The notes under the pieces are model-generated. The model did no database searches. It was given only the letters and a program-made list of their open reading frames with translations, and was not told the origin of the DNA. A stretch of DNA of 64,000 bases from Planctopirus ephydatiae (GTDB lineage: Bacteria; Planctomycetota; Planctomycetia; Planctomycetales; Planctomycetaceae): positions 3,497,501 through 3,561,500 of the forward strand of contig NZ_CP036299.1 of assembly GCF_007752345.1 (NCBI RefSeq), read 5' to 3'. Shown here one piece after another: positions 1 to 64,000 of the stretch (positions are counted from its first letter, which is position 1; every line of letters starts with the position of its first letter). Position numbers and translations under genes: made by a program.

Positions 1-3000
1 CTGTCCACAAACTTGCCTGATCGTTGGGGAGTTCATCACTGGGAACGGTCTTACCAAAGCTTGCCAGCAAGCCCTTGGCGGCCTGAGGATCGGGAAGTCT
101 GGCCATCAGGCCTCGAATCGCTGCCGATCGCGTGGCCCAGTCATTCGACTCAGAAATTGCAGCCCTCGAAAGCAGATCCAACGTAGGACTTGTTCGATCA
201 TCGGTCGATGCCAGAAGTCGAATGGCCTGCGAATAAAAGTTGCGATCAGACTGAGCCAGTTTCAGAAGGGCTGGCACAATTCTGGGCGAAGGCACTCGAT
301 GCCGCCTTAACTCTTTCACCAGATGCTTCAGCGTATCTCCAGAATCGGCTTCCAGAGCTGCCTCAAGTGCCGTGCGAATCTGATCACTTTGTGACCAGGT
401 GACGGGTTTAAAGTAAGGCCCGGTGGTGTCAGGCCGTGTTCCCCACCATTTTTTATCCCATGGTGCTTCCTGGAAGTGCAGCCGACAGAGAGCTGTCCGC
501 ACATGCTGCTGCTGTTGTTCTGTTCCACTCGAAACGAGTTCCAGAAGCCGATTGACAATCCTTGGATCGTGCAACCTTTTGGCCACGTCGATCACACCGG
601 CAAACACCTGGGAATCATTGGTTCCAAGAGCATTGACGATCACGTCAATCGGTCGCAGTGAGACCAGAACTTCCTTCGCCACATGGGTCACAACAGCATC
701 ATCGTTTGCGAGTACAGGAATGATCTGAGAAGCAGCAGCCGTCCATTGTTGCCTGCCGATGGCCGTCAGTGCTGCCCTGACCACTCGAGGATGACTCGAC
801 GATAAACCAGCCACCACGAAGCCCTGGTTAGCCTTGGGCGAATCCCCCAGGGCCAGTAAAACGGCTTCCTGGCATTCTTCCTGAGTATACAGCTCTTCCA
901 GAGCCTTGATGGCCTCAATAGTGTCGATCTGACCAAGTGTAAAAACTGCCGCCAGACGACCCGTTTTGGGCACGCTGCCAACTTGTAATGCCAGGTTTTT
1001 CAGTGCAGCCACCTGCTGTGAAGCTTCCGGACGCCGGAGCAATTCACGCTGAGCGGCCAGACGAGTCACACCTTGTTCATGGCCTACAAGTGCGACCAGT
1101 TCTTTCATCGAGAGTTTACTGAAGTCGAGTGATTCGCTTCGCTGTGCGCCTCGCGGAGTCAGCAGCAGCACATAGCCCACATCGGGTTTATCGAAGTCAA
1201 AGCCACCATTTTTCCAGCTGGCAATGTAGATCCTTCCGGAAGCATCAATCTCCATATCTGTCGGGCGAGGAACGTGCACAAATGGCTCTTGTTCCGCTTT
1301 GAAAGTGGACCCTGCCGGTGTCAATGGATGTCGGAAAATGATGCTGCGGCCCCAATCGCACGTATAGAAACTGCGCCCCAGCGGAGAGGGGAGGGCGGGA
1401 TCATCAATATAAACCGAACCACAGGGCGAGCCGCCTCCGAAATCGGCGAGACAATCGATACGGTCTTCGGGAAAGTTGATGAATTGTGAGGGATAGCCGT
1501 AGTTTCCAAACGGCACGACGTGCGAAAGTCTGACATTCCAGCCGCCGCCATCATTCGTATTGTCTCGGGTGAGCAAATTCATCTCAGGGTCGATGGCCAC
1601 GTCGTAAATATTCCGCTGACCACGCGAGACAATCTCCAGATCTGTGCCGTCGGGCTTAACCCTGACCACACCGCCACCATGCAGTTGCAAGGTTTTGCCA
1701 TCCTTGGTTTTCGCTTCGTAGAAGCCGTAATCACCCACGGCAATGTAAAGGTAGCCATCAATTCCCATCTGCATGCCGTTGGTGGTATGGTCTGCACCAC
1801 GGAACTTCAGATCAAAGCCAATCCCGTCGACCAGCACCTCACTCTTTTCAGACTTTCCATCACCATCGCGATCATGGAAGGCCGTCACAAAAGGAGGATG
1901 CTGCACGTACAACGTGCCATCATCCCACACGAGGCCACGCGGGCTGTCGAGTTCACAGAACGAGATGAATTCATCGGCCTTGCCATCGCCATTGGTATCG
2001 CGGCAGCGAACAATCTTTCCCTTTTGAGGCTTGGCACCCAACGAACCATTCAAATCCACACCAACGAACACCAATCCGTCAGGTGATGTCGTCAAACAGG
2101 TGGGATAGGAAATCTCTGGAGGTGCAGCAAAGACGGTCGCTTCAAACGATGGTGGCACTTTGACCCCACTGAGCAGGGGAGCTCCCGACACGGCTTTAGG
2201 TTTAAGGTCAACCACTGCATCGACAGTCTGCTCAATCATTTTTCCGGAGTGAACTTCGAATTCCCAGAAGCTCCCCCATCCCCCATGAGTGCTGCCCAGA
2301 TAGACCAGCCTCACGTACCTTACCTGATCTGCCGATACCTGATAGCTGGCATCACTGCCAAGAACAGCCTTTTGACTTTGATCAACCAGAGGTGACCACA
2401 CTTTTCCATCGACCGAAGTCTCGACTCGAAACTTGTAGCCCCCTTCAGGGCTTTCCCAGGCAATGCGAATACCAGCTATCGATTTCGGCTCTCCCAGATC
2501 AACTTGCCAGGTGTAATCAGACCCACCATTCGGAGCACACCAGCGTGTCTCTTCATCACCGTCGACAGCAAATTTGGGATCACGTTCTGCCTGTGAACCG
2601 GAGGCTGTGGCCGTCTTCCCCAAGGCTAGATTCTCTGGCACTTTGATCACCCGGGGCGAGGCTTGCGAGATCAGGTAATCATCATTGAGCTTATCGGCCG
2701 ACCATAAGAGCCCCCGAGTCACATAATTGAGAAACACGGGATCCTGCATTTCTTCGGCATAGTGGCCCACAGTTGTGCCAAAGACACGCGTTTTCTTGTC
2801 GCCATATTCATTGACCCAGATGACACATTCGTCTTTTTTGGCAGAGCTTTTGCCGTAGGCCAATGGAGTTGTGGTCTCACCAATTTTGGCGATGTTGTAC
2901 AGTTCACCCTTGGGAGTCATCCACTTGTTACCAAACCCCTTCATGATGGGATGTTCTGGTACGGCATTGACGACTTCAAAGGCATAGTGAGCTCCATGCC

Positions 3001-3499
3001 CGTGCGATGTCACTCCCAGAAACTTGAACCACTCATCGGTTTTATCGCGGTAGCAGTGCATGGCACAGTGAATCACCACCGCCGGCAGACCGGCCTTATG
3101 CGGTGCCAGAATCTTCTGCGTCCAACTCGCATCGGGGATGTCGGCAAAGCATTCGTTGTGAACGACGACGTCAAAGCCTTTAGCCCAGTCCGGATTTTCA
3201 TAGAGCGGAATCTTGGCATTGGTACTGCTTCCCCCCTGATGGACAATCTCCCATTGCACGTTGGCACGGGCTGAGATGCCTTCCGTCAGAATCTTTTTCT
3301 GGCGTTGGTAATCGTGGCAGCAGCCACCCGTGACCAACAAAGCCTTGAGAGTTTTAGCAGCCTTGGGTGCGGTCGTCTGGGGGATATCCTCGGCTAAGGC
3401 ACATCCCGAAGATGCCTGATATTGATTGGCCTCGAAGGCAGTCGCCACGATAAGAATAGAAAGCGCCCACCAGAAAGTTTTGCTCATCACGTTGTTCAT
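1..3499 (-). CDS. ThuA / discoidin / PQQ-dehydrogenase-like / HEAT-repeat protein, C-terminus outside window
   Basis: About 1166 codons are open from the ATG at 3499 to the window edge with no stop, so the C-terminus is missing. A signal-peptide-like N-terminus (WWALSILIVATAF) leads into a ThuA-like fold (about residues 40-260, with LLVTGGCCHDY and HCAMHCYRDKTDEW). Next come an F5/8-type (discoidin) carbohydrate-binding segment (about 280-410) and a beta-propeller of the PVC membrane-bound dehydrogenase type (about 430-790, with RDTNGDGKAD and HDRDGDGKSE acidic loops). Helical HEAT-like repeats run to the edge. Family members usually end in a CxxCH haem site, which would lie beyond the window. 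Likely an exported sugar or polysaccharide oxidation protein; the substrate is unknown. Confidence 0.85.
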   Translation of the reverse strand, partial: MNNVMSKTFWWALSILIVATAFEANQYQASSGCALAEDIPQTTAPKAAKTLKALLVTGGCCHDYQRQKKILTEGISARANVQWEIVHQGGSSTNAKIPLYENPDWAKGFDVVVHNECFADIPDASWTQKILAPHKAGLPAVVIHCAMHCYRDKTDEWFKFLGVTSHGHGAHYAFEVVNAVPEHPIMKGFGNKWMTPKGELYNIAKIGETTTPLAYGKSSAKKDECVIWVNEYGDKKTRVFGTTVGHYAEEMQDPVFLNYVTRGLLWSADKLNDDYLISQASPRVIKVPENLALGKTATASGSQAERDPKFAVDGDEETRWCAPNGGSDYTWQVDLGEPKSIAGIRIAWESPEGGYKFRVETSVDGKVWSPLVDQSQKAVLGSDASYQVSADQVRYVRLVYLGSTHGGWGSFWEFEVHSGKMIEQTVDAVVDLKPKAVSGAPLLSGVKVPPSFEATVFAAPPEISYPTCLTTSPDGLVFVGVDLNGSLGAKPQKGKIVRCRDTNGDGKADEFISFCELDSPRGLVWDDGTLYVQHPPFVTAFHDRDGDGKSEKSEVLVDGIGFDLKFRGADHTTNGMQMGIDGYLYIAVGDYGFYEAKTKDGKTLQLHGGGVVRVKPDGTDLEIVSRGQRNIYDVAIDPEMNLLTRDNTNDGGGWNVRLSHVVPFGNYGYPSQFINFPEDRIDCLADFGGGSPCGSVYIDDPALPSPLGRSFYTCDWGRSIIFRHPLTPAGSTFKAEQEPFVHVPRPTDMEIDASGRIYIASWKNGGFDFDKPDVGYVLLLTPRGAQRSESLDFSKLSMKELVALVGHEQGVTRLAAQRELLRRPEASQQVAALKNLALQVGSVPKTGRLAAVFTLGQIDTIEAIKALEELYTQEECQEAVLLALGDSPKANQGFVVAGLSSSHPRVVRAALTAIGRQQWTAAASQIIPVLANDDAVVTHVAKEVLVSLRPIDVIVNALGTNDSQVFAGVIDVAKRLHDPRIVNRLLELVSSGTEQQQQHVRTALCRLHFQEAPWDKKWWGTRPDTTGPYFKPVTWSQSDQIRTALEAALEADSGDTLKHLVKELRRHRVPSPRIVPALLKLAQSDRNFYSQAIRLLASTDDRTSPTLDLLSRAAISESNDWATRSAAIRGLMARLPDPQAAKGLLASFGKTVPSDELPNDQASLWT

Positions 3500-4037
3500 C
3501 AAGCCCGATACCCCTCAAAAGATCCATACCACGTCATACTGCAAGTGCCCATGCTCAAGCAGACTTGCAGGATGCAAATTGTCGCTGGAAGCAGTCCCAT
3601 CAACCAACAGACGAGAGTCCTGCATTGAAGCCTTTAAGATAGTGTTTTCTTCACTCAGAGGCGAGAGTCTGCTTGAAGTCACATCCAACCGATACAGCGT
3701 GCCTGAGGCTCAGGGGGCTGATCAAACGAAGCTCACATCACCTTTGGGGGGGTTATCGCTTTTGTTTTGTACCCGAAGTCAAGCCAGCAAAAGCTGTGGA
3801 TTTGTCAGTAATTGCACGATACTTTTCTGAAATCAATGACTTAGATTGAACGTTCTGAATGCTTCTGGATCTCTGTGATTGAATTTGAAGGTTGTGTCAT
3901 TGTCAGAGAGTTGTCGTTAAACTTCTCTGGTAACAAGTGACAGTAGAAATTATCCGGATTTTGACCTGTCTGTTATCCTGTCCACATCCAGCATCCCGTC
4001 GATCATCTCCAATCGATTATCCAGACATGAGGCCGAT
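3500..4037. other. Intergenic region between divergent genes
   Basis: This 538-base stretch separates the divergent dehydrogenase-like gene and the GntR regulator, so it should hold both promoters. I see no convincing ORF, RNA gene or strong inverted repeat. The GntR start is preceded by a GAGG ribosome-binding site about 5 bases upstream. Given the layout, it is the natural place for an operator of the adjacent regulator, but none could be picked out by eye. Confidence 0.4.
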
Positions 4038-5060
4038 ATGAGCCTGGCAAACTATATTGAACGCGACATCGAATCAAGAATCCGCAATCACCGAGAATTG
4101 CCCTGTGCCATGACATTGCAGTGTCTGGCAACGCACTACAACGTCAGTTTGACACCAGTACGAGAAGCGACTGAGTCTTTGTTGCAGCGCGGGTTGCTCG
4201 TCAAAATGGGGAACCGCCGATTAGCAGTCAGCAGTCACCTGGCCGATATGCCACTGGATTCCGAAGATCATCTCGCACCACCCCCGCCCATTGACTGGGA
4301 TCAGGTCATCACGCGCCACATTCTCCTGCTGAGTTTGCGTGGCGAAGCGATTTTCATGCGTGAAGAAGCTTTAGCCGAGCGGCTCGAAATCGGTCGTACA
4401 TTGCTCAGGCAAGTCTTCAGCCGCCTCGCGGGTGCTGGCATTATTGATCATGTCCCCCGCCGGGGATGGCGGGTTCGACCTTTGAACGAAGCCGATCTGG
4501 CGGCCTATCTGGATGTCCGCATCACTCTCGAAAAACGGGCTCTTGAACTCGCCATTCCGCGACTGGTGAATGCCGATCTGGAAACGATGCTGGCTGGCAA
4601 CTTGCCTCTCGACGGATCGTCAACACCCCGGCTCGACAATCAATTGCACCAATATTTTATCGAGAAAAGTGAGAATCGTTACATCCGGGATTTCTTTGCC
4701 AGACACGGTGGATATTACCGGGCACTTTTTGATTACGCAGCTCTAGGAGCAGACGTCATCGCGGAAATGGCAACACAGCATCGACAGATTCTTTCGGATC
4801 TGATCAAAGGTGAAAACGAACGGGCAATTTCAGGGCTGGCCGAACATATCCGCAGCCAGCAGCCAGCGGTGAAGCAGGTCATTAGCCATCTGGAATCCCA
4901 GGCGCTGAAAATGGAGAAAACGCAGGGTTTTTCACCGACTTCATCATTCAGGGAACAACCTGGAAATCAACGTACGGAAGTTGCCGAGACTGAAGCTGAT
5001 TCCGTCTTAGAGACGAGCAGCCAGAGATCTCCGGACTATCAACAGACTTACACCGAATAG
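4038..5060 (+). CDS. GntR/FadR-type transcriptional regulator with two winged-helix segments
   Basis: 340 residues. The first 65 residues resemble a GntR winged helix (SLTPVREATESLLQRGLLV). A second one follows at about 85-155 (GRTLLRQVFSRLAGAGIIDHVPRRGWRVRPL). The rest matches an FCD-type helical effector domain (about 160-290, with YLDVRITLEKRALELAIPRL), then a polar tail. FadR-subfamily proteins normally have one DNA-binding domain, so the duplication is unusual. It reads away from the dehydrogenase gene and converges on the aldo-keto reductase. Effector and targets are unknown; the flanking oxidoreductases are the obvious candidates. Confidence 0.85.
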   Translation: MSLANYIERDIESRIRNHRELPCAMTLQCLATHYNVSLTPVREATESLLQRGLLVKMGNRRLAVSSHLADMPLDSEDHLAPPPPIDWDQVITRHILLLSLRGEAIFMREEALAERLEIGRTLLRQVFSRLAGAGIIDHVPRRGWRVRPLNEADLAAYLDVRITLEKRALELAIPRLVNADLETMLAGNLPLDGSSTPRLDNQLHQYFIEKSENRYIRDFFARHGGYYRALFDYAALGADVIAEMATQHRQILSDLIKGENERAISGLAEHIRSQQPAVKQVISHLESQALKMEKTQGFSPTSSFREQPGNQRTEVAETEADSVLETSSQRSPDYQQTYTE

Positions 5061-5101
5061 GAGCATGGTGATCGCACTGACCCTAAGAGGATCATCACAA
5101 G

Positions 5102-5857
5102 TCAAGTCGCTCTGGACTGACTTGCCCACCTCTGGGCCGAAATGAAGTTTTCCAGCTTCAATGTTCCAAGAACAAGGCTGGAGGCACTCTTTTCACGAGC
5201 GACAAACTCGACAGCCAATTGAGGATCAAGCTGCCCGGAAGCCAGCCCTTTTTTGACGAGTACGATGACCCCGGCCTCATGAGCCTCCCGCATGACATTC
5301 AGATGACTGACATTCTGTTGATGGAATTCCACCATCAGCGCATCAGCCCAACCAAGTGCCAGCTTCGCTCCGGCAGGAGTCTTGCCCGAGAGTCCGATTC
5401 GCAGGACATTACCTCGTTGTCGAAATCTGCAAAGCGTTTCAACCACGGGCGTTTGAGTCAAAAGCTCTTCATCGTTCCCAGGTGAGTGAATCAGCACCAG
5501 ATCAAGAGCATCCGTTTGGAGACGACGTAGACTTTGTTCGATCGACCGCTCGACTGCTTTCTGCGAAAAATCATAGGTTGAAATACCAGCAGCAAATGAT
5601 TCGCCAACTTTTGTCGAGAGGAGAAATTCCTTCCGGCGATGAGCCAGATGCCTGCCGATGCGCTCTTCACTCAGCCCGTAGGCAGGTGCCGTATCGATGG
5701 CCTGGCAACCATGATCCAACAGTTCATTCAGCAATCGACCAGCCGCTGCGTCGTCGGGTAGATCATATCCTTGCGGATACTTTGCCCCTTCATTGCGTCC
5801 GAGCTTAAATGCTCCAAAGCTGATTAGTGGCCACGACAACGGCTGATCAGGCAACAT
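5102..5857 (-). CDS. Aldo/keto reductase
   Basis: 251 residues from the ATG at 5857. The frame is open further upstream, but that part lies inside the preceding gene and carries no reductase homology. The AKR catalytic tetrad is visible: Asp and Tyr in DTAPAYGLSEERIG, Lys in LLSTKVGE, His in LVLIHSPG. A NADPH-dependent carbonyl or sugar reductase is expected. The start overlaps the end of the FAD oxidoreductase by 11 bases, so the two genes are probably translationally coupled and act on related substrates. The protein is shorter than the usual 280-330 residues. Confidence 0.85.
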   Translation of the reverse strand: MLPDQPLSWPLISFGAFKLGRNEGAKYPQGYDLPDDAAAGRLLNELLDHGCQAIDTAPAYGLSEERIGRHLAHRRKEFLLSTKVGESFAAGISTYDFSQKAVERSIEQSLRRLQTDALDLVLIHSPGNDEELLTQTPVVETLCRFRQRGNVLRIGLSGKTPAGAKLALGWADALMVEFHQQNVSHLNVMREAHEAGVIVLVKKGLASGQLDPQLAVEFVAREKSASSLVLGTLKLENFISAQRWASQSRAT

Positions 5858-7070
5858 GACGCACCGGCGACGATACGGGATAATCCAGCCAATCAGACTG
5901 CGACTCCCAGATGGGTTTCGCCACGAATGGGCGCTGCCAATCTGTGAGAGAAGAGGGGTCAAAGCGATGCTCGGGCTCATGAGATTGAATCGCTTGCGAC
6001 AACTCTTCAGCCAGCACGGGAGCCAGCACCAGTTTGGTTGGCCAGCCTGTGGTCACATTCCCTGCAAAGAGCAACTGAATATTCTCAGGACGTGAACCAC
6101 CAGAAACGGCCCCTTCAGCACGATCAACACGATACGTGGACCACTGCGTGTTTTTGAGTGACACACCGGGAAGAACATCTGTGATTTCCGAAATCGTGTG
6201 AGCCACCAGATCGACGGGTTCCATACCCACACCATCTTCAGCCACCTGCCCACCAATCTGCCAGACACGCTCCCCCTGAGAAGTCAGGTCAGAGGTGATC
6301 GTCACACGGGTTTTCGCGCCATCCACACAATGCCCGTTCAGTTCCGGCAGGTCACCGCGTGCCAGGACCATGTGCAAGGGGCGTCTCTGCATTGCCGAAG
6401 TTGACAATCCGGCACGTGCCCGGAGTTCGGCATTGCCAGCCCCTGCAGTCAGCACCACATGCCCGGGCCTCAATCGCAATTCTTTCCCCGATTGCGGATC
6501 AACCACACGGATGGCTTTAATCTCGCCGGGAGAATCCAGTTCAAACTCTAAATGATCGGTATCACACTTCAGGATTCGATCCCGGTACTGATGGAAGAGA
6601 TCCTGAATCATCGAACAAGGAGAAATCACCTGCTCACCCAGACGAGCTACACCACCGGGTACCTGTGCCAGGCAATCCGGCCTTTCGCTGGCAGCGAGTT
6701 TTTCGGGAGTCACAGCGAGGCCCACTCGGGCTCCGAGCATACCGACTCTCGATGAAAGGCTCTGCGTATGCCACAGGTAACAGAATTCGCTGCGAACGGT
6801 CGTGTTTTTCAGCGAAGGTAAGCCGGAAGCGCCTAGAAGAGCTTTTCGCCAGATACCGGGCATCTCACGAATCTGACTCGCTGATCGAGTCAAAATGCCC
6901 TGCAAAGTGTATTTCAGGCCACCATGCAGAATACCCTGTGAGGCAATCGTCTGACCCGACCCCAGTTCATGGGCCTCAAAAAGGACAACGTGCTGCCCTC
7001 TTCGCGAGAGCACATCCAGCAGCCACAGGCCTGCAACACCGCCACCAAAAATGACTGTATCCAGCTTCAT
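5847..7070 (-). CDS. FAD-dependent oxidoreductase (DAO family)
   Basis: 407 residues. The N-terminal dinucleotide fold KLDTVIFGGGVAGLWLLDVL is followed by EAHELGSGQTIASQGILHGG, typical of the glycerol-3-phosphate dehydrogenase / glycine oxidase (DAO) group. The ATG at 7070 is chosen because GGAG lies 7 bases upstream; an in-frame GTG at 7133 has no ribosome-binding site. First gene of a two-gene operon with the aldo-keto reductase, overlapping its start. The substrate cannot be told from sequence; the amine, amino-acid or polyol oxidation typical of the family is likely. Confidence 0.85.
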   Translation of the reverse strand: MKLDTVIFGGGVAGLWLLDVLSRRGQHVVLFEAHELGSGQTIASQGILHGGLKYTLQGILTRSASQIREMPGIWRKALLGASGLPSLKNTTVRSEFCYLWHTQSLSSRVGMLGARVGLAVTPEKLAASERPDCLAQVPGGVARLGEQVISPCSMIQDLFHQYRDRILKCDTDHLEFELDSPGEIKAIRVVDPQSGKELRLRPGHVVLTAGAGNAELRARAGLSTSAMQRRPLHMVLARGDLPELNGHCVDGAKTRVTITSDLTSQGERVWQIGGQVAEDGVGMEPVDLVAHTISEITDVLPGVSLKNTQWSTYRVDRAEGAVSGGSRPENIQLLFAGNVTTGWPTKLVLAPVLAEELSQAIQSHEPEHRFDPSSLTDWQRPFVAKPIWESQSDWLDYPVSSPVRHVA

Positions 7071-7387
7071 CACCACGCTCCGCGTGCCACGACCGTCTCC
7101 TAGACGGATCTCAATATGTTCAGTTGTAATCACTTTCCCAAAGTGTGCAAAGATCGAACATCGCTAACGAAATTGCCGTGTCAGTGATCATGAGCGCCCC
7201 TCAATGAATCTGAGGAATACTTCCCGGCTCTGCGTACGACTCAGACATCTTCCGATGCGTGTCACGCCCGGAATGGCTATGATGTCTGCGTCAGTTATGA
7301 TCGAACCAGTTGACGGGATGATCAGAGATTTTAAGCGATCAGGCAAAGTGATTGCCTGTGACTCTCCAGATATGGATAAACGATTCC
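7071..7387. other. Intergenic region between divergent genes
   Basis: About 317 bases between the FAD oxidoreductase and the epimerase, which diverge, so promoters for both are expected. Small open frames here have no recognisable product. No strong hairpin or repeat was seen. Confidence 0.4.
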
Positions 7388-8368
7388 ATGGCGAAATGTC
7401 TCGTAACGGGTGGTGCCGGCTTCATTGGCAGCCACATGACCAGAGCGTTGTTAAATGCCGGGCACGATGTCACCATTCTCGACAATCTTTCGACAGGGCA
7501 GGAAGTGAATCTTCGCCCGTTTCGTGACCACCCGAGATTCAAACTAGCCATTGGTTCGATCACCGATTCTGTGCTCCTCTCCGAAGTCATGCTCGGCCAG
7601 GAGATTGTCTTTCATCTGGCAGCTGCCGTGGGAGTCAAACTGGTCGCTGACGACCCGGTCCGCACGATTCAGACCAATATCTACCCGACTGAGGAATTGC
7701 TGCGGCTGGCTGTTCAGAACAGATGCCGGGTCTTTATGGCTTCCACCAGTGAAGTCTATGGCAAGAACCCTAAAGAGCGTTGGACCGAAGAAGACGATCT
7801 CCAGTTCGGCCCCACCTCCAAACCACGCTGGGCTTATGGCTGCTCTAAGGCCATTGATGAATTTCTCTCGCTGGCTTATCACCGAAAGTACGACCTGCCT
7901 GTCGTGATTGGCCGTTTTTTTAACGTCGTTGGGCCGCATCAGATTGGGCATTATGGCATGGTTGTGCCTCGCTTTGTCGATCAGGCACTCAAGGGTGGCC
8001 CGATTGTCATTTATGACGATGGCTCACAGGTTCGCTGTTTTGGCCATGTCGAAGAAGTTGTTCGCAGCGTGATCGATTTAATGCATACGCCGGCAGCCTT
8101 CGGAAAAGTTTTCAATATCGGTAGCGATCAGCCAGTGAGTGTCCGTCAGCTGGCGGAGAGAGTGATCGCCCTTGTCGGCCGACCTTGCGAAATCAAGCAC
8201 ATTCCCTACACAGAAGCTTACGGGGCAGACTTTGAAGATGTTCAACGTCGTGTTCCAGACCTGACGCGACTGGAATCCACGTTGGGCAGAAAACCTGTCC
8301 GTACACTGGAAGATATCCTCAAGGACATCATCCAGTGGAAGCGGAGTAGTGAACCAGGTTCTGCCTGA
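7388..8368 (+). CDS. NAD-dependent nucleotide-sugar epimerase/dehydratase (extended SDR)
   Basis: 326 residues. The Rossmann motif [11 protein letters not shown] sits at the N-terminus, followed by DNLSTG, which binds the adenine ribose. The catalytic Ser region is [10 protein letters not shown] and the YxxxK pair is in [12 protein letters not shown]. This is the UDP-glucose 4-epimerase / UDP-glucuronate decarboxylase / dTDP-glucose dehydratase superfamily; length and [15 protein letters not shown] suggest epimerase or decarboxylase. The ATG at 7388 is preferred because an upstream in-frame start would add residues before the Rossmann strand. Probably supplies nucleotide sugars for envelope glycans, fitting the glycosyltransferase genes downstream. 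Confidence 0.88.
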
Positions 8369-8393
8369 TCAAAAACTTCAGACAATGGATTGC

Positions 8394-8413
8394 CCCTCGC
8401 ATTCGAGCGAGGG
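8394..8413 (+). terminator. Short hairpin after the epimerase gene
   Basis: A 7-bp perfect stem CCCTCGC/GCGAGGG with a 6-base loop lies about 25 bases after the epimerase stop codon. There is no T-tract, so it is only a weak terminator candidate. Confidence 0.35.
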
Positions 8414-8484
8414 ACTCCTGACATGATTGTGCTTTCATACTAGCGGCTCATGTCACGACCGATGACCCGGCAAACAGGAAATGC

Positions 8485-10362
8485 ATGACGTCATTGCCAC
8501 CCCTTGATCCGCCAAAGGCCAACGGTTCCGGCGAATTCAACACCCCAGCCGAACCCTACCTGTTCGATGCAGCGGAAGATCTGTCACCGCTGCTCAAGCA
8601 GGGCCGCTCGATTGAGCCACTCGTCATTGCGATTGCATTTCTGGCACTTCTACAACCTCTTTCATTGGCATCTCCCGATGTGGAAGGTTCCGCCTGGATG
8701 CTCAGAGCCGTCTCTCTGGCGAATTCAGAAAATTCCAGCGAGTGGCTCATTCCCGGAATATCCGAAAAACTTCCAGCTCGCTTTTTACCCCCCGGAATCA
8801 CCTGGCTGCAGGCATGTTTTCTGAAACAGTTCGGGGTGCAGAACTACTGGTATCTGCCACTCATCTCGTACCTGGCTGGTGCCTGCGGTATCTGGTGGAG
8901 CTGGCGCCTCGTTCGACTTCTGGCCGATTCCCGCATGGCGCTGATCATGGTTGTCATGCTATCGGTGCATGGCCAGCTTTTCCGGATTGTGGGAAGCGCT
9001 GCTCCCTGGGCACTTTGCTGGGCATTAACGATTGCCGCACTTTTGCTGTTCAGCCTGCATTTGAAAAAGTCACCCACATTCTGGTCATGGCGGTTGGTTT
9101 TCTCAGGAGTGCTGGTGGGCGTTGCCATTTTGTGCGGAGGCATCCTGCCACTGGCACTGATTGGCCCTGTGGGTCTGGCTTGCGGGCTGCTCACCCAGAT
9201 TCCTGATCCCAAATCGGCTTATACAGCTTCACCGCCAGCTCCTACTCTGGCAACTCGCGGAGTCTGGGGAACGGTCGTGGTGCTGTTGATTGCGGCTATT
9301 CTCGGCAGCTGGTGGATTTTATTCACCACGATCTCCTATGGATGGCCTGCATTGCAAAGCTGGTTCACAGGTCAATTTGTTCACGCAGAGACCACCTCAG
9401 AACTCCTCAGTCTCCATGATTTTGTCGCTACTTCTGCCCGATTAAAACCCCGGCATACCTGGTTGGTGTGGACAGCCCCTTTAATTGGCTGGCAGATTCT
9501 CGGGGTGCTGGTCCTCGTCAACTGGAAGGGGCATCGCTGGCCGGAATCAATGACACAGTTTGTCAGACCCTGGTTGATTATGACGATGGCGATTGGCCTC
9601 GCAGGCTGGGGGTTCGTGATCATTCAGGATAACGAGCAACAACTCTCACTGAACATGTGGCAAACGATTCTGCTGTTTTCCACCACCATGCTGGCGGTCA
9701 TTGGGCTGGAATCCATTCTCCGGCGCGAAACACGGGGCAGGGCACTGGCCATGCTCTCCATCCTGACCGCCATGTGGTGTGTCTGGGGGATTTACCAGAA
9801 TCGGCATATTCGATTCACCATGGCGACTGCCTCTCTGTTTCTGCTGTTCTTCGCGGTGGCGGCAGGTCTCATCTGGTGGCGCACGATTCAGTTGCATTAC
9901 GAAGCCCAGCGAAGGCGGGTGATTAAAATCGTGATCGCATCACTTCTGGCCATACAGTTTGTGTGGGGTTACGTCATGCTGGAGCGTCCCCAGGAAGATG
10001 TCGCGTGCCTGCAGGCGTTCACAAAGGTCCTGAGTTCAGCGGCTGCAGCTGATTCCGTCTGCATTGTTTCACCTCAAGGTGTCGTCCCACCTCAAATCGA
10101 GCTGGCGGCTCGAGTGGCACAACCTCAAGCCAGAATTTCCATTCAAGCTGAGGCTTGTGAGTTCACGGACAGCTCACCCACGGCCAGCCACCTGGTTGTG
10201 GAATGGAGTCGTCGCGATCGCAAAGGTGTCTTCCGCGGCCCGACCGGGCATATGGTGGAATCGATTAACGAACCACTCCGCTTCCGTGGTCGCAGGCTGC
10301 TCATCTGGCAGATCCGTCCTCAAAATTCAGGGGTTTCACAGACGACAAGCCGATTGGAATAG
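8485..10362 (+). CDS. Polytopic membrane protein, GT-C glycosyltransferase-like
   Basis: 625 residues with about 10-12 hydrophobic spans between residues 45 and 510 and a soluble C-terminal tail. The first loop, after the first membrane span, contains SPDVEGSAWML, placed where dolichyl-phosphate-mannose mannosyltransferase / ArnT-type enzymes (GT39/GT83) carry their acidic catalytic motif. That suggests transfer of a lipid-linked sugar at the outer face of the cytoplasmic membrane. AGGA lies 6 bases before the ATG. It follows the epimerase and converges on a GT9 gene. The family call is moderate; another multi-spanning family is possible. Confidence 0.65.
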   Translation: MTSLPPLDPPKANGSGEFNTPAEPYLFDAAEDLSPLLKQGRSIEPLVIAIAFLALLQPLSLASPDVEGSAWMLRAVSLANSENSSEWLIPGISEKLPARFLPPGITWLQACFLKQFGVQNYWYLPLISYLAGACGIWWSWRLVRLLADSRMALIMVVMLSVHGQLFRIVGSAAPWALCWALTIAALLLFSLHLKKSPTFWSWRLVFSGVLVGVAILCGGILPLALIGPVGLACGLLTQIPDPKSAYTASPPAPTLATRGVWGTVVVLLIAAILGSWWILFTTISYGWPALQSWFTGQFVHAETTSELLSLHDFVATSARLKPRHTWLVWTAPLIGWQILGVLVLVNWKGHRWPESMTQFVRPWLIMTMAIGLAGWGFVIIQDNEQQLSLNMWQTILLFSTTMLAVIGLESILRRETRGRALAMLSILTAMWCVWGIYQNRHIRFTMATASLFLLFFAVAAGLIWWRTIQLHYEAQRRRVIKIVIASLLAIQFVWGYVMLERPQEDVACLQAFTKVLSSAAAADSVCIVSPQGVVPPQIELAARVAQPQARISIQAEACEFTDSSPTASHLVVEWSRRDRKGVFRGPTGHMVESINEPLRFRGRRLLIWQIRPQNSGVSQTTSRLE

Positions 10363-10400
10363 GACGAGATTGTTCTGTTCAGCGAAAAAACAGATAAGCA

Positions 10401-11486
10401 TCAATGCGACCTGAGGATCTTCATCACTGCGGAGGACACCTGCTGAACAGTGACATCACGAAAGCAGGCCAGATGGTCATCACGGGTCATCGGGCAATGT
10501 TTGTGATAGCCCGCCCGGCAGGAAAGTTTCGTGGAGATCAACTGATGGATGTTTCCCGGTGGGCCGGACTGCACGGGATCCGTACAGGTGAAAACCGCTG
10601 CGACAGGTGTCTGCATTTCCGCAGCCAGATGCATCGGCCCGGAATCATTACAGACGAGGACATTCAGTCGCGACAGTAAACTCGCCAATTGTGGCAGACT
10701 CGATTTTCCTCCCAGATCGATCACCTTCACGTGAGGGTTGACTGAGTGGATCAATTCAAAGCACTTCCCCGTAAGTTGAGTTTCGTCAGGGGCACCCAGA
10801 ATCACGAGGCTGCCCTGCGTCTGTTCAGCCAGTTCCATCGCCACTTGAGCAAAGCTTTCAACAGGCCACGATTTTGTGACCCATCGAGTTCCCGGTTGAA
10901 TGCCAATCAGCGGCCTGGGCAAACTTTCCAGCCAGCTCTCAACGAGTTGCTGATCACTCTGCGGAACCACAATTGATGGAGTTGTATAACGATTCGAAAC
11001 TCCCCACGCCTGGGCGATTTTCCAATAACGAGCATGTGCCGGGATCTGACGAGAGGTTTGATCAACCATCGCATGATAAGCCCAGGAAGAGCCTTCGCGA
11101 CTCGTCTGCAGGCCGATGCGGTTGGCAGAACCTGTGGACAAAGTCATGACTCCCGTACGGAGCAGACCTTGAAGATCGATGACTGTATCGAAATCCCGTG
11201 CGCGCAGTTCACGGCATAACTTCAGAAACGACCAGAGACCGGCTCCACGATGAAACTCATAAATCTCATCGATCCACGGAGAAAGCTGTACCACGCGGCG
11301 TAAACCCGCGGCAATCACCCAGCCAATCGTTACATCGGGCCAGCGTTCTTTGGCAGCCCGGGCTAATGGCAAGGCCTGAACGACGTCTCCCAAGGCACTG
11401 GGTTTGATGAACAGCAAACGGCGAGGCGGGCGTTGTTCCCAGAAATCGTCAGCAAGCAACCTCACATTATGGCCTTTAATCGCCAC
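10401..11486 (-). CDS. Glycosyltransferase family 9 (ADP-heptose:LPS heptosyltransferase-like)
   Basis: 361 residues. RRLLFIKPSALGDVVQALPLARAAKERWP is the GT9 N-terminal signature. The C-terminal half has GIQPGTRWVTKSWP and the donor-site segment LNVLVCNDSGPMHLAAEMQTPVAAVF. GT9 enzymes add heptose or related sugars to lipid A-core; here the donor is unproved. The longest frame begins with GTG at 11486 without a clear ribosome-binding site, so the start is uncertain by a few residues. It lies just downstream of, and in line with, the ABC transporter pair. Confidence 0.85.
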   Translation of the reverse strand: MAIKGHNVRLLADDFWEQRPPRRLLFIKPSALGDVVQALPLARAAKERWPDVTIGWVIAAGLRRVVQLSPWIDEIYEFHRGAGLWSFLKLCRELRARDFDTVIDLQGLLRTGVMTLSTGSANRIGLQTSREGSSWAYHAMVDQTSRQIPAHARYWKIAQAWGVSNRYTTPSIVVPQSDQQLVESWLESLPRPLIGIQPGTRWVTKSWPVESFAQVAMELAEQTQGSLVILGAPDETQLTGKCFELIHSVNPHVKVIDLGGKSSLPQLASLLSRLNVLVCNDSGPMHLAAEMQTPVAAVFTCTDPVQSGPPGNIHQLISTKLSCRAGYHKHCPMTRDDHLACFRDVTVQQVSSAVMKILRSH

Positions 11487-11514
11487 TGAACTGAATAATC
11501 ACCAGCAAGCCGGA

Positions 11515-12864
11515 CTACGAAGGATTCAGATTCGAGGCCACATCTGTTCGATAGGCCGAAATAGCAGGAATGTACCCGACAATCACACCTAAAATTGCCA
11601 GTGCAGGGAGTAGTAACCATTCCATGGCCTGGAAGGCAAATCCATTGATCAAAATTCCCGTCCTGGCTGTCACTACAGGAGCTGCCCCCAGAACTAGCAG
11701 ATGACCAAGAATCAGCCCGGCAATACCGCCTCCGAGGCAGAGCAGTAGTGACTCGGTAATAATGATGCCAAAAATCGTTTCCCTTCGAGCCCCCAAGGCC
11801 CGCATGATAGCAATTTCTCGCCGTCGTTCCTGGAGCGATGAGTAGATACTCACGAAGATCCCTACTCCCGAAACAATAATAATCAGCCCAGTGAGCACCA
11901 TCAGGAGAATGCGGATATTGCCCAGAATATCCGTCAAAAGCTGGTTCATCGGACGGATGGGGTTGGTGGCCTGAGCCTTGAATCCTTTCTTGAACTCACC
12001 CTCCATGAGACCTGCTGCCATGAGAGTTTTCGTAGTAACGAGAATGGCTGTCACTTCTTTCTGAATCATGGGAACATCATGAAAATGCTCTTCACCAGGG
12101 GCATGATTGTGGTGATCGTGCCCGCCGTAGCGTTTTTCAAGTTTGCGGACTTCTTCTGCCAGCACTTCAGGTTCTAAAGGTGCCAGTCCATAAAATTCCC
12201 GTTCTCGTTTAATGGCTTCATCAAAGGGCTTGTCGTGCCCTTGAATCTGATAGAAGCCATCGAGATTCACAAAGACGGAGCGGTCATTCGGTGTGCCGGT
12301 CGGTGCCAGAATTCCGACGACGGTAAACTTTTCATCGTGGACATGCCCAGTATCAGCCCCCCCATGGATCATGCGGAATTGAGAGCCTTCTTTCCACCCG
12401 TTGGTCGCTGCGACTTTGGCCCCAATCACAGCATCGAAAGGCTTGCGGAGAAACGTTCCACGGACTGCAAATTCTCGATTATTCGCAAATGGAATCGAAA
12501 AGTACTCAGGGATCGTGCCAACAATCGGGAAGGACCCTTCCTCGGTGGTATCCCCTAAAGCAATCGGAATGGCCTGTTCGACACGAGGATCTTTCTGCAG
12601 ATCTTTGTAGAAGCGGAAGGGAAGATTCTCAATGGGAGGGCTGACTCGATAAATTGAACTGAGAACGAGTTGCAGTGGGCTCCCCTTCGGCCCGACAACC
12701 AGATCGTATCCAATCGACGACTGCTGGAAGGTCGAAGCAATGACTCCATAAAGAATCATGACTGCCACCATCAGCATGACACCCAACGCCACTGATAAGC
12801 CCGTGAGAAACGAAGCCAGCGAACGCTGACTCAGACTCTTCCAGGCAATCTGAAAGATGCTCAT
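11515..12864 (-). CDS. ABC transporter permease (FtsX/MacB/LolC type)
   Basis: 449 residues. One N-terminal span (FLTGLSVALGVMLMVAVMILYG) is followed by a large periplasmic domain (about 45-310, with a His-rich stretch GGHDHHNHAPGEEH) and three C-terminal spans with the FtsX-type LQERRREIAIMRALGARRETIF motif. MacB/LolCDE-class exporters act on lipoproteins or small molecules across the periplasm. The ATG at 12864 shares one base with the stop codon of the ATPase gene (TGATG), so they are co-translated. The His-rich loop could mean metal binding, but this is speculative. Confidence 0.88.
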   Translation of the reverse strand: MSIFQIAWKSLSQRSLASFLTGLSVALGVMLMVAVMILYGVIASTFQQSSIGYDLVVGPKGSPLQLVLSSIYRVSPPIENLPFRFYKDLQKDPRVEQAIPIALGDTTEEGSFPIVGTIPEYFSIPFANNREFAVRGTFLRKPFDAVIGAKVAATNGWKEGSQFRMIHGGADTGHVHDEKFTVVGILAPTGTPNDRSVFVNLDGFYQIQGHDKPFDEAIKREREFYGLAPLEPEVLAEEVRKLEKRYGGHDHHNHAPGEEHFHDVPMIQKEVTAILVTTKTLMAAGLMEGEFKKGFKAQATNPIRPMNQLLTDILGNIRILLMVLTGLIIIVSGVGIFVSIYSSLQERRREIAIMRALGARRETIFGIIITESLLLCLGGGIAGLILGHLLVLGAAPVVTARTGILINGFAFQAMEWLLLPALAILGVIVGYIPAISAYRTDVASNLNPS

Positions 12865-13565
12865 CAGTTGACTCCCATGCTGTACGGTGTCGATGTCGAA
12901 GTTGCGGCCTGATTGAAATTGGCAAGTCGTTCGACGCGGCTGAACTGGCTGGCAACTTCTGACGTATGTGTCACCAGCAGCAAAGTGACATTGTTTTCGC
13001 GGCAAGTGGTTTGCATCAGTTCCAGAATGGCCTGCTGATTGGGCCCGTCGACATTGGCTGTCGGTTCGTCCGCCAGTAACAGTCGCGGCGTTTTTGCCAA
13101 TGCACGAGCCACTGAAACCCGCTGCTGCTGACCCACAGAAAGCTGCGATGGCCGGTAATGCAGACGATCTCCCAGCCCGACTCTCCCCAGTAACTCGATC
13201 GCCAGATGACGATTGGCAGGCTGGGAGGAAAAACTCATTCCCAGCAGCACATTTTCGAGTGCTGTAAAGGCTCCCAACAGATTAAAGGTCTGGAAGACAT
13301 AGCCAATCCGTTCAGATCGAAAACGATCCCGGACCGGTTCGAGCATCCGGGTAATCTCAACCCCACCGACAGTGACCGTCCCTGAATCGGGTGTCGTAAT
13401 GCCGGCAGCAACATTCAGCAGAGTTGTCTTGCCACTGCCACTTGTCCCGACCAGTGCCACCTGTTCTCCCTGATCCAGCGAAAAAGCCGGAATGTCGAGG
13501 ATCACTTGCTCGGCACCTGTGGGCGTGACGTACGCCTTGCGAATCTGATTGAGAATCAGCGACAT
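12864..13565 (-). CDS. ABC transporter ATP-binding protein (LolD/MacB type)
   Basis: 233 residues. Walker A GTSGSGKTT, signature LSVGQQQRVSVARAL and Walker B RLLLADEPT are all intact. The length and QTFNLLGAFTALENVLLG match the LolD/MacB group. The ATG at 13565 has AAGG about 8 bases upstream; a TTG five codons earlier is less likely. It powers the overlapping permease downstream. The binding partner on the outer-membrane side is not in this window. Confidence 0.92.
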   Translation of the reverse strand: MSLILNQIRKAYVTPTGAEQVILDIPAFSLDQGEQVALVGTSGSGKTTLLNVAAGITTPDSGTVTVGGVEITRMLEPVRDRFRSERIGYVFQTFNLLGAFTALENVLLGMSFSSQPANRHLAIELLGRVGLGDRLHYRPSQLSVGQQQRVSVARALAKTPRLLLADEPTANVDGPNQQAILELMQTTCRENNVTLLLVTHTSEVASQFSRVERLANFNQAATSTSTPYSMGVN

Positions 13566-13829
13566 GGCCAACCTTTGCAAAGTCGATTCGGGACTCGATC
13601 AAAGATCATCGTTATCTCAAGCAATGAATCGTTGAATCTGTCAATCGTTTTCGTGAATGAAAGGCCTGATATACATAACGGCATGAAGTCTCATGTCGTG
13701 AGAATCTTTCTACAGCAAACGTACTGTCCAACACTCCCATTTACCATCATCAACAGCCCACTTTTACTCTCATCAGTCATAGTGAGGTCTATGATTCAGA
13801 AATCTGTAGTGCAGAAAGCCGAATCCATC

Positions 13830-15365
13830 TCAAACCGAAGAAATGGGTTCAACTTCCAGTACTGTAACGGGTGGAGTGTGTATGGAAGCATGGATCCCGC
13901 CACCCACCAGATCAGGTTCCACCACTCTCATCGATTTCCATTTCCCCCCCAGGAAACGAAACATGAAGCCTAAGCCCATCACCATGATGTACACCGAGCA
14001 ATACGCCCAGCACATCGACAACGTGGGTTTGTACCAGCCAAAAAGAATCACCGTGGGAGCAATCAACAATGCCAGGACGCATATCAGCGTGAAGATCATC
14101 GAAAATCGAGTATCTCCGGCACCGCGAATGGCAGATCCAAACACAATCGCCAGCGTGTCGAAAAATGAATAAGCCGCCACAAACCACAGCAATTGAATGA
14201 CGACAACCTTCACTTCGGAAAAGTCTTCCCCATGGGCCTTCCATTCGTAAGGCGCCAATAGAAGCTGGGGAAGAAACAGATAAATTCCGCTGCAAAAGAG
14301 GATGTATCCCACAGAAAGTCCGACAGCCAGCCAGGTGGTTCTTGCTGCGAGATCTGGCCGACCTTCGGTAATCCGCATACCTACCAAAGTCGAAACAGCA
14401 ATCCCCAGGCCAATCACAGGAATGAAAGCCAATGTGTTCAAATTGAAAGCCAGATTGGTCGCCACCTGTTCGGCTTTGCCCAGCCAGCCAATCGCATTCA
14501 TAAAAAACGCCCAGCCAGAGACATCGATCAGGAGCAGCAAGCCGACGGGAAATCCGTAATAGAGCATGCGGAGCGTCAACTCCCGGTCAAATCCGTGATG
14601 CTTCCAGAACTGATAGCGACTGGCAATCGAAGGCCAGAACAATAACCCGCCAAGTGCGACACAGGTCGTGATGTTGGCGATGACATCTGTCAGTGCACCA
14701 CCAGCGATCCCCATTTCTGGAATTGGGCCCCACCCAAAGATAAACGCATAATCGAGTACCGCGTTAAAGGCGACACTGACGACGTTGACAAACATGACGA
14801 CAGTGGTCTTGCCGCGACCTGTGAAAAAAGTCCCCAGAATGGTCGCCAGAACGGTCGGAACTCCTCCCAGCAGAAGAATCGACAGATAGGTCGATTCATG
14901 CCTTTGAATATCGACATCATGACCAACCATCGCAAAAAACATGGCCGAAAAAGGAGCGAGCAGCATGAGCAATCCGCCGCTGATCAAGGCAAAATAAAAG
15001 CCTTGCCACATGGTGGCGGCGACACGATCCGGCCTGACAGCACCTTCGTACTGCGCCACGAACGTATTCACATACGAGCCCATACCATGAAAAATCGAGA
15101 GGACTGCCCAGAATATGATCCCCGCAGGGAGAGCCGCCGCAACTTCATCAACGTGGTGCCAGGTTAAATAAATGCGGTCGATGATGTGCATCAGCGATTG
15201 AGAACCGGCACTGATCACCATCGGGATGGCAATCGTCAGCAGTTCGCGCATTGAGCCGGGCTGAGGCTGGCTGACCAGACTCTCGGTACTGGCCACCACC
15301 TGCTCTTCACTCTTCGCTGGATGGCCCTCAAGTGGGTTTGTCATACAGTCCGTGGTTGTCGCCAT
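13830..15365 (-). CDS. MATE family efflux transporter
   Basis: 511 residues with twelve predicted hydrophobic spans arranged as two related halves. The first half opens with MRELLTIAIPMVISAGSQSLMHIIDRIYLTW, the typical MATE helix-1 region. A hydrophilic N-terminal extension of about 38 residues precedes it. MATE proteins exchange Na+ or H+ for cationic drugs or metabolites. The gene stands alone, with about 260 bases between it and the ABC ATPase gene upstream of 13565. Confidence 0.9.
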   Translation of the reverse strand: MATTTDCMTNPLEGHPAKSEEQVVASTESLVSQPQPGSMRELLTIAIPMVISAGSQSLMHIIDRIYLTWHHVDEVAAALPAGIIFWAVLSIFHGMGSYVNTFVAQYEGAVRPDRVAATMWQGFYFALISGGLLMLLAPFSAMFFAMVGHDVDIQRHESTYLSILLLGGVPTVLATILGTFFTGRGKTTVVMFVNVVSVAFNAVLDYAFIFGWGPIPEMGIAGGALTDVIANITTCVALGGLLFWPSIASRYQFWKHHGFDRELTLRMLYYGFPVGLLLLIDVSGWAFFMNAIGWLGKAEQVATNLAFNLNTLAFIPVIGLGIAVSTLVGMRITEGRPDLAARTTWLAVGLSVGYILFCSGIYLFLPQLLLAPYEWKAHGEDFSEVKVVVIQLLWFVAAYSFFDTLAIVFGSAIRGAGDTRFSMIFTLICVLALLIAPTVILFGWYKPTLSMCWAYCSVYIMVMGLGFMFRFLGGKWKSMRVVEPDLVGGGIHASIHTPPVTVLEVEPISSV

Positions 15366-15654
15366 GAAGATGATTACTCAGGAAAATCTGCTCTTAAGAA
15401 GTACGGCATAGGGGACGGACTGACAAGGTTGCCGTCCTTTGGTTCGATCAGATCTGAAAAAAGCTCATCAATTTCTTAGAATTGTGTTCTTCAAATCGAG
15501 CCAGACTTCGACCTTGCCTGAAGACTTCAATTGTCAGACGATTTGAAGCGATGGATCTCGTCTGTGTGTTCGTCCAAAACTGTGCCAGTATGAACTGATG
15601 AGACTGCTGCGTCATCGTGAGTGTTCAATCCCTTTTGTGAAAGACTTTCCTGCG

Positions 15655-16203
15655 ATGAACCCCTTTGGAGAATTCTGGCTGATCACACTTTGTCTGGCGA
15701 TCGCGACATTAATCTGCCTGATTGTCTGGACTCGGCATCGTGGAAAAATCGCCTTTTCGCTGGCTTCAATTCTTGGTGTGCTAACAGTCGTCGTTCTGGC
15801 CATCGATTTGTCGATCACGACAGAAAGTGAAGTCGCTGCCAGACGACTTACCCAGTTAACGAGCCTCTTCGAGGCCAAAAGTCCGGAGGCACTTGGGATG
15901 ATCTCAGCCAAGTCGCCCGAACTTCGAGAAATGGTGAATGCCGGGATGAAGATTGCGACAGTACGCGATCTTCGGATTTCGGATCTCACCACCCGCTTCA
16001 CGACCGATGGGAGCAGGGCCATGGTCGAGTTCCGCATTTCGGGAGACATGGATCTGGTAGGCTTTGGGAATGTGGGTCGTCAACCAGCTAAGTTTGACAC
16101 AGTCTGGGTGAAAGAGGATGGGCTCTGGAAACTTTTCAAAGTGGTTCGCAAGAACCCTTTGAATGACAGCCCCATGGAATTGATGCGTCCTTCTGCTTCG
16201 TAG
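15655..16203 (+). CDS. Membrane-anchored NTF2-like protein of unknown function
   Basis: 182 residues from ATG 15655. Two hydrophobic segments (FWLITLCLAIATLICLIVW and FSLASILGVLTVVVLAIDLSI) are followed by a soluble domain of about 115 residues. That domain has an alternating helix/strand pattern ending in FDTVWVKEDGLWKLFKVVRKNPL, the typical last strands of SnoaL/NTF2-like folds. No catalytic residues can be assigned. The frame is open upstream to an ATG at 15598, which would add 19 residues without hydrophobic character. Single gene with no operon partner. Confidence 0.7.
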   Translation: MNPFGEFWLITLCLAIATLICLIVWTRHRGKIAFSLASILGVLTVVVLAIDLSITTESEVAARRLTQLTSLFEAKSPEALGMISAKSPELREMVNAGMKIATVRDLRISDLTTRFTTDGSRAMVEFRISGDMDLVGFGNVGRQPAKFDTVWVKEDGLWKLFKVVRKNPLNDSPMELMRPSAS

Positions 16204-16371
16204 TCATTCAAAGAACAACCGCCATCGTAAAGTCACATTGAGCGATCAAGAGGCGATTGATCTTGGCGGGCCGAATTCAAAAAGGTACTTTTGAGAGGAT
16301 TGAATCACAGGGCATTGAGCTGGTGTCGCTGTTCTTATGCATCTGAAGGTTTGGCAGGGAGGCTGAACATT

Positions 16372-17277
16372 ATGCAGGAAATATTCGTTGTCGGTTCTGA
16401 GACAATGGTCGGTCATAACTGGCTCAAAGGATCAAAGATTCATGATCCTGAGGGATCGCATGAAGTCTCAGTGGTGGGCCTGCCATTAAATGCTCCTGCC
16501 AGCCGCCTGCATGAAATCATCCGTGAGAGCAATTCGCGAAATCCCGGGACAAGCATCGTTCGGCGTGTCGTGCATTGCGGTGGTGCAGGAGAAAATGGCT
16601 GGGCGATTGGCACCAGCACGCCGTTCATAAGCACACGGCATGTCAGTGACTGGGCCAGAGTCTGCCATGAATTGCATCTGCCAATGAACTTGATCTCTTC
16701 AGATGCCATTTTCACAGGCCCGTGGATGTTTCATCCAGAGAACAGTGAGTCGATTTGCCCTTCACCAGCGGCAACTCATCTGCGTGAATTGGAAGCCGCC
16801 GTCCTCGACGCATCAGCTGGCCACCTCGTCGTACGCACCCATCCCTTCGGCTGGCACCATGAAAAAGGCTGGCTGGAACAATGCCTGGGGGCATTATCAA
16901 AGCAGTCTCCCATCGACATGGAAACCACAAGACATGCCTCGCCAATCTATGTCCGCGATGTGATCTCGATGATTCAGCGTGCCTGGGCTGGTGGACTGAG
17001 TGGCACATACCATGTTTCCGGAGCCGAGCGGATCAGTTGTGCCCAGTTTGTCCATCGGCTGGCACAAGTCTTCCACCTGGAAGCGCACCGCATGCGGCCA
17101 CTCCACCCCCTGGAAGTTCGAGTATCGCGATTTGCAGCTGGCGAGACTTCCCTGCAGACGCGAAAATTTCGTCGGGCTCTGGGAATCTCCATGCCCATGT
17201 TCATGGACAGCCTCTATGCCCTTCGTGATGAAGCAGAAGCTCAGAATTTCCTGAATCAGGAAGTGATTGCCGCCTGA
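16372..17277 (+). CDS. RmlD-like sugar nucleotide reductase family protein, atypical
   Basis: 301 residues. The overall order resembles dTDP-4-dehydrorhamnose reductase (RmlD): MNLISSDAIFTGPW in place of the usual STDYVF segment, ELEAAVLDASAGHLVVRT, and SPIYVRDVISMIQRAWAGGLSGTYHVSG. The N-terminal GxxGxxG is poor (FVVGSETMVGHNW) and the YxxxK pair is not evident, so catalytic competence is doubtful. GGGAGG about 9 bases upstream supports ATG 16372 over the longer frame. It may be a binding or regulatory relative of the SDR family. Confidence 0.7.
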   Translation: MQEIFVVGSETMVGHNWLKGSKIHDPEGSHEVSVVGLPLNAPASRLHEIIRESNSRNPGTSIVRRVVHCGGAGENGWAIGTSTPFISTRHVSDWARVCHELHLPMNLISSDAIFTGPWMFHPENSESICPSPAATHLRELEAAVLDASAGHLVVRTHPFGWHHEKGWLEQCLGALSKQSPIDMETTRHASPIYVRDVISMIQRAWAGGLSGTYHVSGAERISCAQFVHRLAQVFHLEAHRMRPLHPLEVRVSRFAAGETSLQTRKFRRALGISMPMFMDSLYALRDEAEAQNFLNQEVIAA

Positions 17278-17443
17278 AAACCAGAGGCCTGTCCTGATCG
17301 CCCGGGGCCGATTGATCTGTAGGGAAAACGGCGACTTTTCACGATGATTCAGCTGAGAACCTGCCAAAATCACTTCGTGGCGAACTCCCCTCTTTCCATC
17401 GTCTCCAGTGACCAGTAAGCTGCATGGGTGGGAGGTACATCCA

Positions 17444-18004
17444 GTGCAGTATTACAAGCGTTACCGCATGGAACTGGATCTGGTTCAGCAGCCAATTGAA
17501 TCACCGGTATTGCCAGAGAATTATCTATGGCTACCGTGGCAGGCTGATCGACTTGAAATCCATGCCAGTGTGAAGTCGCAATCTTTTCGACATGAAGTCG
17601 ACTCTCACGTTTTTCCTTGCCTGGCAGATTATTACGGCTGCCTGCGACTGATGCAGGAGATTGCACTTCAACGAACTTTCTGCCCTCAGGCAACGTGGCT
17701 GGTCGGTTATCAATCGGTCGATCACGGGATCATCGAATGCGGCACGATTCAGGGAATCTGCCCTTCAGATTATCTGGGTTCGATTCAGAATGTGGGAGTG
17801 GTTCCCGGACATCGCCGCTTGGGGATTGGCAAGGCACTGGTACTCAAGAGTATTGAAGGCTTTCGGTCAGCCGGGCGTAAACGCGCGACTCTGGAAGTGA
17901 CTGCCACCAACTTCTCTGCAGTCGAACTTTATCGTACTCTGGGCTTTTGTATTACTCGCACGATGTATCGGGAAGCGGTCGACGACTCTCTCTTAAGCAC
18001 ATGA
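17444..18004 (+). CDS. GNAT family N-acetyltransferase
   Basis: 186 residues. The acetyl-CoA-binding motif A is NVGVVPGHRRLGIGKALVLK, followed by LEVTATNFSAVELYRTLGF (motif B). The GTG at 17444 is chosen as start because GGAGG lies 8 bases before it; the frame is open a further 12 codons. The N-terminus YYKRYRMELDL is compatible with planctomycete GNATs I have seen, but that is recollection. The substrate is unknown. It converges on the galT-like gene. Confidence 0.82.
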   Translation: MQYYKRYRMELDLVQQPIESPVLPENYLWLPWQADRLEIHASVKSQSFRHEVDSHVFPCLADYYGCLRLMQEIALQRTFCPQATWLVGYQSVDHGIIECGTIQGICPSDYLGSIQNVGVVPGHRRLGIGKALVLKSIEGFRSAGRKRATLEVTATNFSAVELYRTLGFCITRTMYREAVDDSLLST

Positions 18005-18021
18005 CGATCGATCTTTGTGCG

Positions 18022-19098
18022 TCAGGAAAGTGCTTCGCGATATTGTGCAGCAGCGATTTCCGGCGGAACAGCGTTGATGAATGCACCAGTTCCCCATTCA
18101 AAGCCTGCAATTCCTCCCATACGCGGCAAAATCTCGAGCCTCCAGTGATAAGCTGACAGCTCTTGCTCACGAAGTGGTGCCATATGAACCACCAGATTGT
18201 AATCCGGATCATGTGCCACTGTTTCTAGCGCTATCAACAATCGTTTGAGCAGGGTCGCAAGTTCCTTGCAGTCATCGTCGGTGATGGAACTGAAATGTGC
18301 TTGCGCCTTTAGTGGCAGAATACGCAGTTCAAACGGAAAGCGGCTGGCGTAAGGCGCCACCACCAAAAATCGAGAGGTCTTTTGAACCACGCGTCGCTTG
18401 AGTAACTGTTCCTGCTCGATTAACTGGCTCCATAAGGAGACTCGACGTGTCTCATATTCGACGCGGCAGGCGTTAAATTCATTATGCAATCGAGGTGGTA
18501 CGAAAGGCAGTGCCATCATCTGGGAATGGCTGTGGGGGAGCGATGCTCCCGCAAGTCGTCCATGATTCTTGAAGATCAGCCCGTACTGCCAGTGGTGCCC
18601 ATCCTGAATATAAGCACGCAAGCGATCTCTCCAGAGACTGATCACCAGACCGATTTGATCTATCGAGAGCCTGCTCAGATGTGTTTCATCATGAGGACAC
18701 TCGACAACCACATCGTGCAGGCCAATCCCGGCGAGTGGAGCCTGCCTCGCTAGATCGAGATATTTGTTAGAACCCACCGTCGATAACAGTTCGTCCCCCT
18801 GAGGAATTTGATTCCCAAACTCCTGCAGCGGGAAAACAGCTGGATAACGATTGGAAATGCAGCGAACAAGCCACCCTGGTGTATTGGGGAGACTGCTCCC
18901 CGTACGGATCGCCAGCGACTCAGACTCTGTCAGTTGCTCATTTCCTTCCAGAAATGGATCTGCTGAGTCGCTTGATGGCTTTGAATGGCGACTGATCGGA
19001 GCCGAAACCGCTTGAAGATGAACTGGTCGCTCACTGCGAACGGGCGATATCAGAACCACATCGTTCGTTATTGGATCGACTCGAAGTTCACTTTTCAT
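18022..19098 (-). CDS. galT: Galactose-1-phosphate uridylyltransferase family protein
   Basis: 358 residues. The nucleotidyl-transfer histidine motif is LPHSHSQMMALP, with the upstream GLIFKNHGRLAGAS loop and NRYPAVFP typical of GalT. GalT exchanges UMP between UDP-glucose and galactose-1-phosphate in the Leloir pathway. Some homologues act as ADP-glucose or other hexose-1-phosphate transferases (GalT-like/APA), so the exact donor is not certain. The neighbouring sugar-nucleotide genes fit. The N-terminus ELRVDPITNDVVLISPVRSERP is complete. Confidence 0.85.
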   Translation of the reverse strand: MKSELRVDPITNDVVLISPVRSERPVHLQAVSAPISRHSKPSSDSADPFLEGNEQLTESESLAIRTGSSLPNTPGWLVRCISNRYPAVFPLQEFGNQIPQGDELLSTVGSNKYLDLARQAPLAGIGLHDVVVECPHDETHLSRLSIDQIGLVISLWRDRLRAYIQDGHHWQYGLIFKNHGRLAGASLPHSHSQMMALPFVPPRLHNEFNACRVEYETRRVSLWSQLIEQEQLLKRRVVQKTSRFLVVAPYASRFPFELRILPLKAQAHFSSITDDDCKELATLLKRLLIALETVAHDPDYNLVVHMAPLREQELSAYHWRLEILPRMGGIAGFEWGTGAFINAVPPEIAAAQYREALS

Positions 19099-19160
19099 AC
19101 CTCCGCACCAGCCGCCGTTTCTAATTGAACTATGCCATTCTGATGTTCGACTTTCAGCTC

Positions 19161-22100
19161 TTACGGATGTGCCGCACCATGGGCCGAACTTGAGCCGTGA
19201 GCAGCCGCATCAACATCCTGTTTCAGACTTGCCAGGTAAGCGACAAGGTCTCTCAAATCTCGGCGGGAGATCTTGCCCGCAAGATCTTCGGGCATGCCGG
19301 ATTTGCCCACAGAGCGTTCTTCGATTTCCGCCACATTGACCGTGATGGGTTGCCCTTCAGCGGGCTGCAGAATCAGTTTTCCATTACTCTCAGACTTGAT
19401 AATTCCCACCAGCACACGGCCATCTTCCATACCGAGAATGGCTGTTTCAAAGCCCTTGGCAATCACTCGATTGGGATCGACAATTGCTTCGAGCAGATAC
19501 TCTGACGATTTTTCAGCACCAATTTTTGTCAGGACAGGCCCCACTTCGCCACCTTGAGAACCGACTCTGTGGCAACGCTGGCAACTCACTTCGCTGCGAT
19601 TGAAGAAAATATCTCGACCACGTTCGATATCACCACCAGCCACAAGTTCACGATGTTTCGAGAGATGATCATTGGCGTCTCGTGAAGATTCAAAACTGGC
19701 GAGTGCCTTTTTCGAGACTTCCGATTTTTTCCTCTGAGCCGCTTCAATTAAGTCCAGCCAGACTTCCGGCGGTGCCGACCGATCTGCCAGTCGAAGGAAC
19801 CAGGCGTCCAGCGTTTTCTGTGCTTGTTCATCCGACAGACTGGCCAACGTGGCGATCCCTTGTTGCACCTCGACAGAGGGGGATTGGGGCGTCAACGTTT
19901 CAAGGTATTTCATAGATCGAGCACCATCCAGTTTGACAAGGACGGCAGCAGCACCGGCTCGAACCTCCGGGTTCGCATCATCAATCAGCTTCGAGGCGAT
20001 TTCTGTCAGCTGAGAATCTTTCAATGATTTCAAAGCGGATAGTGCTGCCAATCGTTCGGAACTTTCGGCTTTCACCGAGAGAGCCGCTTCTCGCAGAATG
20101 GGCTGTACTTCCTCTATGCCATACTTGGCGGCGAGCTTTGTGGCGGCTTCTCGAACTTTGGTCGGGCTGGCCAGCATCGACGTCAGAAGAGGTCTAATCG
20201 CGGCAGCAATCTCCACATTTCGAGTTGCCAGTGGGCGATAATCACCCAGGACACGATCAAGCACAGCAGGACTATTCCAGTTGAGCAGTTCTTCAATCGC
20301 TTCGATCCGCAATGACTCTGATATCGAAGAATTCGCTGCAACCTGTGCCACCCGTAAGGCTGATTCAACGTTGCCGATACGATAGTTCGCATTCAGAATC
20401 CGGCGGGCGAGCGAGTCAGAAGTTGTTCCAGCGATGGGCACAGCCGCCAGTTTTTCCAGATGAGTCGTTGCCGGGAGGTCATGGATAGCTCTAGCCGCTT
20501 CGAGGACGATGAGGGGGTCGGCATCAGAGAGGGCAATACCCAAATCGGCAGATTCCATACGCCTTAATGCCACCACGGCCGCCAGGCGGACGGCAGGGGA
20601 GGGATTCTTCAACAGTGCCGCAATCTGCTGGGAATCACCCACACCTGTCAGACCCACAACCAGAGCATGTCGCAAAAACGGATCTGTGTTGTTGCTTACT
20701 GTCAGAGCTTCAACCAAGGCTTCTTCCTGACCGTGCCCTTTCAACTGGCCCAGGGCAATAGCCGCCTGCGCCTGGACATGAGCATCTGCATCTTTCAACA
20801 GTTTTCCCAACGGGGCAGCAGCGGGTTGATAGCGAAGATCACCTAAAACGACGCAAGTGGCTTCCCGGACCTCGGCTGAAGGATCCGCCAGGAGCGGGAG
20901 AAGCAGTTCTGCAGTCGGAAGTTTTTGTCGCGCCAATTGTCCCAGGCCCCAGATGGCATGCAGTCTGGCAAAAATGGACGAGCCCTTTGTCGCCTGCTGA
21001 GCCAGCACTTGGATGGCTTGCCTGGAAACGAGGGCAAACTGTGCTCTCTGCCGCACTCGATAATCAGCGTGAGACAACAGCTTTGTCAGACCATCGAGGG
21101 ATCGATCTGCAAAACCTTCGCGGAAGAGTTTTGCGACTTCACTACCGGAGGTATTTTCCGCATCGGCAAATCGATAGACGCGGCCTTTACCCAGGCCTTC
21201 CCAACCGTTGACCCAGTCAGTGACATAGAGATTGCTGTCGTATCCGAAGTCGACATCAGTCGCGAGAATGCCCCAGATGAACATTTCTGATTCGGCAATC
21301 TCAAATCCAGCCCCCTTGGGCTTATTCACCAGTGCGCGGATCCCGCTGATAGCAGGTGTCCCGCGAAAATCGGCCAGAAAAAACCAGTCATCATACTTAG
21401 CAGGCAGGCCGGTTCCCGGATTATGAGTCAAACCTGATGGCCCGTCGGAAAAGTTCAAGATGGGTGGAACAATGTAGGCAGCCTGTTCCGGATGAGCCGG
21501 ATGCCAGAGCTTCTCACGATTCCAGGGACCACGATCGTTGAGATATTGGTAGTTCATGCGCCAGCCGGTATCGCTCTGACGCATGACGTATGTCCAACGA
21601 GCTTTGTCGCCACCATCTGAGTTGTTGTCACCAGTGAAAAGGCGTCCGCGATTATCAAACGCCAGTTCCTGAGGATTGCGTAATCCTGTGGCGAAGACTT
21701 CAAGGTTGCTGCCGTCGGGTTCGCATCGAAAAACGGCCCCACGATCGGGATTAACGAGCTTGCCTTCAGGAGTTGTGATGTTGTAGCCGCGGTCACCAAT
21801 GCTGAAATAGAGCCTGCCATCGGGACCAATGGCTAAGCCGTGGGAATCGTGCCCACGAAAAGCGAACCTTACCCCATAGCCTTCGCTGAGCACTTTTTTC
21901 TGATCAGCTACGCCATCGCCGTTGGTATCGGTGAGCATCCAGAGTTTGGGGATGCAGGTGTAATAGACGTTTCCATTCCATGCGAGTATGCCAGCACCTG
22001 TCCCGTCTGCGATATCGTTGAACCCATCAGCGAAGACAGTGGCTGTTTCGTAGACGCCATCACCATCGCGATCTTCGAGTTTTCGAATGCGGTCGTGTTC

Positions 22101-22508
22101 TTTGGTGTAGCGTTTGTCAGCATCGGCAATGTGCTTCCGCATGTAGGCCACGCGATCAGCGACAGTCTGAGCAGAAAGGTCATCCTGCAACCAGTTCATA
22201 TGGCTGCGATTGTCTTCCACACCTTTACTTTGACGGAATGTCTCAGCCACATAGAGATTTCCCTGTTCGTCGAAACAGAAAGCGACAGGGTTGGCAAGTT
22301 CCGGCTCTGAAGCCGCCAGCTTGACCTCAACACCTTTGGGGAATTTGAATCGAGATTTCGCCAGTTCCGCTTCATCTGACTTTTCGCTGATCGGTGGCGA
22401 ATAGGTCTCCTGCCCAAAAGATTCCGGAATCATGGGTAATGCTGCGGCAAAAACCCAAGCCAGCATGGCGACTCGAAAACTCAATCGATCCATATCGCAG
22501 ATTCTCAT
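19161..22508 (-). CDS. PVC-type membrane-bound dehydrogenase: beta-propeller, HEAT repeats, cytochrome c motif
   Basis: 1115 residues. A signal peptide (LAWVFAAALPMIPESFGQ) is followed by a glucose/sorbosone dehydrogenase-like propeller (about 55-450, with RGHDSHGLAIGPDGRLYFSIGDRG and acidic loops such as DTNGDGVAD). A long HEAT-repeat region (about 480-930) follows. The C-terminal cytochrome-like domain has the haem motif CQRCH in VSCQRCHRVGSQGGEVGPVLTKIG. The family is abundant in Planctomycetes; it is assumed to oxidise sugars or alcohols in the periplasm and pass electrons through the haem. An in-frame ATG at 22493 is an alternative start. It has the same basic layout as the truncated protein at 1-3499 but without ThuA and discoidin parts. 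Confidence 0.9.
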   Translation of the reverse strand: MRICDMDRLSFRVAMLAWVFAAALPMIPESFGQETYSPPISEKSDEAELAKSRFKFPKGVEVKLAASEPELANPVAFCFDEQGNLYVAETFRQSKGVEDNRSHMNWLQDDLSAQTVADRVAYMRKHIADADKRYTKEHDRIRKLEDRDGDGVYETATVFADGFNDIADGTGAGILAWNGNVYYTCIPKLWMLTDTNGDGVADQKKVLSEGYGVRFAFRGHDSHGLAIGPDGRLYFSIGDRGYNITTPEGKLVNPDRGAVFRCEPDGSNLEVFATGLRNPQELAFDNRGRLFTGDNNSDGGDKARWTYVMRQSDTGWRMNYQYLNDRGPWNREKLWHPAHPEQAAYIVPPILNFSDGPSGLTHNPGTGLPAKYDDWFFLADFRGTPAISGIRALVNKPKGAGFEIAESEMFIWGILATDVDFGYDSNLYVTDWVNGWEGLGKGRVYRFADAENTSGSEVAKLFREGFADRSLDGLTKLLSHADYRVRQRAQFALVSRQAIQVLAQQATKGSSIFARLHAIWGLGQLARQKLPTAELLLPLLADPSAEVREATCVVLGDLRYQPAAAPLGKLLKDADAHVQAQAAIALGQLKGHGQEEALVEALTVSNNTDPFLRHALVVGLTGVGDSQQIAALLKNPSPAVRLAAVVALRRMESADLGIALSDADPLIVLEAARAIHDLPATTHLEKLAAVPIAGTTSDSLARRILNANYRIGNVESALRVAQVAANSSISESLRIEAIEELLNWNSPAVLDRVLGDYRPLATRNVEIAAAIRPLLTSMLASPTKVREAATKLAAKYGIEEVQPILREAALSVKAESSERLAALSALKSLKDSQLTEIASKLIDDANPEVRAGAAAVLVKLDGARSMKYLETLTPQSPSVEVQQGIATLASLSDEQAQKTLDAWFLRLADRSAPPEVWLDLIEAAQRKKSEVSKKALASFESSRDANDHLSKHRELVAGGDIERGRDIFFNRSEVSCQRCHRVGSQGGEVGPVLTKIGAEKSSEYLLEAIVDPNRVIAKGFETAILGMEDGRVLVGIIKSESNGKLILQPAEGQPITVNVAEIEERSVGKSGMPEDLAGKISRRDLRDLVAYLASLKQDVDAAAHGSSSAHGAAHP

Positions 22509-22885
22509 TAAAAACGCTCATTATCGAGAAAACACATGTGAATCAGTGTAATGTCCGTTGATCGAAAAGACACACCAATCTCATCTCAACCGAGGCGTTG
22601 CATTTCGCAACAACACATGCGTGTGTATTTTTTTGAAACACCCGTCAACAGGTGCAGATGTTCGAAAACAGGACTTGATGGAAGAAACACATCCAGAATG
22701 ATGGACTTCAGCTCTTTTGGGTCACCTGATCAATAAAAGACAATAAGACATAAGTTCATGAAATAAAAGACATTAAAGAACACAAGGGGCTATAGATCTC
22801 ATCTTCTCAACGGAATCGGCACACTGAATGCACAGTATAAGTTTCAGAGTCAGCAAACTTACTTGATTCGAGAAGGGATGATCGA
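22509..22885. other. AT-rich intergenic region upstream of csrA
   Basis: 377 bases between the divergent dehydrogenase gene and csrA. It is visibly more AT-rich than its surroundings. The 11-mer AATAAAAGACA occurs at 22732-22742 and again at 22762-22772, 30 bases apart. A weak 5-bp hairpin followed by seven T lies at 22613-22634 on the plus strand. No ORF is supported. Confidence 0.5.
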
Positions 22886-23068
22886 ATGCTTGTTCTCACC
22901 CGCAAGACCAATGAAACCATCCAACTGGGTGGCTCCCAAATTACAATTACCGTTGTGAACGTCGGCGGCGGGAGAGTGAGACTGGGAATTCAGGCACCAT
23001 CTGAAGTAAGGATTGAGCGGCTGGAAAAAACTTCCACTCGTCAGCTCTCCGAAGTCACTTGCAAGTAG
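22886..23068 (+). CDS. csrA: Carbon storage regulator CsrA
   Basis: 60 residues, the usual CsrA length. It starts MLVLTRKTNETIQLG and ends its core with GIQAPSEVRIERLE, the two conserved RNA-binding edges (Arg6 and Arg42 region). CsrA dimers bind GGA motifs in mRNA leaders and change translation or stability. AAGGGA precedes the ATG by about 8 bases and itself contains a GGA, so self-control is possible. In many bacteria CsrA controls glycogen synthesis; the next gene on the same strand is glgC, about 400 bases on. Confidence 0.95.
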   Translation: MLVLTRKTNETIQLGGSQITITVVNVGGGRVRLGIQAPSEVRIERLEKTSTRQLSEVTCK

Positions 23069-23474
23069 ATCCTTCACAACGCCGCGGACCCAGTGAACTC
23101 CACTGCGGTCATGAATGGTCGTGAGATGTGAAGCAAAGAAATTTTGCCACAGTAAAGTTTCTTTCGCTGATCGAGCGTCCGCGAAGTGCCCACAGTGTTT
23201 GATAATTCTGGCCGTTGAAGAGTTGCCCTGCACCGGCCAGCATCTGGGAATTTTTCCCTCAAGGCTTGCTGAGAGTCGTTGAGTCATGGAGAAATACAGC
23301 TCCGCATCTCTGGCCATCGACCACAATTCGCAGGATTCACCTTCCTTAGAGATTGCGTCCCTGCGTGCGGGTCCGTATGAATAGCAGTTGATGTGTTGCC
23401 GGAGCAATTTCACCTTTCGCTCCGCCGTTGTATTCACTTGCCCTTTCTGACTCGAATCAACATCTGAGGCATTC
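23069..23474. other. Intergenic region between csrA and glgC
   Basis: 406 bases with no plus-strand gene. A minus-strand frame is open through the whole stretch and across csrA, but it lacks a recognisable product and is judged not to be a gene. The glgC leader may hold CsrA sites; GGAG occurs at 23411-23414 and GGA at 23288-23290. Nothing else stands out. Confidence 0.4.
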
Positions 23475-24779
23475 ATGCGTAATGTTGTGTCTGTAATTCT
23501 TGGTGGTGGCAAAGGGACTCGCCTTTACCCTCTGACCAAAGACCGTTCCAAGCCTGCAGTTCCGCTGGGCGGAAAATATCGCCTGATCGACATCCCGATT
23601 TCCAACTGCCTGAACAGCGGGCTGAATCGAATCTATCTGCTGACTCAATTCAACTCCGTGAGTCTTCATAAGCACATTCGCCAGACTTATCGCTTCGACC
23701 GGTTTGATGGCGGATTTGTCGAGATCATGGCAGCCCAGCAGACCATGGAAGGAGAAGCCTGGTACCAGGGGACTGCCGACGCTGTTCGCAAAAATATGCG
23801 ACACCTCGAACAGAAGGGAATCGATTACGTTCTGATCCTTTCCGGCGACCAGCTCTATCGCATGGATTTCCAGGAAATGATTGCCACACATCAGGCTGCA
23901 AAAGCCGATGTGACAATCGCCGGATTACCTGTCACCAGAGAAGCGGCCCGTGGCTTCGGTGTCATGCGTCTCGACGACACTGGCAAGGTACTCGGATTCC
24001 TGGAAAAGCCCCAGACCGACGAAGAAATCGATCTCGTCAAAATGGATCCCAAATGGATCGACGCCCAGGGGATTGAGAGCAAAGGCCGAGATTGCCTGGC
24101 CAGCATGGGGATTTACCTCTTCAATCGCGACGTACTCGTCGATCTGCTTTCCCGCAGCGACTACCACGACTTCGGGAAAGAGATTTTTCCCATGTCGATC
24201 CGCACCCATAAAGTTCAGGTGCATCTGTTCGATGGTTACTGGGAAGATATTGGAACCATCCGCTCGTTCTACGACGCCAATCTCGATCTGGCCAAATCGA
24301 GTCCGCCTTTCAGCCTCGCGGATGCCAAACGCCCGATCTTTACTCACGCCAGATTTTTGCCACCAGTCCGTCTCGAAGGGGCCACCGCCACTCAGACGCT
24401 CATTGCCGATGGAGTCGCTGTCGGGACGGGAACAGTTCTTGAGAATTGCGTGATCGGGTTGCGTTGCCGGATTGGTAAGAAATCGACAATTCGCAACACG
24501 ATCATTATGGGTGCCGACTCATACGAAACTGAAGCCGAATTGGCAGCAAACCGTAAGCTGGGCATTCCTCCTATGGGGATTGGCGATGGCTGCGTCATCG
24601 ACGGCGCCATCATTGATAAAGATTGCCGCATTGGAAACAACGTAAAGATTACTAACTGCCAGACGGGGACACTCCCTAAAGACAGCCCACTCGTGCTGCA
24701 GGATGGTGTTCTTGTCGTTCCCAAAGGCACCACCTTGCCCGATGGGTGGTCTCTGGAAGCACTAGGGGCATCACGCTGA
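23475..24779 (+). CDS. glgC: Glucose-1-phosphate adenylyltransferase (ADP-glucose pyrophosphorylase)
   Basis: 434 residues, full length. The N-terminal pyrophosphorylase motif is ILGGGKGTRLYPLTKDRSKPAVPLGGKYRLIDIPISNC. Sugar-phosphate-site regions SGDQLYRMD and GYWEDIGTI are present, and a C-terminal left-handed beta-helix contains the hexapeptide-like repeats. It makes ADP-glucose from glucose-1-phosphate and ATP, the committed step of glycogen synthesis. GAGG lies about 7 bases before the ATG. No other glycogen gene is adjacent; csrA upstream suggests post-transcriptional control, which is inference. Confidence 0.95.
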   Translation: MRNVVSVILGGGKGTRLYPLTKDRSKPAVPLGGKYRLIDIPISNCLNSGLNRIYLLTQFNSVSLHKHIRQTYRFDRFDGGFVEIMAAQQTMEGEAWYQGTADAVRKNMRHLEQKGIDYVLILSGDQLYRMDFQEMIATHQAAKADVTIAGLPVTREAARGFGVMRLDDTGKVLGFLEKPQTDEEIDLVKMDPKWIDAQGIESKGRDCLASMGIYLFNRDVLVDLLSRSDYHDFGKEIFPMSIRTHKVQVHLFDGYWEDIGTIRSFYDANLDLAKSSPPFSLADAKRPIFTHARFLPPVRLEGATATQTLIADGVAVGTGTVLENCVIGLRCRIGKKSTIRNTIIMGADSYETEAELAANRKLGIPPMGIGDGCVIDGAIIDKDCRIGNNVKITNCQTGTLPKDSPLVLQDGVLVVPKGTTLPDGWSLEALGASR

Positions 24780-24810
24780 ATTTCGTCTGTTCCACAACCG
24801 GTTTTGCCCG

Positions 24811-24828
24811 CCACAGATTGATCTGTGG
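24811..24828 (+). terminator. Hairpin after glgC
   Basis: CCACAGA and TCTGTGG form a 7-bp stem with a 4-base loop about 30 bases after the glgC stop. No T-tract follows, so it may be a weak terminator or an mRNA 3' structure. Confidence 0.35.
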
Positions 24829-24882
24829 CAATAAGATATCGATTTCGAACACTGTTGATAGACACACTTGGAGGGGCGTTTC

Positions 24883-25980
24883 ATGTTCTCTGCAACTCAA
24901 TCGACTTTTCGCTTCCTGACGGGATTCACTCCAGCGATCTATTCGATCATTGGAGCATTGTGCCTGACAGCAGGTTTCGCGACATCTCGCCTCGACGCCG
25001 CTGAAGACTATGTTGTCTACGAGGGTGGAACCGGCCCAGGTCAAGGAAAGCACATTGTTTTCCTGGCAGGCGATGAAGAATATCGCTCTGAAGAATGCCT
25101 TCCTCAACTGGCAAAAATTCTGGCAGCCCGCCATGGCTTCAAATGCACTGTGCTCTTCTCGATTGATGAGAGCACAGGGGATATCAATCCTCAAAACGGC
25201 AAGTCACTCAGTCATCCCGAAGCCATCGATACCGCTGATGCATTTGTGATGCTGCTGCGATTTCGTCAATGGCCAGATGAAACCATGGCTCGATTCATCA
25301 AGGCGGTCGAAGCTGGCAAACCAGTCATTGCGCTGCGTACAAGCACACACGCTTTCAACTATGGCGGTAACTCAGACAGCCCCTTTGCTAAATACGGCTG
25401 GAACTATTCGAAAGCTCCGGAATGGAAAGGCGGCTTTGGCAAGCAGATTCTGGGAGAAACCTGGGTGGCACATCATGGTCATCACAAAGTGGAAGGAACC
25501 CGAGGCATTATCGAGCCCTCACAAGCAGAACACCCGATTCTGCGAGGCGTGAAAGATGTCTTTGGCGATACCGATGTTTACACAGCCAATCCACCTGCCG
25601 ATGCCACCATCCTGATGCGCGGGGAAGTGACCAAAACTCTGGAACCAGATTCACCCGCAGTGGAAGGGAAGAAAAACAATCCGATGCAGCCGATTGCCTG
25701 GACTCGTGACCACAAACATGAAACAGGCTCCACCAGTCGCATTTTCACGACGACTATGGGCTCAGCCACCGACATTCAAAGCGAAGGTGTCCGCAGGATG
25801 ATCATCAATGCGGTCTATTGGGGACTGGGGCAGGAAGCCGCCATTAATCCTACCTCGAATGTGGCTTTTGTCGGCGAATTTGTACCGACTATGTATGGCT
25901 TTGGTTCCTACAAAAAGGGGATTAAACCCGCCGATCTGAAGATGTCTCCAGCAGAACTTCAACAGGCGGCCAGTCGTTAG
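24883..25980 (+). CDS. Exported ThuA-like domain protein
   Basis: 365 residues from ATG 24883, set by GGAGGGG ending 6 bases upstream; a TTG five codons earlier overlaps that site and is rejected. A signal peptide (AIYSIIGALCLTAGFATSRLDAA) precedes a ThuA-like, class-I-amidotransferase-related fold. Motifs include KHIVFLAGDEEYRSEE, LLRFRQWPDETMARF and HHGHHKVEGTRG. ThuA proteins are linked to trehalose and other disaccharide use, but planctomycete members are biochemically uncharacterised. A similar fold is fused into the protein at 1-3499. Single gene followed by a good terminator. Confidence 0.85.
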   Translation: MFSATQSTFRFLTGFTPAIYSIIGALCLTAGFATSRLDAAEDYVVYEGGTGPGQGKHIVFLAGDEEYRSEECLPQLAKILAARHGFKCTVLFSIDESTGDINPQNGKSLSHPEAIDTADAFVMLLRFRQWPDETMARFIKAVEAGKPVIALRTSTHAFNYGGNSDSPFAKYGWNYSKAPEWKGGFGKQILGETWVAHHGHHKVEGTRGIIEPSQAEHPILRGVKDVFGDTDVYTANPPADATILMRGEVTKTLEPDSPAVEGKKNNPMQPIAWTRDHKHETGSTSRIFTTTMGSATDIQSEGVRRMIINAVYWGLGQEAAINPTSNVAFVGEFVPTMYGFGSYKKGIKPADLKMSPAELQQAASR

Positions 25981-26379
25981 TTCGGTTTCGCTTTCCCTGC
26001 CAGCGAGCGTTTGCAGGATCGATAGCGACTTCGACGACAAAACTTCGAGAAACCCCGTCAACATCGATTGTTGGCGGGGTGATTTTATTGAGTGAGAAAG
26101 GTCGCTGGGCTCTGCTCATCCCCACACGAGGGCAGCAAAACTCCACTCGAACTCATCTCATACGTCTCCCAGAAAACAACAGCGCGTTGTTGATTGTGAA
26201 AACATGTTAGCCCAGAGCTGTAAGCATGACACACAAGCGATCTTGTTTCATGGAAAGCGTATCATTTCAGATAGCCTGCAGTGCGCCATCTAGTATGGGT
26301 GAAAGGTGAACCAGAGCCTGCTTCACACCAAGTCAATGGCTCGCGATAGCCCACAGAACTTTTGACACGTTCCGCATCA
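25981..26379. other. Intergenic region between convergent genes
   Basis: 399 bases between the ThuA gene and the DUF2237 gene, which converge. It holds the terminator at 26053-26090 and otherwise no supported feature. Confidence 0.4.
26053..26090 (+). terminator. Rho-independent terminator of the ThuA gene
   Basis: An 11-bp stem CCCCGTCAACA/TGTTGGCGGGG (one G-U pair) with a 5-base loop is followed by TGATTTTATT, about 70 bases after the ThuA stop codon. It is the best terminator in the window. Confidence 0.8.
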
Positions 26380-26754
26380 TCAGTCACTGGATGACACTGC
26401 ATGCTCGTTGAGTTCGTCGAGTGTCACAAATTCGAGTGTCGAGATATGGGTTGCTTCAAGAATCACTGGAGGAGCGACGCCGTGTTCGAGCGCTTCCTTC
26501 CAACGGACAACACACAGACACCAGCGGTCTCCGGGCTTTAATCCAGGAAAATTCCACTGAGGAACCGGCGTCACGAGATCATTACCACGCGCCTTGGAAA
26601 ACTGCAGAAATTCTTCGGTGACTTCTGAACAAACCAGATGCAGGCCCGTGTCGTCACCCCCGGTATTGCAGCAACCGTCTCGATAGAAGCCCGTCAATGG
26701 GTCAAAACCACAGGGGATCAGTGGAGTACCCAGGACATTACTGGCTGTTCTCAT
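26380..26754 (-). CDS. DUF2237 family protein
   Basis: 124 residues. It matches the DUF2237 pattern: PLIPCGFDPLTGFYRDGCCNTGGDDTGLH, then VCSEVTEEFLQFSKARGNDL and PGLKPGDRWCLCVVRWKEAL. The family is widespread, small and cytosolic, with conserved Cys residues and no established reaction. GGAGG lies 10 bases before the ATG. It is separated by 139 bases from the PQQ protein gene downstream of it on the map and has no obvious operon partner. Confidence 0.88.
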   Translation of the reverse strand: MRTASNVLGTPLIPCGFDPLTGFYRDGCCNTGGDDTGLHLVCSEVTEEFLQFSKARGNDLVTPVPQWNFPGLKPGDRWCLCVVRWKEALEHGVAPPVILEATHISTLEFVTLDELNEHAVSSSD

Positions 26755-26893
26755 GACGAATACTCCTCCATTGGAACCATGGGACAGTCCTGCCGGAGCT
26801 TCCTTTGCCTGGCTATCCGATCAACTGCATGCAGCATTGCTAAACAGTTCGTCTGATGCAACTGCCAGAAATGGACCTGAATCAAAATCGTGA

Positions 26894-28363
26894 TCACTTA
26901 CCAGATGTTTTTGGCACTGTACGGGGTTCTGCGACATCGAGGCAGAGCAGGGTGTCTTCATCCCGCAGATACAATTGACCATTGGCAAGAACTGGTGCCA
27001 CCCACGTGGGATAACTGAGATCTTCCCAACCGGTACGACTAACCTCTCGATAACCCTGACGAGAGAGTTCCCCCAGCATAAGAGTGCCACGTTCACTCCA
27101 TAAGATGTACCGATCTCTTATGCGAATCTTTGAGCCTCGCCCAAAAAATGGCCAGGGAACCTCTTCACCCGTATCGCGGCGTTTTAATCGACCTGCCTGC
27201 GAACTTCTCTCCAGAAGTTCGGCATCAATGTTCAAGCCAGATTCTTCCCACAAAAGCTCGCCCGATTCAGCATCGACCGCCTGAAGCATCGCACCGTTTT
27301 CATGCCGGCCAGAAAACCCATAGATCACACCTTGATCATAAAATGGAGTTGACCAGTGGGCCTGCAATTGATCGGGTTTCTTCCAGACCTCTTTAACACC
27401 CGTCCCGCCAGGTTGAAGTTCCAGCAGCACAGATCCGGCTTCATAAGCCGCGACCAAAAGAATTTTTCGATCCCAGACGACAGGCCGAGCCGCATTAACC
27501 GATTCATGGACTCTCGCGCGGAACCAGTAGTGAAATCGTTCCTTGCCGGTTTCTGGATCGAGCGAGACCAATCCTTGCCGCATCAGGCAAAGCAAATGCC
27601 TTTTGCCTTCGACTTCATGAATGACAGGCGAAGAGTAACTGACGACCATTTCTTCGCCCGTCCAGCGATAGGGCTTCCCCGTCGAAGTCACACAGCCATC
27701 CCAGGTCGATTTTCCCACGGCTTCCCACAGGACTCTTCCTGTGGCAAGATCAAAGGCCACGACACCCGAATTCGGTTGTCCGCCTACAAGGACAATCAAA
27801 CGCTGGCCATCAATGATCGGGCTGCAGCCAAATCCAAAGAAGTGCTCCGGCACCCGCCATTTTTTGGCACAATCCACTTCCCACTTCAACTGGCCATGTG
27901 CGAGATCGAGGCAAATCAGCCGACCCTCCGCCCCAAATGTAATCACCAGACCTTGGGCAATCAGCGGGGTGGCTCTCGGGCCGCCATTGTATCCGTAAGG
28001 ATCGACATACGACGTGGTGGTCTCATATCGCCAGAGCCTTTCCCCAGTCGTGGTTTTCAGGCAATCGACAAACTCCTGTTTTCTGATCCTGTGATGAATG
28101 ATTACTCGATCACCGACAATCGAAGGTGCCGAATAACCTTCACCAATTGTGGCTTTCCATAACACGGGAGGCCCTGAAGCAGGCCATTTCTTCGCCAGAT
28201 CTGTCTCATGGGAGATTCCGAGATGTGTCGAACCCAGAAACCATGGCCAATCTTCGGCCTGAGTCCCATGGCCCAGACCTGACAAAATCAAGCCCACCAG
28301 CAGCAGCGCGCCTGGCACTGATGCAATGGATCGTCCTGCGCGGCGTGCTGCAGACCTTGTCAT
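26894..28363 (-). CDS. Exported PQQ-binding-like beta-propeller repeat protein
   Basis: 489 residues. A signal peptide (SVPGALLLVGLILSGLGHGTQA) is followed by DWPWFLGSTHLGIS, the usual opening of planctomycete outer-membrane-assembly BamB-like / PQQ-like propellers. Repeats such as GRLICLDLAHGQLKWEVD and GVVAFDLATGRVLWEAVG are spread over residues 60-470. No cytochrome motif is present, so it may be a scaffold or a quinoprotein. The start has AGGG about 8 bases upstream. A small CBM9-like gene lies immediately upstream in the same direction (gap 47 bases), likely one operon. Confidence 0.85.
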   Translation of the reverse strand: MTRSAARRAGRSIASVPGALLLVGLILSGLGHGTQAEDWPWFLGSTHLGISHETDLAKKWPASGPPVLWKATIGEGYSAPSIVGDRVIIHHRIRKQEFVDCLKTTTGERLWRYETTTSYVDPYGYNGGPRATPLIAQGLVITFGAEGRLICLDLAHGQLKWEVDCAKKWRVPEHFFGFGCSPIIDGQRLIVLVGGQPNSGVVAFDLATGRVLWEAVGKSTWDGCVTSTGKPYRWTGEEMVVSYSSPVIHEVEGKRHLLCLMRQGLVSLDPETGKERFHYWFRARVHESVNAARPVVWDRKILLVAAYEAGSVLLELQPGGTGVKEVWKKPDQLQAHWSTPFYDQGVIYGFSGRHENGAMLQAVDAESGELLWEESGLNIDAELLERSSQAGRLKRRDTGEEVPWPFFGRGSKIRIRDRYILWSERGTLMLGELSRQGYREVSRTGWEDLSYPTWVAPVLANGQLYLRDEDTLLCLDVAEPRTVPKTSGK

Positions 28364-28410
28364 GAGAAAGCCCTATTGAGAGAAGCGTATGCCTGAGAAG
28401 CCTATGATGA

Positions 28411-29070
28411 TTATGATAAAACAATGGTCTGCCATAAGCTCGGGTCAGCATCCACTGGGAACTCCAGCCCCACTGTCAGAAACTGATCGGGAATTCCATG
28501 GTGGATCCATCGATAGTAGAAGCTGAGTCGCGGACTGCCAATCGGATCAAACCCTTCCAGCTTTCCAGCCGGTAGCCAGACTTCCAGGTCATATCCGAGG
28601 GCATCGACTCGACTACGACAGGGAATTTCATCGGGGTTAGCCAGTGCTTGCTCATCTTTTGCGCGAGCAATCGGCTGCTGAATCACCACTCCCTTTTGCG
28701 CCCCTTTTGTCGTCGTCGGAAGGCAACAGAAATGGTGGCAGAACCGGGAAGCACGATGAATGTTTTGAGTGTTTCGCGTATCGATCCAGATCTGCAGGCC
28801 ATCGGTCGAACTCGCCTGTAATGGGTTCGAGACCGGTCGATCAGGGAGATTCCCAGCCAGGCAGCGCACACCCAACCCCTCCGCATTCCAACCGAGATAA
28901 ACTTCGAGTGAGTTTCCTGCTGTCCCAGTGCCCAGCTCAACTCTCTGCAATCGATGCTGGGAATCGATGGGAACCCAGTTCGCAGAATCTTTCTTCCACG
29001 GATCAAGCCTGGGGACTGGCCATTCAAATCGAAATGCAAATAACGCAGGAATCACTTGGCGAATTTCCAT
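28411..29070 (-). CDS. CBM9-like / DOMON-type carbohydrate-binding domain protein
   Basis: 219 residues, one domain. VYLGWNAEGLGVRC, the central DGLQIWIDTRNTQNIHRASRFCHHF and the distal YDLEVWLPAGKLEGF follow the CBM9-like pattern (a beta-sandwich family near DOMON and glycoside-hydrolase accessory domains). No signal peptide is evident, which is odd for a glycan-binding domain. It probably works with the PQQ-like protein just downstream. The ligand is unknown. Confidence 0.7.
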   Translation of the reverse strand: MEIRQVIPALFAFRFEWPVPRLDPWKKDSANWVPIDSQHRLQRVELGTGTAGNSLEVYLGWNAEGLGVRCLAGNLPDRPVSNPLQASSTDGLQIWIDTRNTQNIHRASRFCHHFCCLPTTTKGAQKGVVIQQPIARAKDEQALANPDEIPCRSRVDALGYDLEVWLPAGKLEGFDPIGSPRLSFYYRWIHHGIPDQFLTVGLEFPVDADPSLWQTIVLS

Positions 29071-29158
29071 GTGAAGAAACTGAAATGCATCATCTCTTCA
29101 TGAATCATGGAACTCCCGGCCAGTTTTCGCAAATCCATCTGCAATCAATTGGATCAAC

Positions 29159-30181
29159 TCACGGGATGGGAGCTTTCAGCGGCAGGTCTTCCTGGGGAAT
29201 GACGATGGGTGGAGGAACCAGAGGCAAGCCACCCACTTCGGTCACAGGAACGATTGCCTCGACATCCGCTGGATCGACTGGCGGAGGAGGTGGTGGCAAT
29301 CCGATCACAGATAGGCCCGAGTTGGAAATCAGTGCGTTTGGATCGGTCGGCAGAACAGTGGGTGGTCCGCCCGTCAGTTGCAAATACCACTGGGCCAACT
29401 CGCTGTCAGATTCTTTCAATTTCTCAATTGAGTTTCCGACCCAGAATCGCTCTCGTCCGGCGGTATTTGTTCGGGGTTGCCAACTGACTGCAATCGTGCC
29501 ATCGACATCATCCCGAATGTCAATGCGCCCGCCATGAATATCGGCCTGGATTTGCCGTGGCTGAGATTCACTTGAAGGCCACGCTGCACTCGACTGGGGA
29601 ACAACCACTGGCAACCTGGCAATTTCACGGATGCGGATCGGTTCTGGCTGTGCCACCCGTTCCGCTTCGGGTTGAGCAGGTATTTCCTGGATAAGTCCAT
29701 CCGGATGGTCTTCGACAGGCAATCCCTCCTGTTCCCGTTTTTGCCTCTCACGGGCTAAGCCACGCTGCCGGGCGCGGTTAGCCACTTCACCTTTAAGAAA
29801 CTCCACAAAAATTTCATACCCCTCGGGCTGATTCGATTTCAGATCGGGCAGACTCCTCGCCCTCCAGATACGGGAAGATGTTCCTTCCGGAGTATTGACC
29901 GAGAGTGAGATATGAATTTCACCGCTGGGATCGCGACTGACTTTGATCACCCGCAAAGGGGCAGGGGTACCGCCTGCAACATCCGCATTCGTCGCTGGAG
30001 AACCAGGCTCCACCTCAGAGGGTGCATGCTCAGTCGGCATTGGTGACGCATGGCCATCCACCGGTACGGCGATCCTGGGATTCGCGATGGGATCCTGATC
30101 CGCCGCAGAGCCTTCAGACATCATCACCAGAGAAGATGATGACAAGAAACAGATCGCTAAGAGATGACGATAATCGGCCAT
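29159..30181 (-). CDS. Exported proline-rich protein of unknown function
   Basis: 340 residues. The ATG at 30181 starts a signal peptide (DYRHLLAICFLSSSSLVMMSEGSAAD) and has GGGG about 7 bases upstream; the frame is open further up without support. Residues 25-80 are Pro/Ala-rich. A middle domain (about 75-260, with IKVSRDPSGEIHISLSVNTPEGTSSRIWRARSL) is followed by a domain with DGTIAVSWQPRTNTAGRERFWVGN. The tail has a run of six prolines (LPPPPPPVDP) and a final PLVPPP. I recognise no family. Likely periplasmic or cell-surface. Confidence 0.65.
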   Translation of the reverse strand: MADYRHLLAICFLSSSSLVMMSEGSAADQDPIANPRIAVPVDGHASPMPTEHAPSEVEPGSPATNADVAGGTPAPLRVIKVSRDPSGEIHISLSVNTPEGTSSRIWRARSLPDLKSNQPEGYEIFVEFLKGEVANRARQRGLARERQKREQEGLPVEDHPDGLIQEIPAQPEAERVAQPEPIRIREIARLPVVVPQSSAAWPSSESQPRQIQADIHGGRIDIRDDVDGTIAVSWQPRTNTAGRERFWVGNSIEKLKESDSELAQWYLQLTGGPPTVLPTDPNALISNSGLSVIGLPPPPPPVDPADVEAIVPVTEVGGLPLVPPPIVIPQEDLPLKAPIP

Positions 30182-30297
30182 GATTTGACCCCATCCGTGG
30201 GAAATGTGCCGATATGGTACATCTGGCAATCCCCATCGAACAGAGCAGATTTTCGGAACGGCAATTTTTGCCAGACATTCATCTTGAACGGACAAAA

Positions 30298-31731
30298 CTA
30301 TTTTCTGGCAGCACTACGTTTAGCTTCTGCCTCTTTCCAGAGTGGGCCGTAAACTTCCTTATCGAAGGGCGGACAACCCGTGGCGTACTGTCCCCAGGGG
30401 TGATCCTTGGTACGCATCAGATTTGTGCAATAAGAAAAGGTTCGACAGACGGTCTTCCGATTTAAAGCCCCGTTCTTCGCCAGATGCATCGCAAAATCAG
30501 GTTGAGAGAGTGAACCGCGCCCCAGCCCCACAAACTGACAAGCGCCTTGCTTCACATTGGCAGCCCCAATTTCAAAAGCGTAATCCTGCAGCCAACTGTA
30601 CCCACTTCCCACCACCGGAACTGCACCGGCGGCCTTCTGCACCTCTTTTGTCACTTCAAAGTGCCGCAACACTCCCAGCAGCGGATGTTCGGGGGCGTGA
30701 TAACCATCGACTGGTGGCTGTTCAGCAGGTCGCACATAATGCGGGCAGGCATACGGGTTCCCGACTGAGACATTGATCAGCGAAATGCCTGCATCCACCA
30801 ACCTCCGTACCACTTCCAGTGGCTCTGTCAGGTCCATCTGCAGGGGATCGGTGGCACTGGCACCAAAACTGGTTTCAATGGGGAAAGTGACTGAAATCGG
30901 CTGCCCGATAAACTCCTCACCTTGTCCTTTGAAGGGGATGCCATCGAAGACATTCATGCGCGTTGCCAGAACCAGGTTCGGGACTTCCGCACGAATGGCT
31001 TTGATCACATCGAGAACCAGCCGCATTCGATTTTTGAGACAACCGCCATAATTTCCCGGCCGAATTCTGGCTGCCAGAAGCTCGGATAGCAGATACCGGT
31101 GGCATTGCTTGATGTCGATAAAATCGCAACCGATCTGATAAGCCCGGCGGGCCGCCAGAACATACAGCTCGCCAATCTGTTCTAACTCAGCATCCGTCAG
31201 TACGGGCTTGTCGGCAGCAACGAGTTGCCCTGTTTGCTTATCGATGGTCACCAGATCCAGAATCGGGTCGCGCATGGCCAGCAGTGGTGTGCGGTAGCTG
31301 TAGCGTCCGGAATGCGTCAATTGCAGACCGAGCAGCAGATCATCCGTCGAGAAGCCCGCCTCTCGATGAGCCAGCCGACAATCGTTGAGCATCTTTTCTA
31401 GCAGGGGCATCGTTTCTTCAGAAATCAGCAGTTGCCGCGGATTCATCCGCCCGCGTTCTTCAATCGCCGTCGCCTCACCCCAGATGAGTTTTGCACCACC
31501 AGCTCCAAAGCGAACGTAGCGTCTGAATGTCAGCTCATCGGGAAAACCGGCCGGTGTTCCATCACAACCTTCCATCGGCTGAATGCACAATCGGTTACCG
31601 ACCTCGCGACCGCCAACTGGCATCGATTGAAACAGTGGCGATAAATCTTTGCTGGCTTCAAGGCAATGACCCAACCGGGCGGCATCGGCAATCACATCGT
31701 CTGAAGATTTGTATTTGAAGTAGCGAGCCAA
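30298..31731 (-). CDS. NADH:flavin oxidoreductase, Old Yellow Enzyme family
   Basis: 477 residues. The TIM-barrel FMN protein motifs are present: NRLCIQPMEGCDG, GGAKLIWGEATAIEERGR, LQLTHSGRYS, DFIDIKQCHRYLLSELL, and GSGYSWLQDYA with GLGRGSLSQPDFA near the phosphate site. The start is TTG at 31731 with GAGGTG a few bases upstream, a clear non-ATG start. The family reduces enoates, nitro compounds or dienoyl-CoA; no 4Fe-4S Cys cluster of the long dienoyl-CoA type is visible. It ends about 120 bases before the proline-rich gene in the same direction. Confidence 0.88.
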   Translation of the reverse strand: MARYFKYKSSDDVIADAARLGHCLEASKDLSPLFQSMPVGGREVGNRLCIQPMEGCDGTPAGFPDELTFRRYVRFGAGGAKLIWGEATAIEERGRMNPRQLLISEETMPLLEKMLNDCRLAHREAGFSTDDLLLGLQLTHSGRYSYRTPLLAMRDPILDLVTIDKQTGQLVAADKPVLTDAELEQIGELYVLAARRAYQIGCDFIDIKQCHRYLLSELLAARIRPGNYGGCLKNRMRLVLDVIKAIRAEVPNLVLATRMNVFDGIPFKGQGEEFIGQPISVTFPIETSFGASATDPLQMDLTEPLEVVRRLVDAGISLINVSVGNPYACPHYVRPAEQPPVDGYHAPEHPLLGVLRHFEVTKEVQKAAGAVPVVGSGYSWLQDYAFEIGAANVKQGACQFVGLGRGSLSQPDFAMHLAKNGALNRKTVCRTFSYCTNLMRTKDHPWGQYATGCPPFDKEVYGPLWKEAEAKRSAARK

Positions 31732-31820
31732 GTTTCACCTCAAAAGCTGTCGATCTGTATCACTCAGGTAAACGAAATGTCTGCTGTAATCTCAGGATGA
31801 AGCGACATTCCTTGCAGGAT

Positions 31821-32348
31821 TCATAATTTCTTGGGACGGAAAGCCACGAGTCGTTCGGGACGAGTATCGAAGGCTGGGCCGCCAATCAGTTCAATGCAAT
31901 AAGGAACGGCTGCGAAAACTCCATCGAGACATTCACGAATGGCGCGGGGTTGTCCGGGGAGATTGATCATCAATGAGCGACCGCGAATCCCGGCCGTCTG
32001 TCGCGAAAGGATGGCTGTGGGAACTTTCTCCAGCGAAACCTTTCGCATTAACTCTCCAAAACCAGGGAGAAGCTTCGTGCAGACAGTGGCAGTCGCTTCG
32101 GGAGTAACATCCCGCAGGGCAGGCCCGGTTCCTCCAGTCGTCACTATCAAGCTGCAGTTCGATTGATCCGCAAGTTCAATCAGCGTCGCTTCAATCAGAG
32201 GCTGCTCATCAGCAATCAGGCGGTAATCGACCTCATACTCACACGCAAGAACATCATCGAGGTATTCTCTGATGGCGGGGCCGCCTCGATCTTCGTAAAC
32301 GCCCTGACTGGCACGATCAGAGATTGTCACGATCCCGACTCGCAGCAT
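31821..32348 (-). CDS. mogA: Molybdopterin adenylyltransferase (MogA/MoaB family)
   Basis: 175 residues. The diagnostic motifs are VTISDRASQGVYEDRGGPAI, the nucleotide-binding VTTGGTGPALRDVTPEAT and the final LMINLPGQPRAIRE. It adenylylates molybdopterin before molybdenum insertion. Length equals the family norm. The gene stands alone with about 90 bases to the Old Yellow Enzyme gene start; the other moa/moe genes are not in this window. Confidence 0.92.
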   Translation of the reverse strand: MLRVGIVTISDRASQGVYEDRGGPAIREYLDDVLACEYEVDYRLIADEQPLIEATLIELADQSNCSLIVTTGGTGPALRDVTPEATATVCTKLLPGFGELMRKVSLEKVPTAILSRQTAGIRGRSLMINLPGQPRAIRECLDGVFAAVPYCIELIGGPAFDTRPERLVAFRPKKL

Positions 32349-32493
32349 CTCACTTCCTCAGATGAACACAACTTCCTGTAAACTCTTGCGACGGCAGAAG
32401 TATCGAGGAACGCAGATGATATCAGGGTTCCTCTTGATAGGGAGTGCTCGGACTGACTTTTATCGTGGATGTACCTCAGAGGGGTGATACTGG

Positions 32494-33273
32494 TTATTCA
32501 TCTGCACCCAGATACGAGCGATCCATCCCCAGCAGAATCCGCAGTGAAGTGGCGGCCACACCCAGCGCGATTCCAATCACAATCGCTCTCTGCCCGGAAG
32601 TATTGATGACACTCATGATCACAAAATCGGTCAACGCAGCGAAAGAATAGGCATCGCCAACAGGTGCTGACAAGATTGTGCCGGCATAAGATCGCCCCAG
32701 CAGCACCACGAGGGCCGTTACCAGCAGCAGAGCCGCTTCAGTACTCTTTGCGCGAAAGGCACGAAAGGCCGCCGAAGCCACAAAAAACGACAACAATGCG
32801 AACATCGTGCTTGTCGATGGTTTGATGATGTACTCATACAGCCACCAGATGACTCCGGGCTGATCTTCAAAACTTCCAGCCCACGCATATTCCGGAAACT
32901 GAGGCGTCAGCGGCACACCCAGTTTCAATAGACCCGCGACGAGGGTGACTAGAAAACCAGCCAGAGTGAGAGCGGAATATCCCCAGCCAGGCTTCTGGTT
33001 GTAGATCAGGTTTGAATGATGCATGAAGAGATTGGCCCCACCCAGCAGCATGGCAATGGCTGCCAGGATCAGGAACCACGACTCCACAACGGCGCTCATC
33101 CACTCCAGCCTGGGTGAGAAAAATGAAACCACCATGATGAGTCCGGTCAACATGGCAATCAGCATTGGTATTTGCCGTTTGAACATCAGTCGCTTGATCT
33201 TCCCGAAATATGACTCATCGAAGGAACTACAAATAAAGGATCCAGAGGAAGCGGGTTGAAAGCTTTCATTCAT
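32494..33273 (-). CDS. Polytopic membrane protein, third gene of the DUF6754-like cluster
   Basis: 259 residues with about six hydrophobic segments (for example PMLIAMLTGLIMVVSFF, WFLILAAIAMLLGGANLFM, ALTLAGFLVTLVAGLL, LLVTALVVLLGRSYAG). The last span is AIVIGIALGVAATSLRILLG, followed by MDRSYLG at the cytosolic end. I do not recognise a transporter motif. It follows the DUF6754-like gene in the same direction with a 44-base gap, so it is probably part of the same unit. Function unknown. Confidence 0.75.
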   Translation of the reverse strand: MNESFQPASSGSFICSSFDESYFGKIKRLMFKRQIPMLIAMLTGLIMVVSFFSPRLEWMSAVVESWFLILAAIAMLLGGANLFMHHSNLIYNQKPGWGYSALTLAGFLVTLVAGLLKLGVPLTPQFPEYAWAGSFEDQPGVIWWLYEYIIKPSTSTMFALLSFFVASAAFRAFRAKSTEAALLLVTALVVLLGRSYAGTILSAPVGDAYSFAALTDFVIMSVINTSGQRAIVIGIALGVAATSLRILLGMDRSYLGADE

Positions 33274-33317
33274 CGGACGCTTTTCGAGCGAAAATCATCG
33301 AAAATTGCCGTCGCAAG

Positions 33318-34442
33318 TTAATCTCTCCCCAGAATCTGATGATACAGAACGTCATAGGCTATTTGGGGGTAGGGCCCTAATCCTTCAAACTGCACCAGAG
33401 TGATGAGCAGGCATCCTGCCAATAGCAAGGTCACTGCCAGTGCTTTTCCCAGATCCTGTCCCTGCAGACTCCCAAGTTGCTGTGGCTCACCAGAAAGATA
33501 GGCGGAAGCGGCAAACAATTCCTCTCCCAGAAGTGTGTAATCACACGATGCCACAAAAAACGGAAGTTGCGACGATTCAGCAGTCCCGGCAATTTGAATC
33601 GCACCGACAGAATTTCCATTTTCCGCTAGCAGTAGTGATTCCGCAAAAAACTGGCCCATATAAAAGCAAGCTGCTGGCTTTTCCCGCTGTGTCCAGCCGC
33701 AAACTTCAGCCACATAAGCAAACTGTTCATCGGTGATGTATCGAACCGAGTCATCGTTGTAGACATCGGGCTTGCCGGCTTCGATGCATGCCGCCTGAAC
33801 CACTTCACGAGCAGCCGTCATCACCAGTGACCTGGCCGTTGGAACATGCACATTGTTCTCATACGCTGCCGACTCTTTCGCGACTGACGATAGGACACTC
33901 AGACCGGCCACGGTCTGCAATTCATTCAAATCCATGATTCCAGGGACGAACAACACAGGACGCCCCATTTCGGTCGCCCGCCCCACGGCTTCTTCAATTG
34001 CCTTCAAACCAGCAATCGGTCGGACATAAACCTTGGCACCCATTCTGGCGCGGAAGGTACAGATCAACACGCTGAAACAGACCGCCAGCACCAGAATCAG
34101 TGACCAGAACCTTTTCTCAGAGAATAGCTTCGAGGCCGTATCTTCAAGGAGATTATCTGCGGCCTCATTGGCAGGCGGCGTGGCCATCTCTGCTGAAGGA
34201 GTGACCACATCAGAAGAGGACTCGAACTGAACATCAGACTGAGTCGTGGAGGGGACTCCTGGAGTTTCCTGCAGGGCGATCGTTTCGGACGCTTGCGATA
34301 TCGCAGTCAAAGGAAGCGAGCAAATGGCCAAGACCCACATCATGGCCAAAGAACAATTCAACCATCGCCAAACGGAACGCAAAGCGTTACCGGTTGAGGA
34401 GTGCGCTCTGCCTGACAACCATTCAAGATGTGACGATCCCAT
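33318..34442 (-). CDS. DUF6754-like membrane protein
   Basis: 374 residues with an N-terminal hydrophobic segment (SLAMMWVLAICSLPLTAISQA), a linker, a span near 113-132 (FWSLILVLAVCFSVLICTF), a soluble domain of about 200 residues and a C-terminal span (ALAVTLLLAGCLLITLVQF). The soluble domain opens with EEAVGRATEMGRPVLFVPGIMDL and includes TARSLVMTAAREVVQAAC and GQFFAESLLLAENGNSVGAIQIAGTAESSQLPFFVASCDYTLLGEE. This agrees with DUF6754 as I recall it; the family name needs checking. Only three bases separate it from the upstream gene. Role unknown. Confidence 0.75.
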   Translation of the reverse strand: MGSSHLEWLSGRAHSSTGNALRSVWRWLNCSLAMMWVLAICSLPLTAISQASETIALQETPGVPSTTQSDVQFESSSDVVTPSAEMATPPANEAADNLLEDTASKLFSEKRFWSLILVLAVCFSVLICTFRARMGAKVYVRPIAGLKAIEEAVGRATEMGRPVLFVPGIMDLNELQTVAGLSVLSSVAKESAAYENNVHVPTARSLVMTAAREVVQAACIEAGKPDVYNDDSVRYITDEQFAYVAEVCGWTQREKPAACFYMGQFFAESLLLAENGNSVGAIQIAGTAESSQLPFFVASCDYTLLGEELFAASAYLSGEPQQLGSLQGQDLGKALAVTLLLAGCLLITLVQFEGLGPYPQIAYDVLYHQILGRD

Positions 34443-34445
34443 CGG

Positions 34446-35582
34446 TCAGGTCTCCAGCAATTCAACGTTTGCGCGGGGTACTGTCACATGACGACCATCG
34501 GCCAGAGCCACAATCAACACCCGTGCTTTCGCACCCGAATCAAGCAGCAGCGGTTCATGCGGCAATTTCAAGACCTTGCCAATCACGCCGAACCATGGAT
34601 CACGAATAATGCGTACGGCTGCACCATCGGTCAAAAATACCGGTTCTTGTGATCGACCGGTTTCTACCGAGATTGCCAAATTGTTCTGTTCGACTTCCGG
34701 GATCACGACTTCAGGCCGCATCACACCGGCACGAATTTGAGTGGCCCCATTGCAGGAGGCGTAGCAACCAACTTTTGATTTGAAGAGTTCAAAAGTTCGT
34801 CTGGCCATCGGGATCTCACCAAATCCTTCGGTGATGACCAGAGTCGTACCAAGTTTTTCAGTACCGGTAATCGCGACCCCCAGATCATAACCCAGAATCT
34901 CACGCAAGTCGGAATCATCAATCCCTCCCGAAACCAGAGCTGAGATTCCCAGATGAGCCGCTTTACGAACAGCCCCTTCCGTCATGCGACCGCCGCCAAC
35001 GACAATCTTCCCACGGTGGCTGCTGTTCAATCGATCTTCTGTCAAAGTCTCCTCGGGTGATTGGCCAGCGAGTACAATTTCGCCATAGGCTTCGGAACCA
35101 ATTCCAAATATCCCCTGGACGACAGCGGCCCGACTGGCGACCACCACACCTTCTTGAGGAACAACTTCAGTCACAACTCCACTCAAATAAGCAGCCACCT
35201 CGATGACTTGTGGTTCACTGCGAATGAGGACCTGCCCGGTAATGGGAGAAATCGATTCGACCACACCGCCACAGGGGGCACAGACACTGCGAGGCGACCA
35301 GCCGAAAAGCCCACCGGTCCATGCCAATTCCTCATCCATCGAAATCGGGTCGCCCAATTTCTTGAGAAGGAATTTGGGGACATCGCTGGGAGAAACCTGC
35401 AGCAGGCGGGCGATATTGACTGGGTACGGCTCACCGGGGAGCTGAGCCCGAGCCACTCCCTGCCGAGCACTGACAACATCTCCCACAGAAGCCAGTACTT
35501 CGCCAGGAATCGGCAGTAATCGCTTCGAATGCCAGACGGTCTGGCGGCTGATTGTCAGTCCTGGGACGTAGGCTTTCGCCAT
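34446..35582 (-). CDS. Hybrid-barrel plus KOW-like protein of unknown function, first gene of the DUF6754-like cluster
   Basis: 378 residues from ATG 35582; the upstream open frame is untranslated-looking. The N-terminal half resembles the barrel-sandwich (biotinyl/lipoyl-like) fold seen in RnfC-type proteins: KRLLPIPGEVLASVGDVVSARQGVA and APCGGVVESISPITGQVLI with AYLSGVVTEVVPQEGVVV. The middle has KIVVGGGRMTEGAVRKAAHLGISALVSGGIDD. The last 70 residues (GAAVRIIRDPWFGVIGKV, then ADGRHVTVPRANVELL) look like a KOW/SH3-like barrel. No membrane span. It may be the cytosolic part of a complex with the two membrane proteins downstream. Confidence 0.7.
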   Translation of the reverse strand: MAKAYVPGLTISRQTVWHSKRLLPIPGEVLASVGDVVSARQGVARAQLPGEPYPVNIARLLQVSPSDVPKFLLKKLGDPISMDEELAWTGGLFGWSPRSVCAPCGGVVESISPITGQVLIRSEPQVIEVAAYLSGVVTEVVPQEGVVVASRAAVVQGIFGIGSEAYGEIVLAGQSPEETLTEDRLNSSHRGKIVVGGGRMTEGAVRKAAHLGISALVSGGIDDSDLREILGYDLGVAITGTEKLGTTLVITEGFGEIPMARRTFELFKSKVGCYASCNGATQIRAGVMRPEVVIPEVEQNNLAISVETGRSQEPVFLTDGAAVRIIRDPWFGVIGKVLKLPHEPLLLDSGAKARVLIVALADGRHVTVPRANVELLET

Positions 35583-35839
35583 GCTGAACTTTCTGTTGGA
35601 AACTTCGCATTGTTCTACAGAACTTGCCACAAGCTCACAAATCAAAAATTGCCTCTGTGACCTAAGTGAGATTCGGCAACGGTCTCTCCTCTTGATCGTT
35701 AATACCGATCCCTTGAATTTTCGGGGCATTGAGCCGCTGGTTTCGTTAAGCTCTCATCTGTTGATAACAGAGATCGAGTGTCGATTTCCAAAATCGATTC
35801 CGGCCCGGTAGCACCGTCGACATGGTCTGATGATCTGAA

Positions 35840-36112
35840 ATGAATTCTCAAGTTGATCCCCTCCAGACACAGCCCCAGATGAACGAAGTGGTCATTCGCA
35901 CTCGCGAGAATGGCCCGTTGGTCATTACAGGCCCAGTGACAATCATTGATCACCAGTACTCGCGATTTGACCTGCCCCCGGGAGAGAACATCGCTCTGTG
36001 TCGCTGTGGGGCCAGCCAGAACAAGCCTTTCTGCGACGGGGCACATCGACGGTGCGGCTTCGTCGCCACAGAACTTGCCACTGACCGTAACTCACCAGAT
36101 GCTTCGCCTTGA
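35840..36112 (+). CDS. CDGSH iron-sulfur domain protein
   Basis: 90 residues. The motif CRCGASQNKPFCDGAH fits CxCx2Sx3PxCDGxH exactly, the three-Cys one-His ligand set for a redox-active 2Fe-2S cluster. Proteins of this group handle electron or cluster transfer. No membrane anchor is present, unlike mitoNEET. It lies directly upstream of the large exported hydrolase (gap 42 bases), though the two seem functionally unrelated. Confidence 0.92.
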   Translation: MNSQVDPLQTQPQMNEVVIRTRENGPLVITGPVTIIDHQYSRFDLPPGENIALCRCGASQNKPFCDGAHRRCGFVATELATDRNSPDASP

Positions 36113-36154
36113 AATTTCTGACCTGCTCCCATTCAATCAAACCAGACAACTTGA

Positions 36155-38281
36155 ATGACACTTCTTCGAGAAACCATTATGGCTTTGACTGCTCATACAG
36201 GATGGATCACCTTCTCAGACTTGTGGCGAATGAGTTTCTCTTCCCGCTGGAGTCATTGCCTGAGTGGTTGTGGTCTGCTGGTGTTAAACCTCATCTGTAT
36301 AACCCCGCTGGCAGCGCAATCAACAACGACAAACGATCATTTTCTCGCACAGGTGACGACCAAAAAAGCTCCACCCGAGCCGATTGATCCGGCATCACTG
36401 ACGAGTATCGAAGAGATCCAGAAGCTGCGACAGGTAAGCGAACTCAAGGATTTAGAACTCCCCCGACCTGCCCAGCCTGCAGACATTCAGGTGTTTCCCA
36501 AAGCCATTGACTGGGCTTTGCGTCATGAGGAAATTCGCAACAGCACGCAACGTGATGCCCTTGTTCGAGTCACCAGACAAGGGCTGAATCGAGTCGCTGC
36601 CGCTGAGAAAAAACAAGCTCCCTGGTTGGCTCCCGGTGGACAGCATGTTCTGGGTTATGTTTCGGAAGTCGATGAATCGATCCAGCCCTATTCGCTCTGG
36701 ATTCCCGAAGGTTATCAGCAGGATAGCACTGATCGATGGCCACTCGAAGTCGTGCTTCATGGCCGGGACAATGATTTGAACGAAGTGAAATTCATTGACC
36801 AGCATGAAGGAAAGACTCTTAAACAGTCGCCAAAGCATTTTCGTCTGGAAGTCTTTGGAAGAGGAAACAATGCCTATCGCTGGGCCGGAGAGACAGATGT
36901 CTTTGAAGCGATCCGGGATGTGACCAGGCGATTTCGCATAGACGATCAGAGAATCAACCTGTGGGGATTTTCCATGGGTGGTGCCGGTGCCTGGCATCTG
37001 GGTGTCCATCATCCGGATCGATGGTCTTCTGTAGGCGCTGGTGCCGGCTTTGCTGATACGATTGTCTACCAGAAGCTCAAAGAGCCCATCGAATCTCCGC
37101 GTCGAGAGCTGTTGCGCATCTACGATGCGGTCGACTATGCCCCCAATGCGGGATTAGTTCCCATGATCGGTTACGGTGGATCGGAGGATCCTCAACTGGC
37201 GGCCGCACAGACCATGCAGAAAGCGGCTCGTGAAGCGGGAGTGGAAATCCCGGTATTGATCGGACAGGGGATGGCTCACAAGTGGCATCCGGAATCCGAA
37301 CAGGAGTTTCAAGCTTTTCATGATCGACATCGCCAAACGGGGCGTGTTCGTTTTCCACTGAATCCAAAGATTCGCTTCACGACCTGGACAGTCAAATACC
37401 CCGAGGCCGACTGGCTGAAAGTCATTCGACAGGAGTTCCCTTACCAGATTTCGACGATTGATGCTGAAATTAAAAATGAAGCTGACCTTGTCGAAGTCTC
37501 TACGAAAAACGTGGCGATCCTGAGTGTGGATCGCCAGGCCGCCGAGTCGATCCGGATTGATGGCAGTGAGGTCTTGCCTCTCCGAAATGCTGCCGAAGGT
37601 TTGCTCCCCGACGTGTATTACGAACTTCGTGGCAACGGTTGGAAACAACTGGAATACAAGGCTTCCCGCGATGTCGAAATCAATGACATGAGGCACAAGC
37701 ATCATCGCCTGCAAGGCCCCATTGATGACGCCTTCACTCAACCATTCGTGCATGTGACAGGGAGCGGGCGGGCATGGAATAGTGCTCACGAGGCCTACAC
37801 GAACTGGTCTCTCAAAAGAAGTCAGCAGGAGTTTGATCGGTGGCTCCGCGGGAGACCGCCGGCAATTGTGGATAACGGTCTGAGTGATGAGATTCTTATG
37901 GACAAGAATTTGGTCTTGTGGGGAGATCCCGGGTCAAACACAGTGATCGCCCGAATTGTCGATCAACTTCCCATCGAATGGACAAAAGACAAAATTTTGG
38001 TGAACGGGAAAGAGTTTTCACCTCAGAACCATGCCATCGCGATGATTGTGCCGAATCCACTGAACTCGTTGAGATACGTTGTGATCAACAGTGGTCACAC
38101 ATTTCATGAAGCTGAGTTCAAAGGTTCCAATGCCCAGTTGTATCCTCGACTGGGAGATCTGGCGGTCATTCGTTTTGAACAGCAGGAAAACGGCAGTTTC
38201 CGGGAAGACATTGTGGAAAATCTGATTCTCGACAGCCGGTGGCAAATTCCTCAGCAACTATCCGCTGATACTCAAAAGTGA
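36155..38281 (+). CDS. Exported alpha/beta hydrolase (prolyl oligopeptidase/esterase type) with large C-terminal domain
   Basis: 708 residues. A signal-peptide-like segment (GCGLLVLNLICITPLAAQS) ends near residue 55; ATG at 36230 would give a more typical signal peptide than 36155. The hydrolase core (about 170-400) has WPLEVVLHGRDND, the nucleophile elbow GFSMGGAGAW, Asp in GYGGSEDPQLA and His in GMAHKWHPES. This is a Ser-Asp-His triad of the esterase D / peptidase S9 type. The following 300 residues form an unassigned domain with beta-rich character. It probably acts outside the cytoplasm on an ester or peptide. Confidence 0.8.
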   Translation: MTLLRETIMALTAHTGWITFSDLWRMSFSSRWSHCLSGCGLLVLNLICITPLAAQSTTTNDHFLAQVTTKKAPPEPIDPASLTSIEEIQKLRQVSELKDLELPRPAQPADIQVFPKAIDWALRHEEIRNSTQRDALVRVTRQGLNRVAAAEKKQAPWLAPGGQHVLGYVSEVDESIQPYSLWIPEGYQQDSTDRWPLEVVLHGRDNDLNEVKFIDQHEGKTLKQSPKHFRLEVFGRGNNAYRWAGETDVFEAIRDVTRRFRIDDQRINLWGFSMGGAGAWHLGVHHPDRWSSVGAGAGFADTIVYQKLKEPIESPRRELLRIYDAVDYAPNAGLVPMIGYGGSEDPQLAAAQTMQKAAREAGVEIPVLIGQGMAHKWHPESEQEFQAFHDRHRQTGRVRFPLNPKIRFTTWTVKYPEADWLKVIRQEFPYQISTIDAEIKNEADLVEVSTKNVAILSVDRQAAESIRIDGSEVLPLRNAAEGLLPDVYYELRGNGWKQLEYKASRDVEINDMRHKHHRLQGPIDDAFTQPFVHVTGSGRAWNSAHEAYTNWSLKRSQQEFDRWLRGRPPAIVDNGLSDEILMDKNLVLWGDPGSNTVIARIVDQLPIEWTKDKILVNGKEFSPQNHAIAMIVPNPLNSLRYVVINSGHTFHEAEFKGSNAQLYPRLGDLAVIRFEQQENGSFREDIVENLILDSRWQIPQQLSADTQK

Positions 38282-38411
38282 TGACAGGTCGTTAGCAGTT
38301 TAGGCAATATTCCCGAGTGGCAACGACTTGTATACTCTCATGACTCATCGCCATCAGTGAGGGCGAATAGCCTCTCACGAGCGACGAGCGATTTTCAATG
38401 GGAGAAAACTC

Positions 38412-38454
38412 GTGTGGCATTGAGTTGCAGCCTGCCAACTACCCAATGCCACAC
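38412..38454 (-). terminator. Hairpin terminator downstream of mqnD
   Basis: An 11-bp perfect inverted repeat GTGTGGCATTG/CAATGCCACAC encloses a second short pairing AGTTG/CAACT. On the minus strand it is followed by GAGTTTTCTC, and it lies about 40 bases after the mqnD stop codon. It may also stop plus-strand transcription from the hydrolase gene. Confidence 0.6.
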
Positions 38455-38492
38455 CCAAATATCTCACAAAACTGGTTCACATGAACCCGCAA

Positions 38493-39377
38493 TCAGCCAA
38501 TGAACTCCAACTCGACCGGATGCGGAATGAGATTGTGTTCATAAGCTCTCGCCAGCAGTAATTTCACGGCTTCACGGCCGCGATCTCCAAAGTCGATCGT
38601 CCAGTCATTCACGTACATACCGACAAAGACATCGGCCTTATGATCATCGAGATCTCGGCCGTACTTCTTGGCGTGGCCTAACGCTTCCTGGCGATGTTCA
38701 AGACCATAGATAATGCTCTGCTTGAGCAGAGCTGTGACTTCTTCCATCGCTTTGCGGCCCAGATCACGCCGGATGGCATTGCCTCCCAGCGGCAAAGGAA
38801 GCCCGGTCTTCTGCAGCCACCATTTACCCAGATCGACCACCAGACTTAAGCCTTGAGAGGCGTAGGTCAACTGGCCTTCGTGAATGATCAGACCCGCATC
38901 GACTTCACCACGCTCGACCACATTCAGAATTTCGTCAAAGGGATAAAGAACGGGGGTAAAACGATCTCCGAGCAGTAATCGCAACGATAAAACGGCTGTG
39001 GTCAACTTTCCAGGAATGGCAATTCTCTTGCCAATCAGATCGTCAATTTCCATCGGCTGACGAGCGACAACCATGGGTCCATAATTATCTCCCATGCTGC
39101 AGCCACAGGCACACAAAGCGTATTTGTCTGTCAAGTAAGCGTAACCATGCAGACTGACTGCGGAAAGCTCTAACTCCCCACGGAAGGCCCGCTGATTGAG
39201 CGTCTCGATATCTTGGAGTTCGTGAGTGAAAACGTACTGGCCGGTCGGAATTTTATCGTTCGCCAATGCATGAAACATGAAGGCATCATCAGGATCAGGG
39301 CTATGGCCTACACGAATAAGGGTTCGATTATCCACGGATCGTACTTTCACAGCAGTTAACAGGCAAAATTCAGCCAT
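38493..39377 (-). CDS. mqnD: Menaquinone biosynthesis protein MqnD family (futalosine pathway)
   Basis: 294 residues from ATG 39377 (ATG 39410 is possible). The family motifs are RVGHSPDPDDAFMFHAL, HELQDIETLNQRAFRGELELSAVSLHGYAYL and GLIIHEGQLTYASQGL, with the periplasmic-binding-protein-like two-lobed fold. MqnD converts cyclic de-hypoxanthine futalosine to 1,4-dihydroxy-6-naphthoate. PVC bacteria commonly use this route. The partner MqnA is similar in fold, but the GDxxxAxF-type lobes here fit MqnD better. Divergent from the haemoglobin gene. Confidence 0.85.
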   Translation of the reverse strand: MAEFCLLTAVKVRSVDNRTLIRVGHSPDPDDAFMFHALANDKIPTGQYVFTHELQDIETLNQRAFRGELELSAVSLHGYAYLTDKYALCACGCSMGDNYGPMVVARQPMEIDDLIGKRIAIPGKLTTAVLSLRLLLGDRFTPVLYPFDEILNVVERGEVDAGLIIHEGQLTYASQGLSLVVDLGKWWLQKTGLPLPLGGNAIRRDLGRKAMEEVTALLKQSIIYGLEHRQEALGHAKKYGRDLDDHKADVFVGMYVNDWTIDFGDRGREAVKLLLARAYEHNLIPHPVELEFIG

Positions 39378-39571
39378 GCACCCTGAAGAGGTGATTTCAG
39401 TAAATTTCAATCAGCCTTGCGTTTCGCTTTACCGGAACGACAGCTGGGTTATAGTCATTTTTTTGATTAACCGCACACGTCCCGTGCAATTAACATCTGA
39501 TGAGCACCAATGGTTCACTGGGATTGAGAACACAGTGAGTGAGAAATCGACTGGTCAGTGCCCGCGATGGG

Positions 39572-40033
39572 ATGACAGAGTTGACGGGAACAACTGTGGT
39601 TTCAATGGGGAGTCGAATTCGATTGTCTGAACCGGCTGTACCTCCTGTAGATCTCCCATCGACGGTGATTCCTGCCATTGGTGAACCCGTCATCAGGCAA
39701 CTCGTGCACGCGTTTTACCAGCGCGTGCAGCATGATGCACTGGTCGGTGGCATGTATCCTCCCAACGAGTGGGAAGCTGCTGAAACCCGCCTGGCAGACT
39801 TTCTGGTCTATCGACTGGGAGGATCACAGGACTACCTCACCAAACGGGGTGCACCACGGCTACGCATGAGACATGCCAGCTTCGCGATCACACCAGCGGC
39901 CAGAAATCGTTGGATGGAACTGATGACCGAAGCACTCGCCGAAGTCCCTCTCCCACAGCCTTATGCGAACATCGTGACGCAGTTTCTCTCTGAGACAGCC
40001 ACGTTTCTCATCAACCGAACTCACTCCCACTAA
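39572..40033 (+). CDS. Group II truncated haemoglobin (TrHbO type)
   Basis: 153 residues from ATG 39572; GTG 39539 and ATG 39605 are alternatives. The globin core opens IRQLVHAFYQRVQHDALVGGMYPP and contains RLADFLVYRLGGSQDYLTKRGAPRLRMRHASFAITPAARNRWMELM. The proximal His lies in LRMRHASF. Such proteins bind O2 or NO and act in oxygen or nitrosative-stress handling. The N-terminal extension of about 25 residues is unusual but not remarkable. It converges on the MnmE-like gene. Confidence 0.88.
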   Translation: MTELTGTTVVSMGSRIRLSEPAVPPVDLPSTVIPAIGEPVIRQLVHAFYQRVQHDALVGGMYPPNEWEAAETRLADFLVYRLGGSQDYLTKRGAPRLRMRHASFAITPAARNRWMELMTEALAEVPLPQPYANIVTQFLSETATFLINRTHSH

Positions 40034-40097
40034 CACAGATCGCGGCTATCGGTTATTTGAAAGCTGAAAAATACCTGACAAGCCAAGTCGATCGTTG

Positions 40098-41345
40098 TCA
40101 GTTCGGACAATTTCCAGTGGCCAGCTCATGTTTTGCCAACAGGTACTGATCGAGATCTGAAGTTTTGAGTGCTGTCAGAATTTTTTGCAGGCAACTCTGC
40201 TGTCGCAAGGTCACGGGAATCATGACGTCTGGTGCAGGGCCACGACGCATGAGTCGTCGCGCCAGGATGTCCAGCAGTGGCATAATGCCTTGAGATGTCA
40301 CTGTCGAAATGGGCAGGGCGTCTGGCCATTGTTGCAATACGTCGCGGTCCATGGGGAGATCGCACTTGTTGAGGAGCACCACCACATCGCGAAACTGGCC
40401 GGAAAGCTGTACGTCAGCCGTCTGCAATGATTGACTCGCATCGACCACATAAATCACCAGATCCGCCTGCCCGGAAGTAGCCATCGTCTTCTGGATGCCT
40501 TCCGCTTCGAGCGGATCTTCACTTTCGCGGACACCTGCGGTATCGGCCAGATGAACCAGCCAGCCACCGATCGCAGTCGAAGCCCGTACAATATCGCGCG
40601 TGGTTCCTGGTTGATCAATCACGATGGAACGCTCGTATCCCAGCAGTCGATTGATCAGGCTCGATTTTCCGGCATTCGGCAAACCGACAATCGAGACGAC
40701 CCAGCCTTCTGTCAGACGTCGACCAACCTCCCACCATTTGAGACTCAACTCCACCGATCGGATCGCTTCATTTCGCGATAGGTCATCCGCAGGCCAGTTG
40801 ATATCTGCCGCGAATTCCGGGAGTTTTTCGAGACTGTGGGCCAGAATCAATTGAGCCGATTTGACAGTCACAGCACGAGTGAGCACCTCTGTGCATTCGG
40901 CAACCAGATAGTTTTTGCGGGAGGCCAGTTGCTGCTGCCACGACTGCACGATCACGCCAATTCCCTGCAGCGAAGTCAAAAGGTTTTCGACCGCAGCAGT
41001 TCCTCCATGGCAGGAGATTTCAAGAACATCCTTTTCAATTTGAGTCAGGACGACCCCTTCAGCATGTCCCAACCCCCAGTGGCCATAATGCACACTTTTC
41101 TCGGGAAGATCGGTCCAGTTGACCTGCCCAGCAGAGTGAAACAATTGTTGGGCCGATGAACTCAGGCGACTTAAATCGCCATGAACACGAACCAGTGCAA
41201 TCGCAGAGCGACCAGCCGGTGACCACTGTGCCGCTGTAATCTGCGTGGCACTCATCTTTTGAGAACTGAGCTGGGCGACGTTTTGCTGTCTGCTATTGGC
41301 AAGCGGTGCCTGATGTGAGCGTTCCTGGTTCACAAAAACTCCCAT
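40098..41345 (-). CDS. MnmE/TrmE-like GTPase lacking the canonical C-terminus
   Basis: 415 residues; ATG 41255 would remove a 30-residue N-terminal extension. The N-terminal domain keeps TAAQWSPAGRSAIALVRVHG and DVLEISCHGG. The G domain is complete: VGLPNAGKSSLINRLLG (G1), the Thr/DTAG switch region GTTRDIV...LADTAGVRESEDP and LLNKCDLP (G4). Canonical MnmE ends in a Cys motif (CIGK) needed for tRNA wobble-uridine modification; this protein ends ATGNCPN. It also lacks the GEF(T/S)xRAFxNGKLDL segment. It may be a diverged paralogue with another role, or a reduced MnmE. Confidence 0.8.
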   Translation of the reverse strand: MGVFVNQERSHQAPLANSRQQNVAQLSSQKMSATQITAAQWSPAGRSAIALVRVHGDLSRLSSSAQQLFHSAGQVNWTDLPEKSVHYGHWGLGHAEGVVLTQIEKDVLEISCHGGTAAVENLLTSLQGIGVIVQSWQQQLASRKNYLVAECTEVLTRAVTVKSAQLILAHSLEKLPEFAADINWPADDLSRNEAIRSVELSLKWWEVGRRLTEGWVVSIVGLPNAGKSSLINRLLGYERSIVIDQPGTTRDIVRASTAIGGWLVHLADTAGVRESEDPLEAEGIQKTMATSGQADLVIYVVDASQSLQTADVQLSGQFRDVVVLLNKCDLPMDRDVLQQWPDALPISTVTSQGIMPLLDILARRLMRRGPAPDVMIPVTLRQQSCLQKILTALKTSDLDQYLLAKHELATGNCPN

Positions 41346-41439
41346 CCTGTGCAGATACGAGGCTCATCCCGTAGTCATGCAGGCCATGCGAAAATCATGT
41401 TCATCACTGAATCGTCTGTCTGGAGAATCACGATTCAGA

Positions 41440-41895
41440 TTAAAACAGCCCTGCATTGGGGCGAGGAGAGTTATCTTCAGATCTCATCGAATCTTCTGAA
41501 TAAAGTTGTTCAGTACCACGTCCTGGATCGGCATCAAAAGGTGCCTCTGGCTCTGTGGCTGGAACACGGCTCAAGGTGGCCTCCGTGCGATCTGACGACA
41601 TCGGCGGAGCCTTCTCGACGCTGGAATCAATGGTACTTTTAATGATGGAATCGACGGGAATTGCCTCTGGCCCGGATCCTTTCAGTTGCGACTTCAGCAT
41701 CTCAACTTTCGATTCAGCATTCTCCAGAATTTCGCTGCAAACCCGATACAGATGAATGCCCCGCTCAAACCCTTGAAGAGCGTCATTCAGTGGTAACTGG
41801 CCTTCATCCAACTGATCAACAATCCCTTGAAGTTCCTCAAGGGCCTCTTCAAAAGAGGGGCCTTCCGTTGATGATGACGATTTTTTGCGAGCCAT
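41440..41895 (-). CDS. xseB: Exodeoxyribonuclease VII small subunit
   Basis: 151 residues. The XseB core is residues 14-72: SFEEALEELQGIVDQLDEGQLPLNDALQGFERGIHLYRVCSEIL. Typical XseB is about 70-85 residues, so roughly 80 extra residues, acidic and low in complexity, are appended. The small subunits wrap the XseA large subunit in the single-strand nuclease. Starts at ATG 41895; xseA is not in this window. Lies between the metal-importer operon and the MnmE-like gene, all on the minus strand. Confidence 0.88.
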   Translation of the reverse strand: MARKKSSSSTEGPSFEEALEELQGIVDQLDEGQLPLNDALQGFERGIHLYRVCSEILENAESKVEMLKSQLKGSGPEAIPVDSIIKSTIDSSVEKAPPMSSDRTEATLSRVPATEPEAPFDADPGRGTEQLYSEDSMRSEDNSPRPNAGLF

Positions 41896-42004
41896 GTTCA
41901 TCCTGTCGATTCCGAGGGATTCCGTCTGAATTCAAGTGTAACAACCCAACGAAAAAATCAGAGTGACTGAAGCTTGAATGCATGATCTCATCACGTTTTA
42001 GTTC

Positions 42005-43381
42005 TCAACTTTCAGGTGGAATCTGCCGACCTTGAGGGTCCTGATCAGGTCGCATCAGATCGTTCGAAAGTTCATGACGCAGTTCCGAAGAAATGTAATG
42101 TTCCGCTCGGCTGGCATTATCGTGCCATTGCTCAGGGCGTAAACCCAATCGCTGAGCCAGAAATGTCTCCCAGAGTCGATGTGCACGCACAATCTGCCGC
42201 CCTCCCTGACGGCCAATCTCAGTCAGCACATAATGTTGATCTTCGTAGGTCATGGCTCCTCTCCTGATCAATTGCCGACTGGCAGCCCAGATTTTCCAGG
42301 CGGGTTGCCCGGTTGATTCCGCCACTAGAGAAGACAGATCTTTCGTCGAAACCTGTCGACCGGCCTCTTCTAATCGATAGAGGACCGCCAGCAGGTCTTC
42401 TTCTGCAATTCGCATCTGGGTGCGCATCTGCTGACCCAGCCGGCTTAATGCTCCATACTCGGGACTCAACAGGAGTGCCAGCAGCAGGCATCCACTGGCC
42501 ACCAGCACCATCATGCCACTCGTACTGACAGCTTCAATCCCGCCCACACCAATCGAAGCCAACAGTGGGCCAACGAGACTGATCGCCAGGATGTGCCCCA
42601 TCACAGCCGAAAACAATCCAATTCCCATCGACAGCAGTATCATCGTAGGAAAGTGGTGTGTCAGCAGCCTCGCTGTGGCAGGGGGAATCACCAGCATTCC
42701 CAAGACCAGCAGACTTCCCACTGTTTGAAACGCCGCCACAATCGTCACGGCGACCAGTACCGCCAGCAGGAGTTGGACACGGGAAGCGGCGATACCTATC
42801 GACTCAGCGAACACGGTATCAAACGTCGAGATCAGCAGTTCTTTATAAAAGAGCAATAGACACGTCAGATTGAGAACCAACGTCACCAGGGCCACAACAA
42901 CACCAATGGGCAGACTGGTTCCTGCAAAAGTCTCAACGACGGCAACCTCCAGATTGCCAAACACAATACAGGCCGGATCGAGATGAATTCGATCGGCCAG
43001 TGTTCTTAACAGCAGCAGGCCCACAGCAAACAAGGTGGTAAACACAATGCCCAATGCGGTATCTGCGTGGATCGTTCGCAATCTCTGCAACTGCTCAATC
43101 AGGACGGAAGCCAGAATCCCTGAGACTGCTGCTCCAGCCAAAAGAATGACCACACTCCAGCCACTTCCTGCTGGAAATAATCCACTCAAGAGAAAAGCCA
43201 CGACCACACCCGGTAAAGCCGCATGACTCACACCATCGGCCAGTAGAGATTGCCTGCGCAAAACCAGAAACGAGCCGGGAATGGCACAAGCCATGGCCAC
43301 CAGTGCAGCCATCACCACCATCCAGGTATCAATCAGACACCAGGTGGAAAGCGCCTGCAGGATTTGCGTCAGTAACTCCAT
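42005..43381 (-). CDS. Metal ABC permease fused to a DtxR/MntR-like domain (second permease)
   Basis: 458 residues. Residues 1-290 form the ZnuB/MntC/TroC-type permease with eight or nine spans and the LRRQSLLADGVSHAALPGVV loop. Residues 325-445 resemble a DtxR/MntR repressor: a winged helix (VLYRLEEAGRQVSTKDLSSLV, then GAMTYEDQHYVLTEIGRQ) and metal-ligand-type residues His401 (RAHRLWE), Glu427 and His428 (RAEHYIS). The 27-residue His-to-His spacing is close to that of MntR (His77/His103). Last gene of the importer operon. Chlamydial YtgCR has the same fusion and is cleaved to free the repressor. No cleavage site can be predicted here. Confidence 0.88.
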   Translation of the reverse strand: MELLTQILQALSTWCLIDTWMVVMAALVAMACAIPGSFLVLRRQSLLADGVSHAALPGVVVAFLLSGLFPAGSGWSVVILLAGAAVSGILASVLIEQLQRLRTIHADTALGIVFTTLFAVGLLLLRTLADRIHLDPACIVFGNLEVAVVETFAGTSLPIGVVVALVTLVLNLTCLLLFYKELLISTFDTVFAESIGIAASRVQLLLAVLVAVTIVAAFQTVGSLLVLGMLVIPPATARLLTHHFPTMILLSMGIGLFSAVMGHILAISLVGPLLASIGVGGIEAVSTSGMMVLVASGCLLLALLLSPEYGALSRLGQQMRTQMRIAEEDLLAVLYRLEEAGRQVSTKDLSSLVAESTGQPAWKIWAASRQLIRRGAMTYEDQHYVLTEIGRQGGRQIVRAHRLWETFLAQRLGLRPEQWHDNASRAEHYISSELRHELSNDLMRPDQDPQGRQIPPES

Positions 43382-43431
43382 GGATTCAATTCATGTCACT
43401 ATCAAGGTTGGCAATGTCGTCACTGGTACCA

Positions 43432-44925
43432 TTAAGGAGAAACTTCACGAACTGAAGTTGCTTCGAGGGGATGGGGGCTGCGAATGACCCCTTGCCCAAA
43501 GTCAATTCGAAGCAGGATCTTCAGTTCATCGACGGTGTGTGGCCCCAGAGCATGTTCCAGTAAGTCGGCAGTACGATCACCTTGCGCGGGTGGAAATTCA
43601 GCATGCTCAATCAAATACAATTCCAGCAGGCGATGCCGCAAAACGACGGCTTTTGCTTTCTGCCAGCCCAGTTCGGTCATTCGCCATTGACCCGCACTAT
43701 CGATTCTTAAATAGCCTCGATTCACTGCCAGTTGTTTGAGAAACGAAAGATCTTTCGGGGGTATGGATTTCGGAAAGCAAACCGCCTGATGCAACCAGAA
43801 TTCGTCCGGGGCCCCGTTCAATGGATGTACACCACTCAAACGCTTGTCCAACGCCAGTTGAGGCAAGTCTGCGTGACCAGTTTCCGCAGGAGCCATTGTT
43901 GCAGATTGGAGTTTCGCCGTTGTTGCTTCGAACTCTTCGAAGGTACTTCGCAGCAGATCGTCCAGCAGCTGCTCCTGTTTCAGCAATCGACGACTCCACC
44001 ACTGATAGATAACGCCATGTGACCGGCCAAAGCCGACACTGATCGCAAAGAACATCGTGGCACAGAGCACAATCGCTGGCCCTGTCGGAACATACTCCAG
44101 TTGACCACTGATCAGTGTTCCCAGCCCTGCAGACACCATCCCCAGCAGTACAGAAACCGGGATCATCAGTCCCAGTCGATCAGACCAGAACCGTGCCGCT
44201 GCAGCGGGCGTCACCATCAATGCCACAACCAGTAAAAAACCCACCATCGGCAGAGCCAGCACACAAATGGCAGCTGTCATCCCAGTCAGCAGCGTATCCA
44301 GCAAAGCGACGGGCAATCCCTGAGCAATGGCAAATTCCCGATCAAAAGCGATCAGCAGGAATTCTTTTCGTAACAGCAGACAGACAATCACGACGATCCC
44401 CGCCAACCCGCCCAGCAGGAGCACATCGGTACTCGAAAGAGCAGCCGCTCTTCCAAAGAGCAGGCCCTCAAGCCCAGCCGCATTTCCTGAAGGAACCTGC
44501 TGAATGATCGAGAAGAAGACAACTCCCAATGCGAGAAATCCACCCAGTGGAATGCCAAAAGCCGCTTCTCCCCAGAGAGGTTTGACCTGCTGAAGTGCAA
44601 AACAGATCAGGACGGCAACCCCCGAAGCAAACATCGATCCACCGACCAGCCACGGAAGTGTGCCAGCTTTCTCGGGGGCCAGCCATAATCCCAAAAGGAA
44701 CGCCATCGCCACACCGGGTAAAGCGGCATGGCTGATCACATCACTCAGCAGAACCTGACGCCGCAAAGTCAAGAAAACACCCATCAATCCGCACGATGCC
44801 CCTAAGAGCATTGTGCCCGAAAGCACCAGCAGAGCGTTGTAACTCATGGAAAACATGGTCTTGAAAGTCACCGTTCTGGCTGAAGCAAATTCAAAGAACT
44901 GATCGATCAATTGGAATTGATCCAA
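43432..44925 (-). CDS. Metal ABC permease fused to a diverged DtxR/MntR-like domain (first permease)
   Basis: 497 residues. The permease part (1-305) contains LRRQVLLSDVISHAALPGVAMAFLL and about eight spans. After a linker of about 60 residues, residues 380-480 match the second half of DtxR/MntR: MTELGWQKAKAVVLRHRLLELYLI with His431, then ADLLEHALG with Glu457 and His458. The spacing equals that in the neighbouring permease. The leading helix-turn-helix is more degenerate (KDLSFLKQLAVNRGYLRIDSAGQ). It lies between the ATPase and the second permease, with a 50-base gap to the latter. Confidence 0.85.
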   Translation of the reverse strand: MDQFQLIDQFFEFASARTVTFKTMFSMSYNALLVLSGTMLLGASCGLMGVFLTLRRQVLLSDVISHAALPGVAMAFLLGLWLAPEKAGTLPWLVGGSMFASGVAVLICFALQQVKPLWGEAAFGIPLGGFLALGVVFFSIIQQVPSGNAAGLEGLLFGRAAALSSTDVLLLGGLAGIVVIVCLLLRKEFLLIAFDREFAIAQGLPVALLDTLLTGMTAAICVLALPMVGFLLVVALMVTPAAAARFWSDRLGLMIPVSVLLGMVSAGLGTLISGQLEYVPTGPAIVLCATMFFAISVGFGRSHGVIYQWWSRRLLKQEQLLDDLLRSTFEEFEATTAKLQSATMAPAETGHADLPQLALDKRLSGVHPLNGAPDEFWLHQAVCFPKSIPPKDLSFLKQLAVNRGYLRIDSAGQWRMTELGWQKAKAVVLRHRLLELYLIEHAEFPPAQGDRTADLLEHALGPHTVDELKILLRIDFGQGVIRSPHPLEATSVREVSP

Positions 44926-44948
44926 CGGGCCTCTATCGCCTCGAAATT

Positions 44949-45737
44949 CTAACTGGTCACGGATTGTCTCGCTGACATCCGCTGGCCCACGGCATCCAGG
45001 ATGGAAAGCTGACCACCGTATGTCGCCTTCAGATTTTGAGGCGTCAACACCTCGGAAACCGCTCCTGCGGCAATCAGCCGCAAGTTTAACAACAGCACTT
45101 CGTCAAAATATTCCGAGACAGTCTGCAGATCATGATGCACGACAATCGTCGTCTTGCCTCGATCTCTCAATGCCTGCAACATGGCCACAATCGATTGCTC
45201 AGTCGTGGCATCGACGGCAGCAAACGGCTCATCCATCAGATAAAGATCGGCATCCTGAGCCAGTGCTCTGGCAAGAAACACCCGCTGCTGCTGGCCTCCG
45301 GAAAGTTGCCCAATCTGACGTCCGGCCACGTCTCCCAGACCCACCTGTTCGAGAGCTGCCAGAGCCCTATTTTTGGCGTCGCGATTCACAGAGCGAAACC
45401 ACCCTACGCGCCCATAACAACCCATGGCCGCCACTTCGAGGGCACTGATCGGGAAATCCCAGTCAACACTGGATCGCTGCGGAACATAGGCCACTTTTTG
45501 TCGAACCTTCTGATAAGGCTGGCCAAAAAACAGAGCCTCTCCATTCTGCCGGGGGATCAAACCCAAAGCCGCCTTCAATAGGGTACTTTTGCCAGCCCCA
45601 TTGGGGCCAACAATCGCGATCAGTTTTCGACTGGGTGAGACATAGTCAATATTCCAGAGCACAGGCTTTCGGCCGTAAGCCACCGTCATATCATGAATGA
45701 CAAGCGGTGAATCTGATGGAGAATTCTCGGCATTCAT
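44949..45737 (-). CDS. Metal ABC transporter ATP-binding protein
   Basis: 262 residues. Walker [10 protein letters not shown], signature [15 protein letters not shown] and Walker B LYLMDEPF are all intact. Closest to the ZnuC/MntB/TroB group, with [17 protein letters not shown] at the N-terminus. The ATG at 45737 sits 2 bases after the stop codon of the binding-protein gene (TGATCATG), so translation is coupled. It energises the two permeases that follow. Confidence 0.93.
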
Positions 45738-45739
45738 GA

Positions 45740-46792
45740 TCAGTGGTCTACCTCGCACATTTTCACCGCTGGGCTCAGCGATTTGAAAAGATACCGGGAG
45801 CTGCTGTGAGTATTGCCAGATGATTCAGTCCAGCGATCGAGGGGAGCAGTTGATCCTCCCAGGATGGACACGATCTGGCGGGCATTTTCCAGCATCATGC
45901 CGACATAGGTATCTGCCGGGGAACCTGGCTCTCCCAAGGCATCTGTATAGAGCGGCCCAGCGAGAATAAGATCATGCCCTCGGGCCTTTACGCCTTCAAC
46001 GACAGCCCTCAAACCACGATCATTCACGCTGGATTCTGTAAAAATCGCCGGTAGTTTACGGCTGCAAATGATGTCAACGAGACGATCAATATCTGCCACG
46101 CCAGGTTCAGAATCTGTCGTCACTCCCTGAATCGATTCGACAGGGATGTGATAACGCCTGGAAAAATAGGCAAAGGCATCATGAGAGGTGACCAGCAATC
46201 GCTGAGGTTCCGGGATCGAGGCCACCATCTCCTCGACTGTTTTGTCAAGACGGGCCAGCACGTCGGAAAGTTGTGCTTCTCGCCTGGCAATTTCGTCCTG
46301 AGCCTCTGGAAAAACATCTTTTAAGGTTCGAGAAATCAGCCCCAGAGTTGCTCGCCACAGGCTCACATCCATCCACACATGGGGATCTGGACGACCTGAG
46401 TGGTCATCGGGATAAATGATCAGATCTTCGGGAATGTCACTCGTAATGGCAATCGACGGGCGACCCTGTCGATCCGCTCGCTCAAACAGGGCATCCATTC
46501 TCCCTTCAAGATGCAGCCCGGAACTGAAAATCAGCCGTGCATTCAGCACCTTCAGTAGGTCGGCCCGTGTGGGTCGATACAGGTGGGGATCGACGCCGGG
46601 GCGAATCAATGTGGTCACTTCCCCAAGGGAGGGCGGAACCAGTTCGCGAACTAGATCACCCACCATTCCCGTAGAGGCCACAATACTGGCAGGTCGATTT
46701 AATGATGGACTGCTCATCCCTGTCGAACACCCCGACAGCACCGCCAGCCAGGGGAAAAATTCTCGGCGGGAAAGAGTCGAACGGACAGACAT
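45740..46792 (-). CDS. Metal ABC transporter substrate-binding protein (TroA/ZnuA type)
   Basis: 350 residues from ATG 46792; the frame is open to a TTG at 46822 that overlaps the palindrome and is unlikely. The leader ([14 protein letters not shown]) combines a twin-arginine-like RR with a lipobox (LSGC), so it is probably a lipoprotein. Metal-ligand candidates of the TroA family are His in [13 protein letters not shown] and DPHVWMD, Glu in [10 protein letters not shown] and Asp in [11 protein letters not shown]. The loop between the first ligands is short and not His-rich, which argues for Mn or Fe rather than Zn. First gene of the importer operon. Confidence 0.9.
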
Positions 46793-46808
46793 AGCCACTT
46801 CACGAGAT

Positions 46809-46824
46809 TTTTGATTAATCAAAA
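46809..46824. promoter_or_regulatory. Perfect 16-bp palindrome upstream of the metal-importer operon
   Basis: TTTTGATTAATCAAAA is an exact palindrome, 17 bases before the ATG of the binding-protein gene. The size and AT-rich symmetry suit an operator for a dimeric metalloregulator. A DtxR/MntR-like protein is the obvious candidate because both permeases in the operon carry such a domain. This is inference; the site has no close match to the textbook DtxR box. Confidence 0.55.
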
Positions 46825-46962
46825 CATTATTTTTAATATGCTCAGATACGATCAGAACGTCAAGTCACATTCTCTGCATCATTGACGTGCAAGAGCTTTC
46901 TGCCCTTAATCTTTGGGAAATCCAGAAGGGATGATCCCCAGACTCTGAAAGAGCTTGACTTT

Positions 46963-47871
46963 ATGATTCCTTACAACCCGCATCGCTGGACAAGCCATTT
47001 GTTCGATGTTCGCGGCTCAATGGTTCAGGAAATACTCGGGAGGGTGGCTGTTTGCGTGATCTGGTCCACAATGGTCACCATGGCTCACTACCGATTCCCC
47101 GAATGGTTTCGTGGTTTTGAGTTTCCGGCAACAGGGCATACTTTATTAGGTGTCGTTGTCGGTCTGCTGCTTGTCTTCCGCACCAATTCTTCCTACGACC
47201 GTTTCTGGGAAGGACGGAAACTCTGGGGATCGCTGATTAACGAATCCCGAAATCTGGGCAGGCTCAATCAATCATTATTGCAATCGACTCCAGAAATTCA
47301 GCAGCGTTTGAGTTTATGGACATCCGCCTTCTCGTGGGCCACCATGTACCGCCTGAGAAATGAACGCAGCCTGGGCCCAATTGCTCAAGAACTGCCGCCA
47401 GATGATGTTCATTCTGCAATCAGTGCTCTCCACCCCCCGATGTTTGTTGCCAGCCAATTGACGAATCTCGTCAACGAGGCCCACAGAACAGGGCACATTG
47501 ACAGCATTCAACAGGGGTTTTTCGACCATAACATTACGCTGCTGGTGGATTACCTCGGGGGATGTGAGCGAATTCGCAATACCCCTGCGCCTTTTGCGTA
47601 TACCGTTCATTTGAGGCGAGTTCTGATGGTTTATTGCTTTACTTTACCTCTGGCTCTTGTCAATGACTTTGGCTGGCAGACGATTGTGGCGACCCTCATC
47701 ATCGCCTACACCATGTTCGGTATTGAAGAAATCGGGGTTGAGATTGAAGATCCTTTTGGCGTCGATTCCAACGACTTGCCACTCGAAGACTTCTGCCGAA
47801 CAATCCAGTCCAATCTGGCCGAATTAACCAGTGTCCAACGCTCTGCCACTGGGCCGCTCATTCAAAATTGA
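46963..47871 (+). CDS. Bestrophin family (UPF0187) channel protein
   Basis: 302 residues from ATG 46963, with GAAAGAG about 9 bases upstream. The family pattern is clear: HLFDVRGSMVQEILGRVAVCVIW, LLGVVVGLLLVFRTNSSYDRFWEGRKLWG and the late GIEEIGVEIEDPFGVDSNDLPL. Bacterial bestrophins form pentameric ion channels in the cytoplasmic membrane. It diverges from the metal-binding-protein gene across a 170-base promoter region and its 3' end comes just before the nitroreductase gene. Confidence 0.9.
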   Translation: MIPYNPHRWTSHLFDVRGSMVQEILGRVAVCVIWSTMVTMAHYRFPEWFRGFEFPATGHTLLGVVVGLLLVFRTNSSYDRFWEGRKLWGSLINESRNLGRLNQSLLQSTPEIQQRLSLWTSAFSWATMYRLRNERSLGPIAQELPPDDVHSAISALHPPMFVASQLTNLVNEAHRTGHIDSIQQGFFDHNITLLVDYLGGCERIRNTPAPFAYTVHLRRVLMVYCFTLPLALVNDFGWQTIVATLIIAYTMFGIEEIGVEIEDPFGVDSNDLPLEDFCRTIQSNLAELTSVQRSATGPLIQN

Positions 47872-48019
47872 TTCACAGAGTTCCGTCTCGGAGTTTTCAT
47901 CGTCGGGCTCATTTCGAAACATTCAGAGCCTCGCCGATTGGCGAACTTACCTGCCGAATTATAATTTATCGTTCATCAATCCCGAGATTAAGTGCGTTCG
48001 CCCGGAAAGGCTGTGGATC

Positions 48020-48679
48020 GTGACTCATCCGATTTCTCCCGAGCATCTTCATCAAGCACTTCAATGGCGGTATGCGGTCAAAAAATTCGACAGCCACAAG
48101 AAAATCCCTGATCACACGTGGAAGGTTCTCGAGGAGTCTCTCGTTCTCACGCCTTCATCTTTTGGCCTGCAGCCCTGGCGCTTTTATGTGGTGACAGATA
48201 TGACTGTCAAAAGTCAGTTTCCAGCCATTTCGTGGGGACAGACTCAGGTTCGCGATGCCTCGCATGTCGTGGTACTGACTGCAAAGAGCGAACTCACAAC
48301 GGAAGATGTCGAACGATACATTCATTCCATCTCCACAACGCGGCAGGTTCCTCTCGAATCTCTTGCCGGTCTGAAAAATGTCATCATCAACTCACTTCAG
48401 AATCCACCTGCGGGGATGAACGTTCGCGAATGGAACATTCGCCAGGTCTATATTGCCCTGGGAAATCTGATGACGGCCGCGGCGACCCTGGGCATCGATA
48501 CCTGCCCGATGGAAGGGATTATTCCTGCCAAATACGACGAGATTCTCGATTGCCGCAAAGATGGCTACGAGACTGTCGTTGTCTGCACACTCGGATATCG
48601 CGCTGAAGACGACAAATATGCCGCTGCAGCGAAAGTTCGATATCCCTTAGAACAACTGATCTTTCATGTCGAGCAGTAA
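48020..48679 (+). CDS. NAD(P)H-dependent nitroreductase / dihydropteridine reductase (NfsB-like)
   Basis: 219 residues from GTG 48020, with GGAAAGG ending 9 bases upstream. This gives the typical NfsB length; a longer frame starting inside the bestrophin gene is unlikely. Motifs: LQWRYAVKKFDSHKKIPD at the FMN site, ESLVLTPSSFGLQPWRFYVV and the distal ALGNLMTAAATLGIDTCPMEG, then LGYRAEDDKYA. A homodimeric FMN flavoprotein reducing nitro or quinone substrates is expected. Confidence 0.88.
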   Translation: MTHPISPEHLHQALQWRYAVKKFDSHKKIPDHTWKVLEESLVLTPSSFGLQPWRFYVVTDMTVKSQFPAISWGQTQVRDASHVVVLTAKSELTTEDVERYIHSISTTRQVPLESLAGLKNVIINSLQNPPAGMNVREWNIRQVYIALGNLMTAAATLGIDTCPMEGIIPAKYDEILDCRKDGYETVVVCTLGYRAEDDKYAAAAKVRYPLEQLIFHVEQ

Positions 48680-48727
48680 CTCAAAACAGTTCACATCTGG
48701 ATGACCGGAATCGAATCATCCCGCCAA

Positions 48728-49651
48728 TCAAACCTCAAATTGGGCTGCCAATTGTTGTAACGGTAGTCGTGGCGTAGCCCCTCGATGACTCGAAACCAGG
48801 CCACCCAGCGTATTGGCAAATCGAGCGGTTTTTTCGAGTGGCCACTGTTGCAAATGTCCATAGATCAAACCGGCGGAAGTCGCATCGCCAGCGCCGACGG
48901 TATCTACCACTTGAATAGTTTGCCCGGCCACTTTGATCCACTCCCCGCGCGTACAGAGACTCAATCCCGCCTTACCCTGAGTCACACAAATCCACTGTAA
49001 ATCAGGGAATTTCTCAAAGACCACTTCTGCAGAAGCTTTCTCGAATGTGGTCGATGGAAATCCCTGAGGCGAACTTTCCACCATGCGCATTAATAGAGGC
49101 CATTCATCCTCATTCAGCTTCAAGGCTGACGTCAGTCGCAACGAGGCAACGATCGCCTCACGATCGATATGTGGTGCCCTGAGATTGATATCAAACAGGC
49201 GGCAAGCTGCTGGTGATCTTTCACGGGAGACATCTAGGCAGGACAAGATCGTCTGATGGGAGCGCTTGCCGCGCTGCGCCAGCGATCCAAAGCAGATCGA
49301 CCGGGCCGAGGCACACGCTTCGAGCCAGAGTGGCGACTGCTCAAGACCATCCCAGGCACAGTCCGGAGTGAAGACATATTTCGCAGACCCGGTTTGATCG
49401 AGTTCCACAGTGACGAGGCTCGTCGGTCTGTGAGCATCAACCTGTATCAGATGGGTGGGCAGCCCGATTGATTTGACCTGCCGCAACAGTTCACGTCCCG
49501 GGAGATCGTCTCCTATTCGTGTTGCCAGCGCAGCATTCAGCCCGAGCTGCCGGGCATGAAACACCACATTCCCCGGTGCTCCCCCCATCACCCGGCCTTC
49601 AGGCAAACAATCCCATAACAACTCACCCAGACCAATAAGGTCATAGCTCAT
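48728..49651 (-). CDS. PfkB family carbohydrate kinase (fructokinase-like)
   Basis: 307 residues. The N-terminal glycine motif is DLIGLGELLWDCLPEGRVMGGAPGNVVFHARQLG, and the C-terminal anion-hole motif is VVDTVGAGDATSAGLIYGHL with the catalytic Asp. ATG 49651 is preceded by AAGGAG about 9 bases upstream; the longer frame lacks support. It phosphorylates a sugar, most like fructose, from ATP. It diverges from the SPFH gene; between them lies the 17-bp repeat array. Confidence 0.9.
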   Translation of the reverse strand: MSYDLIGLGELLWDCLPEGRVMGGAPGNVVFHARQLGLNAALATRIGDDLPGRELLRQVKSIGLPTHLIQVDAHRPTSLVTVELDQTGSAKYVFTPDCAWDGLEQSPLWLEACASARSICFGSLAQRGKRSHQTILSCLDVSRERSPAACRLFDINLRAPHIDREAIVASLRLTSALKLNEDEWPLLMRMVESSPQGFPSTTFEKASAEVVFEKFPDLQWICVTQGKAGLSLCTRGEWIKVAGQTIQVVDTVGAGDATSAGLIYGHLQQWPLEKTARFANTLGGLVSSHRGATPRLPLQQLAAQFEV

Positions 49652-49749
49652 GGAGAAACTCCTTTTCCAGATGCACAGCACCACCTTGAAGTCGAGGTTG
49701 CCGTATCGATAGTATTCAACAGGATCGTTCTGGAGTGGTTTTTGCCACT

Positions 49750-49834
49750 CTGTTGAATCTCATACCGGGTTCAATCTCACACCAGGTACAATCCAAAACA
49801 GGGTTCAATCCGTCACCGGCTTCAATCGATTACC
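49750..49834 (+). repeat. Five 17-bp tandem repeats upstream of the SPFH gene
   Basis: Five units follow each other at exactly 17 bases: 49750-49766, 49767-49783, 49784-49800, 49801-49817, 49818-49834. Unit 2 reads GGGTTCAATCTCACACC and unit 4 GGGTTCAATCCGTCACC. The shared core is GGNTTCAATC, then a variable block and mostly ACC. Units 1 and 3 are more diverged, and a weak sixth (ATTTACATTC) may follow. The array ends 36 bases before the SPFH start codon. Confidence 0.8.
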
Positions 49835-49870
49835 ATTTACATTCCACTCGTCTTTACCCAAGGTTCTATC

Positions 49871-50998
49871 ATGGGGCTCTTTGACAAACTTCGCGCTGAA
49901 TTGATCGACATCATCGAGTGGCTGGATGATAACCGCACCACACTCGTCTGGCGATTTCCTCGTTATCAGAACGAAATCAAAAACGGGGCCCAACTGATTG
50001 TCAGGCCTGGCCAGATGGCCGTCTTTGTCTATCGCGGACAAATCGCCGATGTTTTCGAACCCGGAAATTATCAGCTCAAATCCGAAAATCTCCCCATTCT
50101 CGGAACTCTTCTAGGCTGGAAGTACGGCTTCAACAGTCCCTTTCGTTCCGAGGTCTATTTCGTCAGCACCCGACAGATCACCGATCTGAAATGGGGCACT
50201 CAAAACCCCGTGATGCTTCGCGATCCTGAGTTTGGTCCGATTCGCCTACGGGCGTTTGGAACTTATGCTCTCAAGGCGATTGATCCCAAAGCCTTGCTCA
50301 AAGAACTCGTCGGGACAGATGGTGAGGTCGAAGCCGATGAGATTGGCGAGTTGCTCCGTTCGATCATCGTCAACAGCATGTCCACCTTGCTGGGTGAAAA
50401 GCAGATTGCCGCACTCGATCTGGCTGCTAACTATCGCGGGATGTCCGAAGAACTGCGCAAAGCGGTTCAGGAACAGATTGACGATGAATACGGCCTGTCG
50501 ATCCCCAATTTGCAGATTGTCAACATCTCTTTCCCGGAAGCGGTCGAAAAGGCTCTCGATACCCGCAGCAGCATGGGCGTCATTGGAGATATGAACAAGT
50601 TTCAACAGTACAAGTTCGGCGAAGCCATGGGAGATGCTGCGAACAATCCCAATGGTGGAGCAGGAGACGGACTGGGCATGGGGATGGGCTTTGCCATGGC
50701 CAGTCGTTTTATGAATCAGCCGGGTTATGTGGCCCCCGGAGTCAGTGGCCCGGCCGCTGCAGCGAATGTGGGCAGCCCACCACCATTGGCGGGTGCTGTC
50801 CAGTGGCATGTCGCGTTGAATGGACAATCGCTGGGCCCCTACACACCCGCCCAGGTTCAACAAGCCATTCAGACAGGCCAGCTCTCGGCTGAGAGTCTTG
50901 TCTGGAGCACGGGCATGGATCAATGGAAGCCAGCTGGCCAGACGCCTTTGTCGAGTCTGTTCCAGAGTGGCCCACCCCCACTCCCACCCACTCCTTGA
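49871..50998 (+). CDS. SPFH domain protein with C-terminal GYF_2-like domain (YdjI-like)
   Basis: 375 residues. The N-terminal two-thirds is the YdjI/virion-core type SPFH domain: MGLFDKLRAELIDIIEWLDD, GAQLIVRPGQMAVFVYRGQ and the LSIPNLQIVNISFPEAVEKALDTRSSMG helix. A Gly/Ala/Pro-rich linker follows, then a GYF_2-like domain (about 310-365, with VQWHVALNGQSLGPYTPAQVQQAIQTG and WKPAGQTPLSSLF). SPFH proteins assemble on membrane microdomains. The zinc-ribbon membrane gene follows 157 bases downstream, as in B. subtilis ydjG/ydjI. Confidence 0.85.
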   Translation: MGLFDKLRAELIDIIEWLDDNRTTLVWRFPRYQNEIKNGAQLIVRPGQMAVFVYRGQIADVFEPGNYQLKSENLPILGTLLGWKYGFNSPFRSEVYFVSTRQITDLKWGTQNPVMLRDPEFGPIRLRAFGTYALKAIDPKALLKELVGTDGEVEADEIGELLRSIIVNSMSTLLGEKQIAALDLAANYRGMSEELRKAVQEQIDDEYGLSIPNLQIVNISFPEAVEKALDTRSSMGVIGDMNKFQQYKFGEAMGDAANNPNGGAGDGLGMGMGFAMASRFMNQPGYVAPGVSGPAAAANVGSPPPLAGAVQWHVALNGQSLGPYTPAQVQQAIQTGQLSAESLVWSTGMDQWKPAGQTPLSSLFQSGPPPLPPTP

Positions 50999-51155
50999 TC
51001 ATCCCGTGCGATTCCAGCTCTCGATGAACGCTGGCATCATCGGCTCATTTCTAGCGACTGGCTGATACCCAGTCGCTGGAAAGCTCGATGTAGCCAAGCC
51101 TACCGCTGTCGAAGACTTTCAAGTAAAGCCACGCACGCAAGGTGCATCAAGCAGC

Positions 51156-52343
51156 ATGTCTGATCCAACGCCCATTACGACATTCGAGCCTGAACCTGAA
51201 CCCGAGAGATCAGCGGCTGGTGGCAGTTCACGGGTCATCAACGATGGTCAGGCTCGAGTCTTTCCTTGCAGTCAATGCGGGGCTGATCTCGAATTCCGGA
51301 TTGGTATCCAGCAGCTTCAGTGCCCATTTTGCAACCATGTGGAACAACTGGAGATCCCTGCTGATGCTGCCATCGTCGAGCAGGATCTCGACGCCATGCT
51401 CGAGCGACTGCAAGAGCAGCATGCAGACATCGAGACCGCCGATGGAGAGGTCAACAGCGCCACAGTCGGAGACCAGGAAGTTCACTGCGATGGTTGCGGT
51501 GCCAATGTTCTTTTTGTGGGGACGCTCACGAGTAGCCGGTGCCCTTATTGCGGTAGCCCGATTCAACGTAATGATGTCCATAAATCCGCAGCTCGCATTC
51601 CGGTCGATGGGGTGCTTCCGTTTTTTATCGTTCGCGAAAAAGCCGCCAGTTGTATCGAACAATGGGTTCAATCCCGCTGGTTCGCTCCTAACGATTTCAA
51701 GAAACTGGGAGCCAAAGGGAAATTTGAAGGCGTTTATCTCCCTTATTTCACATTCGATGCCATGACTTTTAATCGTTATCAGGGCGAACGTGGCGATCAC
51801 TACACTGTCTCAGTCGGTACGGGTAAAGATCGACGCACCGAACGCCGCACGAGATGGTCTTATGCTTCCGGTCAATTCCAGCGTTTTTTTGATGATGTGC
51901 TGATTCTTGCCATTCGGTCACAACGTCACGATCTTGCGCAGCATCTGGAACCCTGGCCTTTGGAAAAGTGCGTCCCCTTTACCCCCGATGCCATGGCTGG
52001 AATTTTTGCCAGAACGTATGACATTCCACTCGATCAATCGTTCGAGTTAGGCCAGCAAAGAATGCGTGAAGCCCTGATGTCCGAGACCCGCCAAAGGATT
52101 GGTGGCGATGAGCAACGTGTCCATGACCTGAAAACTCAGTTTACGGCACTCACTTTCAAACATCTTTTATTGCCAGTCTGGTTGCTGGCCTACCGCTATC
52201 GCGACAAGACGTACCCCGTCATGGTAAATGCCGTCACGGGCGAAGTGAGTGGCGACCGCCCCTACAGCTGGATCAAGATTACTCTGGCCATCCTTGCTGC
52301 GGCAGCTGCGGCATTGACTCTGTTTGCATTGACACAAAAGTGA
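51156..52343 (+). CDS. Double zinc-ribbon protein with C-terminal membrane span (YdjG-like)
   Basis: 395 residues. Two zinc ribbons are visible: Cys38, Cys41, Cys56 and Cys59 (PCSQCG, QCPFC), and Cys111, Cys114, Cys129 and Cys132 (CDGCG, RCPYC). A long domain (about 150-360) follows, and the protein ends in a hydrophobic span ITLAILAAAAAALTLFAL. This layout resembles B. subtilis YdjG, which with YdjH and YdjI recruits the stress protein PspA to the membrane. No PspA gene is in the window. The stop codon shares a base with the next start, so the third gene is coupled. Confidence 0.85.
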   Translation: MSDPTPITTFEPEPEPERSAAGGSSRVINDGQARVFPCSQCGADLEFRIGIQQLQCPFCNHVEQLEIPADAAIVEQDLDAMLERLQEQHADIETADGEVNSATVGDQEVHCDGCGANVLFVGTLTSSRCPYCGSPIQRNDVHKSAARIPVDGVLPFFIVREKAASCIEQWVQSRWFAPNDFKKLGAKGKFEGVYLPYFTFDAMTFNRYQGERGDHYTVSVGTGKDRRTERRTRWSYASGQFQRFFDDVLILAIRSQRHDLAQHLEPWPLEKCVPFTPDAMAGIFARTYDIPLDQSFELGQQRMREALMSETRQRIGGDEQRVHDLKTQFTALTFKHLLLPVWLLAYRYRDKTYPVMVNAVTGEVSGDRPYSWIKITLAILAAAAAALTLFALTQK

Positions 52344-53614
52344 TGCAGACCTCTTCAGCTGCCGTAATCTCGCCCAGACAAGGCATGGCGGCTGGGAGCA
52401 ATATTCCGGACCTATTGATCCGCTGGGTGTGCTGCTTGTGGATCCTCATGATTCTCGGCACCTGGCCTTTGTGGTGGGGTGTTCACGAATTTCCTACGAT
52501 TCCGTATGTGCCTCTGATCGAGAATTTTTCGCCGTGGGTCGATCCACTCGTAACGATCGCGTTGCTCATTGGTCTGGTGGCAGGAGTTTTGTTTCCCAAT
52601 CAGAAAACGTGGTGGTGCATCCCCGTCCTGTGCAGCACCTGCTGGCTGGTTCTCGCCAGTCAGCAACGTCTACAGCCCTGGGTCTGGCATGGCGGATTGA
52701 TCGTCTTGAGTTGGCAGCTCTTTTCGCCTCGAACCGCGAGCCGCTGGTGGCTCGTGATCCTCGTGACGATCTATATCTGCTCGGGGATCTCGAAGCTCGA
52801 CCTGGCCTTCGCCCATGAACTCGGCCCCACGCTTCTGGCCGGTTTGCTGCAATCATTAGGGCTTGGCGCGATGTCCCGGCTCTGGTCACCCACCATCTGG
52901 CACACAATCAGTCTGGCTCTCCCCGCCGGTGAACTGCTGGTCGGGATACTGGTTGCCATCCCCCGCACACGCAATATGGGCCTGATCCTGGCGATGATCA
53001 TGCATGGCCTGTTGATCTCTGCCCTCGGCCCGTGGGGATTGAATCACAGCGCGGGGGTGCTCCTGTGGAATATCAGTTGTACAGGGATCGCCTTTGGTCT
53101 GCTGGTACAGCATCGGCAGTATCAGCCTTCAAGTCCTCAGATTGAGTCACTTTTGCCAAACGCCGAGAATCTGAAGACTCCATCCAGGCCACTCTTCTCT
53201 TTCCCAGAAAATGTTCGTCACCTGGTAATGGCAAGTCTCCTGTGGCTCCCCGCGCTATTGGTTCTGTTTGATCTCGGTGCCCCGTGGACAGGGTGGGCGG
53301 TCTATTCAATGCGCAGCGATAAAGTCACGCTTTACCTCACCGAAGACGACCTGCAAAAACTCCCACCATCACTGCAAAAGTGGGTCGAGCCAGGATTCCC
53401 CGAAGGCCACTGCGCCGACCTCGACCATCTCCATCGGCTGGCTTTGAATCATTGGACTCTCAACGAACTCAAAGCTCCCATGCCACCACAAAAATCATTC
53501 TCGATGGCAGTGATACAGCACTTGATCGAGGCGTATGCGTTGGAGCGCCCACTGGTCGCCATAGGCCACCCCAGTTCACGCTGGTCGGCAGTACGAACCT
53601 GGAGTTGTCAATGA
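52343..53614 (+). CDS. Polytopic membrane protein, HTTM/DoxX-like by appearance
   Basis: 423 residues from ATG 52343, which overlaps the stop of the zinc-ribbon gene (TGATG). About eight to ten hydrophobic segments lie in residues 25-320. The region WLVILVTIYICSGISKLDLAFAHELGPTLLAGLL resembles the corresponding part of HTTM/VKGC or DoxX-type proteins, and a soluble C-terminal portion of about 110 residues follows. The family is uncertain. The coupling suggests it works with the SPFH/zinc-ribbon pair. It converges on glpK, 18 bases away. Confidence 0.65.
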   Translation: MQTSSAAVISPRQGMAAGSNIPDLLIRWVCCLWILMILGTWPLWWGVHEFPTIPYVPLIENFSPWVDPLVTIALLIGLVAGVLFPNQKTWWCIPVLCSTCWLVLASQQRLQPWVWHGGLIVLSWQLFSPRTASRWWLVILVTIYICSGISKLDLAFAHELGPTLLAGLLQSLGLGAMSRLWSPTIWHTISLALPAGELLVGILVAIPRTRNMGLILAMIMHGLLISALGPWGLNHSAGVLLWNISCTGIAFGLLVQHRQYQPSSPQIESLLPNAENLKTPSRPLFSFPENVRHLVMASLLWLPALLVLFDLGAPWTGWAVYSMRSDKVTLYLTEDDLQKLPPSLQKWVEPGFPEGHCADLDHLHRLALNHWTLNELKAPMPPQKSFSMAVIQHLIEAYALERPLVAIGHPSSRWSAVRTWSCQ

Positions 53615-53632
53615 CTCGATCATCGATCGACT

Positions 53633-55204
53633 TTAAGACCGTGTCCGCTCAATCGCTTTTTTCCAGCCGGCATACCACGTTTCACGATGATCGACAGTGA
53701 TGCGAGGTTCAAAGACTCGATCCACATGCCAGTGGTGCGATAAGTCAGACATCTGTGGCCAGAAGCCCGAGGCCAATCCCGCCAGATAAGCGGCTCCCAG
53801 TGCTGTCGTTTCCAGAATCTGTGGTCGTTGCACGGGAATTCCCAGAACATCGGCCTGCATCTGCATCAGCAGGTTATTGGCAGTCGCCCCGCCATCCACC
53901 CGCAGTTCTGGAATCGATAGTCCCGAATCACACGTCATGGCTTCCACCACATCGCGTGTCTGCAACACGATCGACTCTAATGCCGCCCGGCACACATGTT
54001 CCTTCGTGGCTCCGCGGGTCAACCCATAGATCGCTCCCCGGGCTTCAGCATCCCAATACGGGGCACCCAGACCAACAAACGCCGGCACCAGATAGACGCC
54101 GCCATTGTCAGACACTCGACTGGCCAGTTGCTCGCTGTCACTCGCCTGCTGAATGATCTGCAAACCATCTCGCAACCATTGAATCACCGCACCCGCCGCA
54201 AAGATTGCCCCTTCCAGCGCAAAGGTTGTCTTTCCCTGCATGTTCCAGCCGGCAGTCGCCAGCAAGCCATACTTCGAGGGCACAATGGAAGAGCCGGTGT
54301 TCATCACCACGAAGCAACCAGTCCCGTAGGTGTCCTTGACCAGTCCAGGGGTAAAGCATTGCTGACCGAAGGTAGCCGCCTGCTGGTCACCGGCGATCCC
54401 GGTGATGGGGATCTCTTCGCCAAACCATTTGCGATCAGTCATGCCAAACAGCCCGCTCGATGGCTTTACTTCCGGAAGCAAGGCACGAGGCACACGAAAG
54501 ATTTCCAGCAACTCCTGATCCCATGCCCCTTCGTGCAGATTCCACAAGAGCGTCCGGCTGGCATTGGTGACATCCGTCGCATGTACCAGGCCAGAAGTCA
54601 GCCGCCACAGCAGAAACGAATCGACTGTTCCAAAGCACAAATCGCCTTTTTCGGCCCGCGCGCGAAGAGCGGGGGATTGATCCAGAATCCAGCTGATCTT
54701 GGTGGCCGAAAAGTAGGGATCGAGAACCAGCCCTGTCTTTTCTCGGATGAGTGGCTCGTGGCCCAACGCCTTGAGCCGGGCACATTCTGGCGAGGTAATG
54801 CGGCTTTGCCACACGACAGCATTGGTGACTGGGACTCCGGTGTGCCGATCCCAGATGATCGTCGTTTCCCGCTGGTTGGTCAGACCAATTGCAGAAATCT
54901 CTCTGGCAGCAGCACCCACGGCATCAATCGCCTTGCGGGCACTGCTCAACGTCGTGAGCCACAGCTGATTGGGATCCTGCTCGACATGCCCGGGAGAAGG
55001 GAAGAGCGGCGTGACTTCCTCCTGCCCACGCCCCGCCACTTTTCCGTCCCGATCAAACAGAATCGCCCGGCTGGAAGTCGTCCCCTGGTCGAGCGCGAGG
55101 ATGAAATCTGCCTGCTCCCGCCGCCTGCGTTCGGCATTTTGGGCATGCTCCAGAACGGCTTCTGCATAGGATCGTGGCGCGGGGCGAGAAGTTTCGTCGT
55201 TCAT
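53633..55204 (-). CDS. glpK: Glycerol kinase
   Basis: 523 residues. The FGGY-family signatures are ILALDQGTTSSRAILFDRDG at residues 33-55, WQSRI and GLVLDPYFSATKISWIL, and GITGIAGDQQAATFGQ and VDGGATANNLLMQ downstream. It phosphorylates glycerol with ATP. An Arg/Glu-rich N-terminal extension of about 33 residues precedes the usual start; no later ATG replaces it. No glycerol uptake or dehydrogenase gene is adjacent. Confidence 0.95.
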   Translation of the reverse strand: MNDETSRPAPRSYAEAVLEHAQNAERRRREQADFILALDQGTTSSRAILFDRDGKVAGRGQEEVTPLFPSPGHVEQDPNQLWLTTLSSARKAIDAVGAAAREISAIGLTNQRETTIIWDRHTGVPVTNAVVWQSRITSPECARLKALGHEPLIREKTGLVLDPYFSATKISWILDQSPALRARAEKGDLCFGTVDSFLLWRLTSGLVHATDVTNASRTLLWNLHEGAWDQELLEIFRVPRALLPEVKPSSGLFGMTDRKWFGEEIPITGIAGDQQAATFGQQCFTPGLVKDTYGTGCFVVMNTGSSIVPSKYGLLATAGWNMQGKTTFALEGAIFAAGAVIQWLRDGLQIIQQASDSEQLASRVSDNGGVYLVPAFVGLGAPYWDAEARGAIYGLTRGATKEHVCRAALESIVLQTRDVVEAMTCDSGLSIPELRVDGGATANNLLMQMQADVLGIPVQRPQILETTALGAAYLAGLASGFWPQMSDLSHHWHVDRVFEPRITVDHRETWYAGWKKAIERTRS

Positions 55205-55438
55205 CCCTGGTCTCCTTTTCTGAAACTGATCGAGAGCATACCCCGAACATTTTTCAAGATGCGAGCGACCTGATCACAACCCACTTGGAATCGGGCCACG
55301 CTGCGTGCTGCATCCGCGCTGCCACGAGAAGTTTGCTTATGGGCAGTTCGGTCGAGTAATTTGACAACAAGGCTGCTCAGAGTTGCCAAGTCGACGACTG
55401 AAACACAGGGACGATTCAATGGGAAGGTCACACTCAGT

Positions 55439-56200
55439 ATGGCTCGCTCTGATCTTTGGACGCGTGATCAACTTCTTTTGGCGCTTCGCCTTTATATTCG
55501 ACTGCCATTTGGGAAGTTACATCACAACCACCCGGAGATTATTGAACTCGCAGAACTTATTGGCCGCACGCCCAATGCTCTGACGATGAAGGCATGCAAC
55601 TTCGCGAACCTTGATCCCGAGCTTCAAGCCCGTGGAATTCGTGGTTTGTCGAATCTCAGTAAAGCTGATCGCGAAATCTGGATGGAGTTTTTAAACAACG
55701 CTGAAGGTCTGGCTGCCGAAGCGGAAGAGGCTGCGGAACGAATTGCAGGTGTCGTTAGTACTGATACGCCAGAACTCTGCCTGCCGACGGGCCCGACCGA
55801 CATCGAGCGAACCGTGCGAGCTCGCCGGGTTCAGTCGTTCTTCCGGGCCGCCGTGTTGACCACCTACAACTCCACATGCGCCATCTCAGGTGTCGCTGGT
55901 GCCGAACTTCTCACGGCGAGTCACATCATTCCGTGGAGCGAATCCGTTGAGCGTCGTGCCGACCCCCGTAATGGTTTGTGTCTGAATGCCTTGCTGGATC
56001 GAGCATTCGACCGTGGATTGTTTTCGCTTGACGACAATCTGCAAGTCATCGTTTCGAGGCGCTTGAACGACAACGTGGCAGAGGCAAAGCTCAAGTGCTC
56101 TCTGAATCAACTTGAGGGAGTTCCACTCTCCATGCCATCGCGTTTCTTACCCGACCCAGAGGCCATTCGCTTTCATCGAACTACGGTTTTCCAACCCTAG
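55439..56200 (+). CDS. HNH endonuclease domain protein
   Basis: 253 residues from ATG 55439, with GGGAAGG about 11 bases upstream. A helical N-terminal region (SDLWTRDQLLLALRLYIRLPFG and ELAELIGRTPNALTMKACNF) resembles a DNA-binding segment. The C-terminal domain has the HNH_2-like motif ASHIIPWSESVERRADPRNGLCLNALLDRAFDRGLFSLDDN, with the catalytic His and the Asn that aligns the metal. This type is common in restriction-like and stand-alone nucleases; no methyltransferase is adjacent. It sits about 190 bases from the tRNA-Cys gene. Confidence 0.85.
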   Translation: MARSDLWTRDQLLLALRLYIRLPFGKLHHNHPEIIELAELIGRTPNALTMKACNFANLDPELQARGIRGLSNLSKADREIWMEFLNNAEGLAAEAEEAAERIAGVVSTDTPELCLPTGPTDIERTVRARRVQSFFRAAVLTTYNSTCAISGVAGAELLTASHIIPWSESVERRADPRNGLCLNALLDRAFDRGLFSLDDNLQVIVSRRLNDNVAEAKLKCSLNQLEGVPLSMPSRFLPDPEAIRFHRTTVFQP

Positions 56201-56319
56201 GAGTCATCATACGGACGTCAAATACGCTAACAGTTCAAGCCAGTGATTAAATTTAGTTTTCTGTCCTGAGGTGTCCGCTAGTGGCAGTGGAGTGCTTGAG
56301 GATGCCCGGAAATGCGAAA

Positions 56320-56352
56320 CGCCTAACTTCTCTGAGAGTGAGAAGTTAGGCG
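56320..56352 (-). terminator. 13-bp perfect hairpin downstream of tRNA-Cys
   Basis: CGCCTAACTTCTC (56320-56332) pairs perfectly with GAGAAGTTAGGCG (56340-56352) around a 7-base loop. It lies 36 bases past the 3' end of tRNA-Cys on the minus strand and is followed by GTTTCGCATTT. Probably the transcript terminator of the tRNA, though the T-tract is broken. Confidence 0.6.
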
Positions 56353-56387
56353 CTGATTGTCCGCCCGTGGCCAAGAATGGCCGCAAA

Positions 56388-56459
56388 AGGCGCCGCCCGG
56401 ATTCGAACCGGGGATGGTGGATTTGCAATCCACTGCCTTAGCCACTTGGCTACGGCGCC
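56388..56459 (-). tRNA. tRNA-Cys (GCA)
   Basis: The 72-base sequence read on the minus strand folds as a full cloverleaf. The acceptor pairs GGCGCCG with CGGCGCC, the D-arm is GCC...GGC, the anticodon stem GTGGA/TCCAC holds loop TTGCAAA (anticodon GCA), and the T-arm is CCCGG TTCGAAT CCGGG. The discriminator base is T (U73), as expected for tRNA-Cys. CCA is not encoded. Confidence 0.97.
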
Positions 56460-56846
56460 GTTGTCTGGCGATTGCTGAAATCGATCGCTTCGACGCTCTC
56501 GATCCTCAATCGACCATGGCAGGATCTGTTATCGGAACTCCGCAAATGATTTGTTGAGTAAAAGCGTGCAACTTTACCCAACACGCAAAATTTGCGGATT
56601 CGTCACTTTTCCCATTCCCGAAATGTAGGTTTTCGAGTCCCACGGGTCAAGCAAGTCAGCCCTTCGCCTTTCGGCAAAGTTGACCGCCTGCCACAGAAGC
56701 GAGAGCGTGGTTTCTCTGGAAACAGGATGCGGGCACTGGAGGTTTCGTCGCCGCTGGAATAACTTCTGGGTAATGGCGAAATGTCTGGGGCCCTCGATCA
56801 GCGATGGCCGGTTCTTGCCATGCTCAGAAATAACCAAGGTGATTTC

Positions 56847-57623
56847 ATGTCAACAGCACATGCCACTGCTTCCAGCGAACAGGAATTGATTTCGATTGCC
56901 CAGGAGGCGGTCAGTCAATGCAACTGGACCGTGGGAGAATGTGCTGCCCAGTGGACTGTCAAATTCGCCAAAGGTCGGACTGACGCTGATTTCGCCAATC
57001 TGGTTCATTTAAGTCCCGATCAGGTTTATCAGCGTCGTCGCGTCTGGGAAACTTTTGGAGATGTCCGTGGTCAGTACCCGCACCTGAAATGGTCTCATTT
57101 TTACTCGGCTGTGGCATGGGATGATGCGGCGGAATGCCTGCAATGGGCTGATGAAATTCAGGCCACAGTCGCGGAAATGAAAGCCTGGAGAAGGGCCCAG
57201 CGCGGTGAAGACCTGAGCCTTCCTGCGGATGATGAACCTTACATGCTGCTGGCAGGCGAACCTGTGGCTGTCCGCATGCCAATCGATGGAGAAGAGGCGC
57301 CATTTGATGGCGCTTTCCCTGGCAATGGTTCAGGAATGCAGTCAGATCCAACGGCTTCCAGCTTTGCACGAGAAACTGGGGATTATGCACCCTTCAATGC
57401 CGGTGCAGTGACAGTTCCTGATAAGGCGAGCTCCCATGATGAACGTGTGCCGCCGAGTGCTGAGCAGATTTTCAAACGACTCACCTCAACCTGCGAGAAA
57501 TTTTCAGCACTGCTTTCGGATGAGGTGATCAGCGAGTTTCAGCACCTCGATGGAAAGTCTCAACGGAGACTTGTGAAAGCTTTCGAGACATTGATGGAAA
57601 AAATGCAGCCCATCGCGGGGTGA
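56847..57623 (+). CDS. Unknown protein with a helical N-terminal domain
   Basis: 258 residues from ATG 56847, supported by AAGGTGA upstream; the longer frame from 56781 is unlikely. I do not recognise a family. Residues 10-120 are helical and resemble the winged-helix or ParB/DUF3102-type layout (GRTDADFANLVHLSPDQVYQRRRVWETFGDV, then WADEIQATVAEMKAWRRAQRGED), which hints at DNA binding. A disordered acidic middle follows, then a C-terminal helix with FKRLTSTCEKFSALLSDEVISEFQHLD. Its neighbours are the tRNA-Cys region and an HtrA-like protease. Confidence 0.7.
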   Translation: MSTAHATASSEQELISIAQEAVSQCNWTVGECAAQWTVKFAKGRTDADFANLVHLSPDQVYQRRRVWETFGDVRGQYPHLKWSHFYSAVAWDDAAECLQWADEIQATVAEMKAWRRAQRGEDLSLPADDEPYMLLAGEPVAVRMPIDGEEAPFDGAFPGNGSGMQSDPTASSFARETGDYAPFNAGAVTVPDKASSHDERVPPSAEQIFKRLTSTCEKFSALLSDEVISEFQHLDGKSQRRLVKAFETLMEKMQPIAG

Positions 57624-57806
57624 GCATTGATTCGAATCTGGCCATTCCATCAACAAAAGTTCAATCGCGTTGGATTCAACTCCCTTTCCGGTTTGCGATA
57701 GCATTCAAGGGCGACTGTCCTAATAATGAATGAAACTGTCGCATATCGGCTCACAGTCGCATTTGACACTGTGTGATTGATTGAGATGGGCTGCCAAACC
57801 CAGAGG

Positions 57807-58967
57807 ATGCCAGCCGTGGCTTTTGATGATGATTTCAGACAACGGTTTTCTCCTCAGAACGGTACCGGTGTCAGCAACTGGCTGGTGGCTCTGCTGCTCT
57901 TTTCCGGTGGCCTGTGGGCGTTAAGTTCTGCTGGAATCTGGCCCTTCAGTCGCAATTGGGTCAATGCCGTTTCCCGCCCGATCACCCCTCGCGGTGATCT
58001 GTCTGATGATGAAAAGACCACTATCGAGATTTTTCGCGAATCTCTTCCCAGTGTGGTTTACATCAGCAGCCTGACAGTGAATCGAGCCCAGGCGAGTCCT
58101 AATCCTGTGCAGATTACGCGTGGTACGGGAAGTGGATTTGTCTGGGATCACCAAGGGCATGTCGTCACGAATTATCACCTCATCCGCAATGCACAATCTG
58201 CCACGGTGATTCTCGCTGATAACTCGGAATGGGATGCGGCACTTGTGGGATACGAACCGGATCGAGATCTGGCAGTATTGAGGATCAAGGCACCTGCCAG
58301 CCGCCTGCGTCCAATTCCGGTGGGGACATCGAATGATCTCCAGGTGGGTCAAAAAGTTTTCGCGATCGGTAATCCCTTTGGCTTCGATCACACGTTGACA
58401 ACCGGTGTCATCAGTGGATTGGGCCGCGATCTGCCGGGTTCGACGGGAAAGCCAATTCGCGGCATGATTCAGACCGATGCAGCCATCAACCCGGGAAACT
58501 CAGGTGGGCCGCTGTTGGATAGTGCCGGGCGATTGATCGGTGTGAATACAACCATTCTCAGCAACTCAGGGGGCTCGGCGGGAATCGGGTTTGCGATCCC
58601 CGTCGATACAGTCAATGCCCTTGTACCAGTACTGATCAAGAGTGGCTGGAACGAACGCCCGGAGTTGGGGATCATCTTCATGTATGATGCGATTGCCCGC
58701 CGTCTGGGAGTCACGACAGGCGCACTGGTCAATCATGTCATTGAAAACAGCGCGGCAGCACGAGCCGGTATTCGACCGATGTGGCGCGATGAAGATGGTG
58801 ATCTGATTCTTGGCGACATCATTGTCCAGATGGATGACTTCCCGATCACTGGAGAAATGGACGTCTTTCGAGCCATGGAACGGTTTAAGACCAATCAGGT
58901 CATCGAAGTGAAAATGATTCGAGACGGTGATTTGAAGACCATCTCCCTCAAACTCGATAATCCGTAA
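57807..58967 (+). CDS. HtrA/DegP-like trypsin-family serine protease with PDZ domain
   Basis: About 386 residues. Starts at 57786, 57807 and GTG 57816 are all plausible; only the last has a properly spaced AGAGG. One N-terminal span (LVALLLFSGGLWALSSAGIWPF) anchors a periplasmic protease domain (about 60-270) with His in HVVTNYHLI, Asp in DRDLAVLRI and Ser in INPGNSGGPLLDS. A single PDZ domain follows (about 285-380, GALVNHVIENSAAARAGIRPM, GDIIVQMDDFPI). DegS/DegP-like envelope quality control is the usual role. Confidence 0.9.
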   Translation: MPAVAFDDDFRQRFSPQNGTGVSNWLVALLLFSGGLWALSSAGIWPFSRNWVNAVSRPITPRGDLSDDEKTTIEIFRESLPSVVYISSLTVNRAQASPNPVQITRGTGSGFVWDHQGHVVTNYHLIRNAQSATVILADNSEWDAALVGYEPDRDLAVLRIKAPASRLRPIPVGTSNDLQVGQKVFAIGNPFGFDHTLTTGVISGLGRDLPGSTGKPIRGMIQTDAAINPGNSGGPLLDSAGRLIGVNTTILSNSGGSAGIGFAIPVDTVNALVPVLIKSGWNERPELGIIFMYDAIARRLGVTTGALVNHVIENSAAARAGIRPMWRDEDGDLILGDIIVQMDDFPITGEMDVFRAMERFKTNQVIEVKMIRDGDLKTISLKLDNP

Positions 58968-59007
58968 CTGTAATCTTTGGAAAGTCACAAGGTGCAACTG
59001 AGCAAAG

Positions 59008-59508
59008 TTAACGGCGCCAGTGCTGAATGAGATCGATGACGTCATCGTGCTCAACAACGTCATTGCACATCAGCAGGTCGGCGATATCGCCAATGGCTGA
59101 CCAGTGATGGTCTTCCCTCAAGAATCGATGAAGTCTGGCACATCGATCTTCGAGAAACTCAATCTGTTTGCGAAGATCGGGCATGAGCCTTTCGGCCATC
59201 TGCAGAGCATTTCGCCAGTCGGGCTGCCATTGGGGAACATGAGCAGGGTGGGTTTCATCTCCGCTGTAGATTGTTTCTGCCATCGGCCCTGCCAAGGCAA
59301 CTTCGCATAAAATCAATGCAAAGTCGCTTCGCTCCCGGATCGATTTTCGCCAGGCCATCGTGGTATCACCGAATCGACGCGGACCTTCGTCTTCTTCCGG
59401 CTCCAGACTGGCAAGCTTCAATCTTCCGCCATGTAAGATCCCTACAAAAATATGACCCGCCTCGTGATAGGCCGTCAATTCCCGTTCGCTGTCACTCGAC
59501 AAAGCCAT
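59008..59508 (-). CDS. Stand-alone M41 (FtsH-type) metallopeptidase domain
   Basis: 166 residues from ATG 59508. The HExxH motif occurs in ELTAYHEAGHIFVGILHGG. The segment EVALAGPMAETIYSGDETHPA parallels FtsH's GGRAAEE...G region, and PDWRNALQMAERLM matches the FtsH stretch that supplies the third zinc ligand (Asp). FtsH normally fuses this domain to an AAA+ ATPase and membrane spans; none is present here. An ATP-independent peptidase is possible, or a degenerate relative. It is downstream of rny in the same direction. Confidence 0.72.
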   Translation of the reverse strand: MALSSDSERELTAYHEAGHIFVGILHGGRLKLASLEPEEDEGPRRFGDTTMAWRKSIRERSDFALILCEVALAGPMAETIYSGDETHPAHVPQWQPDWRNALQMAERLMPDLRKQIEFLEDRCARLHRFLREDHHWSAIGDIADLLMCNDVVEHDDVIDLIQHWRR

Positions 59509-59610
59509 ATTGTGAATAACCCTCGAGTGAATCGCTCCACGAGTTCGCACCGTCCTGGCAAAACGAGAATCCATGACTGGATACTCGGCAAGCCAGTTTT
59601 TCGCACTGAT

Positions 59611-59662
59611 TCGAAGACACTGTTTCTCGAAAAATCCGTCTTTTCGAGACAGAGTCTTTCGA
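59611..59662 (-). terminator. Long imperfect hairpin after rny
   Basis: The core CTCGAAAA (59626-59633) pairs with TTTTCGAG (59641-59648) around a 7-base loop. The flanks extend the pairing with small bulges (TCGAAGACACTGT with ACAGAGTCTTTCGA). It begins 9 bases after the rny stop. Without a T-tract it may act as an mRNA 3' stabiliser rather than a terminator. Confidence 0.5.
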
Positions 59663-59670
59663 AACAGAAT

Positions 59671-61212
59671 CTAACGCGCGTACTCAATGACTCGTGTTTC
59701 ACGCAGGACAGTGACTTTGACTTCCCCAGGGTAGGTGAGAGATTGTTCAATCGCTGTCGCCAGATCGCGGCATAAACGGGCCGCTTCGCGATCATTCACA
59801 TCCTGCGGATTCACAATGACGCGGATTTCCCGGCCCGCCTGAACTGCATAAGCCTGCTCGACACCTGGAAATCCACAGGCAATCGATTCCAGTTCTTCCA
59901 GACGTTTGACGTATCGCTCAAGCGACTCGCGGCGTGCACCAGGTCGAGAAGCGGAACAGGCATCTGCAGCAGCAACCAGAACTGTATAGATGTAGTCTGG
60001 ACGAATATCGTCGTGATGGCCGCGTGCAGCATGGATCACCTCGGGACGTTCGCCGTACCGCTTCAGCAACTCGGCACCAACAGCGGGGTGACCACCTTCC
60101 ATTTCATGGTCGGCTGCCTTTCCAATGTCATGCAGGAAGCCGCAGCGGCGGGCGAGATTACCGTCCAGGCCCAGTTGCTCTGCCATCATGCCTGTGAGAG
60201 CAGAAACTTCAATCGAATGCCGCAGCACGTTCTGGCTGTAACTGGTACGGAAGTGGAGCCGCCCCATGAGTGCCAGCAGTTTCTCATGCAGGTTGGGAAT
60301 CGTCGCTTCCTGGGCGGCTTCAGCACCCTGGCGAAGGATATATTCTTCCATTTCCTTCTGGGTTTCGAGCACGATTTCGTCGATGCGCGTGGGGTGCATG
60401 CGTCCATCTTGAATCAGTTTAATCAATGCGAGTTTGGCTGTTTCGCGGCGAACGCTGTCAAAAGCCGAAACGACGACTACACCCGGTGTGTCATCAACAA
60501 TCACATCGACTCCGGTGGCCTTTTCAAAGGCGCGAATGTTGCGGCCTTCACGACCGATGATTCGTCCCTTCATTTCATCATTCGGGATGTCAATTGTGGA
60601 AACCGTTGACTCGGAAGTATGGGCCGAAGCGTACCTCTGAATGGCCATACCAATAATCTCCCGAGCCTGCTTTTCGCTCTGGGCTTTCACTTCGGCCTCG
60701 TGCTTCATCACGAGAGCACCGGTTTCATTCTTGAGTTCGCGTTCAAGCTGATCCAGCAGCATTCTGACAGCAGATTCGCGATCCAGGCCGCTGATCTTGT
60801 AGAGTTGTTCCTGCTCCTGCCTGAGAATTTTTTCGACTTCTCGATCACGAGCTTCCACTACCTTAGCGCGTTCTGCCAACTTGGTTTGCGTGGTTTCCAG
60901 CATTCTTTCCCGCTTGGCGAACTCGTCCTGGCGATCGCGAATTGTGGCTTCTTTTTTATCCAAAGCCCGCTCCAGCTGACGAAGTTCATCTCGCTGCGCC
61001 GAAAGCTCGCGGTCAAGTTCTTCTCGACGTTTGAGGAGTTCTTCTTTTGCAGAGAGTTCCGCAGCTTTTCGAACGTTCTCGGCGTCACGCTCGGCCTGAG
61101 CGACGATTTCTGCACGGGTTTTAAACGCAGTACCACGAACAATACGCTCAGCGAAGTATCCCGCTGCTGCTCCGAGTAGCAACCCGAGAATGCCTGCAAT
61201 GACTATTTCCAC
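59671..61212 (-). CDS. rny: Ribonuclease Y
   Basis: 513 residues. The GTG at 61212 with AAGGG 8 bases upstream gives the normal N-terminal span ([20 protein letters not shown]); the longer ATG frame is not used. A coiled-coil rich in Glu/Arg (about 30-190) is followed by a KH domain with [15 protein letters not shown], an HD domain with [21 protein letters not shown], and the C-terminal RVIVNPQDV...[14 protein letters not shown]. Membrane-bound endonuclease that starts mRNA decay. Single transcript likely with the M41 gene. Confidence 0.95.
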
Positions 61213-62035
61213 TTGGCAGCCCTTAAACTTTGTCGGCTGACAAATGAATTCTTGAATGAAATTGGCGGAGAAACGAATCGGATCTGTCTGAAGGGAACCA
61301 AAGACAATCAATCACCACTCATTGGAGCTTCAACAGTCGTTGATGATTTTCGACGATAAAGGAACCGGCTGATCATTTCACAAACACAGATTTTACAGCG
61401 TGTTCATCAATCCGATCTGCCTTGGTCAGAAACACCAACTCTTACGATGAGACTTCCATAACCGAACAGAAACCTGGAACTGCTTACCAAATCAAACTGT
61501 GTGCCTTCTTCAAGCATTCACAACGATGACAGTCAATTTCCAAAATGATCCATCTCTTCGGCAGGTTGTTCTCGGCGTAAGTCAGATCTGAGCCATGATT
61601 TGCCAGCTGACATCAAAATGACTGGCAGAAGGCTTCGAGAAACTGCCATACGGTGTTCTTCTCGATGAGTGGTGGCTGATCACCTGAAGCTGTAACTGGA
61701 GTTTCAGATACGATTCCCCACTGCGCCCTCAAATCACGCCAGACATGGCTCCTTCAATCATCAAAAAATTCCCGAGATTCGTTTTCTGCCCCCACTGAAT
61801 TCAACAATCCATCTGCAATCGCTTTATCTGGTTGATGACTGCTTGCGAACACACGTTGCAAGCATTTACAAATCAAACACTTACACTGGACACTGAGGAT
61901 ATCAGAAAACCAGTGTAAACCTTATATTAACAGGTCAGCACGGCGAATCAAATCGCCGCAGCGACCAACAGTTTCAACATTCTCAAGCCCCGTCAGGCTC
62001 TTTGGACGATTGGAGCCGGGCACTGGCAATGCTTT
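61213..62035. other. Intergenic region between rny and tilS
   Basis: About 820 bases between divergent genes. No ORF longer than about 40 codons looks real, and no 6S RNA or tRNA fold was found. The one clear element is the inverted repeat TTACACTGG (61881-61889) / CCAGTGTAA (61910-61918), about 120 bases before tilS. Confidence 0.5.
61881..61918. promoter_or_regulatory. Inverted repeat in the rny-tilS intergenic region
   Basis: TTACACTGG at 61881-61889 is repeated inverted as CCAGTGTAA at 61910-61918, 20 bases apart. TTATATTAA follows within 4 bases and could be a -10-like region for tilS. A dimeric regulator could bind the two half-sites; function is inference. Confidence 0.4.
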
Positions 62036-63163
62036 ATGAGTCAATCCGCCCACATGTCCGATGATTCAACCGGCACAGCCGCTCACCTTGTCGTGTCCGC
62101 AATTTGTGACTGGTGGGTTAAGTCTTGTGTATCTTCAAAAGGAGAATCTTCTCGTCTGGTGATTGCTGTCTCGGGCGGAATCGACAGCCTGGCTTTACTG
62201 CGCGGATTCCTGTTGGTTTCGCAACTCGATGTCTGGCGACAAGATCACGGTTTCCCAGAAAAATCGGATTGGCTGATTGCGCATTTCAACCATCAGGTCC
62301 GAGGACAAGCAGCGGATGACGACGCCCTGTGGGTGAAGCAACTGGCTGTTCAGGAGCAACTGTATGTACGGAAGGGTGATCGTCAGACCGAAGCGGGGCA
62401 GGGGGCTGGCGAAATCGATCATGCTTCGATTTCTGAAGAAGCACTCCGCCGATCTCGTTACGACTTCTTGAGACGAGTCGCTGAGGAGCACCAGGCAAAA
62501 TGTATTGTCCTGGCCCATCATGCTGATGATCAGGCCGAAACCGTACTGCATCATCTACTCAGAGGGAGCAGTTTCAGTGGTCTGGCAGGTATGCGGAGAT
62601 CGCAGCCCTTTGAGCCATCACTGACACTGGAACGACCATTGCTGGGTTTGAATAAATCGACTCTTCGCCAATTTCTGCTGGAGATCGGACAAGACTGGCG
62701 GGAAGACCGTACCAATAGCGAAACAGTCTGGACAAGAAACGCCTTGAGGCAGTTGGTGCTTCCAGCGCTGGACGATGCTCTGGTCAAAATGGGAATCCGG
62801 CGGACATCATCACAAAGTCTTCTTCAACTGGCAAAGCACAGCCAGGAAGTGGAAACGCATTTGCAAAACCTGGCAGACGAACTCTTAAAGGAGAGTGTCC
62901 TTGAATGTGGTTTCGCGAAATTTCAGGTTGCACCGTGGCGAAAACGACAACCAATCGTCCAACGAGAAGCTTTTAAGCAGATCTGGATTAGAAATCAGTG
63001 GCCAAGAAAAGATCTGGCAGCCAGACATCTGGAACGCCTCTGTGAGTTTCTGGGGGATTACAAGCAACCTTTATCAGGAGACTTTCCCGGGGGGATCCGC
63101 ATGACACGCCGTCGCGATTGGTTTTCTTTGACGCCGATCAATTTGGAAGAATCCCCGGGATGA
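62036..63163 (+). CDS. tilS: tRNA(Ile)-lysidine synthetase
   Basis: 375 residues. The PP-loop LVIAVSGGIDSLALLRG is intact, and the downstream motifs VLAHHADDQAETVLHHLLRGSSFSGLAGM and DRTNSETVWTRNALR are typical. TilS modifies the wobble cytidine of tRNA-Ile(CAU) with lysine and ATP. Many TilS proteins have longer C-terminal domains; this one ends after the central region, within the range of shorter forms. The upstream region has no close partner gene. Confidence 0.92.
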   Translation: MSQSAHMSDDSTGTAAHLVVSAICDWWVKSCVSSKGESSRLVIAVSGGIDSLALLRGFLLVSQLDVWRQDHGFPEKSDWLIAHFNHQVRGQAADDDALWVKQLAVQEQLYVRKGDRQTEAGQGAGEIDHASISEEALRRSRYDFLRRVAEEHQAKCIVLAHHADDQAETVLHHLLRGSSFSGLAGMRRSQPFEPSLTLERPLLGLNKSTLRQFLLEIGQDWREDRTNSETVWTRNALRQLVLPALDDALVKMGIRRTSSQSLLQLAKHSQEVETHLQNLADELLKESVLECGFAKFQVAPWRKRQPIVQREAFKQIWIRNQWPRKDLAARHLERLCEFLGDYKQPLSGDFPGGIRMTRRRDWFSLTPINLEESPG

Positions 63164-63445
63164 CATTTCGTTACCAGACCTGTTCGATTCGCAGTTTCCT
63201 GACATTTCGACGAAACTGTGTCATGAAATGATTGACATCCACGATCTCAACATGGAAAACATGCACGAACGTCGATACGATGCGGCGGAAAACCCGATCG
63301 AATGGTGGTGTTGACTGCTCGTCTCGAATCAGCGTGTTGGAAAGCCGGCTTTACGAGTCGGTATTAGCTTCTGATCTTGTGAATGACGGACAATTCTGTC
63401 CTTTCTTGTCTCCTGTTGCCGAGCCTTTCAAGAGGAACATCCGTA

Positions 63446-64000
63446 ATGACTTCTGCGACGATGACCGCAGGTGCTGCGCCGAATGCTCACCGCCTGCTCT
63501 GGGCTGGATTCACAGCAATTCTTGCCGCCGGTGTGGGGTTCGCAATTCGTGGAGGGATTCTCGATAACTGGGGCAGGGAATTTGGCTTTACCAATGCTCA
63601 GCTTGGCGTGATTGGTGGTGCGGGATTTACCGGGTTCTGTTTCGGCATCATTATTGGTGGCGTGATCGCGGACAAAATTGGCTATGGCAAACTTGTCGTA
63701 GCAGCTTTTGCGTTTCATGTGTTGTCAGCCTTTGTCACATTTGCGGCAGTCACTCCCACAGGAGATGCAGCCGCAATTGCAGCAGGTCAGGCAACCGCCT
63801 TTAACTTCCTGTTCTGGGGAACGTTCATCTTTGCGATTGCCAACGGAACATTGGAAGCCGTCGCGAACCCACTGGTGGCTACAGTCTTTCCAAATGACCG
63901 CACGCATTATCTCAATATTCTGCATGCAAGCTGGCCTGCCGGGATGATCATTGGAGCGGCTGCCGGTTGGGTGCTGGACGATATGTTCAACGTCCCCTGG
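63446..64000 (+). CDS. MFS transporter, N-terminal part (window edge)
   Basis: 185 residues visible; the frame is open at the edge. ATG 63446 has AGAGGA about 9 bases upstream. The first half of a major facilitator is evident: [53 protein letters not shown] (the MFS helix 2-3 loop) and later FVTFAAV and [47 protein letters not shown]. The last stretch resembles the FucP/sugar-porter group. The substrate is unknown. Confidence 0.88.

Follow-up and report, generated by a model that had tools for sequence, protein, structure and literature searches.

The window analysed here, a stretch of 64,000 nucleotides of the Planctopirus ephydatiae genome, carries four adjacent genes on the same strand, coding for a substrate-binding protein (SBP) of the ZnuA family, an ABC ATPase and two ABC-3 permeases (Table 1). 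This is the gene set of a Tro/Mnt-type importer, and TroA is the nearest solved relative of the SBP (1toa, E=2.3e-54). The SBP gene starts at the ATG at 46792, the listed ORF beginning at a TTG at 46822. The importer presumably carries Mn2+ (or Fe2+), Zn2+ being a further possibility.

Table 1. Features of the importer operon in the window (residue numbers refer to the encoded proteins).
Feature	Position	Strand	Evidence or remark
Periplasmic metal-binding protein (ZnuA family)	45740..46792	-	PF01297 E=1.8e-64
ABC ATPase, MntA-like	44949..45758	-	ORF and domain match
Permease 1 with DtxR-derived tail, 497 aa with TTG start	43432..44925	-	ORF, Pfam
Permease 1, ABC-3 domain, residues 34-297	44035..44826	-	Pfam
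Permease 1, linker and former winged helix, residues 316-416	43678..43980	-	
Permease 1, metal-binding/dimerisation domain, residues 417-472	43510..43677	-	PF02742
Permease 2 with DtxR-derived tail, 458 aa	42005..43381	-	ORF, Pfam
Permease 2, ABC-3 domain, residues 21-272	42566..43321	-	Pfam
Permease 2, helix 1 (D329) and former winged helix, residues 318-386	42224..42430	-	
Permease 2, metal-binding/dimerisation domain, residues 387-455	42017..42223	-	PF02742
Perfect 16-bp palindrome TTTTGATTAATCAAAA, presumed operator of the stand-alone DtxR	46809..46824	.	immediately upstream of SBP gene

In both permeases, the ABC-3 domain is followed by a DtxR-family domain, which is the architecture of the YtgCR fusions. 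The original prediction had placed a DtxR/MntR-like segment at the C-terminus of each permease and had noted the kinship to YtgCR; both points hold, and both ORFs lie where they had been placed. PF02742 (Fe_dep_repr_C) is matched well above its cut-off of 27 bits in permease 2 (75.1 bits, E=4.3e-21) and above it in permease 1 (38.6 bits, E=1.1e-9). A search of the same genome for this domain returned the two permease tails and one stand-alone DtxR, and nothing else. DtxR-family proteins of solved structure are also matched by both tails. The tail of permease 2 aligns with them almost end to end (best 5zr4, E=7.5e-14, residues 6-133 of 136); that of permease 1 aligns over its second half only (best ScaR 3hrs, E=4.7e-6, residues 75-159 of 184). 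These profile and sequence matches suggest a DtxR fold for the tails.

The tails were scored at seven positions that we take to be those of the DtxR/MntR metal ligands. In the window, permease 1 has a potential ligand at all seven (D323, H431, E435, D450, D454, E457, H458) and permease 2 at six of them (D329, H401, E405, H420, S424, E427, H428), S424 occupying the position at which DtxR has a Cys ligand and MntR a Glu ligand. The His and Glu-His pair pointed out earlier in each tail are real and nearly invariant: with the window row counted, the equivalents of H401, E427 and H428 are kept in 100% of 62 permease-2 rows, and those of H431, E457 and H458 in 95, 97 and 94% of 64 permease-1 rows. 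All seven positions, that of helix 1 included, are D, E, H or C in 48/64 permease-1 and 51/62 permease-2 tails, against a mean of 15% and 14%, respectively, for such residues at random other positions of the domain. The helix-1 position is D, E, H or C in just 7/16 stand-alone proteins and is thus, alone, weak proof of a metal site. In addition, permease 1 of the window has L434 where Trp is otherwise 97% conserved. Because S424 replaces a main ligand in permease 2 and this Trp is lost from permease 1, the Planctopirus lineage may be drifting.

The other half of a DtxR-family repressor, the N-terminal DNA-binding helix-turn-helix (HTH; PF01325), is not recognised in either permease of the window at E<=1. 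At this threshold, PF01325 is found in 2/64 permease-1 tails (best E 0.071) and 1/62 permease-2 tails (best E 0.027), all weak matches, and in 16/16 stand-alone proteins. Since a metal domain was required for entry into the tail sets and the 16 stand-alone proteins were chosen by an HTH score >20, the presence of PF02742 in 64/64 and 62/62 tails, like that of PF01325 in all the stand-alone proteins, is partly a matter of choice. Over 45 pairs from 10 matched species (with L153, a near copy of L149, left out), identity in the HTH is 0.387 for the stand-alone proteins vs 0.210 for permease-1 and 0.166 for permease-2 tails. The metal/dimer part gives 0.557, 0.503 and 0.437 in the same order, and the permease cores 0.471 (permease 1) and 0.483 (permease 2). 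As a check independent of the HTH score, 32 stand-alone proteins recruited by PF02742 alone were compared: position by position, conservation of their PGTVTSMLKTL stretch is 68-100%. At this place, permease 1 has different residues and permease 2 shows little conservation. In permease 1, residues 316-416 hold helix 1 (D323), behind which come an insertion and sequence devoid of the DtxR HTH signature. As judged from these comparisons, both tails keep the metal half and are without a conserved DNA-reading helix. The original prediction had ascribed a poorer DNA-binding part to one tail; the HTH signature is lacking in both. Weak matches of the tails to other winged-helix families were obtained, and the former HTH has a mean net charge of +3.2 and +2.8 in the two kinds of tail vs +0.5 in stand-alone DtxR. 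Because it is more basic, the tails may contact DNA or lipid.

The separate, stand-alone DtxR of this genome has a FeoA domain, and its HTH is intact. The exact TTTTGA-N4-TCAAAA pattern occurs at two places in the 5.2 Mb of the genome. Among 39 loci scanned for an operator, 6 of which gave no call, operator type agrees with the type of the stand-alone repressor in 29/29 classifiable genomes, those with an operator call and a repressor of one of two types (21 long-DtxR/TTTTGA and 8 short-MntR/TGTAGC; Fisher p=2.3e-7, kinship ignored). Agreement is again 29/29 (22 long/TTTTGA and 7 short/TGTAGC) when diverged long-type proteins, L218 in G046 and L261 in the otherwise short-type G324, are considered. 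Two mismatches are present in several of the TTTTGA calls, whose chance levels reach 5%, or 11% in G046. In 20 further stretches, mostly PF01325 matches and in part weaker ones, no second protein of either type was found for the called test genomes. A third DtxR class (L264, L265, L266, L269) is also present in the long-type genomes G058, G117 and G023, and a short-type repressor is found in G291, a genome without an operator call. Well-supported branches of the permease tree require three separate operator switches (G046 excluded), and tails occur in both operator groups. At five loci (L104, L107, L108, L067, L094), the operon and a stand-alone repressor gene are divergent, with the site located between them or at their starts. 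The exact site is scarce away from the operon in six genomes picked for having it there. Half-sites of the TTAGG..CCTAA type were not found upstream in 29 regions. The match between operator and repressor types is a correlation in which some site calls are weak; as operator type tracks stand-alone repressor type, transcriptional sensing seems to reside in a separate protein, and the stand-alone DtxR is the presumed binder of the operon palindrome. The reading of one tail as a transcriptional sensor, offered by the original prediction, is not supported: neither tail has kept the DtxR recognition helix.

Surveying genomes, as the original prediction had advised, revealed the two fusions in many of them. 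Both permeases are fused in 29/35 complete loci of the family. Tails on permease 1 only (13) or on permease 2 only (7) occur among 80 loci, family regions having been drawn from places with search matches and those of other families picked for long frames; since one-tail loci exist, the tail pair is not always needed. Five loci with a single permease in the fetched stretch also have a tail, which groups with those of permease 2 in the tail tree, and three other ABC ATPases bear a PF02742-type domain. Recent local fusion of a neighbouring repressor was considered and is unsupported: permease-1 tails, permease-2 tails and stand-alone proteins group largely apart, on few columns and with rough supports, the exceptions being a permease-2 tail (L170) and an odd stand-alone protein (L008_2) placed beside permease 1. 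In 240 genomes of another phylum, every PF01325 match among the stronger ones listed sits in a frame of <=383 aa. The double fusion is an old, conserved arrangement. Permease-DtxR fusion as such is already known from Chlamydia YtgCR; fusion of both permeases as an old conserved arrangement, both tails being without a conserved DNA-reading helix, was not found in the literature.

The following mechanism can be proposed. The DtxR-derived domain at the end of each permease, which from the expected topology faces the cytosol, would serve in metal sensing and dimerisation, and the tails would remain on the importer rather than be released. The stand-alone DtxR would repress the operon from TTTTGA-N4-TCAAAA, its putative site. 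With rising cytosolic metal, the tails would bind it and, if paired, repack against each other or against the ATPases; uptake would then stop by a presumed gating effect, that is, transinhibition. Because the metal-binding half is kept and the conserved DNA-reading part lost, tuning of the importer by the tails is more likely than gene silencing. Sensing of Mn/Fe in the cytosol by the paired tails, which would themselves hold the importer back while a separate DtxR represses the operon, is the explanation that fits best, with about an even chance of being right. Its wider form is somewhat more tentative: a metal repressor would have been converted in many phyla to paired allosteric sensors in both channel subunits of Mn/Fe importers, while a separate paralogue would see to transcriptional control. 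The original prediction had raised channel gating and a heterodimer of the tails, and both are possible.

Alternatively, the domains may do no more than keep the two permeases together, with a metal site that stabilises the fold without any sensing. PF02742 is named a dimerisation domain, its conservation here is close to that of the permease core, and one tail is absent in some species. However, a structural role poorly explains why ligand positions, that of helix 1 too, are kept while the remaining winged helix is not, and it is considered unlikely. It is improbable that one or both tails are metal-dependent repressors, released by proteolysis or anchored in the membrane. The arrangement is that of YtgCR, whose YtgR is described as being cleaved from YtgC and acting as a repressor in Chlamydia (PMC7755916, PMC5599777, PMC6504234), and the basic former HTH would fit such a role. 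Nevertheless, the HTH signature is missing or very weak in both tails, the stand-alone repressor has an intact one, and it is this repressor that the operator tracks. Moreover, internal translation starts that would give a free tail are not in excess (8/107 vs 7.5 expected; 0/97 vs 2.8 expected). Highly unlikely, too, is a chaperone-like hand-off in which the tails take metal exiting the channel and pass it on. A candidate metal site, cytosolic by the expected topology, on both channel subunits would suit it, but we know of no precedent, and the metal sites of DtxR proteins are known as sensors, not carriers. Finally, decaying remnants of an ancestral fusion would account for HTH decay in both tails and for the window-specific losses at S424 and L434, but hardly for a metal/dimer part 44-50% identical across 10 species, close to the permease core, or for two fusions in most complete family loci, and are very improbable.

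Permease-DtxR fusions have so far been interpreted through the Chlamydia model, as repressors awaiting release. In the present loci, sensing and DNA reading come apart: the metal half is retained, the DNA half decays and another protein appears to repress. If the paired-sensor mechanism is true, a sensor taken from a transcription factor now inhibits transport by direct feedback, and rapid allosteric regulation of Mn/Fe importers would be a common feature of Planctomycetota and of some further phyla. Whether the domain of YtgC also acts on transport would then become a direct question.

Compared with known systems, the tails share with stand-alone DtxR, MntR and ScaR the PF02742 family and the metal-site positions, but are without a conserved recognition helix; they also have no counterpart of the FeoA domain found in the stand-alone DtxR of this genome. 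Treponema TroABCD/TroR resembles the Planctopirus system in its SBP and in having a stand-alone DtxR-family repressor, which in Planctopirus is encoded outside the operon. To our knowledge, the TroABCD permeases carry no fused tails. Chlamydia YtgABCD has the same SBP-ATPase-permease-permease operon, with a C-terminal DtxR-family domain on an ABC-3 permease, and a review credits Thompson 2012 with orthologues of such fusions in 11 phyla (PMC5599777). As described in the Chlamydia papers cited here, however, YtgC alone is fused, and YtgR binds DNA, is cleaved and is called the sole identified iron-dependent regulator, whereas Planctopirus has both permeases fused, tails devoid of the HTH signature and a stand-alone repressor. 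In MetNI and ModBC, a pair of cytosolic C-terminal regulatory domains is reported to halt uptake at high substrate (PMC10710835). In that account the domains are on the ATPases and are not DtxR-derived, whereas those of Planctopirus are DtxR-derived and on the permeases; by analogy, a cytosolic C-terminal domain pair may likewise exert transinhibition in the Planctopirus importer.

In the Planctopirus ephydatiae genome (searched as one contig of 5,214,061 bases), three domains of the DtxR metal-binding and dimerisation type (PF02742) are found, one in the tail of each permease of the importer operon and one in a stand-alone protein. In both permeases, the Pfam match lies beyond the ABC-3 domain (residues 417-472 of permease 1, E=1.1e-9; residues 387-455 of permease 2, E=4.3e-21), which bears out the original prediction of a DtxR/MntR-like domain on each. 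The His and Glu-His positions named in that prediction are real and in register with H79, E105 and H106 of the stand-alone protein. The latter (225 residues, positions 1222-1899 of the fetched stretch L001) is encoded about 250 kb from the operon and contains a DNA-binding helix-turn-helix (HTH, PF01325), PF02742 and a FeoA domain.

The permease genes adjoin those of a metal-binding protein and an ABC ATPase, all on the minus strand of the window. Among solved proteins, the closest to the binding protein is TroA (E=2.3e-54), followed by a chain named ZnuA (3mfq, E=7.8e-38); Mn-binding proteins such as PsaA also rank after TroA. The top NCBIfam matches, both below the family cut-offs, are a Deinococcus-type MntA for the ATPase and AztC, a zinc one, for the binding protein. 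An importer of the Tro/Mnt type, for Mn or Fe, is therefore likely, with Zn as a possible substrate. A bestrophin-family channel gene (46882-47871, plus strand) is divergent from the operon.

Genes of the importer operon, and ABC ATPases carrying a DtxR metal domain at other loci
Feature	Position	Strand	Remark
Metal-binding protein	window, ATG at 46792	-	
ABC ATPase	window, 44949-45758	-	
Permease 1	window, 43432-44925	-	residue numbering of the original prediction counts from a TTG start
Permease 2	window, 42005-43381	-	
ABC ATPase (ABC_tran) ending in DtxR metal domain	L111, 4238-5338	-	beside FTR1/FtrD-like iron permease and FtsX-like permease genes
ABC ATPase (ABC_tran) ending in DtxR metal domain	L112, 3058-5622	+	beside FTR1/FtrD-like iron permease gene
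ABC ATPase (ABC_tran) ending in DtxR metal domain	L117, 4442-6310	-	beside FTR1/FtrD-like iron permease gene

Permease 1 has a match in 59 of the 61 genomes of the window's family, a count to which any ABC-3 permease could contribute, and a PF02742 match of any kind occurs in 178 of 292 genomes sampled from the phylum. The survey of Planctomycetes suggested with the original prediction drew on 40 fetched regions of the family and 20 that were picked for long frames in other families within the phylum, 60 in all. It reveals the double fusion in 29 of 41 family loci, window included (1 with permease 1 only fused, 3 with permease 2 only, 2 with neither, 6 incomplete), and in 5 of the 20 others, of which 6 have permease 1 alone fused and 9 are classed as other. 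At least 591 relatives turned up when named genomes were scanned; the best 80 loci come from bins of Planctomycetota, Verrucomicrobiota, Gemmatimonadota, Latescibacterota, Spirochaetes, Bacteroidetes-type and others. Among these 80, both permeases are fused in 48, permease 1 only in 13, permease 2 only in 7 and neither in 2, with 10 incomplete, shares that are not population frequencies because a fused query was used to find the loci. At six loci (L104-L108, L113), permease 1 carries the metal domain and permease 2 stops after a winged-helix-like piece, without one (by Pfam in L107). Two genomes with a fused operon (G326, G308) also have a second importer operon in which neither permease has the metal domain (L095, L100), a useful internal control.

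Conservation was assessed on 64 permease-1 and 62 permease-2 rows, window included. In permease 2, H401, E405, E427 and H428 are invariant, H420 is kept in 98% and D329 in 90%; position 424, which corresponds to the Cys ligand in DtxR and the Glu ligand in MntR, is Glu in 58%, His in 13%, Asp in 13% and Ser in the window. In permease 1, H431 (95%), E435 (97%), D450 (91%), E457 (97%) and H458 (94%) are kept, position 454 is Asp in 83% and Glu in 14%, and position 323 is His in 70%, Asn in 19% and Asp in 6%. The Trp of an HRLWE motif marks 62/64 permease-1 tails, the window's being one of the exceptions, and 61/62 permease-2 tails, versus 0/16 stand-alone proteins; in a second stand-alone set it occurs in 1/32 (3%).

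The DNA-reading part behaves differently. PF01325 is matched at E<=1 in 2 of 64 permease-1 rows (best 0.071), 1 of 62 permease-2 rows (best 0.027) and all 16 stand-alone proteins, these having been selected using the HTH score. Among 32 stand-alone proteins recruited by PF02742 only, the PGTVTSMLKTL stretch is 68-100% conserved per position; when this stretch is compared, no residue exceeds 27% at positions 38-43 in 43 permease-2 tails, and the common residues of 44 permease-1 tails differ from the stand-alone ones. The comparison is fairest when all three proteins are taken from the same 10 species (45 pairs). There, the HTH identity amounts to 0.387 in the stand-alone protein, 0.210 in permease 1 and 0.166 in permease 2, a contrast that gaps and alignment difficulties in this region may in part have produced; the corresponding values are 0.557, 0.503 and 0.437 for the metal/dimer part, and 0.471 and 0.483 for the permease cores (shuffled expectation 0.08-0.09). 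Judged from these alignments, both tails have lost the DNA-reading signature and keep near-invariant metal positions. The old helix region of permease 1 has gained a conserved R-x-W (R386 78%, W388 73%), which suggests that the fold may persist there in another role. The former HTH is also basic (mean charge +3.2 and +2.8 in the tails versus +0.5 in stand-alone proteins), a feature that would be compatible with contact with DNA or lipid.

Upstream of the window's operon, a perfect palindrome, TTTTGATTAATCAAAA, is found at 46809-46824. The exact pattern occurs at one other place in the genome; with one mismatch allowed, there are 13 strand hits versus 6 for the reversed control. Six related genomes, picked because the exact pattern is present at their operon, have at most one further exact site each, and the reversed control has none in the six. 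The other copy in the window's genome (G000:C1:2532217-2532232, L204) precedes a DUF1559 pseudopilin-like gene by about 35 bp, and the same-genus genome G238 also has a second exact site. Other family members have TGTAGC-N4-GCTACA, which resembles the E. coli MntR box, in place of this presumed TTTTGA-N4-TCAAAA operator. The stand-alone repressor of most of these genomes is either a short MntR-like protein or a long DtxR that includes a FeoA domain. The TGTAGC-type loci of the same operon (L067, L078-L081, L083, L088, L090, L094, L097) go with the short type instead of the long one, except that no repressor was found in the genome of L083 and both types occur in that of L080.

The scan for operators covered 39 loci and gave a call in 33, of which 29 were labelled with a single repressor type; in these, long type goes with TTTTGA in 21/21 and short type with TGTAGC in 8/8 (Fisher p=2.3e-7, kinship ignored). 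After a label check (G046 is long-type; G324 has a short and a diverged long-type protein), the counts are 22/22 and 7/7. The genomes set aside include two with both repressor types, one having each operator, and one without a repressor found, which has TGTAGC. A third DtxR class is also present in three long-type genomes (G058, G117, G023); third-class stand-alone proteins (L264, L265, L266, L269) have a DACKIEH motif. On a permease tree built from 32 loci, the operator type has to switch three times, each time because of well-supported branches. At five loci (L104, L107, L108, L067, L094), a stand-alone repressor is divergent from the operon, and the site falls in between the two or at their starts. 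Both operator groups include tails of permease 1 and of permease 2. Together, this is strong circumstantial evidence that the stand-alone protein does the repressing.

The presence of metal-sensor domains lacking the DNA-reading helix on both channel halves appears best explained, with moderate confidence, as feedback control of transport. A cytosolic domain on each half would sense metal and feed back on transport; we infer that the tails bind metal, pair and gate the channel. The tail is also present at loci with a single permease in the stretch fetched (L115, L116, L118, L119, L123), whose importers are presumably homodimers. At L116 (4092-5606, minus strand), a weak FeoA match (E=0.0014) follows the metal domain. 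Three further loci pair an FTR1 iron permease gene with one for an ABC ATPase that bears a DtxR metal domain. In these ATPases, the metal domain has Cys at the main ligand position and there is a CPHG...CC end; the systems are possible self-sensing iron importers. The tailed single-permease loci and the ATPase-borne domains fit with feedback control; one-tail importers count against a strict two-tail rule.

The permease-DtxR fusion itself is known. Chlamydia YtgC-YtgR, such a fusion, is described as cleaved during infection and as repressing its own operon with iron (PMC7755916, PMC5599777, PMC6504234), and a review credits Thompson et al. 2012 with orthologous fusions in 11 bacterial phyla (PMC5599777); double fusions may already have been noted there. 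In the open-licence literature, no paper was found that describes both permeases as fused, the loss of the HTH from such tails, or a role for them in transport. For the importer tails, a design precedent is offered by MetNI and ModBC, in which a regulatory pair of C-terminal domains is described as binding substrate and stopping transport (PMC10710835).
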